Below, piece by piece: positions 1 to 64,000 of a stretch of 64,000 bases of DNA (positions are counted from its first letter, which is position 1; the number at the start of each line of letters is the position of its first letter). A program made the translations under genes and the position numbers. The notes below the pieces were generated by a model, which was not told the DNA's origin, made no database searches, and was given only the letters and a program-made list of their open reading frames with translations. The DNA comes from Raineya orbicola (GTDB lineage: Bacteria; Bacteroidota; Bacteroidia; Cytophagales; Thermonemataceae), in contig NZ_NKXO01000017.1 in NCBI RefSeq assembly GCF_002843425.1, positions 1 to 64,000 of the forward strand. Direction: 5' to 3'.

Positions 1-20
1 ATGCCAATCTGATAAATATT

Positions 21-52
21 TTTGCAAAACAGCTAACATTTCATTACCTTTG
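21..52 (+). promoter_or_regulatory. Bacteroidota-type promoter of the TonB receptor gene
   Basis: TTTG at 21-24 and TACCTTTG at 45-52 are separated by 20 nt. This is an exact match to the Bacteroidota sigma consensus (TTTG, 19-21 nt, TAnnTTTG). Transcription should begin near position 59, which leaves a leader of about 50 nt before the ATG at 112. Confidence 0.75.
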
Positions 53-74
53 CGTAAAGCTTTCCCTTGTGTGT

Positions 75-125
75 GAGCCATATAAACTTTGTTTTTTCTC
101 TCAACAATTATATGGCTCTTTTTTT
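75..125 (+). terminator. Terminator-like hairpin in the TonB receptor leader
   Basis: A perfect 11-bp inverted repeat (75-85 with 108-118, 22-nt loop) is followed directly by seven T residues (119-125). It lies about 16 nt downstream of the predicted transcription start, and its right arm contains the ATG at 112. It could be a transcription attenuator, a hairpin masking the start codon, or the end of a short independent RNA. The structure is seen in the sequence; its function is inferred. Confidence 0.5.
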
Positions 126-2385
126 ACTTTTTCAAACTAAAAATTTTGTCGGAGGACTGAATGTTGGTTTATTGTTTCCCTTCGGCATTTCGGCTCAAAA
201 TATTGTAGGCAAAGTAACTAATCTCAAAAAAGAACCTCTCGCAGGGGCAAGTGTTTTTTGGCTCGGGACTACCACAGGCGTAACCACTGACGAAAAAGGA
301 ACATTTGAAATTTCTGCACAAGGCATTTCAAATAAAAAACTTATTGCCAGTTATGTAGGTTATACGCCCGATACACTTGAAATTACTCATCAAACCATTG
401 TTGAGTTTGTATTGCAAGATGCCTCAAACCTCAAAGAGATAGTCGTTCGCGGTGAGCGTGAGGGCGTAATTATTTCAGACCTTACTCCGATTAAAACCGA
501 GCAAATCACCCAGACCGAACTCAAAAAAGCCGCTTGTTGCGACTTATCGGGCTGTTTTGAAACTCAAACCACCGTACAACCGCAGGTTACAAATGTGATA
601 ACCAATTCAAAAGAACTTCGCATTTTGGGCTTGTCGGGCGTGTATAATCAGGTGCTGATTGACGGCTTTCCTATGATACAAGGTCTGACTTACACCTATG
701 GCATTAGCAGCATTCCGGGTACATTGGTAGATAACATTTACGTAGCCAAAGGAGCAAACAGCGTATTACAAGGCTTTGAGAGCATCAGCGGGCAAATCAA
801 TGTAGAAACCAAAGAACCTGACCAAACCGACCGTCTTTTGCTCAATGTGTATATGAACAATTTTTTGGAAAAACACTTCAACGCAAACTATGCCTTCAAA
901 AAAAACAAATGGAGCAATTTAACGGCATTGCACACCGTTCAACCTGCCCAAAAAATTGATAGAGATAAGGACAATTTTCTTGACTTGCCTCTGCTTACTC
1001 GTTATATGATTTCTAACAAATGGAAATACGGCAACGAGAAAGAATGGGGCTGGCACAGCCGAGTAGGTGTACGGTTTTTGAGCGAGCAACGCATCGGTGG
1101 GCAAACTTTTTTTAATCCTGAAACCGATAAAGGCAGTAGCATTGTGTATGGGCAAAGCGTAAATATCCATCAGCCCGAAATTTGGACAAAAACAGGCTAT
1201 CGCTTCAACGACAAAAGCAGTCTTGTCGGGTTTGTTTCGGCTTTCCACCACCAACAACATTCTTTTTTCGGCACGGTGAAATACCAAGCACAGCAAAGCA
1301 ATTTTTACGGCAATATTCAATACGAGCATAGCTACGCCAAACACGACCTCAAAACAGGTTTCAGTTTTCGCCATCTCAATTTGAATGAAAATATTGCTTT
1401 TACCGATACTTTTTTGCCACGTACCTACGTAGGAAACTACCACAGAATAGAAAACATTTGGGGGCTTTTTGCTGAAAATGTGATGCGATTTTTCAACGAC
1501 AAACTGACGTGGATTGCAGGCTTTCGGGGCGACCAGCACAATCAGTTTGGGTTTCAACTTACGCCACGAACATTGCTAAAATACGACCTCACGCCTCAAA
1601 CCATTGTGCGAGCCAACATAGGCACAGGTTGGCGAACCGTTAATCTTTTCAGCGAAAATATTGGGCTACTCGTTAGTTCAAGAGATATTATTTTTGCCGA
1701 GCCATTGCAACCCGAAAAAGCTATCAATTACGGCATTAACCTAACCCAAAAATTTGAAACTCAAAATGAAAACCTTTCGGGTTATTTCAGTGCCGATTAT
1801 TACAGAACCGATTTTCAAAACCAAATCTTCCCCGACTACGATACCGATGCCACCAAAGCCATCATCAAAAACTTTACGGGCAGGAGTGTTAGCAATGGTT
1901 TTCAGGCAGAATTGTATTTGAAAATTTACAAGCGTTTTGAACTGAAAACAGGCTATAACTACCTCAACGTATATCGGGAAGTTGGCGAAACCAAGCAATT
2001 GCTACCTTTCAACCCGATGCACAAGATACTGACAAGCCTGAGCTACAAACCGCTCAGCAACAAATTTCATTTTGATATGAATGTGCATTGGTACGGAAAG
2101 CAGCGTTTGCCCAATACCCAATCCAATCCTGTGGAGTTTCAACGCCCAGATTTTTCACGTCCTTTTGCTCTTGTAAATGCCCAATTTACCTACAATTTCA
2201 AAAGGTTTGAGGTGTATGCAGGTTGCGAAAATATTTTTGATTTCAGACAATTGCAACCCATTATCAGTTGGCAAAATCCGTTTAGTCCTTATTTTGATAC
2301 TTCTTCTGTTTGGGGTCCCACACGCGGACGCGAGTTGTATCTGGGCGTGCGGTTCAGGTTAGAGGACAAAATGGATAAAGAATAA
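112..2385 (+). CDS. TonB-dependent outer-membrane receptor, possibly metal-related
   Basis: A 757-residue outer-membrane receptor. A hydrophobic signal segment ends near GISAQ. It is followed by a carboxypeptidase-regulatory-like domain (about residues 32-110), a plug domain with a CC motif (ACCDLSGCFET), and a long beta-barrel ending in GRELYLGVRFRL. Plug domains with the CC(D/N)L motif and the IPGT...KGANSVLQGFESISGQI block occur in Bacteroidota receptors often found beside heavy-metal-binding proteins, so copper or another metal is a plausible substrate; this is inference. An in-frame TTG at 67 would add 15 residues, but ATG 112 is preferred. The signal peptide is unusual in lacking an obvious N-terminal Lys/Arg cluster. 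The gene has its own promoter and faces away from the minus-strand genes that follow. Confidence 0.85.
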   Translation: MALFLLFQTKNFVGGLNVGLLFPFGISAQNIVGKVTNLKKEPLAGASVFWLGTTTGVTTDEKGTFEISAQGISNKKLIASYVGYTPDTLEITHQTIVEFVLQDASNLKEIVVRGEREGVIISDLTPIKTEQITQTELKKAACCDLSGCFETQTTVQPQVTNVITNSKELRILGLSGVYNQVLIDGFPMIQGLTYTYGISSIPGTLVDNIYVAKGANSVLQGFESISGQINVETKEPDQTDRLLLNVYMNNFLEKHFNANYAFKKNKWSNLTALHTVQPAQKIDRDKDNFLDLPLLTRYMISNKWKYGNEKEWGWHSRVGVRFLSEQRIGGQTFFNPETDKGSSIVYGQSVNIHQPEIWTKTGYRFNDKSSLVGFVSAFHHQQHSFFGTVKYQAQQSNFYGNIQYEHSYAKHDLKTGFSFRHLNLNENIAFTDTFLPRTYVGNYHRIENIWGLFAENVMRFFNDKLTWIAGFRGDQHNQFGFQLTPRTLLKYDLTPQTIVRANIGTGWRTVNLFSENIGLLVSSRDIIFAEPLQPEKAINYGINLTQKFETQNENLSGYFSADYYRTDFQNQIFPDYDTDATKAIIKNFTGRSVSNGFQAELYLKIYKRFELKTGYNYLNVYREVGETKQLLPFNPMHKILTSLSYKPLSNKFHFDMNVHWYGKQRLPNTQSNPVEFQRPDFSRPFALVNAQFTYNFKRFEVYAGCENIFDFRQLQPIISWQNPFSPYFDTSSVWGPTRGRELYLGVRFRLEDKMDKE

Positions 2386-2415
2386 TCAATTTCTATGTAA
2401 TAATTTTTCAGATAA

Positions 2416-3540
2416 TTACAAAAATTCCTCCAAGCGAAACTCACGAATAGCTCTGCTTGCGAAAAAGCTATCTATGTTTTTACGTTCAACTTGCAGATTT
2501 TCGTCTTTGGGGTTGGGGTATTTATTTACGCCAATCAATACACTTTTTTTCTGCTGAAAATCCGCAATTTTCTGCTTGGCTACATCTTGAATTTGCCTGC
2601 TTAATAGTCCTTTACTTTCGTAGGCAATCAATCCGCCTTGTTTTTCAATTTCTTGCAGTAAAGCCCAACTTCTTTGAGCAAGTTCGTAAGCCAAATATTC
2701 TACAAAATAAGTGCCTTGTGTAGCATTTTTTACAAAATCAATTTTGCTTTCGTGATGCAGAATTCTGTCTATGCAAGTAGCAATATATTCACTTTCTCTA
2801 TTTTCTGTTCCGCCTAAAAAATAATCGTAGGGGATGGCAGAAACTTCATCAGCCCCTCCCAAACGAGCCGCCATTACTTCCAAAGTGCTTCTGATGATAT
2901 TATTATAGGCATCGCGAGCTGATTTATTGATAAAAGCATTTACAGCAATCAAACGGGGATAGATTTCACTTTCTCTGCCCAAATATTGCACCAATAGCCG
3001 ATTTACCAAGAGAGGAATTACTTGCAGTTTGGCGATTTCCATAAAAAAATTACTCCCCACAGCTACAACGATTCTAATTTTTCTTGTAAATGCTTCAATA
3101 TCAATACTTTCTGAAATCAATTTTTGTAGATATACATTCAAAATGGCCAGAATGGTAGCAATTTCTTGAATAGCATTCGCTCCTGCGTTATGTAGAAACG
3201 AGGCATTGATAGTAATGTAATCTTCTTGCAATACACTTTTCAAAAAAGTTTCAAAAGCCGTTTCGTTCCAGTCTCTACCGCTATTGAGCCAATCGCCGAT
3301 GTATTCCACGGCTCGTCCCATTGTTCCTTCGGATAAGGTGAAATTTTTATTTCGCAACATACTTTGAGCAAGAGCCTGTGAAAATACTACATTTACATCT
3401 GCTTGTGTGTAGAAAGGCTTGATAGGTATATTTTCGTAATTTTTGGCTAAAATTTCCTCCAATGGCTTGCCTTTCAGGTCTTTTTCAATTTGCGAAAGCC
3501 AATCTTGGGGTGTAATGGATTGAAATTCAGAAAAAAGCAT
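2416..3540 (-). CDS. Methylmalonyl-CoA mutase small-subunit-like protein, short form
   Basis: This 374-residue protein matches the N-terminal (substrate-barrel) part of methylmalonyl-CoA mutase. Family blocks are NAGANAIQEIATILAI, a GSNFFMEIAKLQ segment, YDYFLGGTENRESEYIATC and KIDFVKNATQGTYFVEYLAYELA. The mutase interconverts succinyl-CoA and methylmalonyl-CoA with adenosylcobalamin. The small subunit is normally a non-catalytic partner of MutB. Here no C-terminal cobalamin-binding domain (DxHxxG) is present and the chain is shorter than usual small subunits. No large subunit lies in the window, so it must be encoded elsewhere. It follows the PorP-like gene by 19 nt on the same strand. Confidence 0.75.
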   Translation of the reverse strand: MLFSEFQSITPQDWLSQIEKDLKGKPLEEILAKNYENIPIKPFYTQADVNVVFSQALAQSMLRNKNFTLSEGTMGRAVEYIGDWLNSGRDWNETAFETFLKSVLQEDYITINASFLHNAGANAIQEIATILAILNVYLQKLISESIDIEAFTRKIRIVVAVGSNFFMEIAKLQVIPLLVNRLLVQYLGRESEIYPRLIAVNAFINKSARDAYNNIIRSTLEVMAARLGGADEVSAIPYDYFLGGTENRESEYIATCIDRILHHESKIDFVKNATQGTYFVEYLAYELAQRSWALLQEIEKQGGLIAYESKGLLSRQIQDVAKQKIADFQQKKSVLIGVNKYPNPKDENLQVERKNIDSFFASRAIREFRLEEFL

Positions 3541-3559
3541 ATTTGATTTTGTTAGAAAT

Positions 3560-5095
3560 TTATTTTTGCAAAATTACCCATTCCAAACGATTTTTTTCAT
3601 TTTTTCGTACGATATTCTGACGAATAATGCGTTCGGGAGCAATCCCCTGCAAGATAAGTTTTTCTTTCAAATCATCTGCCTGAATTTTCAGAAATTCAGT
3701 TTCAGAGTACTCTCTATTGGCAAAAATAACAATCTTGATTTTGAAATCTTCGTTTTTTTCTAAAATTTGGGCTATCTGATAAATTTTCGCCTTATCTATT
3801 TCCAAAAAGCCATCTTTATCAGGAAAAACGGGCTTAAACATTTGTTTTTCCAGTGGTGAGAGCCTGCTTTTTGATTTTTTAGCAGAAATTTCTATCGGCT
3901 CGCGAATAATGACTTTCAAGCCTCCTTTTTGCTCTACTCGGTTGGCTTCGCCTGCTTGTTTAGTCATTTTCTGAGCAGTATCTAAACGAATTTGGCTATC
4001 TTTGTTAAGTGTGTCTTGGGGCTTTTCGGTAGGATTGGGTTTATCTATTTGCGAAATAGGAGGCTTGCCAGTATCTTTTTTTTCTATTTTCTGCTTTTTA
4101 GTTTTTGATTTTTGGTTTCTTTCAAAAGGATTTCGCCAAAGCAAACTGATTTCAAAAGCACTTAAAGTTTGTCCTGCTATGTTTCTATTGCCCAAAGCAA
4201 AATCATAGCTAAATGAGAATTGATAATTTTTCTGCCAAAAATCAAGACTTGCTACCAGTGCTTTATTGGTATTGTACCACAATCCTGCCCCTAAACGATA
4301 TTTTTGTTCGTTACGTTCTTTGGCATTATAGCGAGCCAAAGCCCCCAAAGAAAGATTTCGTCTGCTACTTTGTTCCATATAACGAGCCGTAGAGTGGAAT
4401 GTCCAATTATCTTTTTCTGCAAGAAAAAACTCTCCTGTGATGTTCCAGAGCAAAGGAATACGGCTCACTTCTGCAAACCAAGTAGTATTGGGGCGGTTGA
4501 GTGTGTAACCTGCTACACCTACGTAATAAAGCAGTTTTTCATCATCTTCGCCATACCACAAAAGTCCTGCATTGACCGCAGGAAAATCGGAGCGAAAGTC
4601 GGAGAGGGGTTCATTCAGGGGAAGCGAAGCATCAAAGCCATTGATAGTGTACTGACTTTCAGTAGTAAGTAGATTGGCATTCAATCTGCGAAAAAAATAA
4701 CCTCCCTGCAAGCTGAAAGCCAAGTGGTCATACTCGGTGAAATTGACACGATAGGCTAAATTTGCTAAAATAGCGTTGGTTTGCAAAAGTCCGCCTTTGC
4801 CTGCTCTCTCATTGAGAGCCAGTAGACCAAAACCTCCTGCCTGATAGTTAGAAGCATCAACCAAAGGAAATACAAACTGAAAAGCAGAAGTGCTAATACC
4901 TTGCCCTATACCGATTTGCTGTCTGCGAAAATTCAGCGAAGCCCATATTTCTTGCCTTGCCGCCGCCCAAGCAGGGTTTTGTAATAAAGGGGTAGGCTCG
5001 TAATATTGTGAAAAAAGAGCATTTTGTCCTTTTGCTAAAAAAGGAAAAAGTATGATACTCAAAAGAAAAAAGGATAAACTAAATTTCAGTTTCAA
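3560..5095 (-). CDS. PorP/SprF-family membrane protein with C-terminal OmpA-like extension
   Basis: A 511-residue exported protein. The signal peptide ends around FLAKGQ. Residues about 24-320 are a PorP/SprF beta-barrel domain, with the typical start FSQYYEPTPLLQNPAWAA. PorP/SprF proteins are outer-membrane partners of type IX secretion substrates and of gliding adhesins. A Lys/Pro/Gln-rich linker (about 325-420) leads to a final ~80 residues resembling an OmpA C-terminal domain (GIAPERII, KNRLEWVI), but the peptidoglycan-binding GHTD-type motif is replaced by FANREYS. Usual family members have about 300-340 residues, so the extension is atypical. The start codon is TTG, supported by the basic n-region right after it and by the TTGA overlap with the upstream hybrid kinase stop, which implies cotranscription. 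Confidence 0.8.
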   Translation of the reverse strand: MKLKFSLSFFLLSIILFPFLAKGQNALFSQYYEPTPLLQNPAWAAARQEIWASLNFRRQQIGIGQGISTSAFQFVFPLVDASNYQAGGFGLLALNERAGKGGLLQTNAILANLAYRVNFTEYDHLAFSLQGGYFFRRLNANLLTTESQYTINGFDASLPLNEPLSDFRSDFPAVNAGLLWYGEDDEKLLYYVGVAGYTLNRPNTTWFAEVSRIPLLWNITGEFFLAEKDNWTFHSTARYMEQSSRRNLSLGALARYNAKERNEQKYRLGAGLWYNTNKALVASLDFWQKNYQFSFSYDFALGNRNIAGQTLSAFEISLLWRNPFERNQKSKTKKQKIEKKDTGKPPISQIDKPNPTEKPQDTLNKDSQIRLDTAQKMTKQAGEANRVEQKGGLKVIIREPIEISAKKSKSRLSPLEKQMFKPVFPDKDGFLEIDKAKIYQIAQILEKNEDFKIKIVIFANREYSETEFLKIQADDLKEKLILQGIAPERIIRQNIVRKNEKNRLEWVILQK

Positions 5096-6987
5096 ATTTC
5101 AGCCAATTTTTTCATATTTTCGCTACACGAATTTACTAATTTTTGCATAACTTCGTAATAGTTTTGCAATTTTTCCCAATTGGTGGGGGCTTGAAGCGTC
5201 ATTTTTTCCATTTCAGTGGCTATGCGAGAAAGTACTTCACTGCCAATCAGTGTGGTAGAGGGTTTGAGCTTATGAATAGCTTTGTGTAAATTGTGTTGGT
5301 CTCGGCTATTGAGAAATTCCCCAATTTTGCTAATATCTTCGGGGATACTTATCATCAGCGAGTCAAGCATTTCTTGCATAAAATCTTTTTGTCCATCTGT
5401 GATTTTTTGCAAATAATTCATACTGCACAAGGTACGTTTTTCTTGTGGTATTACTTGTTCCAAGATAAAAAGTAATTGTTCCTGCGAAAAAGGTTTCAAC
5501 AGAATGGGATAATTGACTTTGCGTAGCCCCAAACTACCCGTAGCGTAAAGTATGGCGGTTTTATTTTTGTGAGGATTGTTCATTTCAAAGATTTTTACCA
5601 TCTCATCTCCCTGTAAATTAGGCATTTGTAAGTCGGTAATGAGTAAGTCATAATATTGATTTTTGAGCATTTCAAGGGCTTTGTTACTTTCGCTACATAC
5701 GCTTACCTCAAACCCTAATTGTTTAAGCAGTTTTTGGGTGTAAAGTCTGCTGATATCCGAGTCATCAACCAAAAGAGCCTTGAGGGCAAAAAATTGATAT
5801 TTTGGGTGAGTTTCGGAAATTTCTTGTTTGGGTAGAAACTCAAATGGAATAGTAAATACAAAAGTTGTTCCTACATTTTTCAGACTGCTAACCTGAATAT
5901 TTCCGCCAAAAATTTCTACGAGTTGCTTTACTACCGAAAGTCCTAATCCTGTACCGCCAAGTTCTTGATAAGAAAGGTTGCCTACTTGCTCGTATGGGTC
6001 AAAGATGCGTTTTGTTTCTTCTTCGTTCATTCCTACGCCTGTGTCAGCGACTTCAAATTTGAGCTTACATTGGTTGGCTTGAAGGCTCTCTAATGTAGCT
6101 TTTACACTAATTTGCCCTTGCTCTGTAAATTTGACAGCATTGCTGATGAGATTGTAAAAAATTTGTGTCAGACGTACCTCATCACCTATAAGCGTATGAG
6201 GAATTTGTTCGTCAATTTCAAAATACAATTTCAGGTGTTTTTTCTCTAAAATTTGCAAGAAATTGAGTTGTAGGTGCTGAAAAATAGTATTAAGCTGAAA
6301 ATGTTGCTTTTGCAGGCGAATAGAGCCACTTTCTAATTTGGAAAGGTCTAAAATATCATCTAAAATAGTTCTTAAATGCTTTGAGGCAGTATAAATACTT
6401 TCAATGTATTCTTTAAGCTCGCCTGTGGGGTTTTCTTGTTCTAAAATGATTTGCGAAAGTCCTAAAATACCATTTACAGGAGAGCGTAATTCGTGGCTGA
6501 TTTTAGAGAAAAAAAGGTTTTTCAAATCACGGCTTTTGCGTAATTCCTCGTTACGCATTTGTAAGATTATATTTTCTAATTGAATATTTTTATTTTGCAA
6601 GTTCAGGTACTCGTTTTCAAGCATAGCTAGCCGTGCTAATTGCTCCATTTCCAAAACACTTTTTTCACTACGGCTCACATCTTTGATAATACAAATAATG
6701 GGTTTATCAGGGAAACGTTCCTCACGGAAAAGCAGAAAATCAAAAAACTTGTTTTCGTCCTCATTCTCCGAAATGTCTATGCGTGGCAGAAAAATGGTTT
6801 TTTCAGTTTGTATAGCTTGGCTAATACTTTCCAAAAAGGGGAAAATTGTTATCAAACTTTCCCCGATAGGTATTTCAAAAATACTTTGGCAACTATCTAA
6901 AATTATCAAGTCATCATCAAGTTTTAAGAACTGATAAAATGACTGCTCCGAAAGATAGAGTTTTTTATAGTCAAAGATGCTTAGCAT
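5092..6987 (-). CDS. Hybrid sensor histidine kinase with receiver and HPt domains
   Basis: A 631-residue soluble hybrid kinase. An N-terminal PAS-like sensor region (1-105) leads into a coiled coil (about 115-160). Then come HisKA with the phospho-acceptor His165 in SHELRSP, an HATPase domain with N (ISNAVKF), G1 (DTGVGM) and G2 (GGTGLGL) boxes to about 385, a receiver domain with phospho-acceptor Asp452 (LLITDLQMP), and a C-terminal HPt domain with His572 (AIHKLKPS). All residues of a His-Asp-His relay are therefore present in one chain. No membrane segment is visible, so sensing is probably cytoplasmic. The stop overlaps the start of the PorP/OmpA-like gene, so the two are likely one operon and may be functionally linked. 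No output response regulator is adjacent. Confidence 0.92.
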   Translation of the reverse strand: MLSIFDYKKLYLSEQSFYQFLKLDDDLIILDSCQSIFEIPIGESLITIFPFLESISQAIQTEKTIFLPRIDISENEDENKFFDFLLFREERFPDKPIICIIKDVSRSEKSVLEMEQLARLAMLENEYLNLQNKNIQLENIILQMRNEELRKSRDLKNLFFSKISHELRSPVNGILGLSQIILEQENPTGELKEYIESIYTASKHLRTILDDILDLSKLESGSIRLQKQHFQLNTIFQHLQLNFLQILEKKHLKLYFEIDEQIPHTLIGDEVRLTQIFYNLISNAVKFTEQGQISVKATLESLQANQCKLKFEVADTGVGMNEEETKRIFDPYEQVGNLSYQELGGTGLGLSVVKQLVEIFGGNIQVSSLKNVGTTFVFTIPFEFLPKQEISETHPKYQFFALKALLVDDSDISRLYTQKLLKQLGFEVSVCSESNKALEMLKNQYYDLLITDLQMPNLQGDEMVKIFEMNNPHKNKTAILYATGSLGLRKVNYPILLKPFSQEQLLFILEQVIPQEKRTLCSMNYLQKITDGQKDFMQEMLDSLMISIPEDISKIGEFLNSRDQHNLHKAIHKLKPSTTLIGSEVLSRIATEMEKMTLQAPTNWEKLQNYYEVMQKLVNSCSENMKKLAEI

Positions 6988-7064
6988 AGTTATTTGATGA
7001 GAACTTTTACATTCTAACTTACTTCCTCAAAGTTCAACTTTGTGAAAGTAGGTTTCGGTACTTT

Positions 7065-8459
7065 TCAGGCGTTATTTTTCAGGCGAATGTAATGTTTGTA
7101 AAAAAGTGGTATGGTTTCAATACCTTTGAAAAAATTAAAAATTCCGTAATGCTCGTTAGGGGAGTGGATAGCATCAGAATCCAGTCCGAAGCCCAAAAGC
7201 ACCGATTTCAAGCCCAATTCTTTTTCAAAAAGAGCTACAATCGGGATACTTCCTCCACCACGCGTAGGAATAGGCTTTTTGCCAAAAGTTTCTTCCAAAG
7301 CCAAATTCGCCGCTTGGTATTCTATGGAGTTAGTGGGCATTACGTAAGGGAAACCGCCGTGATGAAAGCGAACATCAACCTTCACAGATTTGGGAGCAAT
7401 GGCTCGGAAGTGCTGTTCAAAGAGTTCAGCAATTTCGTCGGGGTGCTGATGTGGCACAAGCCGCATACTAATTTTGGCGAAAGCCTTGGAAGGAAGCACT
7501 GTTTTAGCACCTGCCTGTATGTATCCACCCCAAATACCATTCACATCAAGCGTAGGACGAATAGAAGTGCGTTCAATGGTAGAATATCCATCTTCGCCTG
7601 CTACGTCATCAATACCTAAATCTTTTTTGTAAGTTTCTAAGTCAAAGGGCGTTTTTGCCATTTCGGCACGCTCTTCGGCGGAAAGTTCTTGCACTTTGTC
7701 GTAGAAATGAGGAATGGTAATTCTGCCTTTTTCGTCTTTGAGAGAGGCAATCATTTGGCAAAGCACATTGATAGGATTAGCTACTGCCCCGCCATACACA
7801 CCCGAATGTAAATCGCGGTTGGGTCCTGTAACTTCTACCTCTACATAACATAAACCACGCAAACCTATTTCTACTGAGGGAATATCATTGGCAATAATAC
7901 CTGTATCAGAAATGAGGATAACATCGGCTTGGAGGCGTTCTTTATTTTGTTTGATAAAAGGCTCTAAATTACCCGAACCACATTCTTCTTCGCCTTCAAC
8001 CATAAATTTTATGTTGCAGGGTAAAGAGTTGGTTTTTAGCATCATTTCCAATGCCTTGACGTGCATATAAGTTTGTCCTTTATCGTCGCAGGCACCACGA
8101 GCAAAAATAGCTCCTTGCGGGTGTAGAGCTGTCTTTTTGATGACAGGCTCAAAAGGGGGCGAGTCCCAAAGTTCATAGGGGTCGGCAGGTTGAACATCAT
8201 AATGCCCGTACACAAGCACCGTAGGCAAATTTTTATCAATAATTTTTTCACCATATACAATGGGGTGTCCTGCGGTTTCGCAAAGCTCTGCTGTATCGGC
8301 ACCTGCTTCTAATAGTTTATTTCGCAAGAACTCAGCGGCACGTCTTACATCTGCTTTTTTGCTTTCATCAGTACTTACCGAAGGTATTTTTAGCCATTCT
8401 ATCAGTTCTGCTAAAAAACGCTCTCGGTTGGCTTCAAGGTAAGTTTGGTGAGTTTGCAT
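7065..8459 (-). CDS. M20-family metallopeptidase (dipeptidase)
   Basis: A 464-residue dinuclear-metal peptidase of the M20 (carnosinase/CNDP-like) family, expected to hydrolyse dipeptides in the cytoplasm. Metal-site motifs are in order: YGHYDVQP (His and Asp ligands), the bridging Asp in GACDDKGQ, the catalytic and ligand Glu in VEGEEECGS, an Asp in ISDTG, and a C-terminal His in HSPNEHYG. A dimerisation (lid) domain lies around residues 200-370. Length is normal for the family and no signal peptide is seen. It lies 37 nt upstream (in map order) of ispF, with no clear promoter visible between them. Confidence 0.88.
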   Translation of the reverse strand: MQTHQTYLEANRERFLAELIEWLKIPSVSTDESKKADVRRAAEFLRNKLLEAGADTAELCETAGHPIVYGEKIIDKNLPTVLVYGHYDVQPADPYELWDSPPFEPVIKKTALHPQGAIFARGACDDKGQTYMHVKALEMMLKTNSLPCNIKFMVEGEEECGSGNLEPFIKQNKERLQADVILISDTGIIANDIPSVEIGLRGLCYVEVEVTGPNRDLHSGVYGGAVANPINVLCQMIASLKDEKGRITIPHFYDKVQELSAEERAEMAKTPFDLETYKKDLGIDDVAGEDGYSTIERTSIRPTLDVNGIWGGYIQAGAKTVLPSKAFAKISMRLVPHQHPDEIAELFEQHFRAIAPKSVKVDVRFHHGGFPYVMPTNSIEYQAANLALEETFGKKPIPTRGGGSIPIVALFEKELGLKSVLLGFGLDSDAIHSPNEHYGIFNFFKGIETIPLFYKHYIRLKNNA

Positions 8460-8496
8460 AAATGATAAAAATTTTGTTGGTCTTTTTTGGAAAAAA

Positions 8497-8976
8497 TCAG
8501 TTTTTGTAAATCAATGCTATTGCGGTGGCGGTAATCCCTTCTTTTCGCCCTACAAAGCCTAATTTTTCGGAAGTAGTAGCTTTAATGGAAACCTCATCGG
8601 GGCTGATGTGCATAATTTCGGCAAGAATTTTCTGCATTTCAGGAATATACGGATTGATTTTAGGCTCTTCAAGGCATACCATAGCATCTACATTGCCAAT
8701 TAGGTAGCCTTTTTCGTGAATCATAGCTACTACTTGGGTTAGAAGCTTTTTGCTATCAATATCTTTATAGCGGGGGTCTTTGTTGGGAAAATGATAACCA
8801 ATATCACGCAGAGCCAAAGCTCCGAGTAGTGCATCGCAAATAGCGTGAATAAGCACATCAGCATCGGAATGTCCTACGGCTCCGCGTGTGTGGGGGATTT
8901 GCAAGCCCCCAAGCCAAAAAGCACGCCCTTCGGCTAATTGATGCACATCATATCCCTGTCCTATGCGAAATTTCAT
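8497..8976 (-). CDS. ispF: 2-C-methyl-D-erythritol 2,4-cyclodiphosphate synthase
   Basis: IspF makes the cyclic diphosphate intermediate of the non-mevalonate (MEP) isoprenoid pathway. The metal-binding DVH motif (GYDVHQL) stands at the N terminus, followed by GHSDADVLIHAICDALLGA and the C-terminal KATTSEKLGFVGRKEGI block. The start chosen is the ATG that gives MKFRIGQGYDVH, the usual family N terminus (159 residues). An ATG nine bases upstream (8985) would give MIVMKF and cannot be excluded. The gene follows the DoxX-like gene by about 6-15 nt on the same strand, suggesting cotranscription. Confidence 0.93.
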   Translation of the reverse strand: MKFRIGQGYDVHQLAEGRAFWLGGLQIPHTRGAVGHSDADVLIHAICDALLGALALRDIGYHFPNKDPRYKDIDSKKLLTQVVAMIHEKGYLIGNVDAMVCLEEPKINPYIPEMQKILAEIMHISPDEVSIKATTSEKLGFVGRKEGITATAIALIYKN

Positions 8977-8991
8977 AACAATCATTTCGTT

Positions 8992-9396
8992 TTACCATAA
9001 TATCCACATAGCCATTAGGCAGGCTATAAAATAAGGTACTAATCCTGCCGCACCCGTGTAATCTTTGGCGATGCGTTGTCCGAAAAAGAGCATAATAATA
9101 TTAGCGGTTGCCAAAACTGCTCCATAATAAGCCCAAATGCTTTTGGGGGTAATGAGTAAATGTAAAAAACCTATCAAAGAGAATACTCCTGCCGCCACTT
9201 CTGTAATGGTGATGATACCTAAAAGTAAAGGCACAGAATTTTTAAGGAAAGTTTTTGAAAAATGGCTTTTCAGCCACGAAAGATTGCCTTTCCAATCCAA
9301 TACTTTATCCAAACCCGATTGCAAAAATAAAATAGCCAAAAATGCACTGCAAAATATTTTTGAAAGAAAATTGATTTGAAAAAATTGTTCTAACAT
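8992..9396 (-). CDS. Small DoxX-like integral membrane protein
   Basis: A 134-residue protein with four predicted hydrophobic helices (about 8-30, 54-76, 85-105 and 115-133) and an SGLDKVLDW segment after the first, a pattern typical of the DoxX/MauE-like superfamily. The family's biochemical role is not settled; some members accompany quinone or thiosulfate metabolism. It lies directly upstream of ispF with almost no gap, so it probably shares that transcript. The family assignment rests on topology and overall resemblance, not on catalytic residues. Confidence 0.6.
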   Translation of the reverse strand: MLEQFFQINFLSKIFCSAFLAILFLQSGLDKVLDWKGNLSWLKSHFSKTFLKNSVPLLLGIITITEVAAGVFSLIGFLHLLITPKSIWAYYGAVLATANIIMLFFGQRIAKDYTGAAGLVPYFIACLMAMWILW

Positions 9397-9491
9397 AAAC
9401 GTATGCGTTTGGGTTGTTTTGCTTCAAAGATAAGGAATTAAGTTGTAAATTCTAAATGAAGGCTTATGGCTTTTGTTTTTGAGAATCTTTA

Positions 9492-10496
9492 TCAGACAAA
9501 CTTTTCTCGTAAAAGGGCTATTTCTTTGCTTGGGGAAGCCTTTTCATACAAAATTCTGAATACGGCTCTGGTAATAGGCATATCTACTTTGTATTTTTGC
9601 TCGTTGATGGTATAAACACTTTTTACAGCGTAGTAGCCCTCTGCAATCATATTCATTTCCATTTGAGCCGATTTTACGCTATATCCTCTGCCTATCATAT
9701 TACCGAATGTTCTATTTCGGCTGAATTGAGAGTAAGCAGTTACAAGCAAATCGCCTAAATAGGCAGTATGGCTCAAATCTCGGTGTTGTGGGTAAATGGC
9801 ATCTAAAAATGCTTTAATTTCTTTCACAGAATTAGTTACCAAAACCGCCTGAAAATTATCGCCATAGCCTAATCCGTGGCAAATACCACAGGCAAGAGCA
9901 ATGATATTTTTCATTACGGCACTGTATTCTACGCCAATCATATCGTCGTAGGGAGTGGCTTTGATGTAGCGGCAAGTAAGCATTTGAGCTACTTCGCGGG
10001 CGAGTTCTTCGTTGGAAGTGCCTATGGTCAGGTAAGATTGCCGTTCTAAAGCGACTTCCTCGGCGTGGCAAGGACCGCCAATGACTGCCATTTGCTTAAA
10101 TTTTATGCCTTTTTCTTCGTGAAATAAATCTGTTACCAAGTAATTTTTGTTGGGGATCATTCCTTTTACGGCAGAAATGATTTTTTTGCCTTGCAAATCT
10201 TCTGCACTAATATTCTGAACGGCTTCTTCCACAAAAGCCGCAGGAACAGCTACAAGTACATATTCAGCTTGTGCAATTGCCTGCTTGGGGTTGAGCCAAA
10301 CTTTTACCTTGTTTTCATCAATATACACATCGCTCAAATAATTCGGATTGATGTGAAAACGGCGAATGAAAGCGGCGGTTCGGCTATTACGCATCCACCA
10401 ATGAATGCGAACATTATTCTTTTCGGTAAGAATTTTAACCAAAGCAGTTGCCCAACTGCCTCCCCCTAAAACGGCTATGGAATTTGTTTTTTCCAT
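9492..10496 (-). CDS. gpsA: NAD(P)-dependent glycerol-3-phosphate dehydrogenase
   Basis: GpsA reduces dihydroxyacetone phosphate to sn-glycerol 3-phosphate, the precursor of phospholipid head groups. The Rossmann motif is GGGSWATALVKIL near the N terminus. The substrate-binding blocks SAVKGMIPN, GGPCHAEEVA, GVEYSAVMKNIIALACGI (with the catalytic Lys) and GDLLVTAYSQFSRNRTFG follow in the usual order. The length of 334 is normal. It lies 9 nt from the ORF of the Fic gene on the same strand, so its transcription may now depend on signals upstream of that gene. Confidence 0.95.
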   Translation of the reverse strand: MEKTNSIAVLGGGSWATALVKILTEKNNVRIHWWMRNSRTAAFIRRFHINPNYLSDVYIDENKVKVWLNPKQAIAQAEYVLVAVPAAFVEEAVQNISAEDLQGKKIISAVKGMIPNKNYLVTDLFHEEKGIKFKQMAVIGGPCHAEEVALERQSYLTIGTSNEELAREVAQMLTCRYIKATPYDDMIGVEYSAVMKNIIALACGICHGLGYGDNFQAVLVTNSVKEIKAFLDAIYPQHRDLSHTAYLGDLLVTAYSQFSRNRTFGNMIGRGYSVKSAQMEMNMIAEGYYAVKSVYTINEQKYKVDMPITRAVFRILYEKASPSKEIALLREKFV

Positions 10497-10505
10497 TTTT
10501 AGAAA

Positions 10506-11969
10506 CTATGTTAATTCGTTAATAATTATAGACATTCCTACTTTCAAGACATCTTTCAGAAACACCTCTAAGTTCTCCTTTGAATTTTCAGAAAATTCAT
10601 TTTCAAGTGATATGGTATAGGGTTTTATATGAATAGGGATAGTTTGTTCTATTCTTTGATTTTTTCTGCTTTTATCTATAAATTCAACAAAAGAACCAAG
10701 AGCAATTACTGAGTCAAAATAGCCGAAATAATGGAGCGAAATAATAATATCATAACGTTTGAACTGCGAGATATGAAAAGATATTCTAAACCATTTTCGT
10801 GGTCTGTTTTTATTGAAGAAATAATCGTTTTCTTGGGCTAATGCAATAATTTGTTTCGTGTAGTAATAGGAATTTTCGGGTTTAGAAGCAATTGTTTGAA
10901 TATAAGTTTTCTCTTTGGGTATTACTTCAAATAATTCTTGTTGAATTTTCCCGATGATTTCATACACACTTTCTGATAAGATATTCCAATTCTTCTCAAT
11001 CGTTTTATCACGTTCTAATTTTTCTTGCAAGCTCATTTTTTCTACCTTCTCTTTGAAGGTTTGAGCAAGTACTGAGAGCGTATCAAAGCTCATTTGAATA
11101 TTGAGGGCTTTTTCAATGTTTCTTTTTTGTACTTTGCAGAAAAGAATTACTAAATTTTCAGGATTTCCCTTATCAGCTTGTTCTAACGCTTCAATATATT
11201 CTTTTCTTTCTGTTCGCAAAATATTTAGGGGGAACAACTGATGTTTTATGAGAATTAGACTTGCGAGCAATCTTGCCATTCTCCCGTTCCCGTCTTGAAA
11301 AGGATGTATTTGAGTAAAAGCGTGATGAAACCAAGCCGACAAAATGATAGGGTGGATTTGTTTGGCTTCTAACCCGTTTGATATTTCAAGCAGTTTGTCT
11401 ATTTCGCTATCCACTTGAAGTGGGGGGCAATACTCAAAAATGGTTCCATCACTTCGCTTAGGATTATTAGGGTGCATTTTGAACTTCCCTTTCAACACTT
11501 CTACTTTTATTTCTCTTCCCAAAGAGTCAATTGCCCAAGTATATTCCTGCCCTTTCAAAACAAGTTGGTGAAGTTCTAAAATGAAGGACTTGTTAATAGG
11601 TCTATTATTCGTAACAACATCAAAAACAAAATCTATTGCTTCAAACTGATGTTTCAAATAATTCATCAGTTGATTTGGGGAAATATTGGTATCGTTATGG
11701 CTGATATAACTTTCAATAAAGCCTTCTTTTATGAAGGTTTGAGTGATGCCTTCACTTAAATCGTATAGTTTTTCAATAATGCCTGTTTCAATAGCGTGTT
11801 GTCTTTTCAGTTGGTTAAGAAATTCATCAAATTCTTTGCTATTTTTTTTTAATTGACTTCTTTTTTTATACCAACTTGGGGCAAGCTCGTCAAATAAAGA
11901 AGTGTTGGTTTTTGACCACTTTTCATTAAATTGGATAGGTTGCCAAACTTTAATGTACTTATTTTGCAT
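10506..11969 (-). CDS. Fic-domain protein (predicted AMPylase/nucleotidyltransferase)
   Basis: A 487-residue Fic protein, of a family that transfers AMP or another nucleotide-derived group to hydroxyl side chains of target proteins. The full active-site motif is present: HPFQDGNGRMAR with catalytic His222 (numbering from the ATG). An N-terminal autoinhibitory helix motif of the (S/T)xxxE(G/N) type is present as TFIKEG (78-83), making it a self-inhibited class II-like Fic protein. Residues about 270-487 form an extension with no recognised domain. A TTG two codons earlier is a possible alternative start. It sits tightly between gpsA and holB, two core genes with no known link to Fic function, which suggests insertion into an existing operon. 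Its target is unknown. Confidence 0.88.
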   Translation of the reverse strand: MQNKYIKVWQPIQFNEKWSKTNTSLFDELAPSWYKKRSQLKKNSKEFDEFLNQLKRQHAIETGIIEKLYDLSEGITQTFIKEGFIESYISHNDTNISPNQLMNYLKHQFEAIDFVFDVVTNNRPINKSFILELHQLVLKGQEYTWAIDSLGREIKVEVLKGKFKMHPNNPKRSDGTIFEYCPPLQVDSEIDKLLEISNGLEAKQIHPIILSAWFHHAFTQIHPFQDGNGRMARLLASLILIKHQLFPLNILRTERKEYIEALEQADKGNPENLVILFCKVQKRNIEKALNIQMSFDTLSVLAQTFKEKVEKMSLQEKLERDKTIEKNWNILSESVYEIIGKIQQELFEVIPKEKTYIQTIASKPENSYYYTKQIIALAQENDYFFNKNRPRKWFRISFHISQFKRYDIIISLHYFGYFDSVIALGSFVEFIDKSRKNQRIEQTIPIHIKPYTISLENEFSENSKENLEVFLKDVLKVGMSIIINELT

Positions 11970-11994
11970 ATCCAATCAAGTAAAATTTTATTTT

Positions 11995-13110
11995 TCAACG
12001 AATAATTTGGCTAATTTGCAAAGATGTTTCTAAAAAAACAATTTTTGGGTTTGCATTTCTTTCTAAATGAAAAATGGCATTGTTGAGCAATTCGTAAAAT
12101 TTAGCGATATTTTCTGTATGAATGGTTTTGGAGAATCCTTGTACAAAGGTCATTCCTTCTTCGGAAAGACGATTGAGTTTGCCTTCAGCAAAGCGATATA
12201 CCAAAGTTTCTTGGCACATATTTAAGCCGTATTGCAAAAGATTTCTTTGAGCTTCTTTGGGCATTTTTCCAAAGTCTTCCATCATTTTACAGAGTTCGGC
12301 GTATTTGCGAGAGTAGCAGATTCGCATCCAATTCCGAAAAAGACTATGGTTATCATCTACAATTTCTTGGGCTAAATATTGTGCTTTTAGTAAATTACCT
12401 TCTGCCAAATGAGCGATTTGTTCAGCTCGGAGAGGCTCTACTTGCATTTTTTCTTGTAAAAACTCTTTTACCTCACTATCCTTGAAATTGCGTATGCGTA
12501 CAGGTTGCAGACGCGAAAGAATAGTAATCAGGAGTTTTTCGGGTTCCTGACTTACCAGAAAAAAAAGCGTTTGAGGAGGCGGCTCTTCCAAAATTTTAAG
12601 CAAAGCATTGGCGGCTGTGGGGTGCATTAGTTCGGGAAGCCAAATCAGCATTGCTTTGAAATCACTTTCAAAAGGCATTAGCGAAAGCGTAGTGATGATT
12701 TTACGGCTTTCTTCGGCACTGATATTAGGCATTTTGCTTTCTGCCCCAATATGCTCCAGCCACTCACTTATGCCTGCGTAAGTTTTTTGCAAGGCAAATT
12801 CTCGCCACTCTTTGAGCAAATCTTGGCTCAAAGGTTTTGTGATTTTGGGGGTAGAACTTGTGGGAAAAACAAAATGCAAATCAGGGTGCGTGAGTTTATC
12901 TAATTTACGGCAGGCGGGGCAAGTGCCACAGCTATCATATTCGCCTTTGTTATGACAAAAAATATAACGAACATAAGCCAGTGCCATTGCCAGATTTGCC
13001 GAGCCTTCTGCCCCTGCAAAAAGTTGAGCGTGTGCAACGTGATTTTGCCTAAGGGCTGTAATGAGTGTTCTTTTAATTTCTTCTAAACCAAAAATATCCC
13101 TGAAATACAT
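11995..13110 (-). CDS. holB: DNA polymerase III delta-prime subunit
   Basis: A 371-residue clamp-loader subunit of the AAA+ family. The N terminus (IFGLEEIKRTLITALRQNHVAH) is typical. The P-loop position reads AGAEGSANLAMA, lacking GKT, as expected for the non-hydrolysing delta-prime subunit. A four-Cys zinc module is visible (CHNKGEYDSCGTCPACRKL). LLKILEEPPPQTLFFLVS and a SRLQPVR segment close the ATPase-like region. It opens the sliding clamp together with tau/gamma and delta. It lies 19 nt from the Fic ORF on the same strand. Confidence 0.9.
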   Translation of the reverse strand: MYFRDIFGLEEIKRTLITALRQNHVAHAQLFAGAEGSANLAMALAYVRYIFCHNKGEYDSCGTCPACRKLDKLTHPDLHFVFPTSSTPKITKPLSQDLLKEWREFALQKTYAGISEWLEHIGAESKMPNISAEESRKIITTLSLMPFESDFKAMLIWLPELMHPTAANALLKILEEPPPQTLFFLVSQEPEKLLITILSRLQPVRIRNFKDSEVKEFLQEKMQVEPLRAEQIAHLAEGNLLKAQYLAQEIVDDNHSLFRNWMRICYSRKYAELCKMMEDFGKMPKEAQRNLLQYGLNMCQETLVYRFAEGKLNRLSEEGMTFVQGFSKTIHTENIAKFYELLNNAIFHLERNANPKIVFLETSLQISQIIR

Positions 13111-13135
13111 CGGAAAGTATTTAGGCGGTGAGTTT

Positions 13136-13180
13136 TGAAAAAAACACCCCTCTCTACAAGTTTTTATGTAAAAGAGGGGT
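13136..13180 (-). terminator. Rho-independent terminator of the transaldolase-CBS gene
   Basis: An inverted repeat (46-53 and 73-80 of the 13100 block, ACCCCTCT/AGAGGGGT) read on the minus strand ends in a long U-run. It lies just after the stop of the transaldolase-CBS gene, separating that gene from holB. Confidence 0.6.
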
Positions 13181-13192
13181 ATGTTGTAATAA

Positions 13193-14218
13193 TTAACCCA
13201 TCAAGCCAATATCTATCAAATCTTGTACATCTAACATTCCTTTGAGCTTGCCTTTTTCGGTAACAATCAGATTATCTACATTTTTTTGCTTAATAAGTTG
13301 AACGGCATCATTCAAAAGGGCATCGCTTTCAATGGTAAGCGGCGTTTTGAACTCAAATTCGCTCATTTTCTTTTTGAGCAAATCTTTTCCATTTTCTTTA
13401 AGTTTTCTACGCAAATCGCCATCGGTAAAAACGCCTACAAGGTTTTTCTTACTATCAATTACAGAAACAGCACCAAAGCCCGATTCTGTCATTTGCACAA
13501 TTGCATCAAGCACGGTTTCGGTGAGCTTGACGGTAGGGTTTTCCTGACGAATAATATCTTTGACACGCTTAGTCATTAGTTTGGTGTGTTCTTCAAATTG
13601 TTGTGTGCCAATAGCCGTGAAATGGTTTTCGGTGAGTTGTTTCATTATTTTCCAAGGCACGGTAATGGTATGCACACCTATATTGATAGCATTTCTGACG
13701 TGTTCTACATTACGCACAGAAGAGAACATAATTTTAGAACGATAGCCATAATAATTTACAGCATCTACGCATTGCTGAACAAGAGCCAGAGCATCGTGTC
13801 CTTGGTCTTGCAATCTGCCCACCAGTGGGCATACATAAGTAGCCCCTGCTGCCATAGCCATATAGGCTTGTTGGAGGGTATAAACCAAATGAATATTTAC
13901 TTGATAGCCTTCGTCTGTGAGTTTTTTACAGGCTTTTACACCTTCCAAAGAGACAGGTATTTTGAAAACGGTTTTTTCTTTGCTTAAACCCAATTTTACA
14001 AGTCTTTTGGCTTCTTTTACAATTTCATCTGCATTATCGCCAAGGGCTTCTACTTGTAAAATAGGTACCATTTTTGAAAGTTTGAGGATAATTTCATCTA
14101 CATTTTTTACGCCTTCGCGGTGCATAAAAGTAGGAGTGGTGGTCAGTCCTGTGAGAAATCCGAGCTGGAAGGCTTCTTCAATTTCTTTGATGTCTGCTGA
14201 ATCAAGATAGAGTTCCAT
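13193..14218 (-). CDS. Transaldolase (TalC/FSA type) fused to two CBS domains
   Basis: Residues 1-215 are a small transaldolase of the fructose-6-phosphate aldolase/TalC class. MELYLDSAD starts the barrel, TTTPT forms the phosphate end, the Schiff-base lysine is Lys86 in VFKIPVS (Lys85 in E. coli FSA), and GATYVCPLVGRLQDQG follows. Residues about 220-341 are a CBS pair with the block GVFTDGDLRRKL and the ending LKGMLDVQDLIDIGL. That CBS pair looks like the one on arabinose-5-phosphate isomerases (KdsD/KpsF). CBS pairs usually bind adenine nucleotides, so allosteric control of sugar exchange in the pentose phosphate pathway is a reasonable inference. Start is ATG 14218; the TTG at 14242 falls inside a TAATTTTG -7 element (minus strand, 14240-14247). 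A terminator follows the gene. Confidence 0.88.
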   Translation of the reverse strand: MELYLDSADIKEIEEAFQLGFLTGLTTTPTFMHREGVKNVDEIILKLSKMVPILQVEALGDNADEIVKEAKRLVKLGLSKEKTVFKIPVSLEGVKACKKLTDEGYQVNIHLVYTLQQAYMAMAAGATYVCPLVGRLQDQGHDALALVQQCVDAVNYYGYRSKIMFSSVRNVEHVRNAINIGVHTITVPWKIMKQLTENHFTAIGTQQFEEHTKLMTKRVKDIIRQENPTVKLTETVLDAIVQMTESGFGAVSVIDSKKNLVGVFTDGDLRRKLKENGKDLLKKKMSEFEFKTPLTIESDALLNDAVQLIKQKNVDNLIVTEKGKLKGMLDVQDLIDIGLMG

Positions 14219-14376
14219 TGCGTACAAAAGTTTATTTTCCAAAATTACGCCCCAAAGTAAAGATTTTTCTTGTAATTCTCAAAATGGATTTTACTACAAG
14301 GCAAAATTTTCTGTAATTTGCAAAGCAAAATAGAAGCAGGAGGTAGGAAGCAAGAAACAGGAAATCTATTACTATT

Positions 14377-15141
14377 ATGCTATACTATCAGGAATTAGGT
14401 TCAAAAGGTAAAGAAATTGTGATTATTCACGGGCTTTTTGGTTCATCAGATAATTGGCTTACTATCGGAAGAGCTTTGGCTGATGAATATAAGGTTTATC
14501 TCATAGACCAACGCAATCACGGCAAATCTTTTCATAGCTCTGAATGGACTTACGAGGCTATGGCGAAAGATTTACACGAATTTATAGAAGCTAAAAATCT
14601 GCAAAATCCTACTCTTTTGGGGCATTCTATGGGGGGCAAAACAGCAATGTATTATGCTTGCAACTACTTTCCAAGCAAGATTGAAAAGCTCATTGTAGCA
14701 GATATTGCTCCTAAAAGTTATCCGCTTCATCATCAGCATATTTTAGAGGGCTTGCAGGCAATTGATTTACAAAAACTGACATCTCGCAAAGAAGCGGAGG
14801 AAATTTTAAGCCTTTATGTAAAAGAAGATTCTACCAAAGCCTTTTTACTCAAAAATCTGTACCGAGAAGGAGAAAAATGGGCTTGGCGTATCAACTTAGC
14901 TGTTATCGCTGAACAAATTGCCAATGTAGGTGAGGGTTTGCATACCAATCTTACTTTTGATGAACCCACACTTTTTGTTCGGGGCGAAAAATCTCATTAT
15001 ATTCTTGATGAAGATTTTGAGCTTATTCGTTATTATTTCCCCAAAGCAATTATAGAAACCATAGCAGAGGCAGGGCATTGGCTTCACGCTGAAAAGCCCC
15101 AAGCATTTTTAGAGGTGGTGAAAAACTTCTTAAAAAGTTGA
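14377..15141 (+). CDS. Alpha/beta hydrolase (YbfF-like esterase)
   Basis: A 254-residue alpha/beta-hydrolase. The oxyanion-hole segment HGLFGSSDNW is near the N terminus, DQRNHGKS follows, the nucleophile serine lies in GHSMGGKTA, and the C-terminal catalytic His is in AGHWLHAE. This arrangement and length match YbfF/ABHD11-type esterases acting on acyl esters or acyl-CoA. No signal peptide, so probably cytoplasmic. It is transcribed away from the transaldolase gene and converges on the YbjN-like gene, with a strong two-way terminator between them. Confidence 0.88.
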   Translation: MLYYQELGSKGKEIVIIHGLFGSSDNWLTIGRALADEYKVYLIDQRNHGKSFHSSEWTYEAMAKDLHEFIEAKNLQNPTLLGHSMGGKTAMYYACNYFPSKIEKLIVADIAPKSYPLHHQHILEGLQAIDLQKLTSRKEAEEILSLYVKEDSTKAFLLKNLYREGEKWAWRINLAVIAEQIANVGEGLHTNLTFDEPTLFVRGEKSHYILDEDFELIRYYFPKAIIETIAEAGHWLHAEKPQAFLEVVKNFLKS

Positions 15142-15195
15142 TTTTTTCTGAAAGTTTTTGCTTTTTTTATCGTTTATACAAAGTTGTTTCCCTAA

Positions 15196-15238
15196 AAATA
15201 AACAACCGCATCAAGCTCTTTGGTGCGGTTATTTATTT
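15196..15238. terminator. Bidirectional terminator between convergent genes
   Basis: Arms 15196-15214 and 15220-15238 pair over 19 positions with one mismatch and one G-T wobble and a 5-nt loop. The GC-rich core is flanked by A/T arms, giving U-runs on both strands. It separates the hydrolase (plus) from the YbjN-like gene (minus). Confidence 0.85.
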
Positions 15239-15254
15239 TTAATTTTTGAGGCAA

Positions 15255-15674
15255 TTATTTACCAAAATATTTTTCACGCAATTTATCATCGTATAGGTCG
15301 GCATAGTAGCCAATTCTATCCAACATAGCGGCGGCTTCGGTTTTATCCAGTCCTTGTGCTTCGCGTATCATTTTGATATAGGCATAATTATCCTTGATTG
15401 TAAAAGCTACACCATACAAAGTATGATTGATTTGCAAAAGCTCTTGGTAAAAAGCCTCACGATTGGTAGGGGGAACGCCTACCACAGGCGAAAGCAGTTG
15501 GAAATAAATTTGCTTGTTGCTTTCCATTTCCCAAACATCTACCCAAACGCTTGCCGAGCCTCTTTTCAAGTTCCATTGTCCTTCTAATTCGCCTCTGCAA
15601 GCTACGGGGTCTTCGCCCATATCACGGATACAACTTTCAATAATTTCGTAATAGTATTTGATAGGTTGTTGCAT
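15255..15674 (-). CDS. YbjN-domain protein (T3SS-chaperone-like fold)
   Basis: A 139-residue soluble acidic protein matching the YbjN / type III secretion chaperone-like family: an N-terminal helix (YYYEIIESCIRDMG), a beta-sheet with SASVWVDVWEM and IYFQLLSPVVGVP, and a helical end. Such proteins occur widely in Bacteroidota as single genes without secretion systems. The molecular role is unknown; in E. coli YbjN overproduction affects motility and stress responses. No operon partner is evident: it ends at the bidirectional terminator, and its 5' side is an AT-rich gap before the ABC ATPase gene. Confidence 0.6.
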   Translation of the reverse strand: MQQPIKYYYEIIESCIRDMGEDPVACRGELEGQWNLKRGSASVWVDVWEMESNKQIYFQLLSPVVGVPPTNREAFYQELLQINHTLYGVAFTIKDNYAYIKMIREAQGLDKTEAAAMLDRIGYYADLYDDKLREKYFGK

Positions 15675-15824
15675 AATTTTTAGAATTTTTGAGGCTAACG
15701 CAAATCAAAACAAATACAATTTGGGCAAATATGCAAAAAAACTTTGAAAAATATTTTTTTTACCTCAAAAATTTTTGAAATAAAAGTAAGGAAATCAGAA
15801 AGCCGTTTTTACTGAGCTTCAAGC

Positions 15825-16535
15825 TCATATTAATTGACTGCTAAATTGTTTATTGGCTTCATCAGTTTCTATTAAGCCATCTCGTAGGCGTATGATACGA
15901 TGAGCGTGTCGGGCAATATCTTCTTCGTGAGTAACCATAATAATGGTGTTTCCTTTTTGGTGTAAGGCATCAAAAAGAGCCATAATTTCTTGGGAGGTTT
16001 TTGTGTCAAGGTTACCTGTGGGTTCATCTGCTAAAATAATACTCGGATTATTTACCAAAGCCCTTGCAATAGCAACTCTTTGCCGTTGCCCGCCCGAAAG
16101 TTCGTTGGGGCGATGTTTGGCTCGGTTTTCTAAACCTACATTTTTCAGTGCTTCCATAGCTCGTTCTATGCGTTCCTTCTTGCCTACTCCTGCATAGATG
16201 AGTGGCAAAGCAACATTTTCTAAAGCTGTAGAGCGGGGCAAAAGGTTAAAAGTTTGAAACACAAAGCCAATTTCTTTGTTGCGAATTTCGGCGAGTTCAT
16301 TATCGCTCATATCGCTTACTTCCGTGCCGTTTAAGATATAAGTGCCTTCATTGGGAGTATCCAGACAGCCAATAATATTCATCAGGGTTGATTTTCCCGA
16401 GCCCGAAGGTCCCATAAAAGCCACGTATTCGCCTTTACGAATGGTTATGCTAATATCTTTCAAGGCGTGAATTACCTCGCTACCCATTTCGTATCTGCGA
16501 GCCAAGTGATGCGTTTCAATGATAATTTTGCTCAT
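15825..16535 (-). CDS. ABC transporter ATP-binding protein (LolD/MacB type)
   Basis: A 236-residue ATPase with Walker [11 protein letters not shown]-loop [12 protein letters not shown], signature [15 protein letters not shown], Walker [13 protein letters not shown], and a switch His in MVTHEED. The [18 protein letters not shown] and [11 protein letters not shown] blocks are those of the MacB/LolD/FtsE class, which powers lipoprotein release or mechanotransmission across the periplasm. No permease of the FtsX/MacB type is adjacent in the window, so its membrane partner must be encoded elsewhere. The gene appears to stand alone. Confidence 0.9.
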
Positions 16536-16746
16536 AATAGTTCAGATTTTGAAAGTTCAGAAGTTTGAGTTTCAAAAACTTTGTTTTAACTAATTTCTTG
16601 CCTCTTGTTTCCGTAATTATTTACATTCAAAAAGTTTAGCATTGGGAGTTCAGGATTTTAAGAACTTTATCTCTTATTCCTTTTGTGTATAGCATCAATA
16701 TGTCTAAAATCCTGTTTCCTGCATCTTGTTTCTTGTTTTGTACTAA

Positions 16747-19700
16747 TCAACGCTTTTTTTCTGTAAGCATTGTCTTGTAACGAGGAAAATCTTGGGGAGC
16801 AAGACTTTCTATTTTGCTTAAAGCCTCTTGGGCATATTCCCAGAATTCGGCTTTTAGGCATTGTTCAAAATACAATTTCCAAGCAAGTGGGTGAAGTTCG
16901 TTGAAGCGAGTGGCTTGTACTGCCCAGTCATAAGCCTTGCCTTGTGGATTTTTGTCCAATTCATTTGAAAGGGCAATTATATTGGGGTAAAACATTATTT
17001 CAAACGGATTGCCCCAAATAGCTTCTTGGTACAATTTATAGGCATTATCAGGCTGATTTTTTTCTGCAAGAACTCCTCTAAAAAACTTCTGATAAGGCTC
17101 GTACAAAGCATTGAGCTTGTAATTTTCTACTAAATTTTTTAACGTGCTTAAATCATTTTTGTAGAAAGCTACTTTCATTTTTACCCAAATGAGTTCGCTT
17201 TGGGCATTTGGCGAAATAGAAAGGTTATTAGGGATTTTCTGCAAAAAATTATCAGCTTCTGCTATTTTTCCTTCTTTGAGCAGTAAGTTGGCTGTTTCGG
17301 CAAAGGCTTTGGCTTTCAGCGTTTCGTTCTGAATACTTTCTGCCATTTGCATTTTGAGCTGATTGTCAAGGTCGTTTCGGTAGTAAATCATTCCATAACG
17401 CACCGAGTCGGAGTATTCTTGCCATTTGTTTTTTTCAGCATAATGTATTTTGAACATTGTTTCGGCAATTTTTTTGCGTTGTGGCTTTAAGCTATCCAAA
17501 GCAACCAATTGCCATAGTCCTACACATTCTTCTAAATTTTTATCTTCGCTCAAAGCCACTGCCCATAAGTAGTTGATTTCAGATTTACTTTGTGAGGCAA
17601 ATTCATTTTTCTGCAATTTTTCCACTGCTTGCACAGCTTGCCAAGGTTGTCCTAATCTAAGTAAATGTTTTACAAGATTGTACTGGTAGTCTGATGCAGA
17701 TATGTAAGCCAAAAAGCGGCTCGCTTCAACGGCTTGTTGATGATGGTTTTTCTTGTAAAAATGATTAAGTTTGGCTTGTAAGAGAAAGTCGTTCAAAGAG
17801 ATATTCTGATTGCTATTGAGCAAACGATTGATAACGTGTAAAGCATTGGTATCTTGGGCGTTAGCTGATAAAAAATTATACAAATAAATTGCTTGATTTT
17901 TGTTCAGAAGTGTGGTATCATCAAGATTTTTTCTTGCAAAACTTACATTAAAGGGGAAATTAGCCATTTTTTGGTAGGCATTAAAAGTGGCAAAAAGATT
18001 GCTATTAAAAGTAGCATCATTTTGGGGGGAAATTTTACCCAAAGTATCCTGTGGCAGAAAAGGCTTGCGAGCCAAAAGCCCCAGTACATTGGTTTGAATT
18101 TCAAGGGGATTTTTGGTATAATTTTGAGCTTTTTTTAGATAAAAATAGGCAGAATCTATCTTGTTTTCCAAAGAGTACATCACGCCTAAATTGTTGTAGA
18201 GGAAAGCATTTTGAGGGAACTTTTGCACACCTTGCAAGTAATAGGCAATAGCCTGCGGAATTTGATTTTTATCAATATACTCTTGGGCAATAATAGCATA
18301 AGTAAAGGCTTGTGGGTCGCGGAGAAGAGCTTGTTTGAGTGCTTTGACACGTTTTTCAGTTTGTTCTTCGCTTAAATTTTCTTTTTTTCCTATGATAGAA
18401 GCCTTTGCAAGCCACAAACGATGACTGACGGGGTCGCGTGAAAGGGCTGTTTCGTAGGAGTCGTTTGCAAGCAAATGTTCAGTTTCACGAGGACTTTCTA
18501 AATACAAATCACCTACACCACTGAAATACGCCGCAATAGCTTGATTGAGAGCAATCGCATTTTCTTTGTAAATCAAAAGTCCCATTAGTAAAAATCCTAA
18601 TCCTCTTGTCAGATACCAAGGAATGGGTTTGGCTTCTTGGTTGCCATAAAATATTTGTGAAAAGTTTTGATTAGCTTCCTGAAAGTTAATTTTTTGCAAG
18701 TTAAATGTAACATACACCCACAAAGCCACAGCAAAACCTGCGTGAGAATACGTGATAAAATCTTCGCTTGCGGCGATGGCATCTTCGTTGGCGGTGGTAT
18801 TGAAATAAAAAAGTGTAATGTTGGTAATAATGACCATAGCCAAATACACCCAAATACGCATTCTTTCGGGGACAATGGTTTGAAATAAAGGGTTGTATCT
18901 AACGCCCCAAAAGCCCGCTATTTGGGAAATAGCTAAAATGTAAAAGTCGTCAATGAGTAAAAAATTAGTGTTATACTGCTTGCTATTGCGTAAATAAAGC
19001 AAAAGCAAATTGGTAAGATACAAAACTATAAAAAGATGAAAGCCTAATTTTTTGGGTTGAGTGGCGGTAAGCGAAGCTACTAAATAAGGAATTTCAGAAG
19101 CCACTAAAAAAATAGTACTAACTGCAACAATAGCAGGCAAAACAATACCATAGCTGGATAAGTAAAGGGTTGGGTTACTTTCTTTGGCAAAAAGAAAAAT
19201 AAGTAAATCAAGTAGTAGCCAAAGAATGAGGTTAATGCCAAAGCGTTGCAAGAACGAATATTTTTGTCCAAAAGCGTGAAAATAATAATTAGCCCCTACA
19301 ATCAGTACAATCCAAATGCCACTCCATAGCCATTTGGCATAAATTCCAAAAATTCCGAGCAAATGAATTTGCAGTGTGATGATAAAAATTATCATTAGTG
19401 TAGCAGAAAGTAGGAAATAAGTTCTATTGAAAAAACTTATGCTTGCTCCAAGCAAGCTGATAGCAAGCGAAATAACTATCCACCAAACTTGCGAAGCCCA
19501 AAAGGGAATTTTTAGGTCAGTAGCTACATATAAGTATTGCTGAAAGTAAGAAGGAACAAGAAAATCAACTTGTAAAAGCCCTTTTTCAAAAGTTTCCAGA
19601 GGTATTTCTTGGTTTTGTGTAGTGATAAGCGTTTTCCATTCATAAAGCCACTGATAGCCCCAATGCCTACTAATAAGCATAGCTATGAGAGTAGCCACAG

Positions 19701-19773
19701 CAAAAATCATAAACCAATATACGAGCCACTTATTAGGGAAATTACGCCAAAAGAGAAGGTGTTTTTTTTGCAT
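16747..19773 (-). CDS. Large membrane protein with C-terminal TPR repeats, function unknown
   Basis: A 1008-residue protein. The first ~420 residues hold about eleven hydrophobic helices, after a short basic N terminus (MQKKHLLFWRNF). The remaining ~580 residues are helical and TPR-like, for example AIAYYLQGVQKFPQNAFLYNNLGVMYSLE and further degenerate repeats to the end. No enzymatic motif is visible. The layout (multi-pass membrane domain plus soluble TPR tail) suggests a scaffold or assembly platform at the inner membrane, but this is inference. It is transcribed divergently from adk and has no operon partner in the window. Confidence 0.7.
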   Translation of the reverse strand: MQKKHLLFWRNFPNKWLVYWFMIFAVATLIAMLISRHWGYQWLYEWKTLITTQNQEIPLETFEKGLLQVDFLVPSYFQQYLYVATDLKIPFWASQVWWIVISLAISLLGASISFFNRTYFLLSATLMIIFIITLQIHLLGIFGIYAKWLWSGIWIVLIVGANYYFHAFGQKYSFLQRFGINLILWLLLDLLIFLFAKESNPTLYLSSYGIVLPAIVAVSTIFLVASEIPYLVASLTATQPKKLGFHLFIVLYLTNLLLLYLRNSKQYNTNFLLIDDFYILAISQIAGFWGVRYNPLFQTIVPERMRIWVYLAMVIITNITLFYFNTTANEDAIAASEDFITYSHAGFAVALWVYVTFNLQKINFQEANQNFSQIFYGNQEAKPIPWYLTRGLGFLLMGLLIYKENAIALNQAIAAYFSGVGDLYLESPRETEHLLANDSYETALSRDPVSHRLWLAKASIIGKKENLSEEQTEKRVKALKQALLRDPQAFTYAIIAQEYIDKNQIPQAIAYYLQGVQKFPQNAFLYNNLGVMYSLENKIDSAYFYLKKAQNYTKNPLEIQTNVLGLLARKPFLPQDTLGKISPQNDATFNSNLFATFNAYQKMANFPFNVSFARKNLDDTTLLNKNQAIYLYNFLSANAQDTNALHVINRLLNSNQNISLNDFLLQAKLNHFYKKNHHQQAVEASRFLAYISASDYQYNLVKHLLRLGQPWQAVQAVEKLQKNEFASQSKSEINYLWAVALSEDKNLEECVGLWQLVALDSLKPQRKKIAETMFKIHYAEKNKWQEYSDSVRYGMIYYRNDLDNQLKMQMAESIQNETLKAKAFAETANLLLKEGKIAEADNFLQKIPNNLSISPNAQSELIWVKMKVAFYKNDLSTLKNLVENYKLNALYEPYQKFFRGVLAEKNQPDNAYKLYQEAIWGNPFEIMFYPNIIALSNELDKNPQGKAYDWAVQATRFNELHPLAWKLYFEQCLKAEFWEYAQEALSKIESLAPQDFPRYKTMLTEKKR

Positions 19774-19810
19774 AGCTTGTTTGCTGAAAAATTATTTTCC
19801 CGCAAAAATA

Positions 19811-19840
19811 TTTGTATTTCTTGAAAAATGTGTAATTTTG
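19811..19840 (+). promoter_or_regulatory. Candidate promoter of adk
   Basis: TTTG at 19811-19814 and TAATTTTG at 19833-19840 are 18 nt apart. A second -7 match, TATTTTTG, lies at 19850-19857. Both sit upstream of ATG 19889, which argues against the longer in-frame reading that begins at 19685. Confidence 0.5.
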
Positions 19841-19888
19841 GTTAAAGTTTATTTTTGCGTTAATCAAAAATCAAAATTTTACAGAAAA

Positions 19889-20470
19889 ATGTTAAATTTA
19901 GTCATTTTCGGTCCGCCGGGTGCAGGCAAAGGCACACAAAGCGATAAACTCATCGCCAAATACAATTTGTTTCATATTTCCACAGGAGATTTGTTCCGAA
20001 AACATATCAAAGAGCAAACAGAGCTTGGAAAAAAAGTGGTTGAATATACCAATAATGGTATTTTAGTACCTGATGAAATTACTATTGCGATGCTCAAAGA
20101 GGTTTTAGATGCTCACCCCGAAGTAAGTGGTTTTATTTTTGATGGTTTTCCACGCACCGTTGTGCAAGCCGAAATGTTGGATAAATTTATGAAAGAGCGT
20201 GGTACGGCAATTCACGCTGTCGTAGCTCTTGATGTCAGTGAAACAGAAGTAAGAGAGCGTTTAGCAAAACGCAAACTGATAGAAGGACGCTCTGACGATG
20301 AAGAAGAAAAAATCAACAAACGCATTTTTGAATACTACAACAAAACAATGCACGTTTTGCCTTATTATCATAGCAAGGGCAAACTCTGTAAAATCAATGG
20401 CATTGGTGATATAGAAGAGATTTTTCAGAATATCTGCCAAGCCATTGAACAGGTGAAAGAAAAAGTTTAA
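19889..20470 (+). CDS. adk: Adenylate kinase
   Basis: Adk converts ATP + AMP to 2 ADP. The P-loop is GPPGAGKGTQ at residues 8-17. The NMP-binding ISTGDLFRKHI, the FDGFPRT motif and a short LID (KRKLIEGRSDDEEEKINKR) follow. The LID lacks zinc cysteines, so this is the short form of 193 residues usual in Bacteroidota. The ATG at 19889 is chosen because it gives the standard MLNLVIFGPPG N terminus and lies just after promoter elements. The reading frame is open upstream to 19685, but that part overlaps the start of the divergent TPR gene and has no homologous look. Confidence 0.96.
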   Translation: MLNLVIFGPPGAGKGTQSDKLIAKYNLFHISTGDLFRKHIKEQTELGKKVVEYTNNGILVPDEITIAMLKEVLDAHPEVSGFIFDGFPRTVVQAEMLDKFMKERGTAIHAVVALDVSETEVRERLAKRKLIEGRSDDEEEKINKRIFEYYNKTMHVLPYYHSKGKLCKINGIGDIEEIFQNICQAIEQVKEKV

Positions 20471-20481
20471 CCAAAAATATT

Positions 20482-20507
20482 AGGCAGGTTTTTTAGCCTG
20501 CCTTTTT
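20482..20507. terminator. Terminator between adk and the convergent T9SS cargo gene
   Basis: AGGCAGG (20482-20488) pairs with CCTGCCT (20497-20503). It is followed by a T-run on the plus strand, and the A/T-rich loop gives partial U-richness for the minus strand. It lies 11 nt after adk and directly before the stop of the minus-strand gene. Confidence 0.75.
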
Positions 20508-20510
20508 AAT

Positions 20511-23500
20511 TTACTTCATCACTTGCACCCAGCCATTACAACTTACTCCCGAAGGGCTTTCCAAATAGTAGTAATATACACCTGCGGTGATGTTTTCATC
20601 TTTGCCCCAATTGTTTTGATAGTTATCAGATTTGAATACTAATTTCCCCCAACGATTCCAAATCTGAATTTTAGCATTTTTTTCGGCAATTTCAAAAGTA
20701 TCATTGATGCCATCGCCATTAGGGGTAATAACATTCGGCGGGAAAATAGGGGGCTTGGGGATAATTACTTGTTTCGTGGCTCTTGAAATACAGCCATTTG
20801 GATTTTCAGCAAGCAGAGTGATAGTGTAAGTTCTATTCATTTCGGCGTAGGTGTATTCATCAGGTCTTGTGCCTTCTAAAATATTGCCATCGCCCATATC
20901 CCAACGGAATTTTACGAATTTGGTGGTATCTACATTATCAGCAAGACGCAAACGCACTCGGTAAGGGCTGTTACATTCTTTGAGTAGTGTAAAGTTGAAA
21001 TCCGCAGGAGTAGCAGGTATAACTTCTACTCTAACATTTTTTACTCTTTCGCAAATGCCATCACGCATAGTGAGCGTATAGGTAATGCTTTGAGTAGGTG
21101 AGGCAATAGGGTTAGGAATATTCGGATTATTTAGCCCTGTGGTAGGTCTCCATTGATAAAAAGTTGCTCCGCTGGCTTGTAGTTGTACGCTTTCTCCTCT
21201 GCAAAGATTGATTTGGTCAGGAGGAAAGGTAAAATTGGGAAAAATCACCTTTAAATCTTTAATCGCTTGGCTTACCTGATTGCAATTCGTAACGGTGAGG
21301 CGAATTTTGTAGTCGCCGGGAGCAGTGAAAGTATATGAAAAATTGCGGTCGGTGTTTTGAGAGAAAATTACATTAAAATTCACGTCTAAAATTTCCCACA
21401 AAAAGTCATCAGCATCAATAGCATTGAAAACAAAACTTACCCTTTGTTCGCAAGTTTCCGAACCACTGCTAATTAGTTGCGAGTTACGAGGATTGACCAT
21501 TTGGAAATCAGCGGTTACATTGAGCTTGAACTTAAAAACGGCATTATTGCAATTGGTGCTGTTATTGGTATTAGACCAAGCCCCGGGCGTTGTAGGAAAG
21601 CCATTAGTGCCTCCACAAGAGGCACAAGTAGAGTGGTAAATAATACCATTTTTAGAAAAACGGCTTGTTCCGCCATCTACGTGGTCGCCTGTTTCGTTAG
21701 AAGCATTTTCACCAAAGAAAGTAGCATATAAAAGTCTTTCCATATTGCGTTTATAGACGGCAATGTAGAAATCTCTGCCATTTATCGTGGTACGTCTGTA
21801 AGCGTCTTCGGTGGTAGGCATATTGGTTACGCTACTACCCGAACCATTCAGACTGCCACCCCAACCTGCAATGTAAATATTGTTGCAGTTATTTTCAGTA
21901 ACCACCAAAAAAGCCGTAGGGGAAATATCAGGATTGCCATCGCCTGCACCTATACGCGTACTCCAACGAGAAGTAGCCAAATCGGGGCTAATTTTATGGA
22001 TAAATTGTCCGCTGTTGGGGTTATTATACACCCCCGAACTCACAGGATAATTACCGAAAGTCTGTCCGAAAGCATAAACTTCCTCATCAGAGTCTAAATC
22101 TATAAAAAAGGAAACATCAGCGGCAGAAGTGCCTAAATAAGTGGTACGAATGATATTTCCCAAAGCATCAAAACGCATAATAAAGCCGTCATCACTGCCC
22201 AACGCAGAAGGATTGAAGGCTCCTGTGGTATTGGGCAAATTGGTGCTATTAGTACCTCCACCTACATACACTTCGCCTGCTTGGTTGGTTTTTACGGAAA
22301 GGGCGTAATCAATGCCTGAACCGCCAATATATCTGCCCCATAAAATTCCTAAGCTATTGTTCATTTTTACAACTAATCCGTCTGCTACACCGCTCAAAGA
22401 GCCTGTTATACCTGTAATACTTGCAGAGCGGGTAGTAGAGGCGATATAGATATTATCATTAGCATCGGCATAAATATCTCCTCTAAATTCATCGCCGTAA
22501 TTATTGATAACCATTCCCCCCGAAGGTTTGATACCATCGTTGCCTGTACCGCCTATGAGCCGAGAAGCATTCAGCGTTCCTGTGGGATTAAGTTTTACTA
22601 CAAAAATATCACTTCCGTTGTTGTAGGAAATTCCTGAAATAGGGGTGAGACCCGTTCCGCCTGCGAAAGAACCAAAAGTGGCAGGAAAGTTCGTAGAACT
22701 GGTTGTTCCTAAAATCCAAAGATTATTTTGGCTATCCACTACCAAGCTATGAGGCACTTCGGAGTCTGATCCACCAATGAAAGTAAGTTGTTGTAATGTT
22801 GTGCCTGTGGCATTGTATTTGAAAATGCCAACATCAGTAATTGTTCCCCCTGAACCTGTACTGCCAATAGTGATGGCTCCTGTAAAATTAGGAAAACTTA
22901 AACCAAAAAGCGTAGCTCCCGAATATAAGTTGCCTGCATTATCAAAGGCGGCGGTATTACCCCAATTATCAGAAACTCCACCAGAATAGGTTGAAAATAC
23001 AAGTTCAGGGTCTATGATAAGGTCGTAATTTTTGTTATATCCTTTTGGAAAGTAGAAAGAAAGTATATTGCCTTGCAGGCGAAATTCAGTAGGTATTTCA
23101 ACTTTTTTACCTCTGATGATTTGGTAACTTATGGGCTTTTTTTCATACATATCGCCCACAGAAGTTTGAATGAGCAAAGTACCATCAGGCAAGATTTTTA
23201 CACTTTCGGCGTGTTTGTATTCCATTTGAATAGATGCAGGATTTGCCCCTGCTTTTACATAAAATTCGTACTTCAAATGATTTTCCCCCTGAAAAATCGC
23301 ATAATCAATGCCTGTGTAGAGGTTTTTGTACAAAATGCCCTCATATCCCTTTACATTTTCAGCCCAACGACTTTTTTCACCTATGTAGTAATGATAAATT
23401 GTGGGTTTGGCTTTGCCCAAGGCTTGCACTTGCACAGGGTTTGACCCTAAAAAATCTATTACAAAGCTATGAGCCTTGATACCTTTTTGTTTTTCATAAA

Positions 23501-23789
23501 TGGCAAATTCAGGATTATTCTGATGGGCGGGCTTGTGGCGTAAATATTCAAGGGCTTTACTATCATAGAAACTGAATTGCAGGGCATTGTTGTAGGCGAA
23601 AAGAAAGCCACTTGGCAAATCGGCACGAAAAGCAATAGATTTTTCCCATTGATTTTTGTTTTCAATGAAGGTAATACCTTGCGGACTTGTTTTTGCCCAA
23701 ACTTTTTTATTAAAATCCTTTGTGCTTTGTGGAAAGGAAATGCTTATACTAACGCACACGCATACAGAGATGAGTAAAAGTCTTTTCAT
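20511..23789 (-). CDS. Large secreted T9SS cargo protein (SBBP-type propeller, type B sorting domain)
   Basis: A 1092-residue secreted protein. The signal peptide ends near SFPQS. Residues about 40-255 are a DUF7948-like N-terminal domain ([34 protein letters not shown]). Residues about 265-740 are SBBP-type beta-propeller repeats ([35 protein letters not shown]). Then come PKD-like domains and the gliding-motility-associated C-terminal domain ([37 protein letters not shown]), the type B signal for type IX secretion. It is therefore expected at the cell surface or outside the cell; its ligand is unknown. A close paralog lies at 40427-43723. Confidence 0.9.
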
Positions 23790-23791
23790 AT

Positions 23792-23840
23792 CTTTGCTAC
23801 TTTTTATAGCAAAGTTAAATAAAATACAGAGATATGCAAG
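23792..23840 (-). promoter_or_regulatory. Promoter and inverted repeat upstream of the first T9SS cargo gene
   Basis: On the minus strand, CTTG (23837-23840) and TAACTTTG (23810-23817) are 19 nt apart, close to the Bacteroidota consensus. An 8-bp perfect inverted repeat, CTTTGCTA/TAGCAAAG (23792-23799 and 23807-23814), overlaps the -7 element and the start of the transcript. It could be an operator or a 5' hairpin. Confidence 0.5.
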
Positions 23841-23903
23841 TTTTTGATAATGAAAAAATTAAAAGTTGATGTAAATTTACCCCAATTACCGATTTTTGAC
23901 AAT

Positions 23904-24899
23904 TCAGTGTTTTTTTTCCAAAAAATGTAGAAATTCAGTGGTATAGTTTGCTTTGTAAGAGCGTTGGGAAGGTTTATCAGCCATAAAGCGGTTGTAATTT
24001 TGGGAAAATACCTCGTAAGTGCCGTATTTACGCATAATTGTTTGAATTTTTTCTAATGGTATAATGCCTTCATTATTGTAGCTTAAAAAAATGTATTTGA
24101 ATTGAGCTTTGGCAATGATTTTTTCAAGTGTTTCGGGGGCTTTTTGTTTAGAGCAAAATAAAGATTTGTAATAATTGGGTCGTAAGCCTGTTTTGCCTTG
24201 TGGCTCAAAATGGTCATAAAGAGCAATAGTATTAAGTAAATGATAATTGCTACCATACTGGCGAGTATTGTAAGGCGGGTCTAAATATAAAATATCTCCT
24301 GATACCTTTTCTATTACTTTTTCGGCTTCGCCGTGATATACTTCATGAGTTTGATGATTGACTTCAAAATGAGCGGGTTCTAAAAAAAATGGTTTTTGAG
24401 CAGATTTTTTCAATTGCTTCAAAAAAGCACCATATACGGAAGCTGTATTAGCTACTTTATCCGCACTTTCTAAAAGAGAGCAAAGCAGGAAAAAGTATTC
24501 ATCTTCAGAAATGCTATTTTTTAAGTTTTCAATTTCTGTGCGTATAGCATCTATTTTTTTTCCGTTTGGGGCTGAAAAATAATTACGTAAGCTACCTTTT
24601 TCAGAGTAATTTTGGTATATAAATCCTTCTTTGCCTTCAAGAGTATTGAGATAATACAAATTTTGCGAAGAAACTTCTTGATGATTTTGGATATAATTTC
24701 TATTAAGCACAAAGGCATAATATTCAGTATCGCTGGCTATAATTTTTTTTACTTTGCTTTTGAAAACTCTTCCTACTACGCCTGTTCCTGCAAAAGCATC
24801 ATAAAAAATAGCTTTTGATAGCTTTTCTTGACCAACAACTTCCAAGATGGTTTCACGTATAAAGGGGATAAGTTTGTATTTTGAGCCAATATAGTTCAT
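23904..24899 (-). CDS. D12-class N6-adenine DNA methyltransferase of a restriction-modification pair
   Basis: A 331-residue methyltransferase. It begins MNYIGSKYKLIPFI, the usual start of the Dam-like D12 (alpha) class. SAM-binding motif I is DAFAGTG (34-40). Catalytic motif IV is LDPPYN (206-211), followed by RQYGSNYHLLNTIALYD, a block seen in methylases of the M.NlaIII/M.HpyI kind (CATG specificity). It methylates adenine and should protect the host from the linked nuclease. Its ATG overlaps the nuclease stop by 4 nt, so both are translated from one mRNA, nuclease first. The only CATG I found in the whole window is inside this gene (24344-24347). Specificity is inferred, not proven. Confidence 0.9.
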   Translation of the reverse strand: MNYIGSKYKLIPFIRETILEVVGQEKLSKAIFYDAFAGTGVVGRVFKSKVKKIIASDTEYYAFVLNRNYIQNHQEVSSQNLYYLNTLEGKEGFIYQNYSEKGSLRNYFSAPNGKKIDAIRTEIENLKNSISEDEYFFLLCSLLESADKVANTASVYGAFLKQLKKSAQKPFFLEPAHFEVNHQTHEVYHGEAEKVIEKVSGDILYLDPPYNTRQYGSNYHLLNTIALYDHFEPQGKTGLRPNYYKSLFCSKQKAPETLEKIIAKAQFKYIFLSYNNEGIIPLEKIQTIMRKYGTYEVFSQNYNRFMADKPSQRSYKANYTTEFLHFLEKKH

Positions 24900-25741
24900 A
24901 AGTCATTGGTTAGCAAGATAATAAAGCAAAAGGTCTTGTAAGTTATTCTACCAAGACTTTTGTGTTGATAGGAAAAAGTAATTTCTAAAGGTGTTCGTAT
25001 TGGGGCTTTATCAATAATGTGCTTAATTTGAACAGGTGTTATCCCTTCGTCCAAATATACTACAAAAAGGCGAGGCGATGCACCAAAGCGTCCTTCATCT
25101 TGGTATTGATATAAATATTTAGCTACTTCGGCAGGATTTTCCAAAGCAACTCTTTTCCATTGGTTGCCATATTGTTTTTTGAACTCATTTGTAGGACTTT
25201 TAGCTACTTTTTGGTCATAGCTAATACCATTGATGAAAAAATCTACGCCTCTGGTGTGGGAAAGTGTGGGGATTAAATCTTCGTGTTTTAAAAATAACAA
25301 AGTTTCTATAAAATCATTTCTTACCGTGTTAATTTCCTTAATTCTTCTATATCTTACGGCGGCTTCCTTTACTTGTTCGTCTTTTTGCAGGCGGCTAAAA
25401 CGATTATCTCCATTGATTTTTTGCACAAATTCGTCAAAAGCTCCTTGTGAAAAAGGCCATTTTACTTCGCCTAAACCTAACTTTTCCCACTCTTCTAACA
25501 ATATTTGTAAAGACCTTTCACCCTCTATCCCACTTGTAAATTTAGGCAATTCTTTGAACATTTCTCTAATAATGCCTTTGTGAGCTTCGTAATTCCATAT
25601 TTTTACAATTTTATCATAAGGATTACTTTCTTTGGGTAAGTTAAGTTTTTGCAAAAAAAGATTTGCATTGGTTTTATTGCCAAAAATTTTCTTTACTATT
25701 TTGCTATCAATGGATTTTTTTATGTCTCTTACATCAAACAT
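24896..25741 (-). CDS. Putative type II restriction endonuclease (PD-(D/E)XK-like)
   Basis: A 281-residue protein with no family I recognise by name. It is called a restriction enzyme because it overlaps the methyltransferase gene by 4 nt and holds a plausible nuclease centre: Asp167 ... Asp176-Gln-Lys178 in GVDFFINGISYDQK, of the PD-(D/E)XK form, with Glu73/Glu75 (EGERS) as possible upstream acids. It does not look like the HNH-type NlaIII/IceA nucleases, so if specificity is CATG the nuclease would be of a different lineage. A small helical N-terminal part (1-70) may bind DNA. It lies 8 nt from the crotonase gene upstream, so transcription probably comes from that operon. Confidence 0.65.
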   Translation of the reverse strand: MFDVRDIKKSIDSKIVKKIFGNKTNANLFLQKLNLPKESNPYDKIVKIWNYEAHKGIIREMFKELPKFTSGIEGERSLQILLEEWEKLGLGEVKWPFSQGAFDEFVQKINGDNRFSRLQKDEQVKEAAVRYRRIKEINTVRNDFIETLLFLKHEDLIPTLSHTRGVDFFINGISYDQKVAKSPTNEFKKQYGNQWKRVALENPAEVAKYLYQYQDEGRFGASPRLFVVYLDEGITPVQIKHIIDKAPIRTPLEITFSYQHKSLGRITYKTFCFIILLTNDL

Positions 25742-25749
25742 TTTATTTG

Positions 25750-26526
25750 CTATTTCCCTTGAAAATTCGGTTTTCTTTTTTGTAAAAAGGCTTGTACGCC
25801 TTCGGCGAAATCTTGGGTTTTGAAGTTAATTCCCTGATTTTCAGCTTCTATTTCCAAAGTTTTTTCCAAAGTTCCTTTGAAACCTTCACGCAAATTGGCT
25901 TTGGTATGTTTGATAGCCACCCAAGGACCCGAAGCCAAACGTTCTGCCATTTCTTTGACAACCTTATCCAGCGTTTCCTCCTCGCAAACCTTATTGAGCA
26001 AACGCAAATGATATGCCTCATCGGCGGTAAAAATACTTGCCATTGTCATTAGTTCAAAGGCTTTGTAGTAGCCAATGCGACGAGGCAAGAAAAAAGCACC
26101 GCCTCCATCGCTTGAAAGAGCGATATTGGTGAAAATTTCGCTGAAACGAGCATCTTCGGAAGCAAAAAGCATATCGCAAGCCAGTGCCAAATTAAAGCCC
26201 AAACCCACGCATACCCCGCGAATTTTGGCAATAATGGGTATATCCGTGTAATGCATCGCTAAAATCAACGGATTGACGCAAGTTTTCAGGTATTCTGTAA
26301 CCCCCGACATCAGTTCTGCTCCGCCTGCCACTAAATCTGCTCCACTGCAAAAATCTTTGCCTGCCCCTGTCAGAATAATTACACGTGTGCCGTCGGTTTC
26401 ACTGGCTTGGATAGCTTCGTGAATTTGCAAAACCATTTGCTTGGTAAGGGCATTTTTACGCGTGGGGTTATTGAGCGTTATGGTTTTGATATGATTTTCA
26501 AGACTTACTAAAACAGGATTTTCCAT
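25750..26526 (-). CDS. Enoyl-CoA hydratase/isomerase family protein (PaaG-like)
   Basis: A 258-residue crotonase-fold enzyme. The CoA-binding and oxyanion-hole segments are DFCSGADL and KIRGVCVGLGFNLALACD. The active-site stretch reads LSSDGGGAFFLPRRIG, with Asp in place of the hydratase Glu, as in PaaG-type ring-opening isomerases. An isomerase role on a CoA thioester is thus more likely than simple hydration; the substrate is uncertain. It follows the pterin dehydratase gene by 5 nt and precedes the restriction-modification pair by 8 nt. Confidence 0.85.
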   Translation of the reverse strand: MENPVLVSLENHIKTITLNNPTRKNALTKQMVLQIHEAIQASETDGTRVIILTGAGKDFCSGADLVAGGAELMSGVTEYLKTCVNPLILAMHYTDIPIIAKIRGVCVGLGFNLALACDMLFASEDARFSEIFTNIALSSDGGGAFFLPRRIGYYKAFELMTMASIFTADEAYHLRLLNKVCEEETLDKVVKEMAERLASGPWVAIKHTKANLREGFKGTLEKTLEIEAENQGINFKTQDFAEGVQAFLQKRKPNFQGK

Positions 26527-26531
26527 AAAAG

Positions 26532-26777
26532 CTATTTTTGATATTTGGCATAAATTTTATCAATTGCAGACGCCAACTTGCGGTCTTTTTCGGTAACGAT
26601 ATTGCCTGCATCGTGAGTGGTAAGGGCAATTTCTACTTTATTATACACATTAGCCCACCAAGGGTGATGGTTCATTTGTTCGGCAAGCAGGGCTACTTGC
26701 GTCATAAAGGCAAAGGCTTCCGAAAAATCAGAAAACTCAAATTTTGCCCGAAGTTCGTTATTTTGTTCTTGCCACAT
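26532..26777 (-). CDS. Pterin-4a-carbinolamine dehydratase
   Basis: An 81-residue protein that dehydrates 4a-hydroxytetrahydrobiopterin, recycling the cofactor of aromatic amino acid hydroxylases. The family signature is complete: [15 protein letters not shown] and [14 protein letters not shown], with the paired His residues of the active site. The start at ATG 26777 gives [18 protein letters not shown], the normal N terminus; a GTG at 26810 would overlap lysS by 13 nt. It follows lysS with 20 nt between, likely in one transcript. Confidence 0.93.
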
Positions 26778-26797
26778 ATACACAAAATTTTGTTTTT

Positions 26798-28531
26798 TTA
26801 ACTTAACCACGAGGCTACTTCTTCTTTGGTAGGATTTTTGACATTATCCAACTTCATTTTCTTTCGCATTCCACAAATATCATTGAAAAGTTTATTGACT
26901 TCATATTTTTTAAGTTCCTCAATGGTGAGAATACCCATTTTTTGCAAAATAGGTACAAGTTCTTCCCTGATGCCCAAAGCGGTGTAATCTTCTATTTTAG
27001 CCATTTGAGGCTTTTTTTCAGGACGCATTTGCGGGAAAAATATTACTTCTTGAATAGAGGGCTGGTTGGTCATTATCATTGTGAGCCTATCAATGCCGAT
27101 GCCAATACCTGCCGTAGGGGGCATACCATATTCCAAAGCTCGTAAGAAATCTTCGTCCATTGCCATAGCTTCCTCATCACCTCTTTCGGCAAGGCGAAGT
27201 TGCTCTTCAAAGCGTTCTCGTTGGTCAATGGGGTCGTTAAGTTCGGAATAGGCATTGCAGATTTCTTTGCCATTACAAATGACCTCAAAACGCTCTACCA
27301 AACCTGCCTTACTGCGATGTTTTTTAGTTAGTGGCGACATTTCCACGGGGTAATCTAAAATAAAAGTAGGCTGAATGAGGTGAGGCTCAACTTTTTCACC
27401 AAAAATTTCATCAATGAGCTTTGCTTTTCCCATAGAGTCATCTACCTCAATTCCCATTTTTTGGGCTTCTTGAGCAAGTTCGCTTTCAGAAAGTTTTTCA
27501 ATATCTAAACCTGTAAATTGCAAAATGATTTCTTGCATTGTATAACGCTTCCAAGGGCGTTTGAAGTCAATGATATGCTCACCTACGCGTACCTGCGTAG
27601 TACCGTGTAAGTCCAAAGCGACTTTTTCAATCATTGCCTCAACGGTATCAGCCATCCAGTTGTAATCTTTGTAAGCAACGTAAATTTCTACTTGTGTAAA
27701 TTCAGGGTTGTGAAAACGGCTCATACCTTCGTTGCGGAAATCTTTGGCAAATTCAAAAACCCCTTCAAAACCACCTACAATAAGTCTTTTGAGGTAAAGC
27801 TCGTTAGCAATACGCAAGTAGAGCGTCATATCCAGTGTATTGTGGTGCGTGATAAAAGGACGAGCCGCCGCACCGCCGTGAATAGGTTGCAGAATAGGCG
27901 TTTCTACTTCCAAGTAGCCTCTTTCTTGCAAAAATTGCCGAATAGAATTAACCAGTTTTGAGCGTTTAATGAAAATATCTTTTACGTGAGGATTAACAAT
28001 TAAATCTACATAACGTTGGCGGTAACGTTGTTCGGGGTCGGTGAAGGCGTCGTAGGTTTTTACATTGCCTTGCTCATCTTTTACTTCTTTTACGATAGGC
28101 AAAGGGTGCAAAGATTTGCAGAGCAATTTGAAACTTTTGACGTGTATGGTTATTTCACCTGTTTTGGTGGTAAAGACAAAACCTTGTACGCCAATAATAT
28201 CGCCAATATCCAAAAGTTTTTTGAAAACCGTATTATAGAGGGTTTTATCTTCGGTGGGGCAAATATCGTCCCTTTGTACATAAATCTGTATTCTACCTGT
28301 GGAGTCTTGCAGTTCGGCAAAAGAAGCCGAGCCCATAATCCGAAAACTCATCAGCCTACCTGCAAGAGATACCGCTTGATATTTTTCGGGTTGTTGAGGA
28401 AAGTTTTGCAAAATTTCTTGGGCATATGCCGTAACTTCAAAAGTTTCGGCGGGGTAGGGGTCTATGCCCATTTTCATCAGTTCCTCCCGTTTCTGACGTC
28501 TCAAAATTTCTTGTTCGCTTAAATTTTGCAT
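26798..28531 (-). CDS. lysS: Lysyl-tRNA synthetase, class II
   Basis: LysS charges tRNA-Lys. The 577-residue protein has an N-terminal OB-fold anticodon-binding domain ([23 protein letters not shown]) and then the class II core: motif 1 around [17 protein letters not shown], motif 2 with [15 protein letters not shown], and motif 3 [15 protein letters not shown]-terminal extension of about 75 residues after the core ([20 protein letters not shown] ... EEVASWLS) is a helical tail seen in Bacteroidota LysS. It heads a minus-strand cluster with the pterin dehydratase and crotonase. Confidence 0.97.
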
Positions 28532-28632
28532 AGCTTGATTTAGAAAATTAAGTTTTGCTCTTGTTTTAGGCTAAATAAAAACAAGACTGCAAATTTTGAA
28601 AAAATGTTTGGAAAAAGCAAAATCTATTGCAG

Positions 28633-29829
28633 TTACGAAGGTAAAAGTAAGGAAGAATCTCCGTAGCTTAAAAATCGGTAGTTGTTTTGTAGAGCGTGTT
28701 GGTAGATTTTTCGCCAGTCATTGCCTACAAATGCGGCTATAAGTAAAATAAGCGTAGTTTGTGGCATATGAAAATTAGTAATTAGTCCCTTGCAGACCTT
28801 GAAATCATAACTTGGGTAAATATAAATTTCTGTGCTTCCTTGCAGTTCGTTTATTTGGTGTTGCTGCATAAGTTCTTTGATAGCTTGTAGAGCTTCCTGC
28901 AAAGGGGGGTGTTGAGAGACGGGTATTTGATAAGGAACTTGTTGCTTTATATGCAAAATAGGAGAGTGGCTTTTTCCTAAAATAATTTCTGTTCCGAACC
29001 AGTACAAACTTTCAAGCGTACGCATTGAGGTTGTACCCACAGGGATAATATTTTTATGAACATTGTTTATTAAATTTTCAATATTTTGTAATGAAACTAT
29101 TAAACGTTCTGAATGTATTTTATGTTCTTGAAAATTAGCCACTTTAATAGGTTGAAATGTTCCTGCTCCAACGTGTAAAGTAAGAAAATCATAAGAGATA
29201 TTTTTATTTTTGAGATTTTCAAAGACATTTTCAGTAAAGTGCAAACTTGCCGTAGGGGCGGCAACAGCTCCTTCTTTCAGAGCAAAAATAGTTTGGTAAC
29301 GCTCCTTATCTTTTTCGCTTACTTCTCTTTTAATGTAAGGAGGTAAAGGAATTTTACCTAAACATTCTAAAATTTCAGCGAAACTAACTTTTTCATTTTC
29401 CCACTCAAAGAGCACTCGGTTTTCGCTTACAAGTGAGCATTTAAGGCTTAATTCTTCTTTTCTGATAGTGATAGGAACTTCAATAGCATCTTTGAAACGT
29501 TTTTTATTACCAATCATACATTCCCATAAGCATCGCCTACGAGCCTGCATAGCTATGGTTACAAGGCTATGAGGTTCTACGGGTTCAAGCAAGAAAATTT
29601 CAATCCACGCTCCCGAAGATTTTTGCAAAAGCAAACGAGCAGGAATAACTTTGGTATTGTTAAAAACTAAAAAGCTATTTTGGGGTAAAATTTGAGGCAA
29701 TTCGTAGAAAATATGGTCGGCAATAGTGCCTTTATTGTAAAATAGCAACTTGGCTTGGTCGCGTAGGGGTAAAGGCTCTTGGGCTATAAGTTCAGGGGGT
29801 AAGTGGTAGTCAAAGTCAGAAAGTTGCAT
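28633..29829 (-). CDS. QueA-family paralog (S-adenosylmethionine:tRNA ribosyltransferase-isomerase-like)
   Basis: A 398-residue member of the QueA family, longer than and quite different from the typical QueA encoded at 55138. It keeps family blocks: LSDFDYHLPPELIAQEPLP, FNNTKVIPARL, RYQTIFALKEGAVAAPTASLHFT, LTLHVGAGTFQPI, PVGTTSMRTLES and NFHMPQTTLILLIAAF. QueA adds the epoxycyclopentane ring to preQ1 in tRNA during queuosine synthesis. Because a second, more canonical gene is present, this one may have a changed substrate. The most divergent part is about residues 95-165 and an insert after the TSMRTLES block. Confidence 0.82.
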   Translation of the reverse strand: MQLSDFDYHLPPELIAQEPLPLRDQAKLLFYNKGTIADHIFYELPQILPQNSFLVFNNTKVIPARLLLQKSSGAWIEIFLLEPVEPHSLVTIAMQARRRCLWECMIGNKKRFKDAIEVPITIRKEELSLKCSLVSENRVLFEWENEKVSFAEILECLGKIPLPPYIKREVSEKDKERYQTIFALKEGAVAAPTASLHFTENVFENLKNKNISYDFLTLHVGAGTFQPIKVANFQEHKIHSERLIVSLQNIENLINNVHKNIIPVGTTSMRTLESLYWFGTEIILGKSHSPILHIKQQVPYQIPVSQHPPLQEALQAIKELMQQHQINELQGSTEIYIYPSYDFKVCKGLITNFHMPQTTLILLIAAFVGNDWRKIYQHALQNNYRFLSYGDSSLLLPS

Positions 29830-29860
29830 TGGTAGAACATTTTAGTTAAGGGTAGCATAG

Positions 29861-29895
29861 AAAAAATGCAGATACGCACTGATGTACATATCTGC
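29861..29895 (-). terminator. Terminator of the zinc-ribbon coiled-coil gene
   Basis: Read on the minus strand, GCAGATA (29889-29895) pairs with TATCTGC (29868-29874) with a 14-nt loop, followed by six T residues (A-run 29861-29866 on plus). It lies after the stop of the coiled-coil gene and before the QueA-like gene. Confidence 0.6.
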
Positions 29896-29928
29896 TGTAT
29901 AATTTTCGGAATTAGCAGGTGAGAGCGA

Positions 29929-30729
29929 TTATGCTTCCTCAGAAATTTTTTTCAGTCCTTTTTTGCGAGTAGTTTTTTCTTCTGCTACTTGTTGTATTTC
30001 TTCTACACCTGCCAAAATTCTTCCACAATGTTCGCAAACAATAATTTTTTTTCTTTCGCGAATATCTACCTGTCTTTGAGGAGGTACCATACTATAACAA
30101 CCGCCACAGGCATCTCTTCGTACAAGAACTACTGCCAAGCCATTAGAGGAGTTTTTGCGAATTTTCTCATAAGAAACAAGCAAACGTTCATCAATCTGAT
30201 TTTTTTGCTTTTCTCTTTGAATCAAAAGATTTTTTTCATCTTCTTCGCTCTCTTCAATGAGTTGGGTAAGTTCTTTCTGTTTCTCTTCTAAAAACTTTTT
30301 ACGCTCTGTGAGGGTCTTTTTTACGTTTTCAATTTCAGCTTTTTTAGCATCAATTTTCTCTTTGGCTTCTTTGGTTTTTTTGTCGCATAGTATAATTTCT
30401 AGCTCTTCGGATTCTATTTCTTTGGCAAGGGCTTCGTATTCGCGGTTATTCTTTACATTCATTTGTTGCCCTTTGTATTTATCAATGAGCTTTTCAGCTT
30501 CTTTTTTGCGATTTTTCATTTCGTTGATAACCTGTTCCCACTCCTTGATTTGCTCCTCAAATCGCTGTATGCGTGTCTGATAACCAGCAATTTCATCTTC
30601 AAGGTCTTGTACTTCATTGGGCAAATCCCCACGCAAGCGTTTTATGCTATCCAGTTCGCTATCAATTTTTTGCAACTTCAAAAGAGCTTCTAATTTTTGC
30701 TCAATGCTTTTTTCTGCTATTTGTGCCAT
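29929..30729 (-). CDS. Coiled-coil protein with C4 zinc ribbon (CT398-like)
   Basis: A 266-residue protein. Residues about 8-190 form long charged helices, mostly coiled coil (DLEDEIAGYQTRIQRFEEQI and onward). The C-terminal part carries a C4 zinc ribbon: CGGCYSMVPP and, after 21 residues, CEHCGRIL. This arrangement is the widespread CT398/DUF164 family, of which some members interact with secretion or RNA polymerase components; the function in Bacteroidota is not established. It follows the Nif3-family gene by 31 nt on the same strand, a frequent gene pair in this phylum. Confidence 0.85.
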   Translation of the reverse strand: MAQIAEKSIEQKLEALLKLQKIDSELDSIKRLRGDLPNEVQDLEDEIAGYQTRIQRFEEQIKEWEQVINEMKNRKKEAEKLIDKYKGQQMNVKNNREYEALAKEIESEELEIILCDKKTKEAKEKIDAKKAEIENVKKTLTERKKFLEEKQKELTQLIEESEEDEKNLLIQREKQKNQIDERLLVSYEKIRKNSSNGLAVVLVRRDACGGCYSMVPPQRQVDIRERKKIIVCEHCGRILAGVEEIQQVAEEKTTRKKGLKKISEEA

Positions 30730-30760
30730 ACAAATTGGGATTTCGTTTCAAACCGCAAAT

Positions 30761-31858
30761 TTAGAAAAAATAATCAATAGGATTGGTAGAAATTTGAGAA
30801 ATTTTTAATGGAATATGAGGATTTTTTTCTTGTAAAATTTTTGTGATTAGATTTTTGGTAAAAACTTCGCTTTCGTAGTGTCCGATATCTGCAAGCAAAA
30901 TTTGCCCATCAGCATCAAAGAATTCGTGATACTTGATATCTGCGGTAATAAAAACATCTGCTTTTTGTGCAATAGCTTTTTTGAGTAAAAAGAAACCACT
31001 TCCACCACATAAGGCTACTTTTTGAATTGGCTTTCCGAGTAAAGCGGTGTGCTTAATGACTTTCAGATTCATTTTTTCTTTCAAATAACCCAAAAAATCT
31101 TTTTCGGTCATTGGATTTTCTAACATTCCTATCGCTCCCGCTCCTATTTCCTGATTTTCATTTTCCAAGAGGTGCAAATAGTAAGCAATTTCCTCGTAAG
31201 GGTGAGCTTTGCGTAGTGCTTTGAAAATATCATTTTTGGCGTGAGCAGGTAAAATTACTTCCAACCTTGTTTCGGGGGCTTGCTCCAAATAGCCTTGCGT
31301 ACCTGCAAAAGGATTAGCTTTTTCGTTGGGGCGATAGGTACCCATACCTTCCAAACGAAAACTACAATCTTGATAATTACCGATTTGACCTGCCCCTGCT
31401 TGCCAAAGTGCTTCTAAAACCTTTTGTGCGTAATCGGGTGGGCAAAAAGTTGTGAGTTTGTACAGATTTTGCGTAGTGGGTGCTAAAACTTTTATATTTT
31501 TCAAACCCAAAATAGAGGCAATGTGGAAACTTACACCATTTTGTACATTATCCAGATTGGTATGAATGGCATACAGAGCGATATTTTGCCGAATAGCTTT
31601 GATAAGTACTCTTTCAACATAATTTTTGCCTGTAAAAGTTTTCAAAGGCTTGAAAACGATAGGGTGATGGGCTACTATGAGATTACAATTTGCACGAATA
31701 GCCTCGTCTAAAATGGCTTCTGTGATATCTAAACTTATCAAGATGCCTGTAATGTTTGCTTCCAAATTACCATAAATCAGACCTGCATTATCATAGCTTT
31801 CTTGATAAATAGTGGGTGCAAAACCTTCCAAGAGGTTTATTACTTCTCTGATTTGCAT
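30761..31858 (-). CDS. Nif3-like dinuclear metal centre protein
   Basis: A 365-residue Nif3/YqfO-type protein, assembling as a hexamer with a two-metal centre in each subunit. The metal ligands are visible in IVAHHPIVFKPLKTF near the N terminus and in DIKYHEFFDADGQ and ADIGHYESE near the C terminus. The middle part (about 125-240) is the extra PII-like insert found in longer members. YqfO-type proteins have been linked to folate (GTP cyclohydrolase) chemistry and to metal handling, but the physiological role is unsettled. It is divergent from the SiaC-like gene. Confidence 0.9.
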   Translation of the reverse strand: MQIREVINLLEGFAPTIYQESYDNAGLIYGNLEANITGILISLDITEAILDEAIRANCNLIVAHHPIVFKPLKTFTGKNYVERVLIKAIRQNIALYAIHTNLDNVQNGVSFHIASILGLKNIKVLAPTTQNLYKLTTFCPPDYAQKVLEALWQAGAGQIGNYQDCSFRLEGMGTYRPNEKANPFAGTQGYLEQAPETRLEVILPAHAKNDIFKALRKAHPYEEIAYYLHLLENENQEIGAGAIGMLENPMTEKDFLGYLKEKMNLKVIKHTALLGKPIQKVALCGGSGFFLLKKAIAQKADVFITADIKYHEFFDADGQILLADIGHYESEVFTKNLITKILQEKNPHIPLKISQISTNPIDYFF

Positions 31859-31911
31859 AAAGCCAAACTTTAAGTTTTGAAAAAAGATGTAATTTTTCTT
31901 TGCTTTTTGCA

Positions 31912-31942
31912 GTTGCTTGAAAATAAAATTTTATTAGCTTTG
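31912..31942 (+). promoter_or_regulatory. Promoter of the SiaC-like gene
   Basis: TAGCTTTG at 31935-31942 matches the -7 consensus exactly. GTTG at 31912-31915 stands 19 nt upstream as the -33 element. ATG 31981 is about 32 nt after the predicted start of transcription. Confidence 0.6.
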
Positions 31943-31980
31943 CAAAAATAGAAAATTTTACTTCTGCAAATTGCCTTGCT

Positions 31981-32367
31981 ATGGAAAACTTAATAATTAA
32001 GGCTACCGAACAAACTGCTGATGTAGTGCTTAATGCCAATGAAGGAAAAATTGAGTTTTCGGGGGTTTCTATACCCGAGGATTCTTACTCCTTCTTTACG
32101 CCTATTTTGCGATGGCTTGATGCATACATCGAAAAAGCACCTGCTAAAACAATAGCGACTTTCAACATAATGTATTGCAACACTAGTTCCTCAATGTATA
32201 TTTCCGAAATTTTGCGAAAACTTCGCAAACTCAAATCCACGGGCAGAGAAGTAGAAATACATTGGTACTACGAAGAAGACGATGATGATATGCGTTTGCT
32301 TGGAGAAGATTTCAAACGAATCAGCCAATTGAACTTTAAGATTTTGGTTGCTCCTTCGGCTATTTGA
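31981..32367 (+). CDS. SiaC-family regulatory phosphoprotein (DUF1987)
   Basis: A 128-residue single-domain protein of the DUF1987/SiaC family. The family pattern is clear: GKIEFSGVSIPEDSYSFFTPI, a strand TIATFNIMYCNTSSSMYI containing the Ser/Thr cluster phosphorylated in SiaC, then EIHWYYEEDDDDM. In Pseudomonas, SiaC is controlled by a kinase SiaB and phosphatase SiaA and acts on a diguanylate cyclase. Here no kinase or phosphatase gene is adjacent, so partners must be elsewhere. Its end overlaps the end of the convergent acyl-CoA synthetase gene by 8 nt. Confidence 0.85.
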   Translation: MENLIIKATEQTADVVLNANEGKIEFSGVSIPEDSYSFFTPILRWLDAYIEKAPAKTIATFNIMYCNTSSSMYISEILRKLRKLKSTGREVEIHWYYEEDDDDMRLLGEDFKRISQLNFKILVAPSAI

Positions 32368-33844
32368 GTAGTTTTTTGAGTTCAGGTTTTATTACTTTTC
32401 CCATAGCATTGCGAGGAAAATCCTCTACAAAAAGAACCTTGGAAGGGATTTTATAGTATGCAAGGATTTCTTTCAGCCAGTTTTTCAAAGAGGTTTCATC
32501 AAGCTCCTTATTTTTAGCAATAACAAAACCTACAATTTTTTCGCCTTTATCATCATCGGAGATGCCTATTACTGCACAATCGCTAATTTGTGGGTGTTGG
32601 CGTAAGGTTTCCTCAATTTCAATAGCTGAAACCTTGTATCCTGCGGTCTTGATAATATCCGTAGATTTTCTGCCTAAAATTTTGTAGTAGCCCTCGTCAT
32701 CTTTCAGGGCTATATCACCTGTTCTAAAAAAGCCATCAGCAGTAAAACATTCAGCAGTGGCTTGTTCTTTTTTCCAGTAACCCACAAACACGTTATCTCC
32801 TTTTACTTGAATTTCACCTGCTTCGCCTTGTGGTACTGGTTGGTTGTTGTCATCAACCAAACGTATTTGAATATCAGGTAAGGGCAAACCTACCGAGCCT
32901 GCTTTTCGTTTTCCGTGCAAGGGGTTACTGATAGCCATACCTATTTCGCTCATTCCATAGCGTTCTAATAGAAAATGCCCACTGATGTTTTTCCATTCCT
33001 CTAAAATACTTACAGGTAAAGCCGCCGAACCCGAAATCATTAGCCTCATAGATTTACAGGCATTTTGCATAGCGATTTTTTCAGTTTCGCTGGCTTTATG
33101 CCATTCGGCAATGAGGCGGTTGTAGATAGTAGGCACTGCCATAAAAACCGAAAATACTTCTTTTTGCCACATTTGCCAAACTATTTGAGCTTCAAATTTA
33201 GGCAAAAAAACAACCTCCGCACCTGCATACAAAGCACATTGTAAAGCATTAACGATGCCGTGAATATGATGTAGTGGAAGTACGTGTAAAATTTTATCGT
33301 TTTCTTTCCATTCCCAAGCTTTTACAAGGGTTTCAATCTGAAAAGCCAGATTTTTGTGTGTAAGTATTACACCCTTGGGCTTGCCTGTGGTGCCAGAGGT
33401 ATAAATCATTAAGGCAGGGTTTTCTAAATGTACTTTGGGTAGAGCAGAAAAACCTTGTAAATTTTCTGAACGATATTCAATTTCTTGCCAAGTAAGACTT
33501 GGTACGGAAAAGTTTTCGGAAGTAAATTGATTGTGTAAGATTACCAAAGAAGCCTCACTATCCTGAATAAAATATTCCATTTCTGCCTTGGGGTGAAGTG
33601 GCGAAAGTGGTACGGCGATTCCTCCTGCCAGCCATATACCCCATTGTACTGCTACGTACTCCTTGCAAGAAGGAAATAAATAGGCAATTCTCGCACCTTG
33701 CAAAGAATTAGTGTGTAGTTGGTGCATCAAAAAGTAAGCTACTTTTTGAGCATTTTCATAAAGCTCTTGATACGTATAATGCCCTTTTTCATCGCAAAGT
33801 GCGATTTTAGAGCCAAATTTGGAAGTTTCTTGAAACCAAAGCAT
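32360..33844 (-). CDS. AMP-binding acyl-CoA synthetase/ligase
   Basis: A 494-residue adenylate-forming enzyme that activates a carboxylic acid to acyl-AMP and then to the CoA thioester. The phosphate loop is YTSGTTGKPKGV. The motif YGMSEIG, the FFRTGDIA hinge region and the C-terminal catalytic lysine in NAMGKVIKPELK are all present. Overall features fit medium- or long-chain acyl-CoA ligases of the CaiC/MenE-like type; the exact acid cannot be read from sequence. It would feed acyl-CoA to the dehydrogenase and crotonases of this region. It is divergent from the FMN-binding protein gene. Confidence 0.88.
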   Translation of the reverse strand: MLWFQETSKFGSKIALCDEKGHYTYQELYENAQKVAYFLMHQLHTNSLQGARIAYLFPSCKEYVAVQWGIWLAGGIAVPLSPLHPKAEMEYFIQDSEASLVILHNQFTSENFSVPSLTWQEIEYRSENLQGFSALPKVHLENPALMIYTSGTTGKPKGVILTHKNLAFQIETLVKAWEWKENDKILHVLPLHHIHGIVNALQCALYAGAEVVFLPKFEAQIVWQMWQKEVFSVFMAVPTIYNRLIAEWHKASETEKIAMQNACKSMRLMISGSAALPVSILEEWKNISGHFLLERYGMSEIGMAISNPLHGKRKAGSVGLPLPDIQIRLVDDNNQPVPQGEAGEIQVKGDNVFVGYWKKEQATAECFTADGFFRTGDIALKDDEGYYKILGRKSTDIIKTAGYKVSAIEIEETLRQHPQISDCAVIGISDDDKGEKIVGFVIAKNKELDETSLKNWLKEILAYYKIPSKVLFVEDFPRNAMGKVIKPELKKLLK

Positions 33845-33921
33845 TTGATATAAAATCTTTGTATCACAAAGTTAAGCACTTTGAATGTTACGAAAAAATG
33901 TTTTTTCAAAACTGATAAAAA

Positions 33922-33952
33922 TTTGCTTTATACGGAATTTTTTGTATTTTCA
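33922..33952 (+). promoter_or_regulatory. Candidate promoter of the FMN-binding protein gene
   Basis: TTTG at 33922-33925 and TATTTTCA at 33945-33952 are 19 nt apart, a near match to the consensus. Transcription would start just before the ATG pair at 33972/33978, making the longer in-frame reading from 33885 unlikely. Confidence 0.45.
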
Positions 33953-33971
33953 GACCGCACCTAAAATTCGT

Positions 33972-35576
33972 ATGCTTATGGAAAAAATTTCTGAATGGAT
34001 TGAAAAAATTATTCAGTGGGAGGAGTGGAGCTTACATTTCTTGTGGCTTCTTATCCCCATAATCCTGATTTATATGCTTATCAGCGACCTAACGAACAAG
34101 GCTCAAACCATCAAACGCAATTTTCCCGTGATAGGCAGGTTGCGGTATTTGTTGGAATCTATTGGTCCTGAACTTCGGCAATATATTGTGGCTAATAACA
34201 GAGAAGAACTACCTTTCAATCGTAGTGAGCGGTCTTGGGTGTATGCCTCTTCCAAACAACAAAACAACTTAGAGGGCTTTGGTACAGATAAAGACCTTTA
34301 TGCCGCAGGACACGTGTTTATCAATCCAGCTCTTTTTGCCTATCGTATGCCAGAAGACCACCCTAATCGTAAAGACCCTTATTTTGTGCCTTGTGCCAAA
34401 GTAATGGGACTTTACAACAAACGCAAACGCCCTTTTAGACCTTACTCTATTATCAATATTTCGGCGATGAGCTATGGTTCGCTTTCTAAAAATGCCGTAC
34501 AAGCGATGAATTTAGGAGCGAAAATGGTTGGTTGCTATCATAATACAGGTGAAGGTGGGCTTTCGCCTTATCATTCCAACGGAGCAGATGTAATTTTCCA
34601 TTTCGGTACAGGGTATTTTGGTGTGAGAGATGAAAAAGGAAATTTCTCAATGCAAAAAATGGTGGAGTTAGTTGAAAAAAATCCTTTTATCAGAGCTATT
34701 GAAATCAAACTTTCACAAGGAGCTAAACCGGGTAAAGGAGGAATTTTGCCCGGGAAAAAAGTAACTGAGGAAATTGCCCAAGTAAGAGGTTTGAAAGTGG
34801 GTGAAGATGCTATTTCGCCTGCTTATCATAAATCATTTAGCAATGTTCCTGAATTATTAGATTTTATTGAAAATATCGCTGAAAAAACAGGGTTGCCTGT
34901 AGGTTTCAAAGCCGCCGTTGGGAAAATGGAAATGTGGGAGGAACTAGCAGATTTAATGCTCAAAACAGGAAAAGGACCTGATTTTATCACTATTGACGGA
35001 GGCGAAGGGGGAACGGGTGCCGCTCCTCACTCTTTTTCTGCTCACGTTTCTTTGCCTTTTATTTTTGCTTTTACAGAAGTTTATAAAGTATTTCAGAAGA
35101 GAGGACTTACAGACCGAATTGTTTTCATTGCATCAGGCAAACTAGGGTTTCCTGCTAAGGCTCTTATGGCTTTCGCTTTGGGGGCAGATTGCATACACGT
35201 AGCACGTGAGGCGATGCTTTCTATAGGTTGCATTCAGGCACAAGTTTGCCATACCAATCGTTGCCCCGCAGGGGTGGCTACACAAAACAAATGGCTTATG
35301 GGAGGATTAGACCCCGCTCTCAAATCTGTTCGTTTTGCTAATTACATCAAAACTTTTCGGAAAGAAGTTTTGGAAATTGCCCACGCTTGCGGCTATGAGC
35401 ATCCTTGCCAAATGACTATGCACGATGTAGAGGTAGGTATGGGGGTAAGCGAAAGCACTAAAACACTTTTTGATAATTTCGGATACGAAAAAACGCCTGT
35501 TGCTTTCACGAGTGTAGCAGATTTGATGAATTGCCCATATTTGGGAAGCCCACCTCAAAAAATTAACTTTAAATAA
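33972..35576 (+). CDS. FMN-binding glutamate-synthase-family protein, membrane-anchored
   Basis: A 534-residue protein with one N-terminal transmembrane helix (LHFLWLLIPIILIYMLI) followed by the FMN-binding barrel of the glutamate synthase large subunit. Family blocks are SIINISAMSYGSLSKNAV, GCYHNTGEGGLSPYH, IEIKLSQGAKPGKGG, ITIDGGEGGTGAAP and the Cys-rich end CIQAQVCHTNRCPAGVATQ, which corresponds to the iron-sulfur ligands of GltB. It lacks the amidotransferase domain of true glutamate synthase. The reaction is not established for this stand-alone group. Start is taken at the first of two nearby ATG codons; the second (33978) is equally possible. Confidence 0.87.
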   Translation: MLMEKISEWIEKIIQWEEWSLHFLWLLIPIILIYMLISDLTNKAQTIKRNFPVIGRLRYLLESIGPELRQYIVANNREELPFNRSERSWVYASSKQQNNLEGFGTDKDLYAAGHVFINPALFAYRMPEDHPNRKDPYFVPCAKVMGLYNKRKRPFRPYSIINISAMSYGSLSKNAVQAMNLGAKMVGCYHNTGEGGLSPYHSNGADVIFHFGTGYFGVRDEKGNFSMQKMVELVEKNPFIRAIEIKLSQGAKPGKGGILPGKKVTEEIAQVRGLKVGEDAISPAYHKSFSNVPELLDFIENIAEKTGLPVGFKAAVGKMEMWEELADLMLKTGKGPDFITIDGGEGGTGAAPHSFSAHVSLPFIFAFTEVYKVFQKRGLTDRIVFIASGKLGFPAKALMAFALGADCIHVAREAMLSIGCIQAQVCHTNRCPAGVATQNKWLMGGLDPALKSVRFANYIKTFRKEVLEIAHACGYEHPCQMTMHDVEVGMGVSESTKTLFDNFGYEKTPVAFTSVADLMNCPYLGSPPQKINFK

Positions 35577-35586
35577 TTTATCAGCA

Positions 35587-35613
35587 GGCAAGCTCGTTGG
35601 GGCTTGTCTTTTT
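35587..35613 (+). terminator. Terminator after the FMN-binding protein gene
   Basis: GGCAAGC (35587-35593) pairs with GCTTGTC (35602-35608) with one G-T wobble, followed by five T residues. It sits 11 nt after the stop codon and before the guaA promoter. Confidence 0.7.
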
Positions 35614-35633
35614 CTTGAAAGTCTAAAAAATCA

Positions 35634-35665
35634 TTTTAATCTTGGCTTAATTTATTGTATCTTTG
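35634..35665 (+). promoter_or_regulatory. Promoter of guaA
   Basis: TATCTTTG at 35658-35665 is an exact -7 element; TTTT at 35634-35637 lies 20 nt upstream in the -33 position. The in-frame TTG at 35663 lies inside this element, so ATG 35687 is the likely start of guaA. Confidence 0.6.
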
Positions 35666-35686
35666 CCGTCCCAACTTAATATTACA

Positions 35687-37213
35687 ATGGACAAAATCAT
35701 TATTTTAGACTTTGGCTCGCAATATACCCAGCTCATTGCCCGCAGAATACGAGAATTGAACGTTTTCTGCGAAATTTATCCTTTTCACCATTTGCCAACA
35801 ATAAGCCCAGAAATAAAGGGCGTTATTCTTTCTGGAAGTCCTTGTTCTGTAAGAGATAACAATGCCCCAGACATAGATTTGCAAGCTATTCGTAAAAAAG
35901 TGCCTGTTTTAGGAATTTGCTATGGTGCTCAATTGCTTGCTCAAAAATTTGGCGGAAATGTTGAACCATCGGCTACACGCGAGTATGGCAGAGCTAACCT
36001 GACGGAATTTGAAGCGGATAATCCCCTTTTTCATCATATTTCGCCTCATTCGCAAGTGTGGATGAGCCACGGTGATACGATTACCCAAATACCTTCTGAT
36101 TTTGTAACCATTGCCCGTACCGAAAGCATACCTGTTGCGGCTTTTCAAGTGCAAAATGAAGCAACTTTTGGTTTGCAGTTTCACCCCGAAGTTACACATT
36201 CCTTGGAAGGGAAGCAGATTTTGCAGAATTTTGTTTTGGAAATTTGCGGCTGTCAGCCTACTTGGACAGCCACTTCTTTCATTCAGAGCAGTGTAGAGGC
36301 TCTGAAAAAAGAATTAGGAAATGATAAAGTGGTATTAGGTCTTTCAGGAGGAGTGGATTCCAGCGTAGCGGCTTTGCTTTTGCACAAAGCTATCGGGAAA
36401 AACCTGTATTGTGTTTTTGTTGATAATGGACTTTTGCGTAAGAATGAATTTGAAAGCGTATTACATTCCTACCAAGATTTAGGTTTGAATGTAAAAGGGG
36501 TTGATGCCAAAGTAGAATTTTACCAAGCCCTTGCAGGTCTCACCGACCCCGAAGCCAAGCGAAAAGCTATCGGGAAAATATTTATTGATGTTTTTGAACG
36601 TGAAGCAGGACAGATTAAAGATGTAAAATGGCTTGCACAAGGCACCATTTATCCTGATGTAATAGAAAGCGTGAGTGTTTCAGGTCCTTCGGTTACTATC
36701 AAGTCGCATCATAATGTAGGAGGCTTGCCCGAAAAAATGAACTTGAAAGTGGTAGAGCCGCTTAAAATGCTTTTCAAAGACGAGGTGAGAAATATCGGGA
36801 AAGAATTGGGCTTGCCTATTAACATTTTGCACAGACACCCTTTTCCTGGACCAGGGCTTGCTATTCGGATTTTGGGCGAAATTACCGCTGAAAAAGTCAA
36901 ACTTTTGCAAGAAGTAGATGCTATTTTTATTGAAGGCTTGAAAAAAGCCGAACTCTATGACCAAGTTTGGCAGGCGGGGGCAATTTTATTACCAGTGCAG
37001 AGTGTAGGGGTGATGGGTGATGAGCGTACCTATGAGCGAGTAGTGGCTTTGCGTGCGGTTACGAGTACAGACGGAATGACCGCCGATTGGGCAAGATTGC
37101 CCTACGAGTTTTTGGCTCAAATTTCTAACCAAATCATCAATCAGGTGAAAGGGGTGAATAGAGTGGTATTGGATATATCCTCTAAACCGCCTGCTACTAT
37201 TGAGTGGGAATAA
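35687..37213 (+). CDS. guaA: GMP synthase (glutamine-hydrolysing)
   Basis: GuaA aminates XMP to GMP. The 508-residue protein has an N-terminal class I amidotransferase with the catalytic Cys in LGICYGAQ and the His-Glu pair in [10 protein letters not shown], an ATP-pyrophosphatase domain with P-loop [13 protein letters not shown], and a C-terminal dimerisation domain ending in PPATIEWE. Start ATG 35687 gives the usual [15 protein letters not shown]. It is followed 12 nt later by the KTSC gene and then the CCA enzyme gene, likely one transcript. Confidence 0.97.
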
Positions 37214-37225
37214 AAAACTCTTAAA

Positions 37226-37438
37226 ATGAAGCACATTGCAGTAGAATCCTCAATGATTACTTCGGTAGCTTACGATGCTAAAAAGGAAATTTTAGAAGTA
37301 AAATTCAAACAGGGACAAGTATATCAATATTTTGAAGTACCTTCAAAGGTATTTGAGGAGTTACTCGAAGCAGAATCAAAAGGTAGGTATATGAGAAGCC
37401 ACGTGATTGATTGTTATCCGTATGTACGTGTGCGATAA
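37226..37438 (+). CDS. KTSC-domain small protein
   Basis: A 70-residue protein consisting of one KTSC domain: SSMITSVAYDAKKEILEV, KFKQGQVYQYFEVP and GRYMRSHVIDCY. The domain is named for its association with lysine-tRNA synthetase C-termini in some bacteria and is thought to bind nucleic acid, but its role is not known. It lies 12 nt after guaA and 17 nt before the CCA-adding enzyme gene, consistent with cotranscription. Confidence 0.85.
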   Translation: MKHIAVESSMITSVAYDAKKEILEVKFKQGQVYQYFEVPSKVFEELLEAESKGRYMRSHVIDCYPYVRVR

Positions 37439-37455
37439 AACTTTGTGATTAGGAA

Positions 37456-38898
37456 ATGTCTGATAAATTTGATTATATATTTGCAGAAAATTCGTTTTTA
37501 GCCCAACTGGCTCAAATTGTCCAAGAAATTGGCACAGAAGCCTATTTGGTAGGTGGGTTTGTGAGAGATTTGCTTCTGGGACGTATAGGTAAGGATATTG
37601 ATATTGTTTGTGTGGGTAGTGGGGTGGAGTTTGCTCTGAAAGTTGCTCAAAAGTTAGATGAAAACATTTCTGTAACCACTTATCGTAATTTCGGAACGGC
37701 AATGTTTCGCTATAAAGAATGGACTTTGGAGTTTGTAGGAGCAAGGAAAGAATCGTACAGCCGAGATTCTCGCAAGCCTGTTGTAGAAAATGGTACTTTA
37801 CAAGATGACCAACATCGCAGAGATTTTACTATCAATGCACTTGCCATTTCTTTGAATAAGCAGAATTTTGCTACACTCATAGACCCTTTTGGCGGTGTGG
37901 AACATTTGCGTAAAAAAATTATCCAAACGCCGCTCAATCCTGATATTACCTTTTCCGATGACCCTTTGCGAATGATGAGGGCTATACGTTTTGCCTCAAA
38001 ACTTGCTTTTGATATAGCCCCTGAAACATTTGAAGCAATTATTCGGAATAAAGAACGCATACAGATTGTCTCCCAAGAACGTATCACTGATGAACTCAAC
38101 AAAATTATTCTTTCCGATAAGCCGTCTTATGGCTTCAAGTTGCTTTTTCATTCGGGGCTTTTGCATTACATTTTCCCTGAAATGGTAGAATTGCAAGGGG
38201 TAGAAGCCGTAGGTGATAAAAGGCACAAAGATAATTTTTATCATACCTTGCAAGTGTTGGATAATTTAAGTGAGAAAACTAAGGATTTATGGCTTCGTTG
38301 GGCGGCAATTTTACACGATATAGCCAAACCTGCCACCAAACGCTTTGATGAAAAGGTTGGCTGGACTTTTCACGGACACGAAGAAAAAGGTGCTAAAATG
38401 GTACCGCATATTTTCCGAAAACTCAAATTGCCTATGGGTGAAAATATGCGTTTTGTGCAAAAATTGGTGCGTTTGCACCTGAGACCCATTGCTTTGGTGA
38501 AAGATAATATCACAGATTCAGCTTTAAGACGTTTGCTTTTTGAGGCAGGAAGCGATTTGGAGGCTTTAATGCAACTATGCCGTGCTGATATTACCTCCAA
38601 AGACCACCAAAAAGTAAAAAAGTATCTTGCTAACTTTGATAAAGTAGAACAAAGACTCAAAGAAATTGAGGAAAAAGACCGCTTGCGAAATTTCCAACCG
38701 GTCATTACAGGAGAACTGATTATGCAAACTTTTGGCTTGAAACCTTGTCCCGAAGTAGGAAACATCAAAGCAGAGGTGCGAGAGGCTATCTTGGAAGGAG
38801 AAATCCCCAATGCCTTGCCCCAAGCCTTTGAATATATGCTTAAAGTAGGTGAAAAACACGGATTGAAACCTTTGAAAAAGGATACTCCTATGCAGTAA
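37456..38898 (+). CDS. CCA tRNA nucleotidyltransferase / poly(A) polymerase family with HD domain
   Basis: A 480-residue class II nucleotidyltransferase. The head domain shows LVGGFVRDLLLGR and the catalytic acid pair in KDIDIVCVG, then RRDFTINALAIS and a DPLRMMRAIRFASKL block. A C-terminal HD domain follows (RWAAILHDIAKP ... FHGHEEKGA). These are the features of Bacteroidota enzymes that build or repair the 3' CCA end of tRNA. Because no other CCA enzyme is in view, CCA addition is preferred to polyadenylation. It is the last gene of the guaA-KTSC group. Confidence 0.92.
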   Translation: MSDKFDYIFAENSFLAQLAQIVQEIGTEAYLVGGFVRDLLLGRIGKDIDIVCVGSGVEFALKVAQKLDENISVTTYRNFGTAMFRYKEWTLEFVGARKESYSRDSRKPVVENGTLQDDQHRRDFTINALAISLNKQNFATLIDPFGGVEHLRKKIIQTPLNPDITFSDDPLRMMRAIRFASKLAFDIAPETFEAIIRNKERIQIVSQERITDELNKIILSDKPSYGFKLLFHSGLLHYIFPEMVELQGVEAVGDKRHKDNFYHTLQVLDNLSEKTKDLWLRWAAILHDIAKPATKRFDEKVGWTFHGHEEKGAKMVPHIFRKLKLPMGENMRFVQKLVRLHLRPIALVKDNITDSALRRLLFEAGSDLEALMQLCRADITSKDHQKVKKYLANFDKVEQRLKEIEEKDRLRNFQPVITGELIMQTFGLKPCPEVGNIKAEVREAILEGEIPNALPQAFEYMLKVGEKHGLKPLKKDTPMQ

Positions 38899-39083
38899 TT
38901 GATTATCTGTAACCTTTTTCTAAATTTGTATAAAACACTTTTTACAACGAGCAAATAAGTTTTTTTCTTACAGAAAAACAATTTTTCACAGCGTTTATCT
39001 ACTTGCTTGCAAAAGTAGAATAAAACATTTTCAGGCAATCAGCGTTTTACTAACAAATTTTTTATATTTCATTTCAAAATTAA

Positions 39084-40259
39084 ATGCTTATGAAATCACT
39101 CTATTTCAAAGAAGAGCACAACTTATTTCGTGATAGTGTTAGAAAGTTTTTACAAAAAGAGGTTATTCCCTTCATCAATGCTTGGGAGGAAGAGAGGCGT
39201 ATTCCCAAAGAAATTTTCAAAAAAATGGGAGAGCAGGGTTATTTAGGTTTGAATTTCCCTGCTGAATATGGAGGGGTAGGGGCAGATTTTTGGTATTCGG
39301 TAGTATTTTTGGAAGAAATTGCCAAAGTAGGAGCAGGGGGCTTCCCAACAGCCGTAAGTGTTCATCAGTATATGGCTATCAACCACATTTTTAGGGCGGG
39401 AAGTGATTTTCTGAAACAAAAATATCTTGTTCCTGCAATTGCAGGTGAAAAAGTTGCCGCTTTGGGCATCAGTGAGCCAGGGGCGGGTTCTGATGTAGCA
39501 TCTATACGTACCAAAGCCGTAAAAGATGGCGATTTTTATATTATCAATGGTGCGAAAACCTTTATTACCAATGGCACTTATGGCGATTTTATTACGCTTG
39601 CGGTTTCTACCAATCCTGAAAATAAGGCGGGGGGGATAAGTCTGATAGTGGTAGATTTGGATAGTGAAGGTATCACACGTACCAAGCTCAAAAAAATGGG
39701 TTGGCATAGCTCTGATACTGCTGAAATTAGTTTTGATAATGTTCGCGTACCCAAAGAAAATTTGGTAGGTGTAGAAAATTTTGGGTTTTACTATATTATG
39801 GAAAGTTTTCAGCTGGAGCGTTTAGTGGCGGGAATTATGGCGGTAGCGAGTTCTAAATGGATTTTGGAGGAGACCATTCGTTATATGCACGAAAGAGAAG
39901 CTTTCGGCAGAAAGATAGCTAAATACCAAACCCTACGTCATACGATAGCCGATTTGGCTACCGAGTTGTATGCCGCCGAGCAAATGGTGTATCATACTTG
40001 CTGGCTACAAAATGAAGGCGAAGTAGCTGTAAAGGAATGTTCTATGGTGAAACTGCATTGTTCTGAACTCGCCAACAAAGTAGTAGATAGGTGTTTGCAA
40101 GTTTTTGGAGGCTATGGCTATATGGAAGATTATTTGGTTTGCCGAGCCTATCGTGATGCTCGTGTAGGTACTATTGCAGGGGGAACGTCTGAAATTATGC
40201 GAGAAATTATTGCTAAAATGATGATTGATGATGTAGAGTACAAGCCTGTCTATTCTTAA
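39084..40259 (+). CDS. Acyl-CoA dehydrogenase
   Basis: A 391-residue flavoenzyme that oxidises an acyl-CoA to the trans-2-enoyl-CoA. The family signatures are GISEPGAGSDVASI, the FITNGTYGDF segment, FGRKIAKYQTLRH, and the C-terminal FGGYGYMEDYLVCRAYRDARVGTIAGGTSEI. The length and motifs fit the short/branched-chain class. An ATG at 39090 (MKSLYFKEEHN) is an equally good start. The gene stands alone, with an inverted repeat just after its stop, and would work with the acyl-CoA synthetase and crotonases of the region. Confidence 0.93.
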   Translation: MLMKSLYFKEEHNLFRDSVRKFLQKEVIPFINAWEEERRIPKEIFKKMGEQGYLGLNFPAEYGGVGADFWYSVVFLEEIAKVGAGGFPTAVSVHQYMAINHIFRAGSDFLKQKYLVPAIAGEKVAALGISEPGAGSDVASIRTKAVKDGDFYIINGAKTFITNGTYGDFITLAVSTNPENKAGGISLIVVDLDSEGITRTKLKKMGWHSSDTAEISFDNVRVPKENLVGVENFGFYYIMESFQLERLVAGIMAVASSKWILEETIRYMHEREAFGRKIAKYQTLRHTIADLATELYAAEQMVYHTCWLQNEGEVAVKECSMVKLHCSELANKVVDRCLQVFGGYGYMEDYLVCRAYRDARVGTIAGGTSEIMREIIAKMMIDDVEYKPVYS

Positions 40260-40270
40260 AAAAACGCAAG

Positions 40271-40297
40271 AAGGAAGGTAACAAAATTACCTTCCTT
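40271..40297 (+). terminator. Hairpin after the acyl-CoA dehydrogenase gene
   Basis: A perfect 11-bp inverted repeat (40271-40281 with 40287-40297, 5-nt loop) begins 11 nt after the stop codon. It lacks a strong T-run, so it may be a weak terminator or an mRNA 3'-end stabiliser. Confidence 0.55.
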
Positions 40298-40426
40298 ACT
40301 CCAAGAGTTTTACACCTAAGTTTTTGATAGCAAGGTTTGAATAAAGGTTTTATTCAAATCTTTGTAGCAAATCTAAATGAAAGATAAGTTAGAATGAATG
40401 ACAAAAGTCAGTTTTTAGAATGATTT

Positions 40427-43400
40427 TTACTTCATTACCTGTATCCATCCTTTACAAACAGCACCCGAAGGAGTTTCGTATTGATAGTAGTACAAACCTG
40501 CTACAATTTCTTTTTGCATACCCCATTCGTTTTGATAATTATCGGTTTTGTAAATAGGTTTGCCCCATCTGTTCCAAATAGTGAGTTTAGCTCCTTTTTC
40601 TTCTATGGCAAAAGTGTCGTTAATGCCGTCTCCATTGGGGGTTATGGTATTGGGCGGAATACGTAGCGAAGGAATTTCAAACTCCCTTTGCACTACTTTT
40701 TGACATTTTCGGCTGGCATATGATAGAGTAACCGTGTAGTTTTGCCCTTGCTCATCATTCTGATTGGGAAAAGTATAAAGCGGAGGTTCAATGCCTTGCA
40801 GAATAACCCCATTGCTCAAAGTCCAAGTAACTCTATCGTCAGTTACATCTAAAAGCAAGCTATCAGGGACAATAAGTCTGAATTTTACACTATACGGCGA
40901 AAAACAATCTTTTACTAAACGAACCTCATAGTCTAATTCAGGTAGTTTATCTACTTTTATGATAATCTTTCTTTGAGCCGTACAACTATCATTTTGAAGT
41001 AAAAGCGTGTAAGTAATATCTTCCAAAGGCGTAGCAATAGGATTAGGAATATTAGGATTGTTGAGGTACGTAGGAGGAGACCACTGATAACTCACTGCAC
41101 CGCTTGCGGAAAGTTGCACACTTGAACCCTGACAAACCGAAAGGCTATCCGTAATAACAAATCCGGGAATAGTAATATCATATTTTTGCTCTACAATCAA
41201 AGGGGATTTGCAAGATGAATTATTGAAAATAGTAAGACGAACGGTGTAAATTCCACCTTTTGTAAAATCAAAAAAGAAATCGCGTTGGGTATTTTGGGAA
41301 AAAATCAGGTTGCCGTTTTCATCAAAAATTTGCCATAAAAATCCCTGTGCTCCTATGGAAAGATTTTTGAAAAAAAGTCTATCTACACATACTACGCTAT
41401 CTTTTTTAATAACAGCAAAGCCGTTTTTAGGGTCTTGAGCCTGAAAATCTGCTGAAATATCAAAAGCTATCTTAAAAGCGGCGTTATTACAATTACTACT
41501 GCCGTTACTTCTTGACCAAGCCCCTTGGGTAGTTGGAAAGCCATTTGTGCCACGGCAAGAGGCACAAACCACGTGGTAAATTGTACCATCTTTGGAAAAA
41601 CGACTGGTACCGCCATCTACGTGGTCGCCGTTTTCATCAGTAGAGTTTTCTCCAAAAAATGTAGCATAAATCAATCCTTGCATATCTTTCCGATACACTG
41701 CCAAGTAGAAATCACTACCATTTACACTATTTCTACGGATAGCGTCGCTTGTAGTAGGCATATTGCTAACATCACTGCCATTGTTATTTCCCCCTGAATT
41801 TCTATTTGTATTTCCGCCCCAACCTGCAATGTAGATATTTCCGCAATTGTTTTCCGTAACAACCATAAAAGCCGTAGGCGAAATATCGGGATTGCCATCG
41901 CCTGCACCTATACGCGTACTCCAAAGCGAAGCATTGAGATTAGCATTGATTTTATGAATAAATTGCCCGCTATTGGGGTTGTTATACACTCCTGCACTCA
42001 CGGGGTAATTGCCAAAAGTTTGCCCGAAAGCATACACATTTTGCTCGGCATCTAAATCTATCAAAAAAACCATATCTGCGGCAGAAGTACCTACATAAGT
42101 GGCTTGCAGAAGCGTACCTGTGGGTGAAAATTTCGCTATAAATCCATCATCACTTCCTCTCGCAGTGGCGTGCATACCACTAGCGGTAGCGGGAAAGTTA
42201 TTGCTGGTAGTGCCTCCGCCTACATATACTTCGCCTGCGGTATTGGTTTTGATAGAAAGAGCGAAATCCAGCCCGCTACCGCCCAAATATGTACCCCAAA
42301 GAAAATTGAGGTTTTCGTCCATTTTTACTACCAAGCCGTCTTGCGAACCTTGTAGAGAACCAGAAATGCCTGCAATACTACTTGAACGAGTGGTAGAAGC
42401 AATATAAACATTTTTATTTTCATCGGTGTAAATATCGCCTCGCAATTCGTCTCCGTAATTATGAATGAAGGTGATAGCTATATCACGAGGTTTAATGCCA
42501 TCGTTGCCTGTACCGCCAATGAGGCGAGAGCGGTTCAGTGAGCCATTCGGATTGATTTTCATTACAAAAATATCGCTACCATTGGCATAATCATTGCCTA
42601 AAAGATTGACACTGCTACCACCCACGAAAATTGAACCCATCGTAATAGGAAAATTTGTAGAAGAGGTTGTGCCTAAAATAAGCAATCGGTTATCTTTATC
42701 CACTACCAAGCTATGAGCTACTTCGGAACTATTACCACCGATGAAAATAAGTTGCTCCAAAGTAGTTCCTGTGGCATTGTAGCGAAAAAGAGCAATATCG
42801 CTTCGTAGGTCTTGGTTATTCAAACCGCCCGAACCAATTTTGATAGCCCCTGTAAAGCGTGGAAAATCTGTTCCATACGTAGTGCCTGCTGAATAGAGTT
42901 TGCCATTGTTATCGAAAGTGGCTGTATTGCCCCAGTTATCGGAACGCCCTCCTGAATAAGTCGAAAAAATAAGTTCGGGGTCTATGATGAGCGGATAATC
43001 CTTGTCGTAACCTTTGGGAAAATAGAAACTTACAACATTTTTTTTCAAAACAAATTCAGTAGGAACTTCTACTTTTTTACCTTCAATGATTTGATAGCTG
43101 TAAGGTTTTTTTTCATACACACTGCCTACGGAAGTTTTTATCTCCAACGAGCCGTCAGGCAAGATTTCAACTGCATCGGCAAACTTGATGTGCATTTGAA
43201 TTTTACGAGCATCAGCCTGTGGCTTGACGATAAACTCATATTTCAGATTTTCACCTTTACTAAAAATTCGGTAGTCAATGCTTTTGTAAAGATTGTGGTA
43301 ATAAAGTTCTTGATAGCTTTTTACATCGCTTGCCCAATGCTTGGGGTTATTGCCTTTATAGAAAAAATAACTTTCAGCATTACTACGGCGTGCTTCTATG

Positions 43401-43723
43401 CGTGTGCGTGGATTAGCTTTCAAAAAATCTACTACAAAACTATGAGCTTTGATACCATTTTTCACTTCTTGTGGAAAAAGTTCGGGGTGTTTGCGGTAGA
43501 AAAGTGCTTTGCCATCATAAAAACTATATTGCAAAGCATTGGCATAAACAAACAGATAACCGCTATTCAGTTCTGCTCGGTAGCGAACGGTATCTTCCCA
43601 TTGATGTTTGTTTTCTACGAAACGAATAGCATTATCGGTGTTTATATGCATTTGCTTAAATCCTTGTGCAAAAGATATTTGCAAAATTGCCACAAGTAAA
43701 ATAAGAAGTAGATAGTTTTTCAT
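40427..43723 (-). CDS. Large secreted T9SS cargo protein, paralog of the gene at 20511-23789
   Basis: A 1098-residue secreted protein with the same architecture as its paralog 17 kb away. It has a clear signal peptide (MKNYLLLILLVAILQISFAQ), a DUF7948-like domain (RFVENKHQWEDTV, SYFFYKGNNPKHW, IDPELIFSTYSGG), SBBP-type propeller repeats ([37 protein letters not shown]), PKD-like domains, and the type B T9SS sorting domain ([37 protein letters not shown]). Start is ATG 43723; the frame is open to a TTG at 43762, but the signal peptide begins at 43723. A minus-strand -7 element (TACATTTG, 43743-43750) precedes it. Function unknown; cell-surface or secreted. Confidence 0.9.
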   Translation of the reverse strand: MKNYLLLILLVAILQISFAQGFKQMHINTDNAIRFVENKHQWEDTVRYRAELNSGYLFVYANALQYSFYDGKALFYRKHPELFPQEVKNGIKAHSFVVDFLKANPRTRIEARRSNAESYFFYKGNNPKHWASDVKSYQELYYHNLYKSIDYRIFSKGENLKYEFIVKPQADARKIQMHIKFADAVEILPDGSLEIKTSVGSVYEKKPYSYQIIEGKKVEVPTEFVLKKNVVSFYFPKGYDKDYPLIIDPELIFSTYSGGRSDNWGNTATFDNNGKLYSAGTTYGTDFPRFTGAIKIGSGGLNNQDLRSDIALFRYNATGTTLEQLIFIGGNSSEVAHSLVVDKDNRLLILGTTSSTNFPITMGSIFVGGSSVNLLGNDYANGSDIFVMKINPNGSLNRSRLIGGTGNDGIKPRDIAITFIHNYGDELRGDIYTDENKNVYIASTTRSSSIAGISGSLQGSQDGLVVKMDENLNFLWGTYLGGSGLDFALSIKTNTAGEVYVGGGTTSNNFPATASGMHATARGSDDGFIAKFSPTGTLLQATYVGTSAADMVFLIDLDAEQNVYAFGQTFGNYPVSAGVYNNPNSGQFIHKINANLNASLWSTRIGAGDGNPDISPTAFMVVTENNCGNIYIAGWGGNTNRNSGGNNNGSDVSNMPTTSDAIRRNSVNGSDFYLAVYRKDMQGLIYATFFGENSTDENGDHVDGGTSRFSKDGTIYHVVCASCRGTNGFPTTQGAWSRSNGSSNCNNAAFKIAFDISADFQAQDPKNGFAVIKKDSVVCVDRLFFKNLSIGAQGFLWQIFDENGNLIFSQNTQRDFFFDFTKGGIYTVRLTIFNNSSCKSPLIVEQKYDITIPGFVITDSLSVCQGSSVQLSASGAVSYQWSPPTYLNNPNIPNPIATPLEDITYTLLLQNDSCTAQRKIIIKVDKLPELDYEVRLVKDCFSPYSVKFRLIVPDSLLLDVTDDRVTWTLSNGVILQGIEPPLYTFPNQNDEQGQNYTVTLSYASRKCQKVVQREFEIPSLRIPPNTITPNGDGINDTFAIEEKGAKLTIWNRWGKPIYKTDNYQNEWGMQKEIVAGLYYYQYETPSGAVCKGWIQVMK

Positions 43724-43833
43724 TTTTGGAGATTTTATCTTACAAATGTAACAAAAAAACAAAAATCAAGCCAATCTGAATAGACGTAAAGTTTTTCTTT
43801 ATGCTTCTTTACTTAAAAAAATTCAAAAAAATC

Positions 43834-43864
43834 TTTGAATATTCATAAAAGTTTCTTAACTTTG
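43834..43864 (+). promoter_or_regulatory. Consensus promoter of a candidate small RNA
   Basis: TTTG at 43834-43837 and TAACTTTG at 43857-43864 are 19 nt apart, a perfect Bacteroidota promoter. Transcription should begin near 43871. A terminator follows within about 55 nt, before any reading frame. Confidence 0.7.
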
Positions 43865-43870
43865 AGGTAA

Positions 43871-43926
43871 TCATAGCTGGTTGAAGGATAAAAGACCTGT
43901 TGCACTTTGTGGCAGGTCTTTTTTTT
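43871..43926 (+). ncRNA. Candidate small RNA of about 56 nt (or a terminated leader)
   Basis: The interval begins at the predicted start site of a perfect promoter and ends in a Rho-independent terminator: a perfect 10-bp inverted repeat (43890-43899 with 43913-43922) and a run of eight T residues (43919-43926). A second, separate promoter for the OmpA gene lies downstream at 43934-43966, so this unit appears to be independent. No reading frame fits inside. It matches no RNA family I recognise. The alternative is a read-through attenuator feeding the OmpA gene. Confidence 0.5.
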
Positions 43927-43933
43927 CAAACCT

Positions 43934-43966
43934 TTTGGAAGTATGGCAGTTTTGTGTGTAAGTTTG
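43934..43966 (+). promoter_or_regulatory. Promoter of the OmpA-like lipoprotein gene
   Basis: TTTG at 43934-43937 and TAAGTTTG at 43959-43966 are 21 nt apart. The predicted start near 43973 gives a 30-nt leader to ATG 44004. Confidence 0.65.
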
Positions 43967-44003
43967 CATAAAATTTTGTTTCAACCTCAAAACCCTGTTT
44001 TCT

Positions 44004-44864
44004 ATGAAGCATTTAGGATTTTTTTTATTGATGCCTTTGATTTTTTTTGCTTGCGTACCCAAAAAGAAGCTCAAAGAATTAGAGGCAAAATATGCAAGTT
44101 TAGAAAAACTAAATAAAGATTATGTAACGGATTTAGCATCTACCAAAACGGCTTTGAATGCTTGCAACAATGATAAAGCCCGCTTGGAAAGTGAAGTGAA
44201 AGAATTGAAGGAAATGAATGCAAAGCTGATTCGTCAGGTAACGGAAATGTCCACGCTCTCTTCCGAGCAAGCCAAAAACTTGCAAGTTTCTTTGGAGCAA
44301 ATGAAAGAAAAAGACCTGCAAATTAAAACCTTGAACGAGGCTATCAACAAACGCGACTCAATGACCATAGCTCTTGTTACCCAGCTCAAACGTGCTGTGG
44401 GTACAGATAACCAAGATATTGAGGTAAATGTAGATAAAGCAGTTGTGATGATTAGCATTTCTGAAAAGCTTTTATTCAAAACAGGAAGCTATGATATTCG
44501 TACGGATAACCCTCAAACCCTTCGTCAGATAGAAGCTATTGCCGCAGTACTCAAAGACCGCCCTACTTTTGATGTACTGATAGAAGGTCATACTGATAAC
44601 GTACCCTACAAAAGAAAAGGTGATATTTACGACAATTTGGATTTGAGCGTGAAAAGAGCTACTTCACTCGCTCGCTTGCTCTATCAGCGTATGGGGGTAA
44701 ATCCTGCACGTCTTATTCCTGCGGGTAGAGGTGAGTTTTTGCCATTGGTAGCTAACGATACTGACGAAAATCGTGCTAAAAACCGCCGTATCCGTGTGGT
44801 AGTGATGCCTAAAATTGAAGAATTTTATGGTATGATTGAAAAAGGTATGAAAGGAGGAAAGTAA
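44004..44864 (+). CDS. OmpA-family lipoprotein with coiled coil
   Basis: A 286-residue lipoprotein. The signal peptide carries a lipobox-like ending (LIFFAC) with Cys at about 17. A coiled coil follows (about 25-130). The C-terminal OmpA domain (about 150-275) has the peptidoglycan-binding signature IEGHTDNVPY and the conserved Asn/Arg block ENRAKNRRIRVVV. It should anchor the outer membrane to peptidoglycan. It has its own promoter and a strong terminator, so it is monocistronic. Confidence 0.9.
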   Translation: MKHLGFFLLMPLIFFACVPKKKLKELEAKYASLEKLNKDYVTDLASTKTALNACNNDKARLESEVKELKEMNAKLIRQVTEMSTLSSEQAKNLQVSLEQMKEKDLQIKTLNEAINKRDSMTIALVTQLKRAVGTDNQDIEVNVDKAVVMISISEKLLFKTGSYDIRTDNPQTLRQIEAIAAVLKDRPTFDVLIEGHTDNVPYKRKGDIYDNLDLSVKRATSLARLLYQRMGVNPARLIPAGRGEFLPLVANDTDENRAKNRRIRVVVMPKIEEFYGMIEKGMKGGK

Positions 44865-44889
44865 TTTTTTCATAAAAATTTTGCCAATC

Positions 44890-44917
44890 AAAAGCCTTTC
44901 TGTTGGGAAAGGCTTTT
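44890..44917 (+). terminator. Rho-independent terminator of the OmpA-like gene
   Basis: AAAAGCCTTTC (44890-44900) pairs with GAAAGGCTTTT (44907-44917). The stem is GC-containing with a 6-nt loop and ends in a T-run. It starts 26 nt after the stop codon. Confidence 0.85.
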
Positions 44918-44934
44918 TGATTTGAGAAAATGTT

Positions 44935-44942
44935 TATCTTTG
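44935..44942 (+). promoter_or_regulatory. -7 element upstream of the enoyl-CoA hydratase gene
   Basis: TATCTTTG is an exact -7 match, 22 nt before ATG 44965. No TTTG lies at the ideal distance upstream, so the promoter is only half supported. Confidence 0.4.
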
Positions 44943-44964
44943 GGCAACCTTAATTTGTAAGCAT

Positions 44965-45738
44965 ATGAATTTTGTGCAGTATCATACGCAAGACCGCATA
45001 GCATACATTACGCTCAATCGCCCTGGTAAACGCAATGCTTTGAACGAACAAGTTGTAAAAGAACTAAAACAGGCTTTTGGGAAGGCTCAAAATGATGAAT
45101 CCGCCAAAGTGATTGTATTACGTGCCACAGGAAAGGTTTTTTGTGCAGGGGCAGATTTAGAATATTTGCAAACTTTGCAAAATAATACTTACGAGCAAAA
45201 TTTAGCCGATTCTTCTAATCTGAAAGAACTTTTTGAAATCATTTACACACACCCCAAAGTGGTAATTGCTCAAATTCACGGACACGCCATTGCAGGTGGG
45301 GCGGGACTTGCCACTGTTTGTGATTTTTCTTTTGCTGTGCCTGATGCTCAATTTGGCTATACAGAAGTAAAAATTGGATTTATTCCTGCTATTGTATCGG
45401 TATTTTTACTTCGCAAAATAGGGGAGGGCAGAGCCAAAGAATTGCTTCTTTCTGGGGATTTAATTTCCGCTCAAAAGGCACTGGAATATGGTTTAATCAA
45501 CGAAATTGTACCTAACGAAAATTTAGAAAACAGAGTGAAAGAGTTTGCTTTACATCTTTGCAAAAGTAATTCTGCAATGAGTATGCAAACCACTAAAAAT
45601 ATGATAGCCCAAGTGCCTACAATGCCTATCTCGGAGGCTCTTAGTTTTGCCGCACAGCAAAATGCTCTTGCTCGTCAAACCGCCGACTGCAAGAAAGGAA
45701 TAGCCTCTTTTTTAGAAAAAAAACCTTTGGAATGGTGA
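44965..45738 (+). CDS. Enoyl-CoA hydratase family protein
   Basis: A 257-residue crotonase. CoA-binding and oxyanion-hole segments are KVFCAGADLEYL and IHGHAIAGGAGLATVCDF. The active-site stretch FGYTEVKIGFIPAIV keeps the Glu of true hydratases, in contrast to the crotonase at 25750, which has Asp. It hydrates an enoyl-CoA in fatty-acid or branched-chain amino acid breakdown; resemblance to methylglutaconyl-CoA hydratases makes leucine degradation possible. It has its own -7 element and stands between the OmpA gene and an exported-protein gene. Confidence 0.88.
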   Translation: MNFVQYHTQDRIAYITLNRPGKRNALNEQVVKELKQAFGKAQNDESAKVIVLRATGKVFCAGADLEYLQTLQNNTYEQNLADSSNLKELFEIIYTHPKVVIAQIHGHAIAGGAGLATVCDFSFAVPDAQFGYTEVKIGFIPAIVSVFLLRKIGEGRAKELLLSGDLISAQKALEYGLINEIVPNENLENRVKEFALHLCKSNSAMSMQTTKNMIAQVPTMPISEALSFAAQQNALARQTADCKKGIASFLEKKPLEW

Positions 45739-45814
45739 TTAGAGATTTCTTATTTTTTCATAAATGTAAAAAGTAAATATAAAGAAGTTAATTTTGCAAA
45801 AAATTGCAGGAAAA

Positions 45815-46423
45815 ATGCTAAAAATTCATTATTGGCTATTGTTAAATTTATTTTTAACGCATTTTTGGGCAGATGCCCAAAATATCAAACTCAAAAAAAC
45901 ATTCCTGACGCCCGGTATCAGTATGCTTGTGCCTTCGGATTTTACGCTTATGCCCGATGAGGCTCTTGCCAAAAAATATCTGACAACTAAAAAACCTTCT
46001 GCAATGTATTCTGACCCCGCAGGAGAAATAGATTTGGGCGTAAATATTACGAACAATTATTGGCAGGAGCAAGATATTCCAATGCTCAAAGACCTCTACA
46101 AAGGTAGTTTGCGAGCCAGTTACACGAAAGTTCAATTTTTTACAGAAGAGGTACGAACTATTAACAGAAGACGATTTGTAGTTTTGGAATTTGTAGGCAC
46201 CGTAGAAGATGATAAAGAAAGCATAATGGGCAAAAAAAATGCTTTGAGCCGCTACAACTATATGATGTACACGGTGGTAGAAAATAGAATTGTAGTAGTG
46301 AATTTCAATTGCCCTGCCAAGTATCAGTCTATTTGGCAGCCGTTGTTACCTAAAATTATGCAATCGGTAAAAATCAGGAATTTGAAAGAAAATGAACCTA
46401 AAAATCCAACAGAAGGAAAGTGA
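45815..46423 (+). CDS. Exported protein of unknown function
   Basis: A 202-residue protein with a signal peptide (MLKIHYWLLLNLFLTHFWADAQ, cleavage probably after ADA). The mature part reads like a small alpha/beta domain: TPGISMLVPSDFTLMPD, then RRFVVLEFVGTVED and RIVVVNFNCPAKYQ, a layout seen in uncharacterised periplasmic proteins of Bacteroidota related to DUF1795-type folds. No catalytic motif is evident. ATG 45815 is used; the upstream TTG (45794) lies in a TAATTTTG -7 element (45789-45796). The 3' end overlaps the tadA start by 32 nt, indicating translational coupling. Confidence 0.65.
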   Translation: MLKIHYWLLLNLFLTHFWADAQNIKLKKTFLTPGISMLVPSDFTLMPDEALAKKYLTTKKPSAMYSDPAGEIDLGVNITNNYWQEQDIPMLKDLYKGSLRASYTKVQFFTEEVRTINRRRFVVLEFVGTVEDDKESIMGKKNALSRYNYMMYTVVENRIVVVNFNCPAKYQSIWQPLLPKIMQSVKIRNLKENEPKNPTEGK

Positions 46424-46847
46424 TTTTTTTTGGATGCAAGTAGCCTATAATTTAGCACTTATCGCTTATGAAGAAAAAGAAATCCCCGTTGGAGCAATTG
46501 TGGTGGCTAACGAAAAACTCATTTCCAAAGGCTATAATCAGACTGAAAAATTGCAAGACGTAACGGCTCACGCCGAAATGATTGCTTTAACTTCTGCATT
46601 TAATCATTTGGGAAGCAAATATTTACAAGGTTGTACGCTTTACGTTACGCTTGAACCTTGTGTAATGTGTGCAGGAGCACTTGCTTGGTCGCAAATCAGT
46701 AGAGTTGTGTTTGGAGCAAAAGACGAACACAGAGGTTTTAGCCGTTGGGGCAACCTTTTGCACCCCAAAACAGAAATAATAGGTGGCATAATGGAACAAG
46801 AATGTAGCGAGCTATTAAAAAAATTCTTTGCTGAATTGCGAAACTAA
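46392..46847 (+). CDS. tadA: tRNA-specific adenosine deaminase
   Basis: TadA deaminates the wobble adenosine of tRNA-Arg(ACG) to inosine. The 151-residue protein has the zinc and catalytic motifs HAEMIAL and EPCVMCAGAL, preceded by EIPVGAIVV. This is the normal length and motif spacing. Its start overlaps the preceding exported-protein gene by 32 nt. Downstream, sod has its own promoter that begins within the end of this gene. Confidence 0.93.
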   Translation: MNLKIQQKESDFFWMQVAYNLALIAYEEKEIPVGAIVVANEKLISKGYNQTEKLQDVTAHAEMIALTSAFNHLGSKYLQGCTLYVTLEPCVMCAGALAWSQISRVVFGAKDEHRGFSRWGNLLHPKTEIIGGIMEQECSELLKKFFAELRN

Positions 46848-46858
46848 ATGTAATTTTG
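46827..46858 (+). promoter_or_regulatory. Promoter of the superoxide dismutase gene
   Basis: TTTG at 46827-46830 (inside the 3' end of tadA) and TAATTTTG at 46851-46858 are 20 nt apart. The predicted start near 46865 gives a leader of about 40 nt to ATG 46905. Confidence 0.65.
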
Positions 46859-46904
46859 TTTGTTTTTACGGTGTATAGTTCTTTAACCTAAAACTTTTTC
46901 AACT

Positions 46905-47516
46905 ATGGCATTCACACAAGCACCTTTACCCTACGCTGAAAATGCTCTTGAGCCTCATATTGATGCTCAAACAATGAATATCCACTATGGCAAACATCAC
47001 GCCGCTTATGTAACTAATCTCAATAATGCCATTGCAGGCACCGATGCTGAAAATATGAGTATTGAGGATTTGTGCAAAAATATTAGCAAATATCCTGTGG
47101 CAGTTCGTAACAATGGCGGTGGGCATTACAATCATACACTTTTTTGGGAAATTATGAGTCCTAATGGGGGTGGTACGCCCACAGGAGAGCTTGCCGAGGC
47201 TATCAATAAGGCTTTTGGTTCTTTTGATAAGTTCAAAGAGGAGTTTTCCAAAGCCGCTATGGGGCGTTTTGGTTCTGGTTGGGCTTGGCTTTGTGTAATG
47301 GAAGATAAATCCCTGAAAATATGCTCTACTGCCAATCAGGATAACCCCTTGATGGATATTGAAGGAGTACGTTGTGGTACGCCTATTTTAGGTTTAGATG
47401 TGTGGGAACACGCTTACTATTTGAAATATCAAAACCGCCGTGCCGATTACGTAGCCGCTTTTTTCAATGTAGTAGATTGGAACAAAGTAGCTGAAAAGTA
47501 CAAAAAAGCCATTTAA
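46905..47516 (+). CDS. Superoxide dismutase (Fe/Mn family)
   Basis: A 203-residue cytoplasmic dismutase converting superoxide to peroxide and oxygen. All four metal ligands are visible: His in [13 protein letters not shown], His in [10 protein letters not shown], and Asp and His in [18 protein letters not shown]. The [11 protein letters not shown] pattern leans toward Mn, but family members can be cambialistic, so the metal is left open. There is no signal peptide. It has its own promoter and a terminator. Confidence 0.95.
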
Positions 47517-47540
47517 GACTTAAATTTACTTTTTTTCAAT

Positions 47541-47566
47541 AAAGGGCGACTAAAAAGTCGCTCTTT
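47541..47566 (+). terminator. Terminator between sod and the convergent ATPase gene
   Basis: AAAGGGCGAC (47541-47550) pairs with GTCGCTCTTT (47557-47566) with one G-T wobble and a 6-nt loop. It lies 24 nt after the sod stop. Confidence 0.7.
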
Positions 47567-47594
47567 GCATTTGAAAGATGAAAACTTTAATTTT

Positions 47595-49313
47595 TTACAT
47601 TTTTACTTCCTCTACAAAAATTTCATCTTTGACTACCACTACGGCAAGCAGATGCAGTTGTTCTTTGCTTTTTAGCAAAGTATCTTGCTGATAGTAGTGC
47701 AAAATTTGCTCTTTGGCTTCTTGCATAGTGCTTTGAAGTAAATGGGTCTCCTCTTTTTTGAGATATTTCAGTTCAATAGCAAACTGATGATGCTTGAAAG
47801 GGTTATTGGGTCTGATGAAAAGCTCTAAATCCACATACCCGCCCCCGCTGATTTCTCGCTCACTTTGCACCCAAAAAATATTAGACTGAATGAAATACGC
47901 CATCAGCACCATTTTGATGTGCTTTTCATCAAAGCGAATAAAATCGCGATTGGAAAGATGTTGTAAAAGTTTCTGCACTAATGTAAAAAAACTTTCTGTT
48001 TTTCCACTGATAGCCATTTCTCTAACGGCTGATAAAACTAAATCTGCCTCTGCGGGCAAGTTGGCTTGTTCTTGCAAAATTTCGGCATAATATTGCCAGT
48101 ATAATTCGGCAATTACTTGATTAGGGATTTTGAAAAGGATAGTTCCTGTAATGTCGGTTTCTTGAATAGTCAGGTTACCCAAGTAAAAGAGAAAGTTGAT
48201 AAATTCTTTCCTGCCGAAGTGCTTTTCAAAACTAAACTGCAAAATCATTTGAGTATCTACGTACCCTTTTTCTAAAACATCATTTAGTACTTTTACATTT
48301 TCTTGCCAATTAGCGACTTCAAACATTGCTTTGAGTTTTCCGTAGTCGGGGGCGATGTTGGGGTCAAGCATTTGGCGAGGGTATTGTTGTTGTTGTTTGA
48401 AGTGGTCAAGGAAATACAAAACCATATCAGAATTGTAAATATTTTCTTGGCTTGAAGGGTAAAACCTGTATCCGTTGTAATACCGCCTCATATCGTTCAA
48501 AACAGCCTCTTCTTGCCTTTTATCTTGAAGGACAAGCCCAAGCAAGTTTCTGACTTCGCTTTCAGTGAAACCCATCATTGCCTCAAAGTCTTTCTCGTGG
48601 GTTAAGTGCCTCACGATATTAAAGCCACTGGTGAGGCTATCTAATGTAATAGGTGAAACGCCCGTGATAAAAAATCTATCTACGACACCTTGTTGTGTGG
48701 CATTTTTGATAGCTTCGTAAAACTTACGAACATAGCCATTCAGGGAAACGGTTTCTTTGAATTCTTGCAAATCACGGATTAAAATTTCATTGGTAAAATG
48801 GTCGTATTCGTCTATGAGCAGGTAGATTTTATGATTGAAATGATTTTTTTCATAAAAACCGAAGAAACTCCTTAAAATTATTTCAGGAGTTGGCTCATCA
48901 AGTATTTCTCTTGCTTCACGCAAAGATAGCAAGCCATATCCTATCAAAAAATCACGTACCGAAATTTTAATGCTGTTCAAAAAGTCTCTATAACTGCTTT
49001 CAGAAGTACGAGTATCAATTGCACTAAAATTAAAAAACAAAATCCGATAAGAATTAGCCAATGAAGTAGGATTTTTGCCGATATAGTATTTGCCGAAAAG
49101 CTCTTGAAATTTTTCTTTTCGGTTTATATCGTAATAATGTTCTAAAAGCGAAACAAACAAACTTTTCCCAAAACGGCGAGGACGCAGGAAAGCAATATTG
49201 GAATAATTTTCTAATAAAGGCAAATAGTTTGTTTTATCTACGAAAACGAGATTTTCTCGTACAATTTTTTCAAAATTGCTGATGCCATAAGGAAAAAATA
49301 CTTGGCTATTCAT
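47595..49313 (-). CDS. AAA-ATPase-like / PD-(D/E)XK nuclease-superfamily protein, copy A
   Basis: A 572-residue protein of the widespread Bacteroidota family with an N-terminal AAA-ATPase-like domain and a C-terminal PD-(D/E)XK-like domain (PF09820/PF08011 type). Walker A is RPRRFGKS (44-51), Walker B IYLLIDEYD (163-171), and the nuclease-like motif is VDLELFIRP ... FAIELKYLK near the C terminus. The biological role is unknown. Copy B lies directly upstream, overlapping by 4 nt, and the two are nearly identical except for residues about 98-162, between Walker A and Walker B. The stretch downstream of the block differs from copy B by only scattered changes. Confidence 0.88.
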   Translation of the reverse strand: MNSQVFFPYGISNFEKIVRENLVFVDKTNYLPLLENYSNIAFLRPRRFGKSLFVSLLEHYYDINRKEKFQELFGKYYIGKNPTSLANSYRILFFNFSAIDTRTSESSYRDFLNSIKISVRDFLIGYGLLSLREAREILDEPTPEIILRSFFGFYEKNHFNHKIYLLIDEYDHFTNEILIRDLQEFKETVSLNGYVRKFYEAIKNATQQGVVDRFFITGVSPITLDSLTSGFNIVRHLTHEKDFEAMMGFTESEVRNLLGLVLQDKRQEEAVLNDMRRYYNGYRFYPSSQENIYNSDMVLYFLDHFKQQQQYPRQMLDPNIAPDYGKLKAMFEVANWQENVKVLNDVLEKGYVDTQMILQFSFEKHFGRKEFINFLFYLGNLTIQETDITGTILFKIPNQVIAELYWQYYAEILQEQANLPAEADLVLSAVREMAISGKTESFFTLVQKLLQHLSNRDFIRFDEKHIKMVLMAYFIQSNIFWVQSEREISGGGYVDLELFIRPNNPFKHHQFAIELKYLKKEETHLLQSTMQEAKEQILHYYQQDTLLKSKEQLHLLAVVVVKDEIFVEEVKM

Positions 49314-51034
49314 ACGATTTGAATTTTTACTTCCTCTACAAAAATTTCATCTTTTACTACCACTACGGCAAGCAGATGCAGTTGTTCTTTGCTTTTTAGC
49401 AAAGTATCTTGCTGATAGTAGTGCAAAATTTGCTCTTTGGCTTCTTGCATAGTGTTTTGAAGTAAATGGGTCTCCTCTTTTTTGAGATATTTCAGTTCAA
49501 TAGCAAACTGATGATGCTTGAAAGGGTTATTGGGTCTGATAAAAAGCTCTAAATCCACATACCCGCCCCCGCTGATTTCTCGCTCACTTTGCACCCAAAA
49601 AATATTAGACTGAATGAAATACGCCATCAGCACCATTTTGATATGCTTTTCATCAAAGCGAATAAAATCGCGATTGGAAAGATGTTGTAAAAGTTTCTGC
49701 ACCAACCCGAAAAATATTGTTGCTTTTCCACTAATAGCCATTTCTCTTACGGCTGATAAAACTAAATCTGCTTCAGTGTGCAAGTTGGCTTGTTCTTGCA
49801 AAATTTCGGCATAATATTGCCAATATAGCTCGGCAATTACTTGATTGGGAATTTTGAAAAGGATAGTTCCTGTAATATCGGTTTCTTGAATAGTGAGGTT
49901 GCCTAAATAAAAAAGAAAATTGATAAATTCTTTTTTACCGAAATATTTTTCAAAATTAAACTGCAAAATCAGTTGAGTATCTACGTACCCTTTTTCTAAA
50001 ACCTCCTCTAATACTTTAATATTTTCTTGCCAATTAGCGACTTCAAACATTGCTTTGAGCTTTCCATAGTCGGGGGCAATGTTGGGGTCAAGCATTTGGC
50101 GAGGGTATTGTTGTTGTTGTTTGAAGTGGTCAAGGAAATACAAAACCATATCAGAATTGTAAATATTTTCTTGGCTTGAAGGGTAAAACCTGTATCCGTT
50201 GTAATACCGCCTCATATCGTTCAAAACAGCTTCTTCTTGCCTTTTATCTTGAAGGACAAGCCCAAGCAAGTCCCTAACTTCACTTTCAGTGAAACCCATC
50301 ATTGCCTCAAAGTCTTTCTCGTGGGTTAGGTGCCTCACGATATTAAAGCCACTTGTGAGGCTATCTAATGTAATAGGTGAAACGCCCGTGATAAAAAATC
50401 TATCAACGACACCTTGTTGTGTGGCATTTTTGATAGCTTCGTAAAACTTACGAACATAGCCATTCAGGGAAACGGTTTCTTTGAACTCTTGCAAATCACG
50501 GATTAAGATTTCATTGGTAAAATGGTCATATTCGTCTATGAGCAGGTAGATAGGTTCTTTGTAAAAAGCGGCATATTTTCTAAAAAAATGACTTAGAATT
50601 TCACTTGTTTCTGAATGATTTAGAATTTCTTGTTGCAAGGTTCTATCAAAGAGGGCATACTTGATAAAAAACTCTTCTAATGCTGATTTGATGTTAGAAA
50701 TAAATCCTGCCCGACTTTTTTCTTCTGTTTCAGTATTGATGCCACTAAAATTAAAAAACAAAATCCGATAAGCGTTAGCCAGTGGGGTAGGATTTTTGCC
50801 GATATAGTATTTGCCGAAAAGCTCTTGAAATTTTTCTTTTCGGTTCATATCGTAATAATGTTCTAAAAGCGAAACAAACAAACTTTTCCCAAAACGGCGA
50901 GGACGCAGGAAAGCAATATTGGAATAATTTTCTAATAAAGGCAAATAATTTGTTTTATCTACGAAAACAAGGTTTTCTCGTACAATTTTTTCAAAATTAC
51001 TGATGCCATAGGGAAAAAACACTCGGTTGCTCAT
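49310..51034 (-). CDS. AAA-ATPase-like / PD-(D/E)XK nuclease-superfamily protein, copy B
   Basis: A 574-residue tandem paralog of copy A with the same domains: Walker A RPRRFGKS at 44-51, Walker B YLLIDEYD ending at 170, and the C-terminal VDLELFIRP ... ELKYLK motif. Its stop overlaps the copy A start (ATGA), so both come from one mRNA with copy B first. Residues about 98-160 share little with copy A, while flanks on both sides are almost the same even at the DNA level. This suggests recent duplication or gene conversion around a variable segment. The C terminus has three extra residues (QIV). Confidence 0.88.
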   Translation of the reverse strand: MSNRVFFPYGISNFEKIVRENLVFVDKTNYLPLLENYSNIAFLRPRRFGKSLFVSLLEHYYDMNRKEKFQELFGKYYIGKNPTPLANAYRILFFNFSGINTETEEKSRAGFISNIKSALEEFFIKYALFDRTLQQEILNHSETSEILSHFFRKYAAFYKEPIYLLIDEYDHFTNEILIRDLQEFKETVSLNGYVRKFYEAIKNATQQGVVDRFFITGVSPITLDSLTSGFNIVRHLTHEKDFEAMMGFTESEVRDLLGLVLQDKRQEEAVLNDMRRYYNGYRFYPSSQENIYNSDMVLYFLDHFKQQQQYPRQMLDPNIAPDYGKLKAMFEVANWQENIKVLEEVLEKGYVDTQLILQFNFEKYFGKKEFINFLFYLGNLTIQETDITGTILFKIPNQVIAELYWQYYAEILQEQANLHTEADLVLSAVREMAISGKATIFFGLVQKLLQHLSNRDFIRFDEKHIKMVLMAYFIQSNIFWVQSEREISGGGYVDLELFIRPNNPFKHHQFAIELKYLKKEETHLLQNTMQEAKEQILHYYQQDTLLKSKEQLHLLAVVVVKDEIFVEEVKIQIV

Positions 51035-51145
51035 CGCTTTAACTTTTGAAGCAAAGTTAAAAAAAGATACTCAAATGTTTGTATTTAGTTGCAAAAAGCT
51101 ATTTTTACACCAAAATTTATCTAACTTTTTGAATATTACAGATAT

Positions 51146-52015
51146 ATGCGAAGTTTTTTTTTCTTTTGTTTCTTTGTATTGATTTTGGGGGCTTGCAAGC
51201 AAGAGCAACTCTCGGAAAAAACAGAAAAAGATAGTACTCAAAATAAAGAAGTTGCTTCACAAAATACAGAAGCAGATAGCATAGAGTATGTTTTTCAAGA
51301 AAATAAGGCTAATTTGAGTGTTGAACAGCAAAAGGGGATTGTTATCAATATTGTTCAGCAGTATTGTCAGAGCCTCAATGAACAAGATTTCAAGAAATTA
51401 CAATCACTTTTTGCTGATAGCGTGCAGTTTTACTTGGGACAAAAGCACATTACTAAGGAAGCAGTTGCTCAAATAGAAAAAGCAAAACTGAAAAATCGCA
51501 AAAACCCTCGCTTTTTTGCAGATTTAGCGAAAATACAAGTCTTTCCACAAAAAGCCATTGTACCTATCAAACAAATTGAGCCCGAGAAGAATAGAACTTT
51601 TGAAGCTGAATTTGTTTTTGATGAAGCCTATAATATTATAGCTTACCAAGAACGCCCATTTCTTGAACGAAAAATACCACTGAAAGAGCAATGGGAAGGT
51701 AAATTTGTAATAGAGGGAGGAAGGCAAATAGAAGCCTACTTAGAAATTAAGAATTTCAAAGAAAATACTTTTGATTTTTTCCTTGAAATAAACCCCAATA
51801 CCGATTGCAAAGGCAAATATGAAGGAAAAGCATCTTTAAGCTCTGATATGCAAGCCAATTCATTTGAAAACGAGCTATGTAATATTTCTTTTGAACTGCG
51901 GAAAGACGGACAAATTTCTATTTCTGAAAGAAAGCCTTGCCGATTACATAGCCCTACTTGTAGTTTTGAGGGCATTTACACGCTTTTCGGGCAAAAGGAA
52001 TTTCGTTGGCGTTAG
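51146..52015 (+). CDS. Lipoprotein with an NTF2-like region, function unknown
   Basis: A 289-residue lipoprotein: the signal peptide ends in the lipobox LILGAC (Cys17), followed by a charged, low-complexity linker (18-55). Residues about 62-170 (QKGIVINIVQQYCQSLNEQDF ... LFADSVQFYLG) have the shape of an NTF2-like fold. The C-terminal part contains beta-rich segments and several Cys residues (DCKGKYEG, NELCNISF, KPCRLHSPTCSFEG). No specific function can be given. It stands alone between the ATPase pair and the small membrane protein gene. Confidence 0.65.
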   Translation: MRSFFFFCFFVLILGACKQEQLSEKTEKDSTQNKEVASQNTEADSIEYVFQENKANLSVEQQKGIVINIVQQYCQSLNEQDFKKLQSLFADSVQFYLGQKHITKEAVAQIEKAKLKNRKNPRFFADLAKIQVFPQKAIVPIKQIEPEKNRTFEAEFVFDEAYNIIAYQERPFLERKIPLKEQWEGKFVIEGGRQIEAYLEIKNFKENTFDFFLEINPNTDCKGKYEGKASLSSDMQANSFENELCNISFELRKDGQISISERKPCRLHSPTCSFEGIYTLFGQKEFRWR

Positions 52016-52114
52016 GCGTAAAGTTGTCTCAATATTTTGATTTTAAGTATATTTTAGGGGCAAGCCTACAAAAGTTTCAAGGACTTTACTCTAAATGAGG
52101 TTTGATTTTATAAC

Positions 52115-52285
52115 TCACTTTTTACTTTTGTCATCAGAAAGCATTGCATAGGCTACATAAGCACCAAACAAAAATATAGCAACCCAAATAAGCCAAGTAA
52201 AGGCTTTCCACAAAAATTTTACTACTACCACTACCACTAAGCCAATTAGTAAAGCTATTGCTATTTTTACAAATTTGTTATCCAT
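52115..52285 (-). CDS. Small membrane protein, 56 residues
   Basis: A short open frame with two hydrophobic segments: IAIALLIGLVVVVVV (8-22) and FTWLIWVAIFLFGAYVAYAM (29-48), followed by a charged tail (SDDKSKK). Translation from the ATG at 52285 gives MDNKFVKIAIALL and ends with TGA. The composition (basic start, two helices, charged end) and the absence of competing frames support a real gene. It is convergent with the upstream lipoprotein gene. No family is recognised; function unknown. Confidence 0.6.
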   Translation of the reverse strand: MDNKFVKIAIALLIGLVVVVVVKFLWKAFTWLIWVAIFLFGAYVAYAMLSDDKSKK

Positions 52286-52463
52286 AATTCTATAATTTTT
52301 GCTGAAATATAAGAAAATAATTGAAAATCTTTGGCAGTTTTGGGATTATTTTTCTTTGGATTGCTTCTAAAAAACTTACAAGCCTTAAAAAAAATCTTAT
52401 TAACTGCTGGGGGTATCAAAAGATTTTTCAAATTTGCGGACATTTTGAGCTATCCTATTTCAA

Positions 52464-53147
52464 ATGGAACGATTGCTACATATTCAGGAAACATTAGAGC
52501 AGTTGGGGGCTGAATTTTGTGTTTCTATCGCCGAGCTTGCTGAAAGGGCTTCGCAGTGGAATGGCTTTCTATGGGACTGGGACGGCGTTTTTAATACAGG
52601 CTACAAAACCAAAGAGCAAAGTAGTGGCTTTAACGAGTCTGACTCTATGGGTATCAATATGTTACGTTTCGGATATTGGCTGAAAAATGGAAGAATTCCT
52701 TTTACAGCTATTATTACAGGCGAAGAGAACCCAACGGCTATTCATTTTGCTCAAAGAGAGCATTTCAATGCCATTTGCCTTAAATTTTCCCATAAAACCG
52801 AAGCATTAGAAATTTTACAAAAAAAATACTTGCTTGATAGTCAGAAAATTGCTTTTGTGTTTGATGATATTTTAGATGTAGCTTTGGCTCAAAAAGTATC
52901 AGGACGTTTTTTGGTACAAAGAAATTCTGCACCTTTCTTTGTAGAATATGCAAAAAAACACGAAATTTGCGACTACATTACGGCTTCGCAAAGTGGGGAA
53001 GGGGCTATTCGGGAAATTTGTGAATTAATTCTTTCGCTCTTTGATAGCTACCATAAAACTATTTCCGAACGTATTGCTTATAGTTCAGCTTATCAAGAAT
53101 ATCTTTTGCAACGCAATACACTTGAAACTATTGTATTGAAAAAGTGA
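52464..53147 (+). CDS. HAD-family phosphatase-like protein (KdsC-like)
   Basis: A 227-residue HAD-fold protein. The nucleophile motif is WDWDGVFNTG (DxD form), residues about 37-46. Motif II is AIITGEEN, and motif III/IV contains FVFDDILDVAL. The arrangement with few inserts resembles KdsC-type phosphatases (3-deoxy-D-manno-octulosonate 8-phosphate), but the N-terminal ~35 residues are extra and substrate residues cannot be checked, so a more general sugar-phosphate phosphatase is possible. It lies 37 nt before murD on the same strand, which hints at an envelope role. Confidence 0.7.
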   Translation: MERLLHIQETLEQLGAEFCVSIAELAERASQWNGFLWDWDGVFNTGYKTKEQSSGFNESDSMGINMLRFGYWLKNGRIPFTAIITGEENPTAIHFAQREHFNAICLKFSHKTEALEILQKKYLLDSQKIAFVFDDILDVALAQKVSGRFLVQRNSAPFFVEYAKKHEICDYITASQSGEGAIREICELILSLFDSYHKTISERIAYSSAYQEYLLQRNTLETIVLKK

Positions 53148-53184
53148 TAGACCAAAATTTAAGCGAAAAAATTTCATAAAAGCT

Positions 53185-54546
53185 ATGAAAAAAGTAGTTG
53201 TATTGGGTGCAGGCGAAAGCGGTACGGGTGCCGCCTTGCTTGCCAAAGCTAAAAATTTTGAGGTATTTGTATCCGATGGAGGCAAAATTTTAGAAAAATA
53301 TAAAAAGATTTTAGAGGAAAATGAGATTCCTTTTGAGGAGGGAACACATACCCCTGAAATCATTTTTTCCGCTAATGAAATTATCAAAAGCCCGGGCATT
53401 CCCGATAATACCCCTATTGTACTTGCCGCTTTGGAGAAGCAAATTCCTGTTATTTCAGAAATTGAATTTGGCTTCAGACATACCAAAGCTAAAATTATTG
53501 CTATCACGGGTAGCAATGGTAAAACTACTACTACTTTGCTCACGTATCATATTCTCAAAAATGCTGGTTTGAATGTAGGGCTTGCGGGGAACGTAGGCGA
53601 AAGTTTTGCCCAAAAGGTTATTGAAAATCATCACGAATATTACGTATTGGAGGTGAGTAGCTTTCAGCTTGATGGTTGTTTTTTGTTCAAGCCTTATATT
53701 TCGGCTATCTTAAATATTACCCCCGACCATTTAGATCGCTACGAGAGTTTTGAGGCATACGCAGATGCTAAATTTCGCATCATTCGCAGTCAGAATGAAA
53801 ATGATTACTTCATTTACAATGCTGATAGCGAAATTATTGAGAAAAAAATACTCAAACTCAAACCTGCTGTACAGCAACTGGCTATCACTCTTGCCGCCAA
53901 AGATGATTTGAAAGCCATTTCCAAAGTTTCTTACTATCAAAATGGTAAAATCATTACACGTTTGCCTTACAATCGCCCCTCACAGCTCACTTTCCAAGAA
54001 AGTGATATAGCTCTGCAAGGTAAGCACAATATTTTCAATGCAATGGTGGCTATTTTGGTGGCTCAAATTTTAGGGGTAGATAACGAAAAAATCAAAGAGG
54101 GGCTTGCTACTTTTCAAGGTGTGCCACATCGTTTGGAGCAAGTCAGAGAGGTGCGTGGAGTAAAATTTATTAACGATTCCAAAGCAACCAATGTAGATTC
54201 AGTTTTTTATGCTTTGGATAGTTTTGAAGAGGAGAAAAAAATAATTTGGATTGCAGGAGGAGTTGATAAAGGTAATAATTACGAACAAATCAAAGATTTG
54301 GTAGCAGGTCGCGTAAAACATCTAATTGCCCTTGGTAAAGATAATAGCAAACTCTGCAATTTTTTTGAAAATGCAGTAGATATTACAAAAACCGATAATA
54401 TTGAGGAGGCAGTCAAAAAAGCCTATAAATTAGCGAAAAAAGGTGATATTGTTTTGCTTTCACCAGCTTGTGCCAGTTTTGATTTGTTCAAAAATTACGA
54501 GGATAGAGGAGAGCAGTTCCGAAAAGCAGTAGAAAGTTTGAAATAA
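53185..54546 (+). CDS. murD: UDP-N-acetylmuramoylalanine--D-glutamate ligase
   Basis: MurD adds D-glutamate to UDP-MurNAc-L-Ala in peptidoglycan synthesis. The 453-residue ligase has the N-terminal uracil-binding fold (VVVLGAGESGTGAALLA), the P-loop ITGSNGKTTTTLL, the LEVSSFQLDG and LNITPDHLDRY blocks, GVPHRLEQVREVRGVKFINDSKATN, and a C-terminal LLSPACASFDLFKNYEDRG. All are normal. The rest of the mur/dcw cluster is not here, as is often the case in Cytophagales. It follows the HAD protein gene by 37 nt. Confidence 0.95.
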   Translation: MKKVVVLGAGESGTGAALLAKAKNFEVFVSDGGKILEKYKKILEENEIPFEEGTHTPEIIFSANEIIKSPGIPDNTPIVLAALEKQIPVISEIEFGFRHTKAKIIAITGSNGKTTTTLLTYHILKNAGLNVGLAGNVGESFAQKVIENHHEYYVLEVSSFQLDGCFLFKPYISAILNITPDHLDRYESFEAYADAKFRIIRSQNENDYFIYNADSEIIEKKILKLKPAVQQLAITLAAKDDLKAISKVSYYQNGKIITRLPYNRPSQLTFQESDIALQGKHNIFNAMVAILVAQILGVDNEKIKEGLATFQGVPHRLEQVREVRGVKFINDSKATNVDSVFYALDSFEEEKKIIWIAGGVDKGNNYEQIKDLVAGRVKHLIALGKDNSKLCNFFENAVDITKTDNIEEAVKKAYKLAKKGDIVLLSPACASFDLFKNYEDRGEQFRKAVESLK

Positions 54547-54667
54547 GATTTGTTTTTCTAAATGAAAATTCCTAATTTCGGTGTAATTTTAGGTCTAACT
54601 TGCTATTAGAAAGCAAACAAAAAAAGATGTTAGATAATTTGTAAAAAGGAAAAAATTTAACCTCCCA

Positions 54668-55042
54668 ATGAAAACCATTCTTATCGGAGAAGATAGTTCT
54701 GTGGTGCAAAATATGGCAAAAAAAGTTTTGGAATACCAAAATTTTAGAATTCTTACTGCCAAAAATGGGGAAAAGGTTTTAGAAATTTTACAAAACGAAT
54801 CTGTTGATTTGATACTTTTAGACTTGAATATGCCCGTAATGAATGGCGAGGCTTGTGCAAAAGCTATTCGGCACTTGCCCGATGAGCAAAAATCAAAAGT
54901 TCCTATCATCGCTATCACGGGCAATGCCTCTAATTATACTATGCAAGACTTCAAGGAATTGGGTTTTAACGACTTCATTCCAAAGCCTATCAATTTTGAT
55001 TTGCTTGTGGGTATGGTAAAAAAAATGACGGGAAACTTATAG
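54668..55042 (+). CDS. Single-domain response regulator
   Basis: A 124-residue receiver domain without an output domain. Phospho-acceptor Asp57 lies in LLDLNMPVMNG; the acidic pair is in GEDSS near the N terminus; the conserved Thr is in IAITGNAS and the Lys in PKPINFD. As a CheY-like protein it may relay signals or interact with a kinase such as the hybrid kinase at 5092, but no linkage is shown. It stands alone between murD and queA. Confidence 0.9.
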   Translation: MKTILIGEDSSVVQNMAKKVLEYQNFRILTAKNGEKVLEILQNESVDLILLDLNMPVMNGEACAKAIRHLPDEQKSKVPIIAITGNASNYTMQDFKELGFNDFIPKPINFDLLVGMVKKMTGNL

Positions 55043-55078
55043 CAATCATCTGATTTTCTGATTTTTTCTTGCGAAATA

Positions 55079-55111
55079 CTTGCTTTCGGGGGGTGTTTGA
55101 TATTATATTTG
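55079..55111 (+). promoter_or_regulatory. Promoter of queA
   Basis: CTTG at 55079-55082 and TATATTTG at 55104-55111 are 21 nt apart. The -7 element matches the consensus, and ATG 55138 lies about 26 nt downstream. Confidence 0.5.
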
Positions 55112-55137
55112 CGGGCTTGCAAAATCAAAATCTCTGA

Positions 55138-56196
55138 ATGCCTATGAAATTATCGGATTATGCCTTTGATTTACCTACCAAACTCATTGCTTTGCACCCT
55201 ACGCCCAATCGCGATGAATCTCGCTTGATGGTCGTTCACCGAAAAACAGGTAAAATTGAACATCGTATTTTCAAAGATGTGCTTGATTATTTTGATGACG
55301 GAGATGTAATGGTGGTAAATGATACCAAAGTTTTCCCTGCACGTTTGTATGGCAATAAAGAAAAAACAGGTGCAGATATTGAAGTCTTTTTACTTCGTGA
55401 ACTAAATTCTCAATATCATCTCTGGGACGTGCTTGTAGATCCTGCTCGTAAAATTAGGGTGGGTAATAAGCTCTATTTTGGTGATGGTGAGCTAGTTGCC
55501 GAGGTTATTGATAACACTACCAATCGGGGTAGAACCATTCGTTTTCTTTGGGACGGCGAAGACGAAGAGTTTTACAAAACAGTTCATCAACTTGGGCAAA
55601 CGCCTTTGCCCAAAGAAATTATCAAGCGAAGAAAAGTAGAAAAGGAAGACGAAGAGCGTTTTCAGAGTATTTTTGCCAAAGAAGTTGGGGCAGTAGCCGC
55701 ACCAATGGCTTGCCTGCATTTTACCAAACAGCTTGTCAAAAGACTGGCTATCAAAGGAGTTGATATTGTAACACTTACAATGCATATTAGTTTAGGAACT
55801 TTCAAAACCGTAGAAGTAGAAGACCTCACCAAACACAAACCAGATTCCGAGCAGTTTCGTATCCCCGAAAAAACAGCTCAAAGGATAAACGAAGCCCTTG
55901 ATGCCAAAAAGAAAGTTTGTGCCGTAGGTTCAAGCGTGATGCGTTCTTTGGAATCTTCTGTTTCGGCTTCGGGCAGGGTGAAGCCCGCTGATGCTTGGAC
56001 AGATAAGTTTATTTTTATCCCCTATGACTTCAAAATTCCTAACGCCTACATTACTAATTTTCATTTGCCTGAAAGTACATTGTTTATGACTGCCTGTACC
56101 TTTGGTGGCTATGAACTCATTATGAAGGCTTATGAAATCGCAATACAAGAAGAGTATCGTTTCCATACCTACGGAGATGCTATGCTGATTTTGTAA
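55138..56196 (+). CDS. queA: S-adenosylmethionine:tRNA ribosyltransferase-isomerase
   Basis: The canonical QueA, 352 residues, which transfers and isomerises ribose from SAM to preQ1-modified tRNA to give epoxyqueuosine. Blocks are [77 protein letters not shown] and [19 protein letters not shown] second ATG two codons on (55144) could equally be used. A longer, divergent paralog lies at 28633-29829. The gene has its own promoter. Confidence 0.94.
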
Positions 56197-56253
56197 TTTT
56201 ACTTTTTTCAAGAAAACGCTTTAATTTTGTTCAAAAATCAAGCTCCAAACATT

Positions 56254-56643
56254 ATGTTCAAAAAAATCTCGCTCTCTGCTTTTTTTATTTGTGTATTGGT
56301 TGTGATGAGCTTTGCACAAGTTAATAATTTCACAATGAACTACAAAGGCACAGTGGGTAATGTAAAAGTTACTTTGAGTATTACTTCCGATTGGCATAAC
56401 TATCAAACTACTTACACAGGTACTTACTACTACGACCACGTTGGCAAAGAACTTTCTTTGAGAGGCGTGTGGCTGGCAAGATTGGAAACCATTGAACTTA
56501 CTGAGGTAGGTGATGGCAATGTTGTTACGGGATATTTTAGCTTGAAAGGAGACCCACAAAAATTTTATGATGTGCTTACAGGTACTTGGACAAGTTTAGA
56601 TAAAAAAAGAACCCTGCCTGTGCGTCTTACGAAAGTAAATTAG
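56254..56643 (+). CDS. Small exported protein of unknown function
   Basis: A 129-residue protein with a signal peptide (MFKKISLSAFFICVLVVMSFAQ). The mature part is a beta-rich domain with repeated aromatic strands (MNYKGTVGNVKVTLSI, YQTTYTGTYYYDHVG, VTGYFSLKG, LTGTWTS), like small beta-barrel or calycin-type proteins. No family can be named with confidence. Start at ATG 56254; an upstream TTG (56227) lies in a TAATTTTG -7 element at 56222-56229. A terminator follows the gene. Confidence 0.65.
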   Translation: MFKKISLSAFFICVLVVMSFAQVNNFTMNYKGTVGNVKVTLSITSDWHNYQTTYTGTYYYDHVGKELSLRGVWLARLETIELTEVGDGNVVTGYFSLKGDPQKFYDVLTGTWTSLDKKRTLPVRLTKVN

Positions 56644-56683
56644 GCAAAAAATAGCATTTGACGAACTGCTCAATAGTTTTCAA

Positions 56684-56720
56684 CGGCAACATTATAGCTG
56701 TGTAATGTTGCCGCTTTTAA
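56684..56720 (+). terminator. Rho-independent terminator of the small exported protein gene
   Basis: A perfect 11-bp inverted repeat, CGGCAACATTA/TAATGTTGCCG (56684-56694 and 56703-56713), with an 8-nt loop and a T-rich tail. Confidence 0.85.
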
Positions 56721-56802
56721 TTTTCTATTTGAAGTTGTTTAGGATTAAAAAGGTTTTCCAAATTTATGCTTTAGAATCAAAAATAATCTTTTTGTACTTG
56801 AT

Positions 56803-56921
56803 AAAACCACCCCTTAATCCCCTCCTTGGAAAGGAGGGGAGATTAGATATTCCTGAAATTTTGATTTTTAGGACTTAAAACTCCCCCCTCCTCGTTGAGG
56901 AGGGGTTGGGGGTGGTGTTTT
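56803..56921. repeat. Nested palindromic intergenic repeat
   Basis: A 119-bp element with imperfect outer inverted arms (56803-56827 and 56897-56921; CCACCCC... and ...GGGTGGTG) enclosing two near-identical inner hairpins: 56818-56840 (10-bp stem, 3-nt loop) and 56885-56905 (9-bp stem, 3-nt loop). It resembles the short G/C-rich palindromic elements scattered between genes in many Bacteroidota. Together with the terminator it fills the 339-base gap 56644-56982 between convergent genes; nothing else was seen there. Confidence 0.75.
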
Positions 56922-56982
56922 TAATCCAACAATCACATTTTTTTCTTGTTTTTTTACAAAGAACAAATAAAAAATTACAATC

Positions 56983-58707
56983 CTAAACAACTTCTTTGAA
57001 AGGAACAGCATATTTGCCTTTTCTCCACGCATTCCACGCTATTCCAAAAATGATTAGAAACACTACGGGCAAGCCTACATTAAACCACTGCCAAAAGGTT
57101 CGTTGATTTTGCAGTTTCTTTTTATCCAATGGGCGAAGCATAATTTCTTTATTGCGAGAGAGAATAATTCCGTTTTCATCAAGCATATAGCTTAAAATAT
57201 TTTGCAAAAATTGTTTATTGGCAAATTGAACGCCTGTAAATTTATCGTACCCCAAAGGTAAAATTTGTTTGGTTTTGGCATTTACGCTATTGCGTAGAAA
57301 ATCACCATCGGCACAAACCAAGATTTTGGTAGGTTGGCTCTCGGGGATAAAGTTTTTGTAGCGAGGGTCGGAGGGTAAAATTCTTTTTTGGTACAGCGAA
57401 GTGAATTTTCCTTCCAAAAGATACATCAGAGTATAGGGTTTGCCACGCTTGTATTTTTCCATATCTGGATTTTGGCGGGCTTCGTCATACTTGATAATTA
57501 CAGGGTAGGCTACAACCAAAGAGTAAGGGGAGGAACTGGCAAGCGGTATTTTTTTAATTTTTCCTGCTGATGCCACTGTATCCAAACTGCTCACGTATCT
57601 GCCCCAAAGTGCCTCTAAATTTTTGGTGGTGGGGTGTGTATAAAAATTGCGAATAGCTAAATAATGCCTCCAAGGTAAAGTTTCTATTTTGGGTTTTCCG
57701 CCGTATTCGCCTACCACCAAACCAATAATACCAAAGTTTTGCACATCTTCAATGAAGTTCATATTAAACCTTACTCCATAATTGAAAAAAAACTCTGTCA
57801 TACTTTCTACAAACTCGGTATAGGGAATAGAAACTGCCCCACGTGGCGTATTGATGCTATCCTCACGAATATCTAAAGCATCAACAAAGAAAAGAGCCTT
57901 ACCACCTTTCATTATGAATTGGTCTAATTTAAACTTGTCATCGTCAGAAAATCCTTGGGTGGGTTTGGCAACAATGATAGCGTCCAATCCGTCAAGGGAA
58001 GGGCTTTGCGGTAAATCTACGGGAAAAATCTCGTACTTTTGGCTTAATGTTTGGGCGGCGTCAGATACAAAGATTGGTGGTAGCTCGCCGTGTCCGTAGA
58101 TAAAGCCAATGCGTTTGGGTTTTTTTTGGATAATTTGATAAATGCCTTCAATGAGGGTATATTCAATGTTTTCAATGGCATTGTTGAGTAAGCGTGCTTC
58201 TAAATCTTCATTTACAGCTACGGCACGCATATCGCTATTGAGCAAAGAAACAAACAAACTACCCTGACCACCAATGATTTCAGCGGCAGGAAAGATAAAT
58301 TTTTCATTTCTTTCGCCTTCTTTATACACCGCCACAGGCGTAGGATTGATGCCATTTTGCTGGAAATTCTTAAAAAGTGTATCTTTTTCGGCTTTACTTT
58401 TAATAGTCAGTGGGTCAATGAATTTGAATTTGAGTTTTTTGCCTGCATATCGCTTAAATTCCTGCAAATGCTCTGCTATGGCATTACGAAACATTCGGTA
58501 ACTGGCGGGCAAGTTTTCGCCTTCTAAATAAATTTTTACAAAAATTTCTTCTTCCAAATTCTCTAAAATGGTCTTGGTGGCATCTGAAATGGTATAACGC
58601 TTGTCCTCGGTGAGGTCAATACGGAAAACAAAAGACTGCGAAATAAGATACAAAGCTATTAGCACAAGTGGTACAGCGATTGTTTTCAGTAAATTCCGTT
58701 TGAGCAT
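56983..58707 (-). CDS. gldG: Gliding motility protein GldG
   Basis: A 574-residue membrane-anchored protein of the GldG/ABC-auxiliary family. A first transmembrane helix (TIAVPLVLIALYLISQSFVF) is followed by a large periplasmic domain (RIDLTEDKRYTISDATK, EEIFVKIYLEGENLPASY, GFIYGHGELPP, ALFFVDALDI), then a C-terminal helix (WFNVGLPVVFLIIFGIAW). In Flavobacterium, GldG works with GldA and GldF as an ABC transporter needed for gliding. GldF is not next to it here; the upstream gene is a PASTA protein 42 nt away, and both probably share the promoter at 59720-59751. Confidence 0.9.
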   Translation of the reverse strand: MLKRNLLKTIAVPLVLIALYLISQSFVFRIDLTEDKRYTISDATKTILENLEEEIFVKIYLEGENLPASYRMFRNAIAEHLQEFKRYAGKKLKFKFIDPLTIKSKAEKDTLFKNFQQNGINPTPVAVYKEGERNEKFIFPAAEIIGGQGSLFVSLLNSDMRAVAVNEDLEARLLNNAIENIEYTLIEGIYQIIQKKPKRIGFIYGHGELPPIFVSDAAQTLSQKYEIFPVDLPQSPSLDGLDAIIVAKPTQGFSDDDKFKLDQFIMKGGKALFFVDALDIREDSINTPRGAVSIPYTEFVESMTEFFFNYGVRFNMNFIEDVQNFGIIGLVVGEYGGKPKIETLPWRHYLAIRNFYTHPTTKNLEALWGRYVSSLDTVASAGKIKKIPLASSSPYSLVVAYPVIIKYDEARQNPDMEKYKRGKPYTLMYLLEGKFTSLYQKRILPSDPRYKNFIPESQPTKILVCADGDFLRNSVNAKTKQILPLGYDKFTGVQFANKQFLQNILSYMLDENGIILSRNKEIMLRPLDKKKLQNQRTFWQWFNVGLPVVFLIIFGIAWNAWRKGKYAVPFKEVV

Positions 58708-58749
58708 AGGTATTTAGGTTTGAGTAAAAGAACGAAAATAATTGTAAAA

Positions 58750-59700
58750 TTATTCGTCTTTGGGGGCAGGTTTGGCATTTTTATTTGAGGAAACTTTCAA
58801 ATCCACGATTTCACCTGCACGGATTTTATTGCGAGGTCGGGGGTCAAACTCTCCTTTTTGATATTTTTTCTTTTTCTTTTCATCAGGGTTGGTGGGGTTT
58901 TTAGCTTCTAATTCTTTGCGAATTTTTTCTCTTTCAGCTTTGGAGAGGGGTTTTCCGTCTTTATCGTACAAAGGCACTTTGTCAGCTTCCAAGCGAGCAG
59001 GGGGGGTCTGCTGAACTACAATGCCCGCGGGTTCTTCGGCGTTGGGGTCTTCGGTAACGTGTCCGAGTTGTAAATTATTTGCCTCCAAAATCTCTTTCGC
59101 TTCTTCTAATGTAAGTCCCTCTAATTCAGGCATATCAAATTCCTCATCACCTACACCACTACCAATCACAAGGTCTATGCGAGTACCTACGGCTACATAT
59201 TCGCCGGGTTTGAGTGGCTTTCCTTCAATTTCTTGCCCTAACACGGCATCGGCGGCAATATCGGGTTTGAAACGAATAGCTCCTACTTCCAGTTGTAGGG
59301 TTCTGATTTTTGCCATAGCCATTTGGTAAGACATACCTTTCAAATCGGGCATTTTTACTTTGGGGGTAGTTTTGGGAGTAATTATCACATAAATTTTTCT
59401 ACCTTCCTTTACATCGGTTCCTGCGATAGGTCTTTGTTCAATGATTGTATTAAGTTTGTAGCTTTTGTCATAAACCGTATCTTGTACAACCAACTGAAAG
59501 CCCGATTGCCTGAGTTTTTCTTCCAAGCCATCAAGATTTACACCTACCAAATTGGGCACTGTGATGCTTTCATTATGGCGAGTAACTATGGGTAAAACAT
59601 TATAGAAAAAAAGAATGATTAGCAGGGCTAAAAGTGTTAGGGCAATAAGAATATGAATAAAAACTTGTCCAAGTGAATGGGTGCGAATTACTATACTCAT
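58750..59700 (-). CDS. Membrane-anchored PASTA-domain protein
   Basis: A 316-residue protein with one N-terminal transmembrane helix (about 10-36) and three PASTA domains (about 46-110, 112-182 and 190-305), outside the cytoplasm. PASTA domains bind uncrosslinked peptidoglycan in Ser/Thr kinases and PBPs. No kinase or transpeptidase domain is attached here. The third PASTA domain is split by a highly charged insert of about 55 residues (LYDKDGKPLSKAEREKIRK ... KKKKKYQKGEF) before its last strand (IRAGEIVDLKVS). The gene precedes gldG in the same direction and has its own perfect promoter. Confidence 0.85.
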   Translation of the reverse strand: MSIVIRTHSLGQVFIHILIALTLLALLIILFFYNVLPIVTRHNESITVPNLVGVNLDGLEEKLRQSGFQLVVQDTVYDKSYKLNTIIEQRPIAGTDVKEGRKIYVIITPKTTPKVKMPDLKGMSYQMAMAKIRTLQLEVGAIRFKPDIAADAVLGQEIEGKPLKPGEYVAVGTRIDLVIGSGVGDEEFDMPELEGLTLEEAKEILEANNLQLGHVTEDPNAEEPAGIVVQQTPPARLEADKVPLYDKDGKPLSKAEREKIRKELEAKNPTNPDEKKKKKYQKGEFDPRPRNKIRAGEIVDLKVSSNKNAKPAPKDE

Positions 59701-59719
59701 AGTTGATGATTATTTTGGG

Positions 59720-59751
59720 CAAAGTTACGGCAAAAAATATGCAAATGCAAA
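59720..59751 (-). promoter_or_regulatory. Promoter of the PASTA protein-gldG operon
   Basis: On the minus strand, TTTG (59748-59751) and TAACTTTG (59720-59727) are 20 nt apart, an exact consensus match. The predicted start is about 13 nt before ATG 59700. Confidence 0.75.
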
Positions 59752-59833
59752 GACTTTATTTTTGAAAAATTTGCTTATCAGACGATAATGTATTTATTTT
59801 GCGATTTCATTTTGAAAAAGTTTCTTTGAAATT

Positions 59834-61027
59834 ATGCTCAATCGTAGGTTATTGCGAATCAAAGCGATGCAAGCCTTGTATGCGTATCAGCAGGCAAAAC
59901 AGGCTCATCTTGAAATTGCCCAAGATAAAATTAGGCAGAAATTTCAGCCTGACCTCAACGCAATGGAAAAACAAGATACGCAACTACTCAAAAAACAAGC
60001 TCAAATTGCTTTGGACTGGTTTTTGAAAAGTTATGCCGAAAAAGAACTGAAAGCCCAACCTCAAGCTGATGAAAAAATCCGAAAAGCAGTTCTTGATGCT
60101 ATTCAATATTATTATACTGCCTTACAAAACGAGCAAAAAAGCTATCTGCAAAGTATGATTGCTGAAGCTGAGCAAATCTATGATAGCTATTTACAGGCTT
60201 TACTTTTTGGCGTAGAACTAATGCGTTTTACCGCTCAGCTCAAAGAAAAACGACAACTTACCGCTTTTATCCCCAAAGATTTAAGCATATACCAACTTTC
60301 TGAAAATAAGATTTTGAACTTGATTGCTCAAAATAAACCTTTTCAGGATTTTATCATTCGTAGAAAAATTAGTATTGATGATGAAGTGCTTAAAACTTTT
60401 TGGCAAGAGTGGAAAGAGGACGAAACCTATTTGAATTATTGCCAAAACTACTCAGCTACTTGGGAGCAAGATTGGCAAGTAGTAGATTACTTGTATAGGC
60501 ATTATTTATTTCATAAAGAAGCTGACGAAGACAATCCCGAGCAGAAAAACGTTTTCAAAGCGTTTTTTGAGGAAAATGATTTGAATTGGATAGAAAACCG
60601 AGAAATCTTGAAAAGCCTTATTCTCAAAACGCTCAAAAAAGCCAAAGAAAACCCTGAACAATTTGAACTACTTACACTTTCGACTAATTGGCAAGACGAT
60701 AAGGATTTTTTCAAAGATTTATTCGAAAAAACTTTGCAGGAAAGTGAGCAATTAGAAAAGCGTATTGCCCAAAAAACTGAAAATTGGGAAAGCGACCGTC
60801 TTTTTCAGACAGATAAAATTTTAATTCTAATGGGGCTTACCGAGATGATTCATTGTCCCAGCATACCTGTAAAAGTTACTATCAACGAGTATGTAGAGCT
60901 TGCGAAAAGTTATAGCACCCCTAAAAGCAAGATTTTTGTCAATGGGCTTTTAGATAAAATCTCGAAAGAATTACTACAAGAGGGGATTATTCGTAAAAGC
61001 GGAAAAGGGTTGCTGGATAATAGATAG
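59834..61027 (+). CDS. nusB: Transcription antitermination protein NusB, long Bacteroidota form
   Basis: A 397-residue NusB. Bacteroidota NusB is much longer than the ~140-residue E. coli protein. The N-terminal RRLLRIKAMQALYAYQQ matches the start of the NusB fold, and the C-terminal block TDKILILMGLTEMIHCPSIPVKVTINEYVELAKSYSTPKSKIFVNG closes it. The middle (about 60-290) is an added helical region. NusB binds boxA RNA with S10 (NusE) in rRNA antitermination. It is divergent from the PASTA operon and lies before rnhB. Confidence 0.92.
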   Translation: MLNRRLLRIKAMQALYAYQQAKQAHLEIAQDKIRQKFQPDLNAMEKQDTQLLKKQAQIALDWFLKSYAEKELKAQPQADEKIRKAVLDAIQYYYTALQNEQKSYLQSMIAEAEQIYDSYLQALLFGVELMRFTAQLKEKRQLTAFIPKDLSIYQLSENKILNLIAQNKPFQDFIIRRKISIDDEVLKTFWQEWKEDETYLNYCQNYSATWEQDWQVVDYLYRHYLFHKEADEDNPEQKNVFKAFFEENDLNWIENREILKSLILKTLKKAKENPEQFELLTLSTNWQDDKDFFKDLFEKTLQESEQLEKRIAQKTENWESDRLFQTDKILILMGLTEMIHCPSIPVKVTINEYVELAKSYSTPKSKIFVNGLLDKISKELLQEGIIRKSGKGLLDNR

Positions 61028-61110
61028 CAATTCAGACATTAGACATATAGATACAGAAATTTGGATACGGGCATTGAACCTTAAAATAATGTAAAATCAA
61101 TTTTAGAGCA

Positions 61111-61722
61111 ATGCGAGCCTATTTTACAGAAAATTACACAGAAGTAGGCGTAGATGAGGTAGGAAGGGGCTGTTTGGCAGGCAGTGTAGTAGCGGCGGCT
61201 GTGATTTTGCCTAAAAATTTTTACCACCCCACACTTACCGATTCCAAACAAATGTCTGAAAAAGTACGATTAGAAGTAGAAACTTATATCAAAGAAAACG
61301 CTTTGGCTTGGGCAATAGCAGAGGCAAGTGTAGAGGAAATTGATATGTACAACATAGCCTCTGCTTCTGTACTAGCTATGCACAGAGCTTTGGATAACAT
61401 TTTTACTCAAACTACACCCGAACTGATTTTGGTAGATGGCAAATATTTTAAGCCTTATGGCTTTGTGCCTTATGAATGTATTGTAAAAGGAGATGCGAAG
61501 TTTTTTTCCATTGCCGCCGCTTCGGTACTTGCTAAAAACTATCGTGATAAACAAATGAGAGAACTTGCCCAAAAGTTTCCTTATTATGCTTGGGAGAAAA
61601 ATGTGGGCTATCCTACTGCCGAGCATAAAAAAGGTATTGAAAAACACGGAATTAGCCCATTTCATCGCAAAACTTTCGGAATTTGCAAGCAATGGGCTAA
61701 TGCCAAGAACCTTCTCATCTAA
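61111..61722 (+). CDS. rnhB: Ribonuclease HII
   Basis: RNase HII cleaves RNA in RNA-DNA hybrids and removes misincorporated ribonucleotides. In this 203-residue protein the catalytic Asp-Glu pair is in VGVDEVGRGCLAG, the next acidic residue in ILVDGKYFKPYG, and the fourth in YRDKQMRELA after AAASVLAKN. Normal length. It follows nusB by 83 nt and converges on the bacilliredoxin gene, with only 7 nt between them. Confidence 0.95.
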   Translation: MRAYFTENYTEVGVDEVGRGCLAGSVVAAAVILPKNFYHPTLTDSKQMSEKVRLEVETYIKENALAWAIAEASVEEIDMYNIASASVLAMHRALDNIFTQTTPELILVDGKYFKPYGFVPYECIVKGDAKFFSIAAASVLAKNYRDKQMRELAQKFPYYAWEKNVGYPTAEHKKGIEKHGISPFHRKTFGICKQWANAKNLLI

Positions 61723-61729
61723 CCAAGTG

Positions 61730-62149
61730 CTAACAATACTCTTCAAAAACTGCTTTTAGGTGTTCGGCAATCATTTGAGCAGAACGCCCCTCAATATGAT
61801 GACGCTCCACAAAATGTACTAACTTGCCATTTTTGAAAAGTGCCATAGAAGGCGAAGAGGGAGGATAAGGCAAAGTGTATTCACGCATTTTGGCTACGGC
61901 ATCTTTTTCCATTCCTGCAAATACCGTAACAAGCAAATCGGGCTTTTTATTAGAGATTTGTAAAGCTAATTTTGCCCCAGGGCGTGCCGTTCCTGCCGCA
62001 CAACCACATACCGAATTGATAACCACAAAAATACTTTTGTCGGGGTTGTTATTCATTAGGTTCTCTACTTCTTGGGGTGTTTTGAGTTCCTGAAAACCTA
62101 CCTGCACGAGGTCTTCACGCATAGGTGCTACTAATGCTTCGGGATACAT
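61730..62149 (-). CDS. BrxA/BrxB-family bacilliredoxin
   Basis: A 139-residue thioredoxin-fold protein of the YphP/YqiW (BrxA/BrxB) family, which removes bacillithiol from oxidised protein thiols. The CGC active-site motif is in INSVCGCAAGTARPG, and the start MYPEALVAPMREDLVQVGF and the RHHIEGRSAQMIAEHL end are typical. Its presence implies bacillithiol use, as in many Bacteroidota. It converges on rnhB. Confidence 0.92.
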   Translation of the reverse strand: MYPEALVAPMREDLVQVGFQELKTPQEVENLMNNNPDKSIFVVINSVCGCAAGTARPGAKLALQISNKKPDLLVTVFAGMEKDAVAKMREYTLPYPPSSPSMALFKNGKLVHFVERHHIEGRSAQMIAEHLKAVFEEYC

Positions 62150-62225
62150 AATTCGTAAAAGAGTTTAGGTGAAAGAATTTGTTCTTACGCAAAACAATAA
62201 AAAGCCCTACAAAGTTTCAAAAAAA

Positions 62226-63338
62226 TCAAAAAGCAATAGCCATAGAGCTGGCTAGGAGAAAATTAGTATTGCTGAAATTTCTGTTCAAAATGAAAATCTC
62301 ATCGTTACTTACAAAGGTTCTGCCTTCTATACGTACGAGCATATTTTCGGCGGGGGCATAATCTACATTCAAAGAAAATCCCAAAGCCCGAAAGCCATTT
62401 ATAGCACTATTCGGCGAAACTATGAAAATACTTTCCTTATCCCAATAATGCTCTACCCGTCCGCATAGAAGCCACTGCTTATTCAGTTTGTATCGCAACA
62501 TAGTAGAAGAGGCGTGCCAATAACGAACTTTTTGCGTAGCTTCATTATTTTGTGAGCCTATATCAAAACCTACAATCAAACCCCACTTTTCTGAAAACTC
62601 AAAAATGCCATAGAAATTATGAAAAAAACGCATTTGTTTGAGTGTATCAGTGCCTTCGTTGCCTACATAAGTGCTGGAATTGAGCGTTATTTTTTTATTA
62701 GGTATAAATTGCACTTGCGTACCCGCAGAAGGCATAGAATTGTGTGGCAAACGTTTTATTCTTTGCCAACCATTGAGCAAAAGTCCTCTGCAAATCCATT
62801 TTTCATTTTTAGAAGTGTAAGTGATTTTCAAGCCTGCTTCATAATAAGGGGTGTTATCGGCAAGCAGACTGCGAGTGAGTGTCCAACAATCTTTGGAAAT
62901 AGCACTTTCAAAGCCAATATGCGAACTAAAAATACCTGCATCTACCCAGAGATTGTGCTTGTCTGAAATCTTAAATCCTACGTTTCCTTCGTAAATGTTG
63001 CGAATAAGTTCTTGCTCGTTAGCCAAATTGTATTGCGAGTAAGTGCCAATCATCAGGGCGATATGCCCACGTACCTTTTCTGAATGAATGAGCGTTTCAA
63101 TAATGCCGTGATTTACATTAAATTCGTTATGCCTGCGATGATTAAAAAAATACTTAACTCTTTCGTTGTTTTCGGGCTGGGCAAAGTCAAACACGTAATA
63201 AGCCTCTACATACGCCGAAGTTTCAATTTTCCAATTCTTAAGACTATCGGTATAAAATTGAGCTTGTGCAGAATGAAAGATTATCAGCAAAAGCACAAAT
63301 GAAAAGCAAAATCTAACGTTTTCTTTTATTTTTTTCAT
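62226..63338 (-). CDS. Outer-membrane beta-barrel porin-like protein
   Basis: A 370-residue protein with a signal peptide (MKKIKENVRFCFSFVLLLIIFHSAQAQ) and a series of amphipathic strands typical of a beta-barrel, with ETSAYVEAYYVFDFAQP near the N terminus, HRRHNEFNVNHGIIETLI, and NLWVDAGIFSSHIGFES. This pattern matches the Bacteroidota porin-2 (OmpL-like, bbp2) family. The C-terminal residues ANFLLASSMAIAF-like end in Phe, as for many outer-membrane proteins. The substrate is unknown. Its start overlaps the 3' end of rnr by 26 nt. Confidence 0.82.
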   Translation of the reverse strand: MKKIKENVRFCFSFVLLLIIFHSAQAQFYTDSLKNWKIETSAYVEAYYVFDFAQPENNERVKYFFNHRRHNEFNVNHGIIETLIHSEKVRGHIALMIGTYSQYNLANEQELIRNIYEGNVGFKISDKHNLWVDAGIFSSHIGFESAISKDCWTLTRSLLADNTPYYEAGLKITYTSKNEKWICRGLLLNGWQRIKRLPHNSMPSAGTQVQFIPNKKITLNSSTYVGNEGTDTLKQMRFFHNFYGIFEFSEKWGLIVGFDIGSQNNEATQKVRYWHASSTMLRYKLNKQWLLCGRVEHYWDKESIFIVSPNSAINGFRALGFSLNVDYAPAENMLVRIEGRTFVSNDEIFILNRNFSNTNFLLASSMAIAF

Positions 63339-64000
63339 TTTTGGGGGTGTTGGTTTTTTCTTGCACCAGCATCAAATCCAAAGTACGTTTGAGCAAATCG
63401 GCTTGTAAGACTTTCACTTTTACCATATCGCCAAAGGCAATAATTTTTTTGGTGTATTTGCCAATGACACGATAGTTTTGCTCGTCCAGTTCGTAGAAAT
63501 CATCTAAATCTGAAAGCCTTACCATTCCTTCGCATTTGGTTTCAATGATTTCTACATAAATACCGAAATCCGTAACCCCCGTAACAATACCTTCCCAAAC
63601 CCTACCATCATCTTTGAGTTTCATAAATTCTACTTGCTTGTATTTGATAGAAGCTCTTTCGGCTTCGGTGGCTCGGCGTTCTCGCTCGGAGGCGTGCTTG
63701 CACTTTTCTTCATAAGTATCCTTAGGAACGCTTTTATTGCTTTGCAAGTAATGCTCTAAAAGTCTATGTACCATCAAATCAGGATAACGGCGAATAGGCG
63801 AGGTAAAATGTGTATAATGCTCAAAAGCAAGCCCGAAATGTCCGATAGGTTCGGTGCTATATTTGGCTTTTGACATTGTACGTACTGCTAAATTTTGCAA
63901 AACATTTTGTTCGGGCTTGCCTTCGGATTGAGCAGTCATTTTGTTAAATGATTCCGACATTTTTTTGCCTTGCGTTACAATTTTATAGCCCAAGCGAGCT
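63313..64000 (-). CDS. rnr: Ribonuclease R, C-terminal part (cut by window edge)
   Basis: The gene continues beyond position 64000; the visible 229 codons are the end of RNase R, a 3'-to-5' exoribonuclease. Seen here are the end of the RNB catalytic domain (LAFEHYTHFTSPIRRYPDLMVHRLLE, IKYKQVEFMKLKDDG) and the S1 RNA-binding domain (WEGIVTGVTDFGIYVEI ... EGMVRLSDL ... FGDMVKVKV), followed by a lysine-rich tail. The frame is open to the window edge with no start codon needed, so no N-terminal features can be described. Confidence 0.92.
   Translation of the reverse strand, partial: ARLGYKIVTQGKKMSESFNKMTAQSEGKPEQNVLQNLAVRTMSKAKYSTEPIGHFGLAFEHYTHFTSPIRRYPDLMVHRLLEHYLQSNKSVPKDTYEEKCKHASERERRATEAERASIKYKQVEFMKLKDDGRVWEGIVTGVTDFGIYVEIIETKCEGMVRLSDLDDFYELDEQNYRVIGKYTKKIIAFGDMVKVKVLQADLLKRTLDLMLVQEKTNTPKNEKNKRKR

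Follow-up and report, generated by a model that had tools for sequence, protein, structure and literature searches.

The 64-kb window, by which is meant the whole stretch of DNA that was analysed, carries two overlapping genes, one for a D12-class adenine methyltransferase (MTase; gene M) and one for a 281-residue protein (gene R), in surroundings almost free of the tetranucleotide CATG. The question raised by this locus is whether the two genes form a CATG-specific restriction-modification (R-M) system and, if so, what kind of nuclease R encodes. Comparison of both genes with their relatives makes it highly probable that the pair is a CATG-specific Type II system, in which a PD-(D/E)XK-like nuclease of an unnamed family replaces the IceA/NlaIII endonuclease in one cassette. 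Type II systems and this cassette are known, and what is new is the candidate nuclease of an unnamed family within it.

The gene pair and its neighbours

On the minus strand R comes first, followed by M, as separate nuclease and MTase genes placed side by side (Table 1). The 4-nt overlap between a D12 MTase gene and a 281-aa gene claimed in the original prediction was confirmed, the ATGA being common to both. The end of an enoyl-CoA hydratase-like gene lies 8 nt ahead of R, and a gene for a 1092-aa surface-type protein lies beyond M (both named by inspection), the neighbours of the pair being ordinary chromosomal genes in appearance. The G+C content of R and M is 33%, compared to 38% for the window and 40-43% for the two neighbours, which suggests that the pair arrived by transfer.

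Table 1. Positions of the two genes, their motifs and the CATG word in the 64-kb window
Feature	Position	Strand	Description
M gene	23904-24899	-	331 aa; D12-class N6-adenine DNA methyltransferase; placed in CATG-type clade by sequence comparison; M2 of the cassette
R gene	24896-25741	-	281 aa; candidate PD-(D/E)XK-like restriction endonuclease of an unnamed family
ATGA, 4-nt R/M overlap	24896-24899	-	R stop TGA and M start ATG
Glu146 codon, R	25304-25306	-	Invariant in 15/15 close members and 12/12 rows of the wider alignment
Asp167 codon, R	25241-25243	-	VDFF strand; invariant in both alignments (15/15, 12/12)
Asp176-Gln177-Lys178 codons (D-x-K), R	25208-25216	-	D and K invariant in both alignments; Q in the 15 close members
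DPPY catalytic motif, M residues 207-210	24270-24281	-	From alignment
RQYGSNYHLLNTIALYD block, M residues 213-229	24213-24263	-	Nearly identical in ICEA-linked MTases
Sole CATG of the 64-kb window	24344-24347	.	Inside the M gene of the pair itself

The methyltransferase

M was found to match PF02086 in Pfam (1.7e-42) and MTase_II (PDLC03257, 5e-123) in PADLOC, with a D12 profile and the DPPY motif both present. Reference MTases of the IceA/NlaIII type were obtained through a search for the ICEA nuclease (PF05315). As the phylum of the window gave merely an ICEA fragment in one of 395 genomes, the family Helicobacteraceae, to which the R-carrying locus L014 belongs, was chosen as the source (121 genomes); none had been found in seven genomes of the genus of L014 in a first attempt. 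ICEA was matched in 32 of the 121 genomes, and a homologue of M was identified beside or near it in all 20 regions inspected, some being split or truncated by a contig end. The near-full-length MTases adjacent to ICEA share 48-60% identity with M by blastp (up to 60-61% across comparisons), against 37% and 30% (blastp) for the two nearest D12 paralogues in the window's own genome; for the C15 paralogue the value in the alignment is 41%.

Two trees were constructed, both with reading frames of <280 aa kept out. A quick tree (82 of 104 rows, the 22 omitted being unlabelled rows of <=140 bits) was inspected before tests were performed on a careful tree of 36 rows, which comprised all 13 R-linked MTases, 19 of the 26 ICEA-linked MTases (seven near-duplicates being removed) and four outgroup rows. 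From the latter tree were omitted the unlabelled rows, other viral rows, C23 of the own genome, L066 (an ICEA remnant), L073 (partial, from an R host), L227 (a copy of L016) and the frameshifted L017. The 32 R- and ICEA-linked MTases separated from the outgroup at 100/100, and within this group the two kinds were interleaved. A single clade was rejected for the R-linked MTases (p-AU 3.6e-7) and also for the ICEA-linked ones (p 0.0042), the tree thus recording an exchange of nuclease partners. M of the window paired, with moderate support (86/88), with one ICEA-linked group, which we take to be H. pylori or near kin, and the MTases of the R-carrying Helicobacter loci L014 and L016 were nested in an ICEA-linked clade at 100/98. 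These comparisons support the placement of M in the CATG-type D12 clade (M.HpyAI/M.NlaIII type), for which the ICEA-linked Helicobacteraceae MTases served as stand-ins.

The RQYGSNYHLLNTIALYD block had been read as a marker of CATG enzymes. This argument is weaker than had been stated: nearly the same block is present in the ICEA-linked MTases, and a changed form, RQYAPNYHLLETIAKYD, is found in a paralogue of the own genome that lies outside the clade. In five of the nine other R-linked MTases that were aligned (L004, L008, L010, L012 and L015) the block after DPPYN is paralogue-like (RQYA...ETIA), and because of this change in the recognition region specificity could vary among R hosts.

The family of R and its putative active site

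No match to R was found in Pfam (including ICEA), NCBIfam or PADLOC at E<=10, in agreement with the original prediction of a nuclease of no recognised family; a match to a non-nuclease family was likewise not found in these libraries at that threshold. A search of the PDB by sequence returned nothing beyond chance. A profile of the R family, built from 15 of its 17 loci with the broken genes of L016 and L017 excluded, did not align with the ICEA profile (hhalign probability 0.5%). As a control, the Pfam ICEA model was found to detect the ICEA gene at L002:2040-2663 (1e-78). The silence of PADLOC on R was dropped as a sign of novelty, PADLOC being also silent (E<=0.01) on the genuine ICEA nuclease of L127.

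Across the 15 aligned R members 87 columns are invariant, including E146, D167, D176, Q177 and K178, and E146, D167 and D176-x-K178 are also invariant in a wider 12-row alignment with remote relatives, the two alignments having four proteins in common. The predicted PD-(D/E)XK-like centre, consisting of Asp167 and Asp176-Gln-Lys178, is therefore present as residues that are invariant in all 15 close members. These E...D...D-x-K residues are found in an order of helices and strands that would fit PD-(D/E)XK endonucleases. The structure prediction that had been proposed for the nuclease gave an AlphaFold model of pLDDT 85 for the whole of R and 76 for its C-terminal part, and no convincing match was obtained from it. 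Foldseek of the PDB with full-length and C-terminal models of R returned no solved structure at E<=0.001, and with VIA of the PDB all rows had Z <5, the top ones being 2ynq_B (Z 4.7, rmsd 2.3, 51 aligned) and 8b47_B (Z 3.1, rmsd 4.1, 100 aligned). As no structural match in the PDB was convincing, we infer a PD-(D/E)XK-like fold for R from its residues only.

Sixteen relatives of R, with 39-58% identity, were identified in genome contigs, giving 17 R loci with that of the window (L002-L017 being the others), and the locus of each of the sixteen also contains an MTase gene of one of the two cassette types described below, M1 or M2. The records are labelled as Helicobacter, Pasteurella, Pyrinomonadaceae, Ignavibacteriales, a planctomycete, Pontiellaceae, Rikenella, several Patescibacteria and plain 'bacterium', labels which may err as 12 of the 16 records are titled MAG. 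Among the 121 Helicobacteraceae genomes R was found in three (one marginal), none of them among the 32 with ICEA, a separation that means little with so few R. No match to R was found in plasmids or in phages, nor in viral contigs searched with R alone and with the R alignment. Two viral relatives were reached solely via the MTase (L254:2140-4062 and L255:2124-4062, from IMG/VR); these share 31-35% identity with R and lie directly before an M2, downstream of which is a gene with a HATPase domain.

Remote relatives of about 220, 281 and about 370 aa, mostly from Bacteroidota, were found to retain the E, D and D-x-K residues, and the R profile gave 98.6% with the long (about 370 aa) type in profile comparison. 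The long R-like proteins (L087, L226 and L235-L245) adjoin other MTases in several cases: a D12 gene lies beside that of L087, weaker MTase matches adjoin those of L235 and L238-L240, and in L241 a D12 MTase and an R-like protein are joined in one open frame. No MTase gene was seen beside those of L226, L236 and L237. The shorter R-like proteins (281 and about 220 aa) were found beside an M1-type MTase in L230 and L232-L234, and in L229 and L231 M1 is accompanied by just one end of R. Together, R and its remote relatives look like one superfamily of putative nucleases that is nameless in the libraries searched. Among the matches listed from the open-licence PMC literature the R family is apparently undescribed, with UpaP162 as a possible exception, and we know of no R-family enzyme that has been assayed.

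A cassette shared with IceA

The MTase M1 is of the beta class (PF01555) and lies directly before R in 14 of the 17 R loci, the others being the window, L014 and L016. R and the D12 MTase, designated M2, occur together in 13 of the 17, M2 coming after R, with M2 cut short in L002 and broken in L017. M1 and R occur without M2 in L003, L005 and L009, and L013 stops at a contig edge. The window locus is the short form R-M2, with only M2 beside R.

The same M1 family (386-387 bits) was found directly before ICEA in L127 and L129, with a split reading in L133, and in L139 M1 lies further off, beside a divergent ICEA; M1 is thus present in four of the 20 ICEA regions. In L002 the order is M1-R-ICEA-M2; its ICEA gene is the one detected with the Pfam model at 1e-78, a small frame separates this gene from R, and M2 is truncated by the contig end.

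Additional genes and decayed forms were also observed among these loci. A gene for an AIPR protein is situated between R and M2 at L010:5702-7384, where it is AbiU-like by PADLOC, and at L012:5875-7569, and downstream of R at L005:6252-8006 and L009:5875-7563. In a Helicobacter locus (L016:4968-5871) M2 is intact and the adjoining R gene is broken. In Pasteurella atlantica (L017:5016-8459) R and M2 are both broken, yet CATG is found 13 times against 240 expected.

CATG avoidance and the R-M load of the genome

The prediction had noted by eye a single CATG in the 64 kb, and counting bore this out, as one was observed where the tri- and dinucleotide counts predict 154.9 (z -15). In the first 8.2 kb, for which about 14 GTAC and neither CATG nor GATC had been reported, 15 GTAC, 0 CATG and 0 GATC were counted. 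CATG is also far below expectation in 393.7 kb of the own genome (11 against 891 expected), a non-random sample that consists of the window and 20 stretches picked around MTase genes, and in this genome it is low in all ten flank classes of NCATGN.

As an argument for specificity the scarcity of CATG is weaker than had been stated, the gap being real and six other palindromes being similarly rare in the window, namely (observed/expected) GCGC (0/107), GGCC (2/172), GATC (4/152), TCGA (7/150), CTAG (9/152) and CCGG (11/90). The 393.7-kb sample is also poor in several 5-mers and gapped palindromes. GCGC occurs three times against 610 expected in about 394 kb of the own genome, in which at least seven tetranucleotide palindromes are nearly absent or strongly depleted. 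The samples from other R hosts gave CATG values of <=0.52 in 10 of 15 and mildly low ones (0.77-0.87) in five, and in many R hosts GATC and GGCC are low too. Controls from the genus of L014 (Helicobacter), four further genomes with 20 kb each, gave 0.27, 0.00, 0.65 and 0.09, and R was not found in these four among the matches listed. Among the 20 ICEA regions ten have no real CATG gap (0.87-1.42). According to the part of PMC4687349 that was available, about one true case in two shows avoidance, which is also found once a system has been lost. The use of word counts as decisive proof of specificity was dropped in view of the six other rare palindromes, the unseparated Helicobacter controls and the ICEA regions being split 10/20.

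The own genome has a very heavy R-M load. Six clear D12 MTase genes and about 20 N6/N4 MTase genes (after merging of 24 matches over the cut-off) were identified, roughly 26 in total, with no match to a C5 MTase. Two more tandem pairs of D12 MTase genes are present (C15:65077-67001 and C23:25412-27230; L022, L023, L024 and L026), and a member of the C15 pair clusters with plasmid-borne loci of Psychrobacter and Bartonella that hold two MTases. Neither an ICEA gene nor a second close relative of M was found in the own genome, and an M1-type MTase is absent from the sampled MTase regions, where the best match reached 65 bits compared to 343-463 for full-length R-linked M1. The avoidance of CATG is in keeping with a CATG system, and alone it cannot be assigned to this pair because of the six other palindromes that are similarly rare and the approximately 26 MTase genes.

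Proposed function and alternatives

It is proposed that M would methylate the adenine of CATG on both strands, and that R would act as a metal-dependent endonuclease with an active site of the PD-(D/E)XK type (E146, D167, D176-x-K178), cutting unmethylated CATG in incoming DNA. Cleavage and metal use are predicted for R, and the CATG specificity of M and R would be carried over from the IceA/NlaIII type. CATG is proposed for R because M2 tracks IceA, and R occurs with the same M2 and M1, at several places in the M2 tree and once beside ICEA; if M2 is CATG-specific, the host could tolerate R only if every site of R includes CATG. The R family would then alternate with the unrelated IceA/NlaIII endonuclease in a conserved cassette of M1, nuclease and the D12 MTase M2. 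It is likely that two unrelated families, IceA/NlaIII and R, have acquired recognition of CATG independently of each other and are interchangeable beside a conserved MTase pair, with L002 as a possible intermediate of such a swap and with the R family as a branch of a wider, unnamed nuclease superfamily linked to several kinds of MTase. A CATG-specific pair with a nuclease unlike the HNH-type NlaIII/IceA is in this way supported by the hhalign probability against ICEA, by the grouping of the MTase with ICEA-linked MTases and by the common cassette, and as a conclusion drawn from sequences it stands on comparative evidence that was absent from the first reading.

The most serious of the other explanations concerns the CATG gap, which might have been made by another R-M system, present or lost, with the pair being a recent arrival of the same or another site. 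This is compatible with the function proposed for the pair, and would be consistent with the number of MTase genes and avoided words in this genome, with the low G+C content of R and M, as in an acquired pair, and with avoidance as the possible trace of a lost system (available part of PMC4687349). The lack of an ICEA gene and of a second close M relative in the genome, and that of an M1-type MTase in the sampled regions, speak against such a system, and we consider it rather unlikely and infer that this pair, not another system, causes the gap.

A working R-M pair with a site other than plain CATG, either a longer site containing CATG or another short site to which M and R have drifted, is improbable. 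Some R-linked MTases do have a block unlike that of the ICEA-linked ones, and the low GATC and GGCC counts of many R hosts would agree with a different site; however, M of the window pairs with ICEA-linked MTases in the tree, and the depletion of CATG in every flank class argues against a longer site if this pair causes the gap. Least probable of all, and very much so, is that the 281-aa protein assists or regulates the MTase and is not a nuclease. The protein has neither a family match nor a fold match, as such a role would allow, but R occupies the place of IceA between M1 and M2, its acidic and lysine PD-(D/E)XK residues are invariant in close and wider alignments alike, and in L016 a broken R gene accompanies an intact M2, which is a usual route of nuclease decay.

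If the CATG-specific pairing of M and R is correct, two unrelated families of nuclease alternate in the same operon and serve one common restriction specificity. Such a case would be a natural experiment both on convergence in DNA recognition and on the exchange of R-M parts without loss of self-protection. An unnamed nuclease family that spans Helicobacter to Patescibacteria would gain a function, and the Ureaplasma enzyme UpaP162 would perhaps be explained.

Comparison with known systems

The IceA/NlaIII endonuclease is of the HNH type. The HpyAI / IceA1-HpyIM and NlaIII systems, compared via Helicobacteraceae relatives as stand-ins, resemble the pair in having a D12 MTase of the same clade (<=60-61% identity) with the nuclease gene directly before it, and in some genomes M1 in front, as in the R cassettes; they differ in their nuclease, which is ICEA (PF05315), to which R has no match. 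By the titles of cited works and a passage of PMC4687069, iceA1 has been reported to encode an endonuclease that recognises CATG, and hpyIM an MTase specific for it; the available text of one paper calls NlaIII CTAG-specific, against the title cited there, which is taken as a slip. The C. jejuni ST-677 locus, as described in the available part of PMC4687069, consists of fixL (MTase-like), an iceA1/nlaIII homologue and an hpyIM ortholog, and by that description apparently follows the same plan of M1, nuclease and M2, with a nuclease of the iceA/nlaIII type.

With PD-(D/E)XK endonucleases in general R shares the E...D...D-x-K residues, and it differs from them in being without a solved relative by sequence or fold. 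FatI is a CATG system, and it and CviAII, of Chlorella virus PBCV-1, are likened to the proposed pair by their site, not by nuclease sequence. M.CviAII acts at CATG, according to the available part of PMC7248222.

UpaP162 of Ureaplasma parvum OMC-P162 is a CATG endonuclease with a blunt cut; in the available part of PMC6191088 the authors report that it is not homologous to any restriction enzyme known and that InterPro gives it no endonuclease domain. The operon also contains its MTase gene, UPV_229, and 1,450 CATG are retained in 732 kb of the host (PMC6191088). Compared by this description only, UpaP162 and R possibly belong to the same family, and UpaP162 may represent a tested relative of R. 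If so, part of the novelty of the R family would fall, and the claim of CATG specificity would rise.
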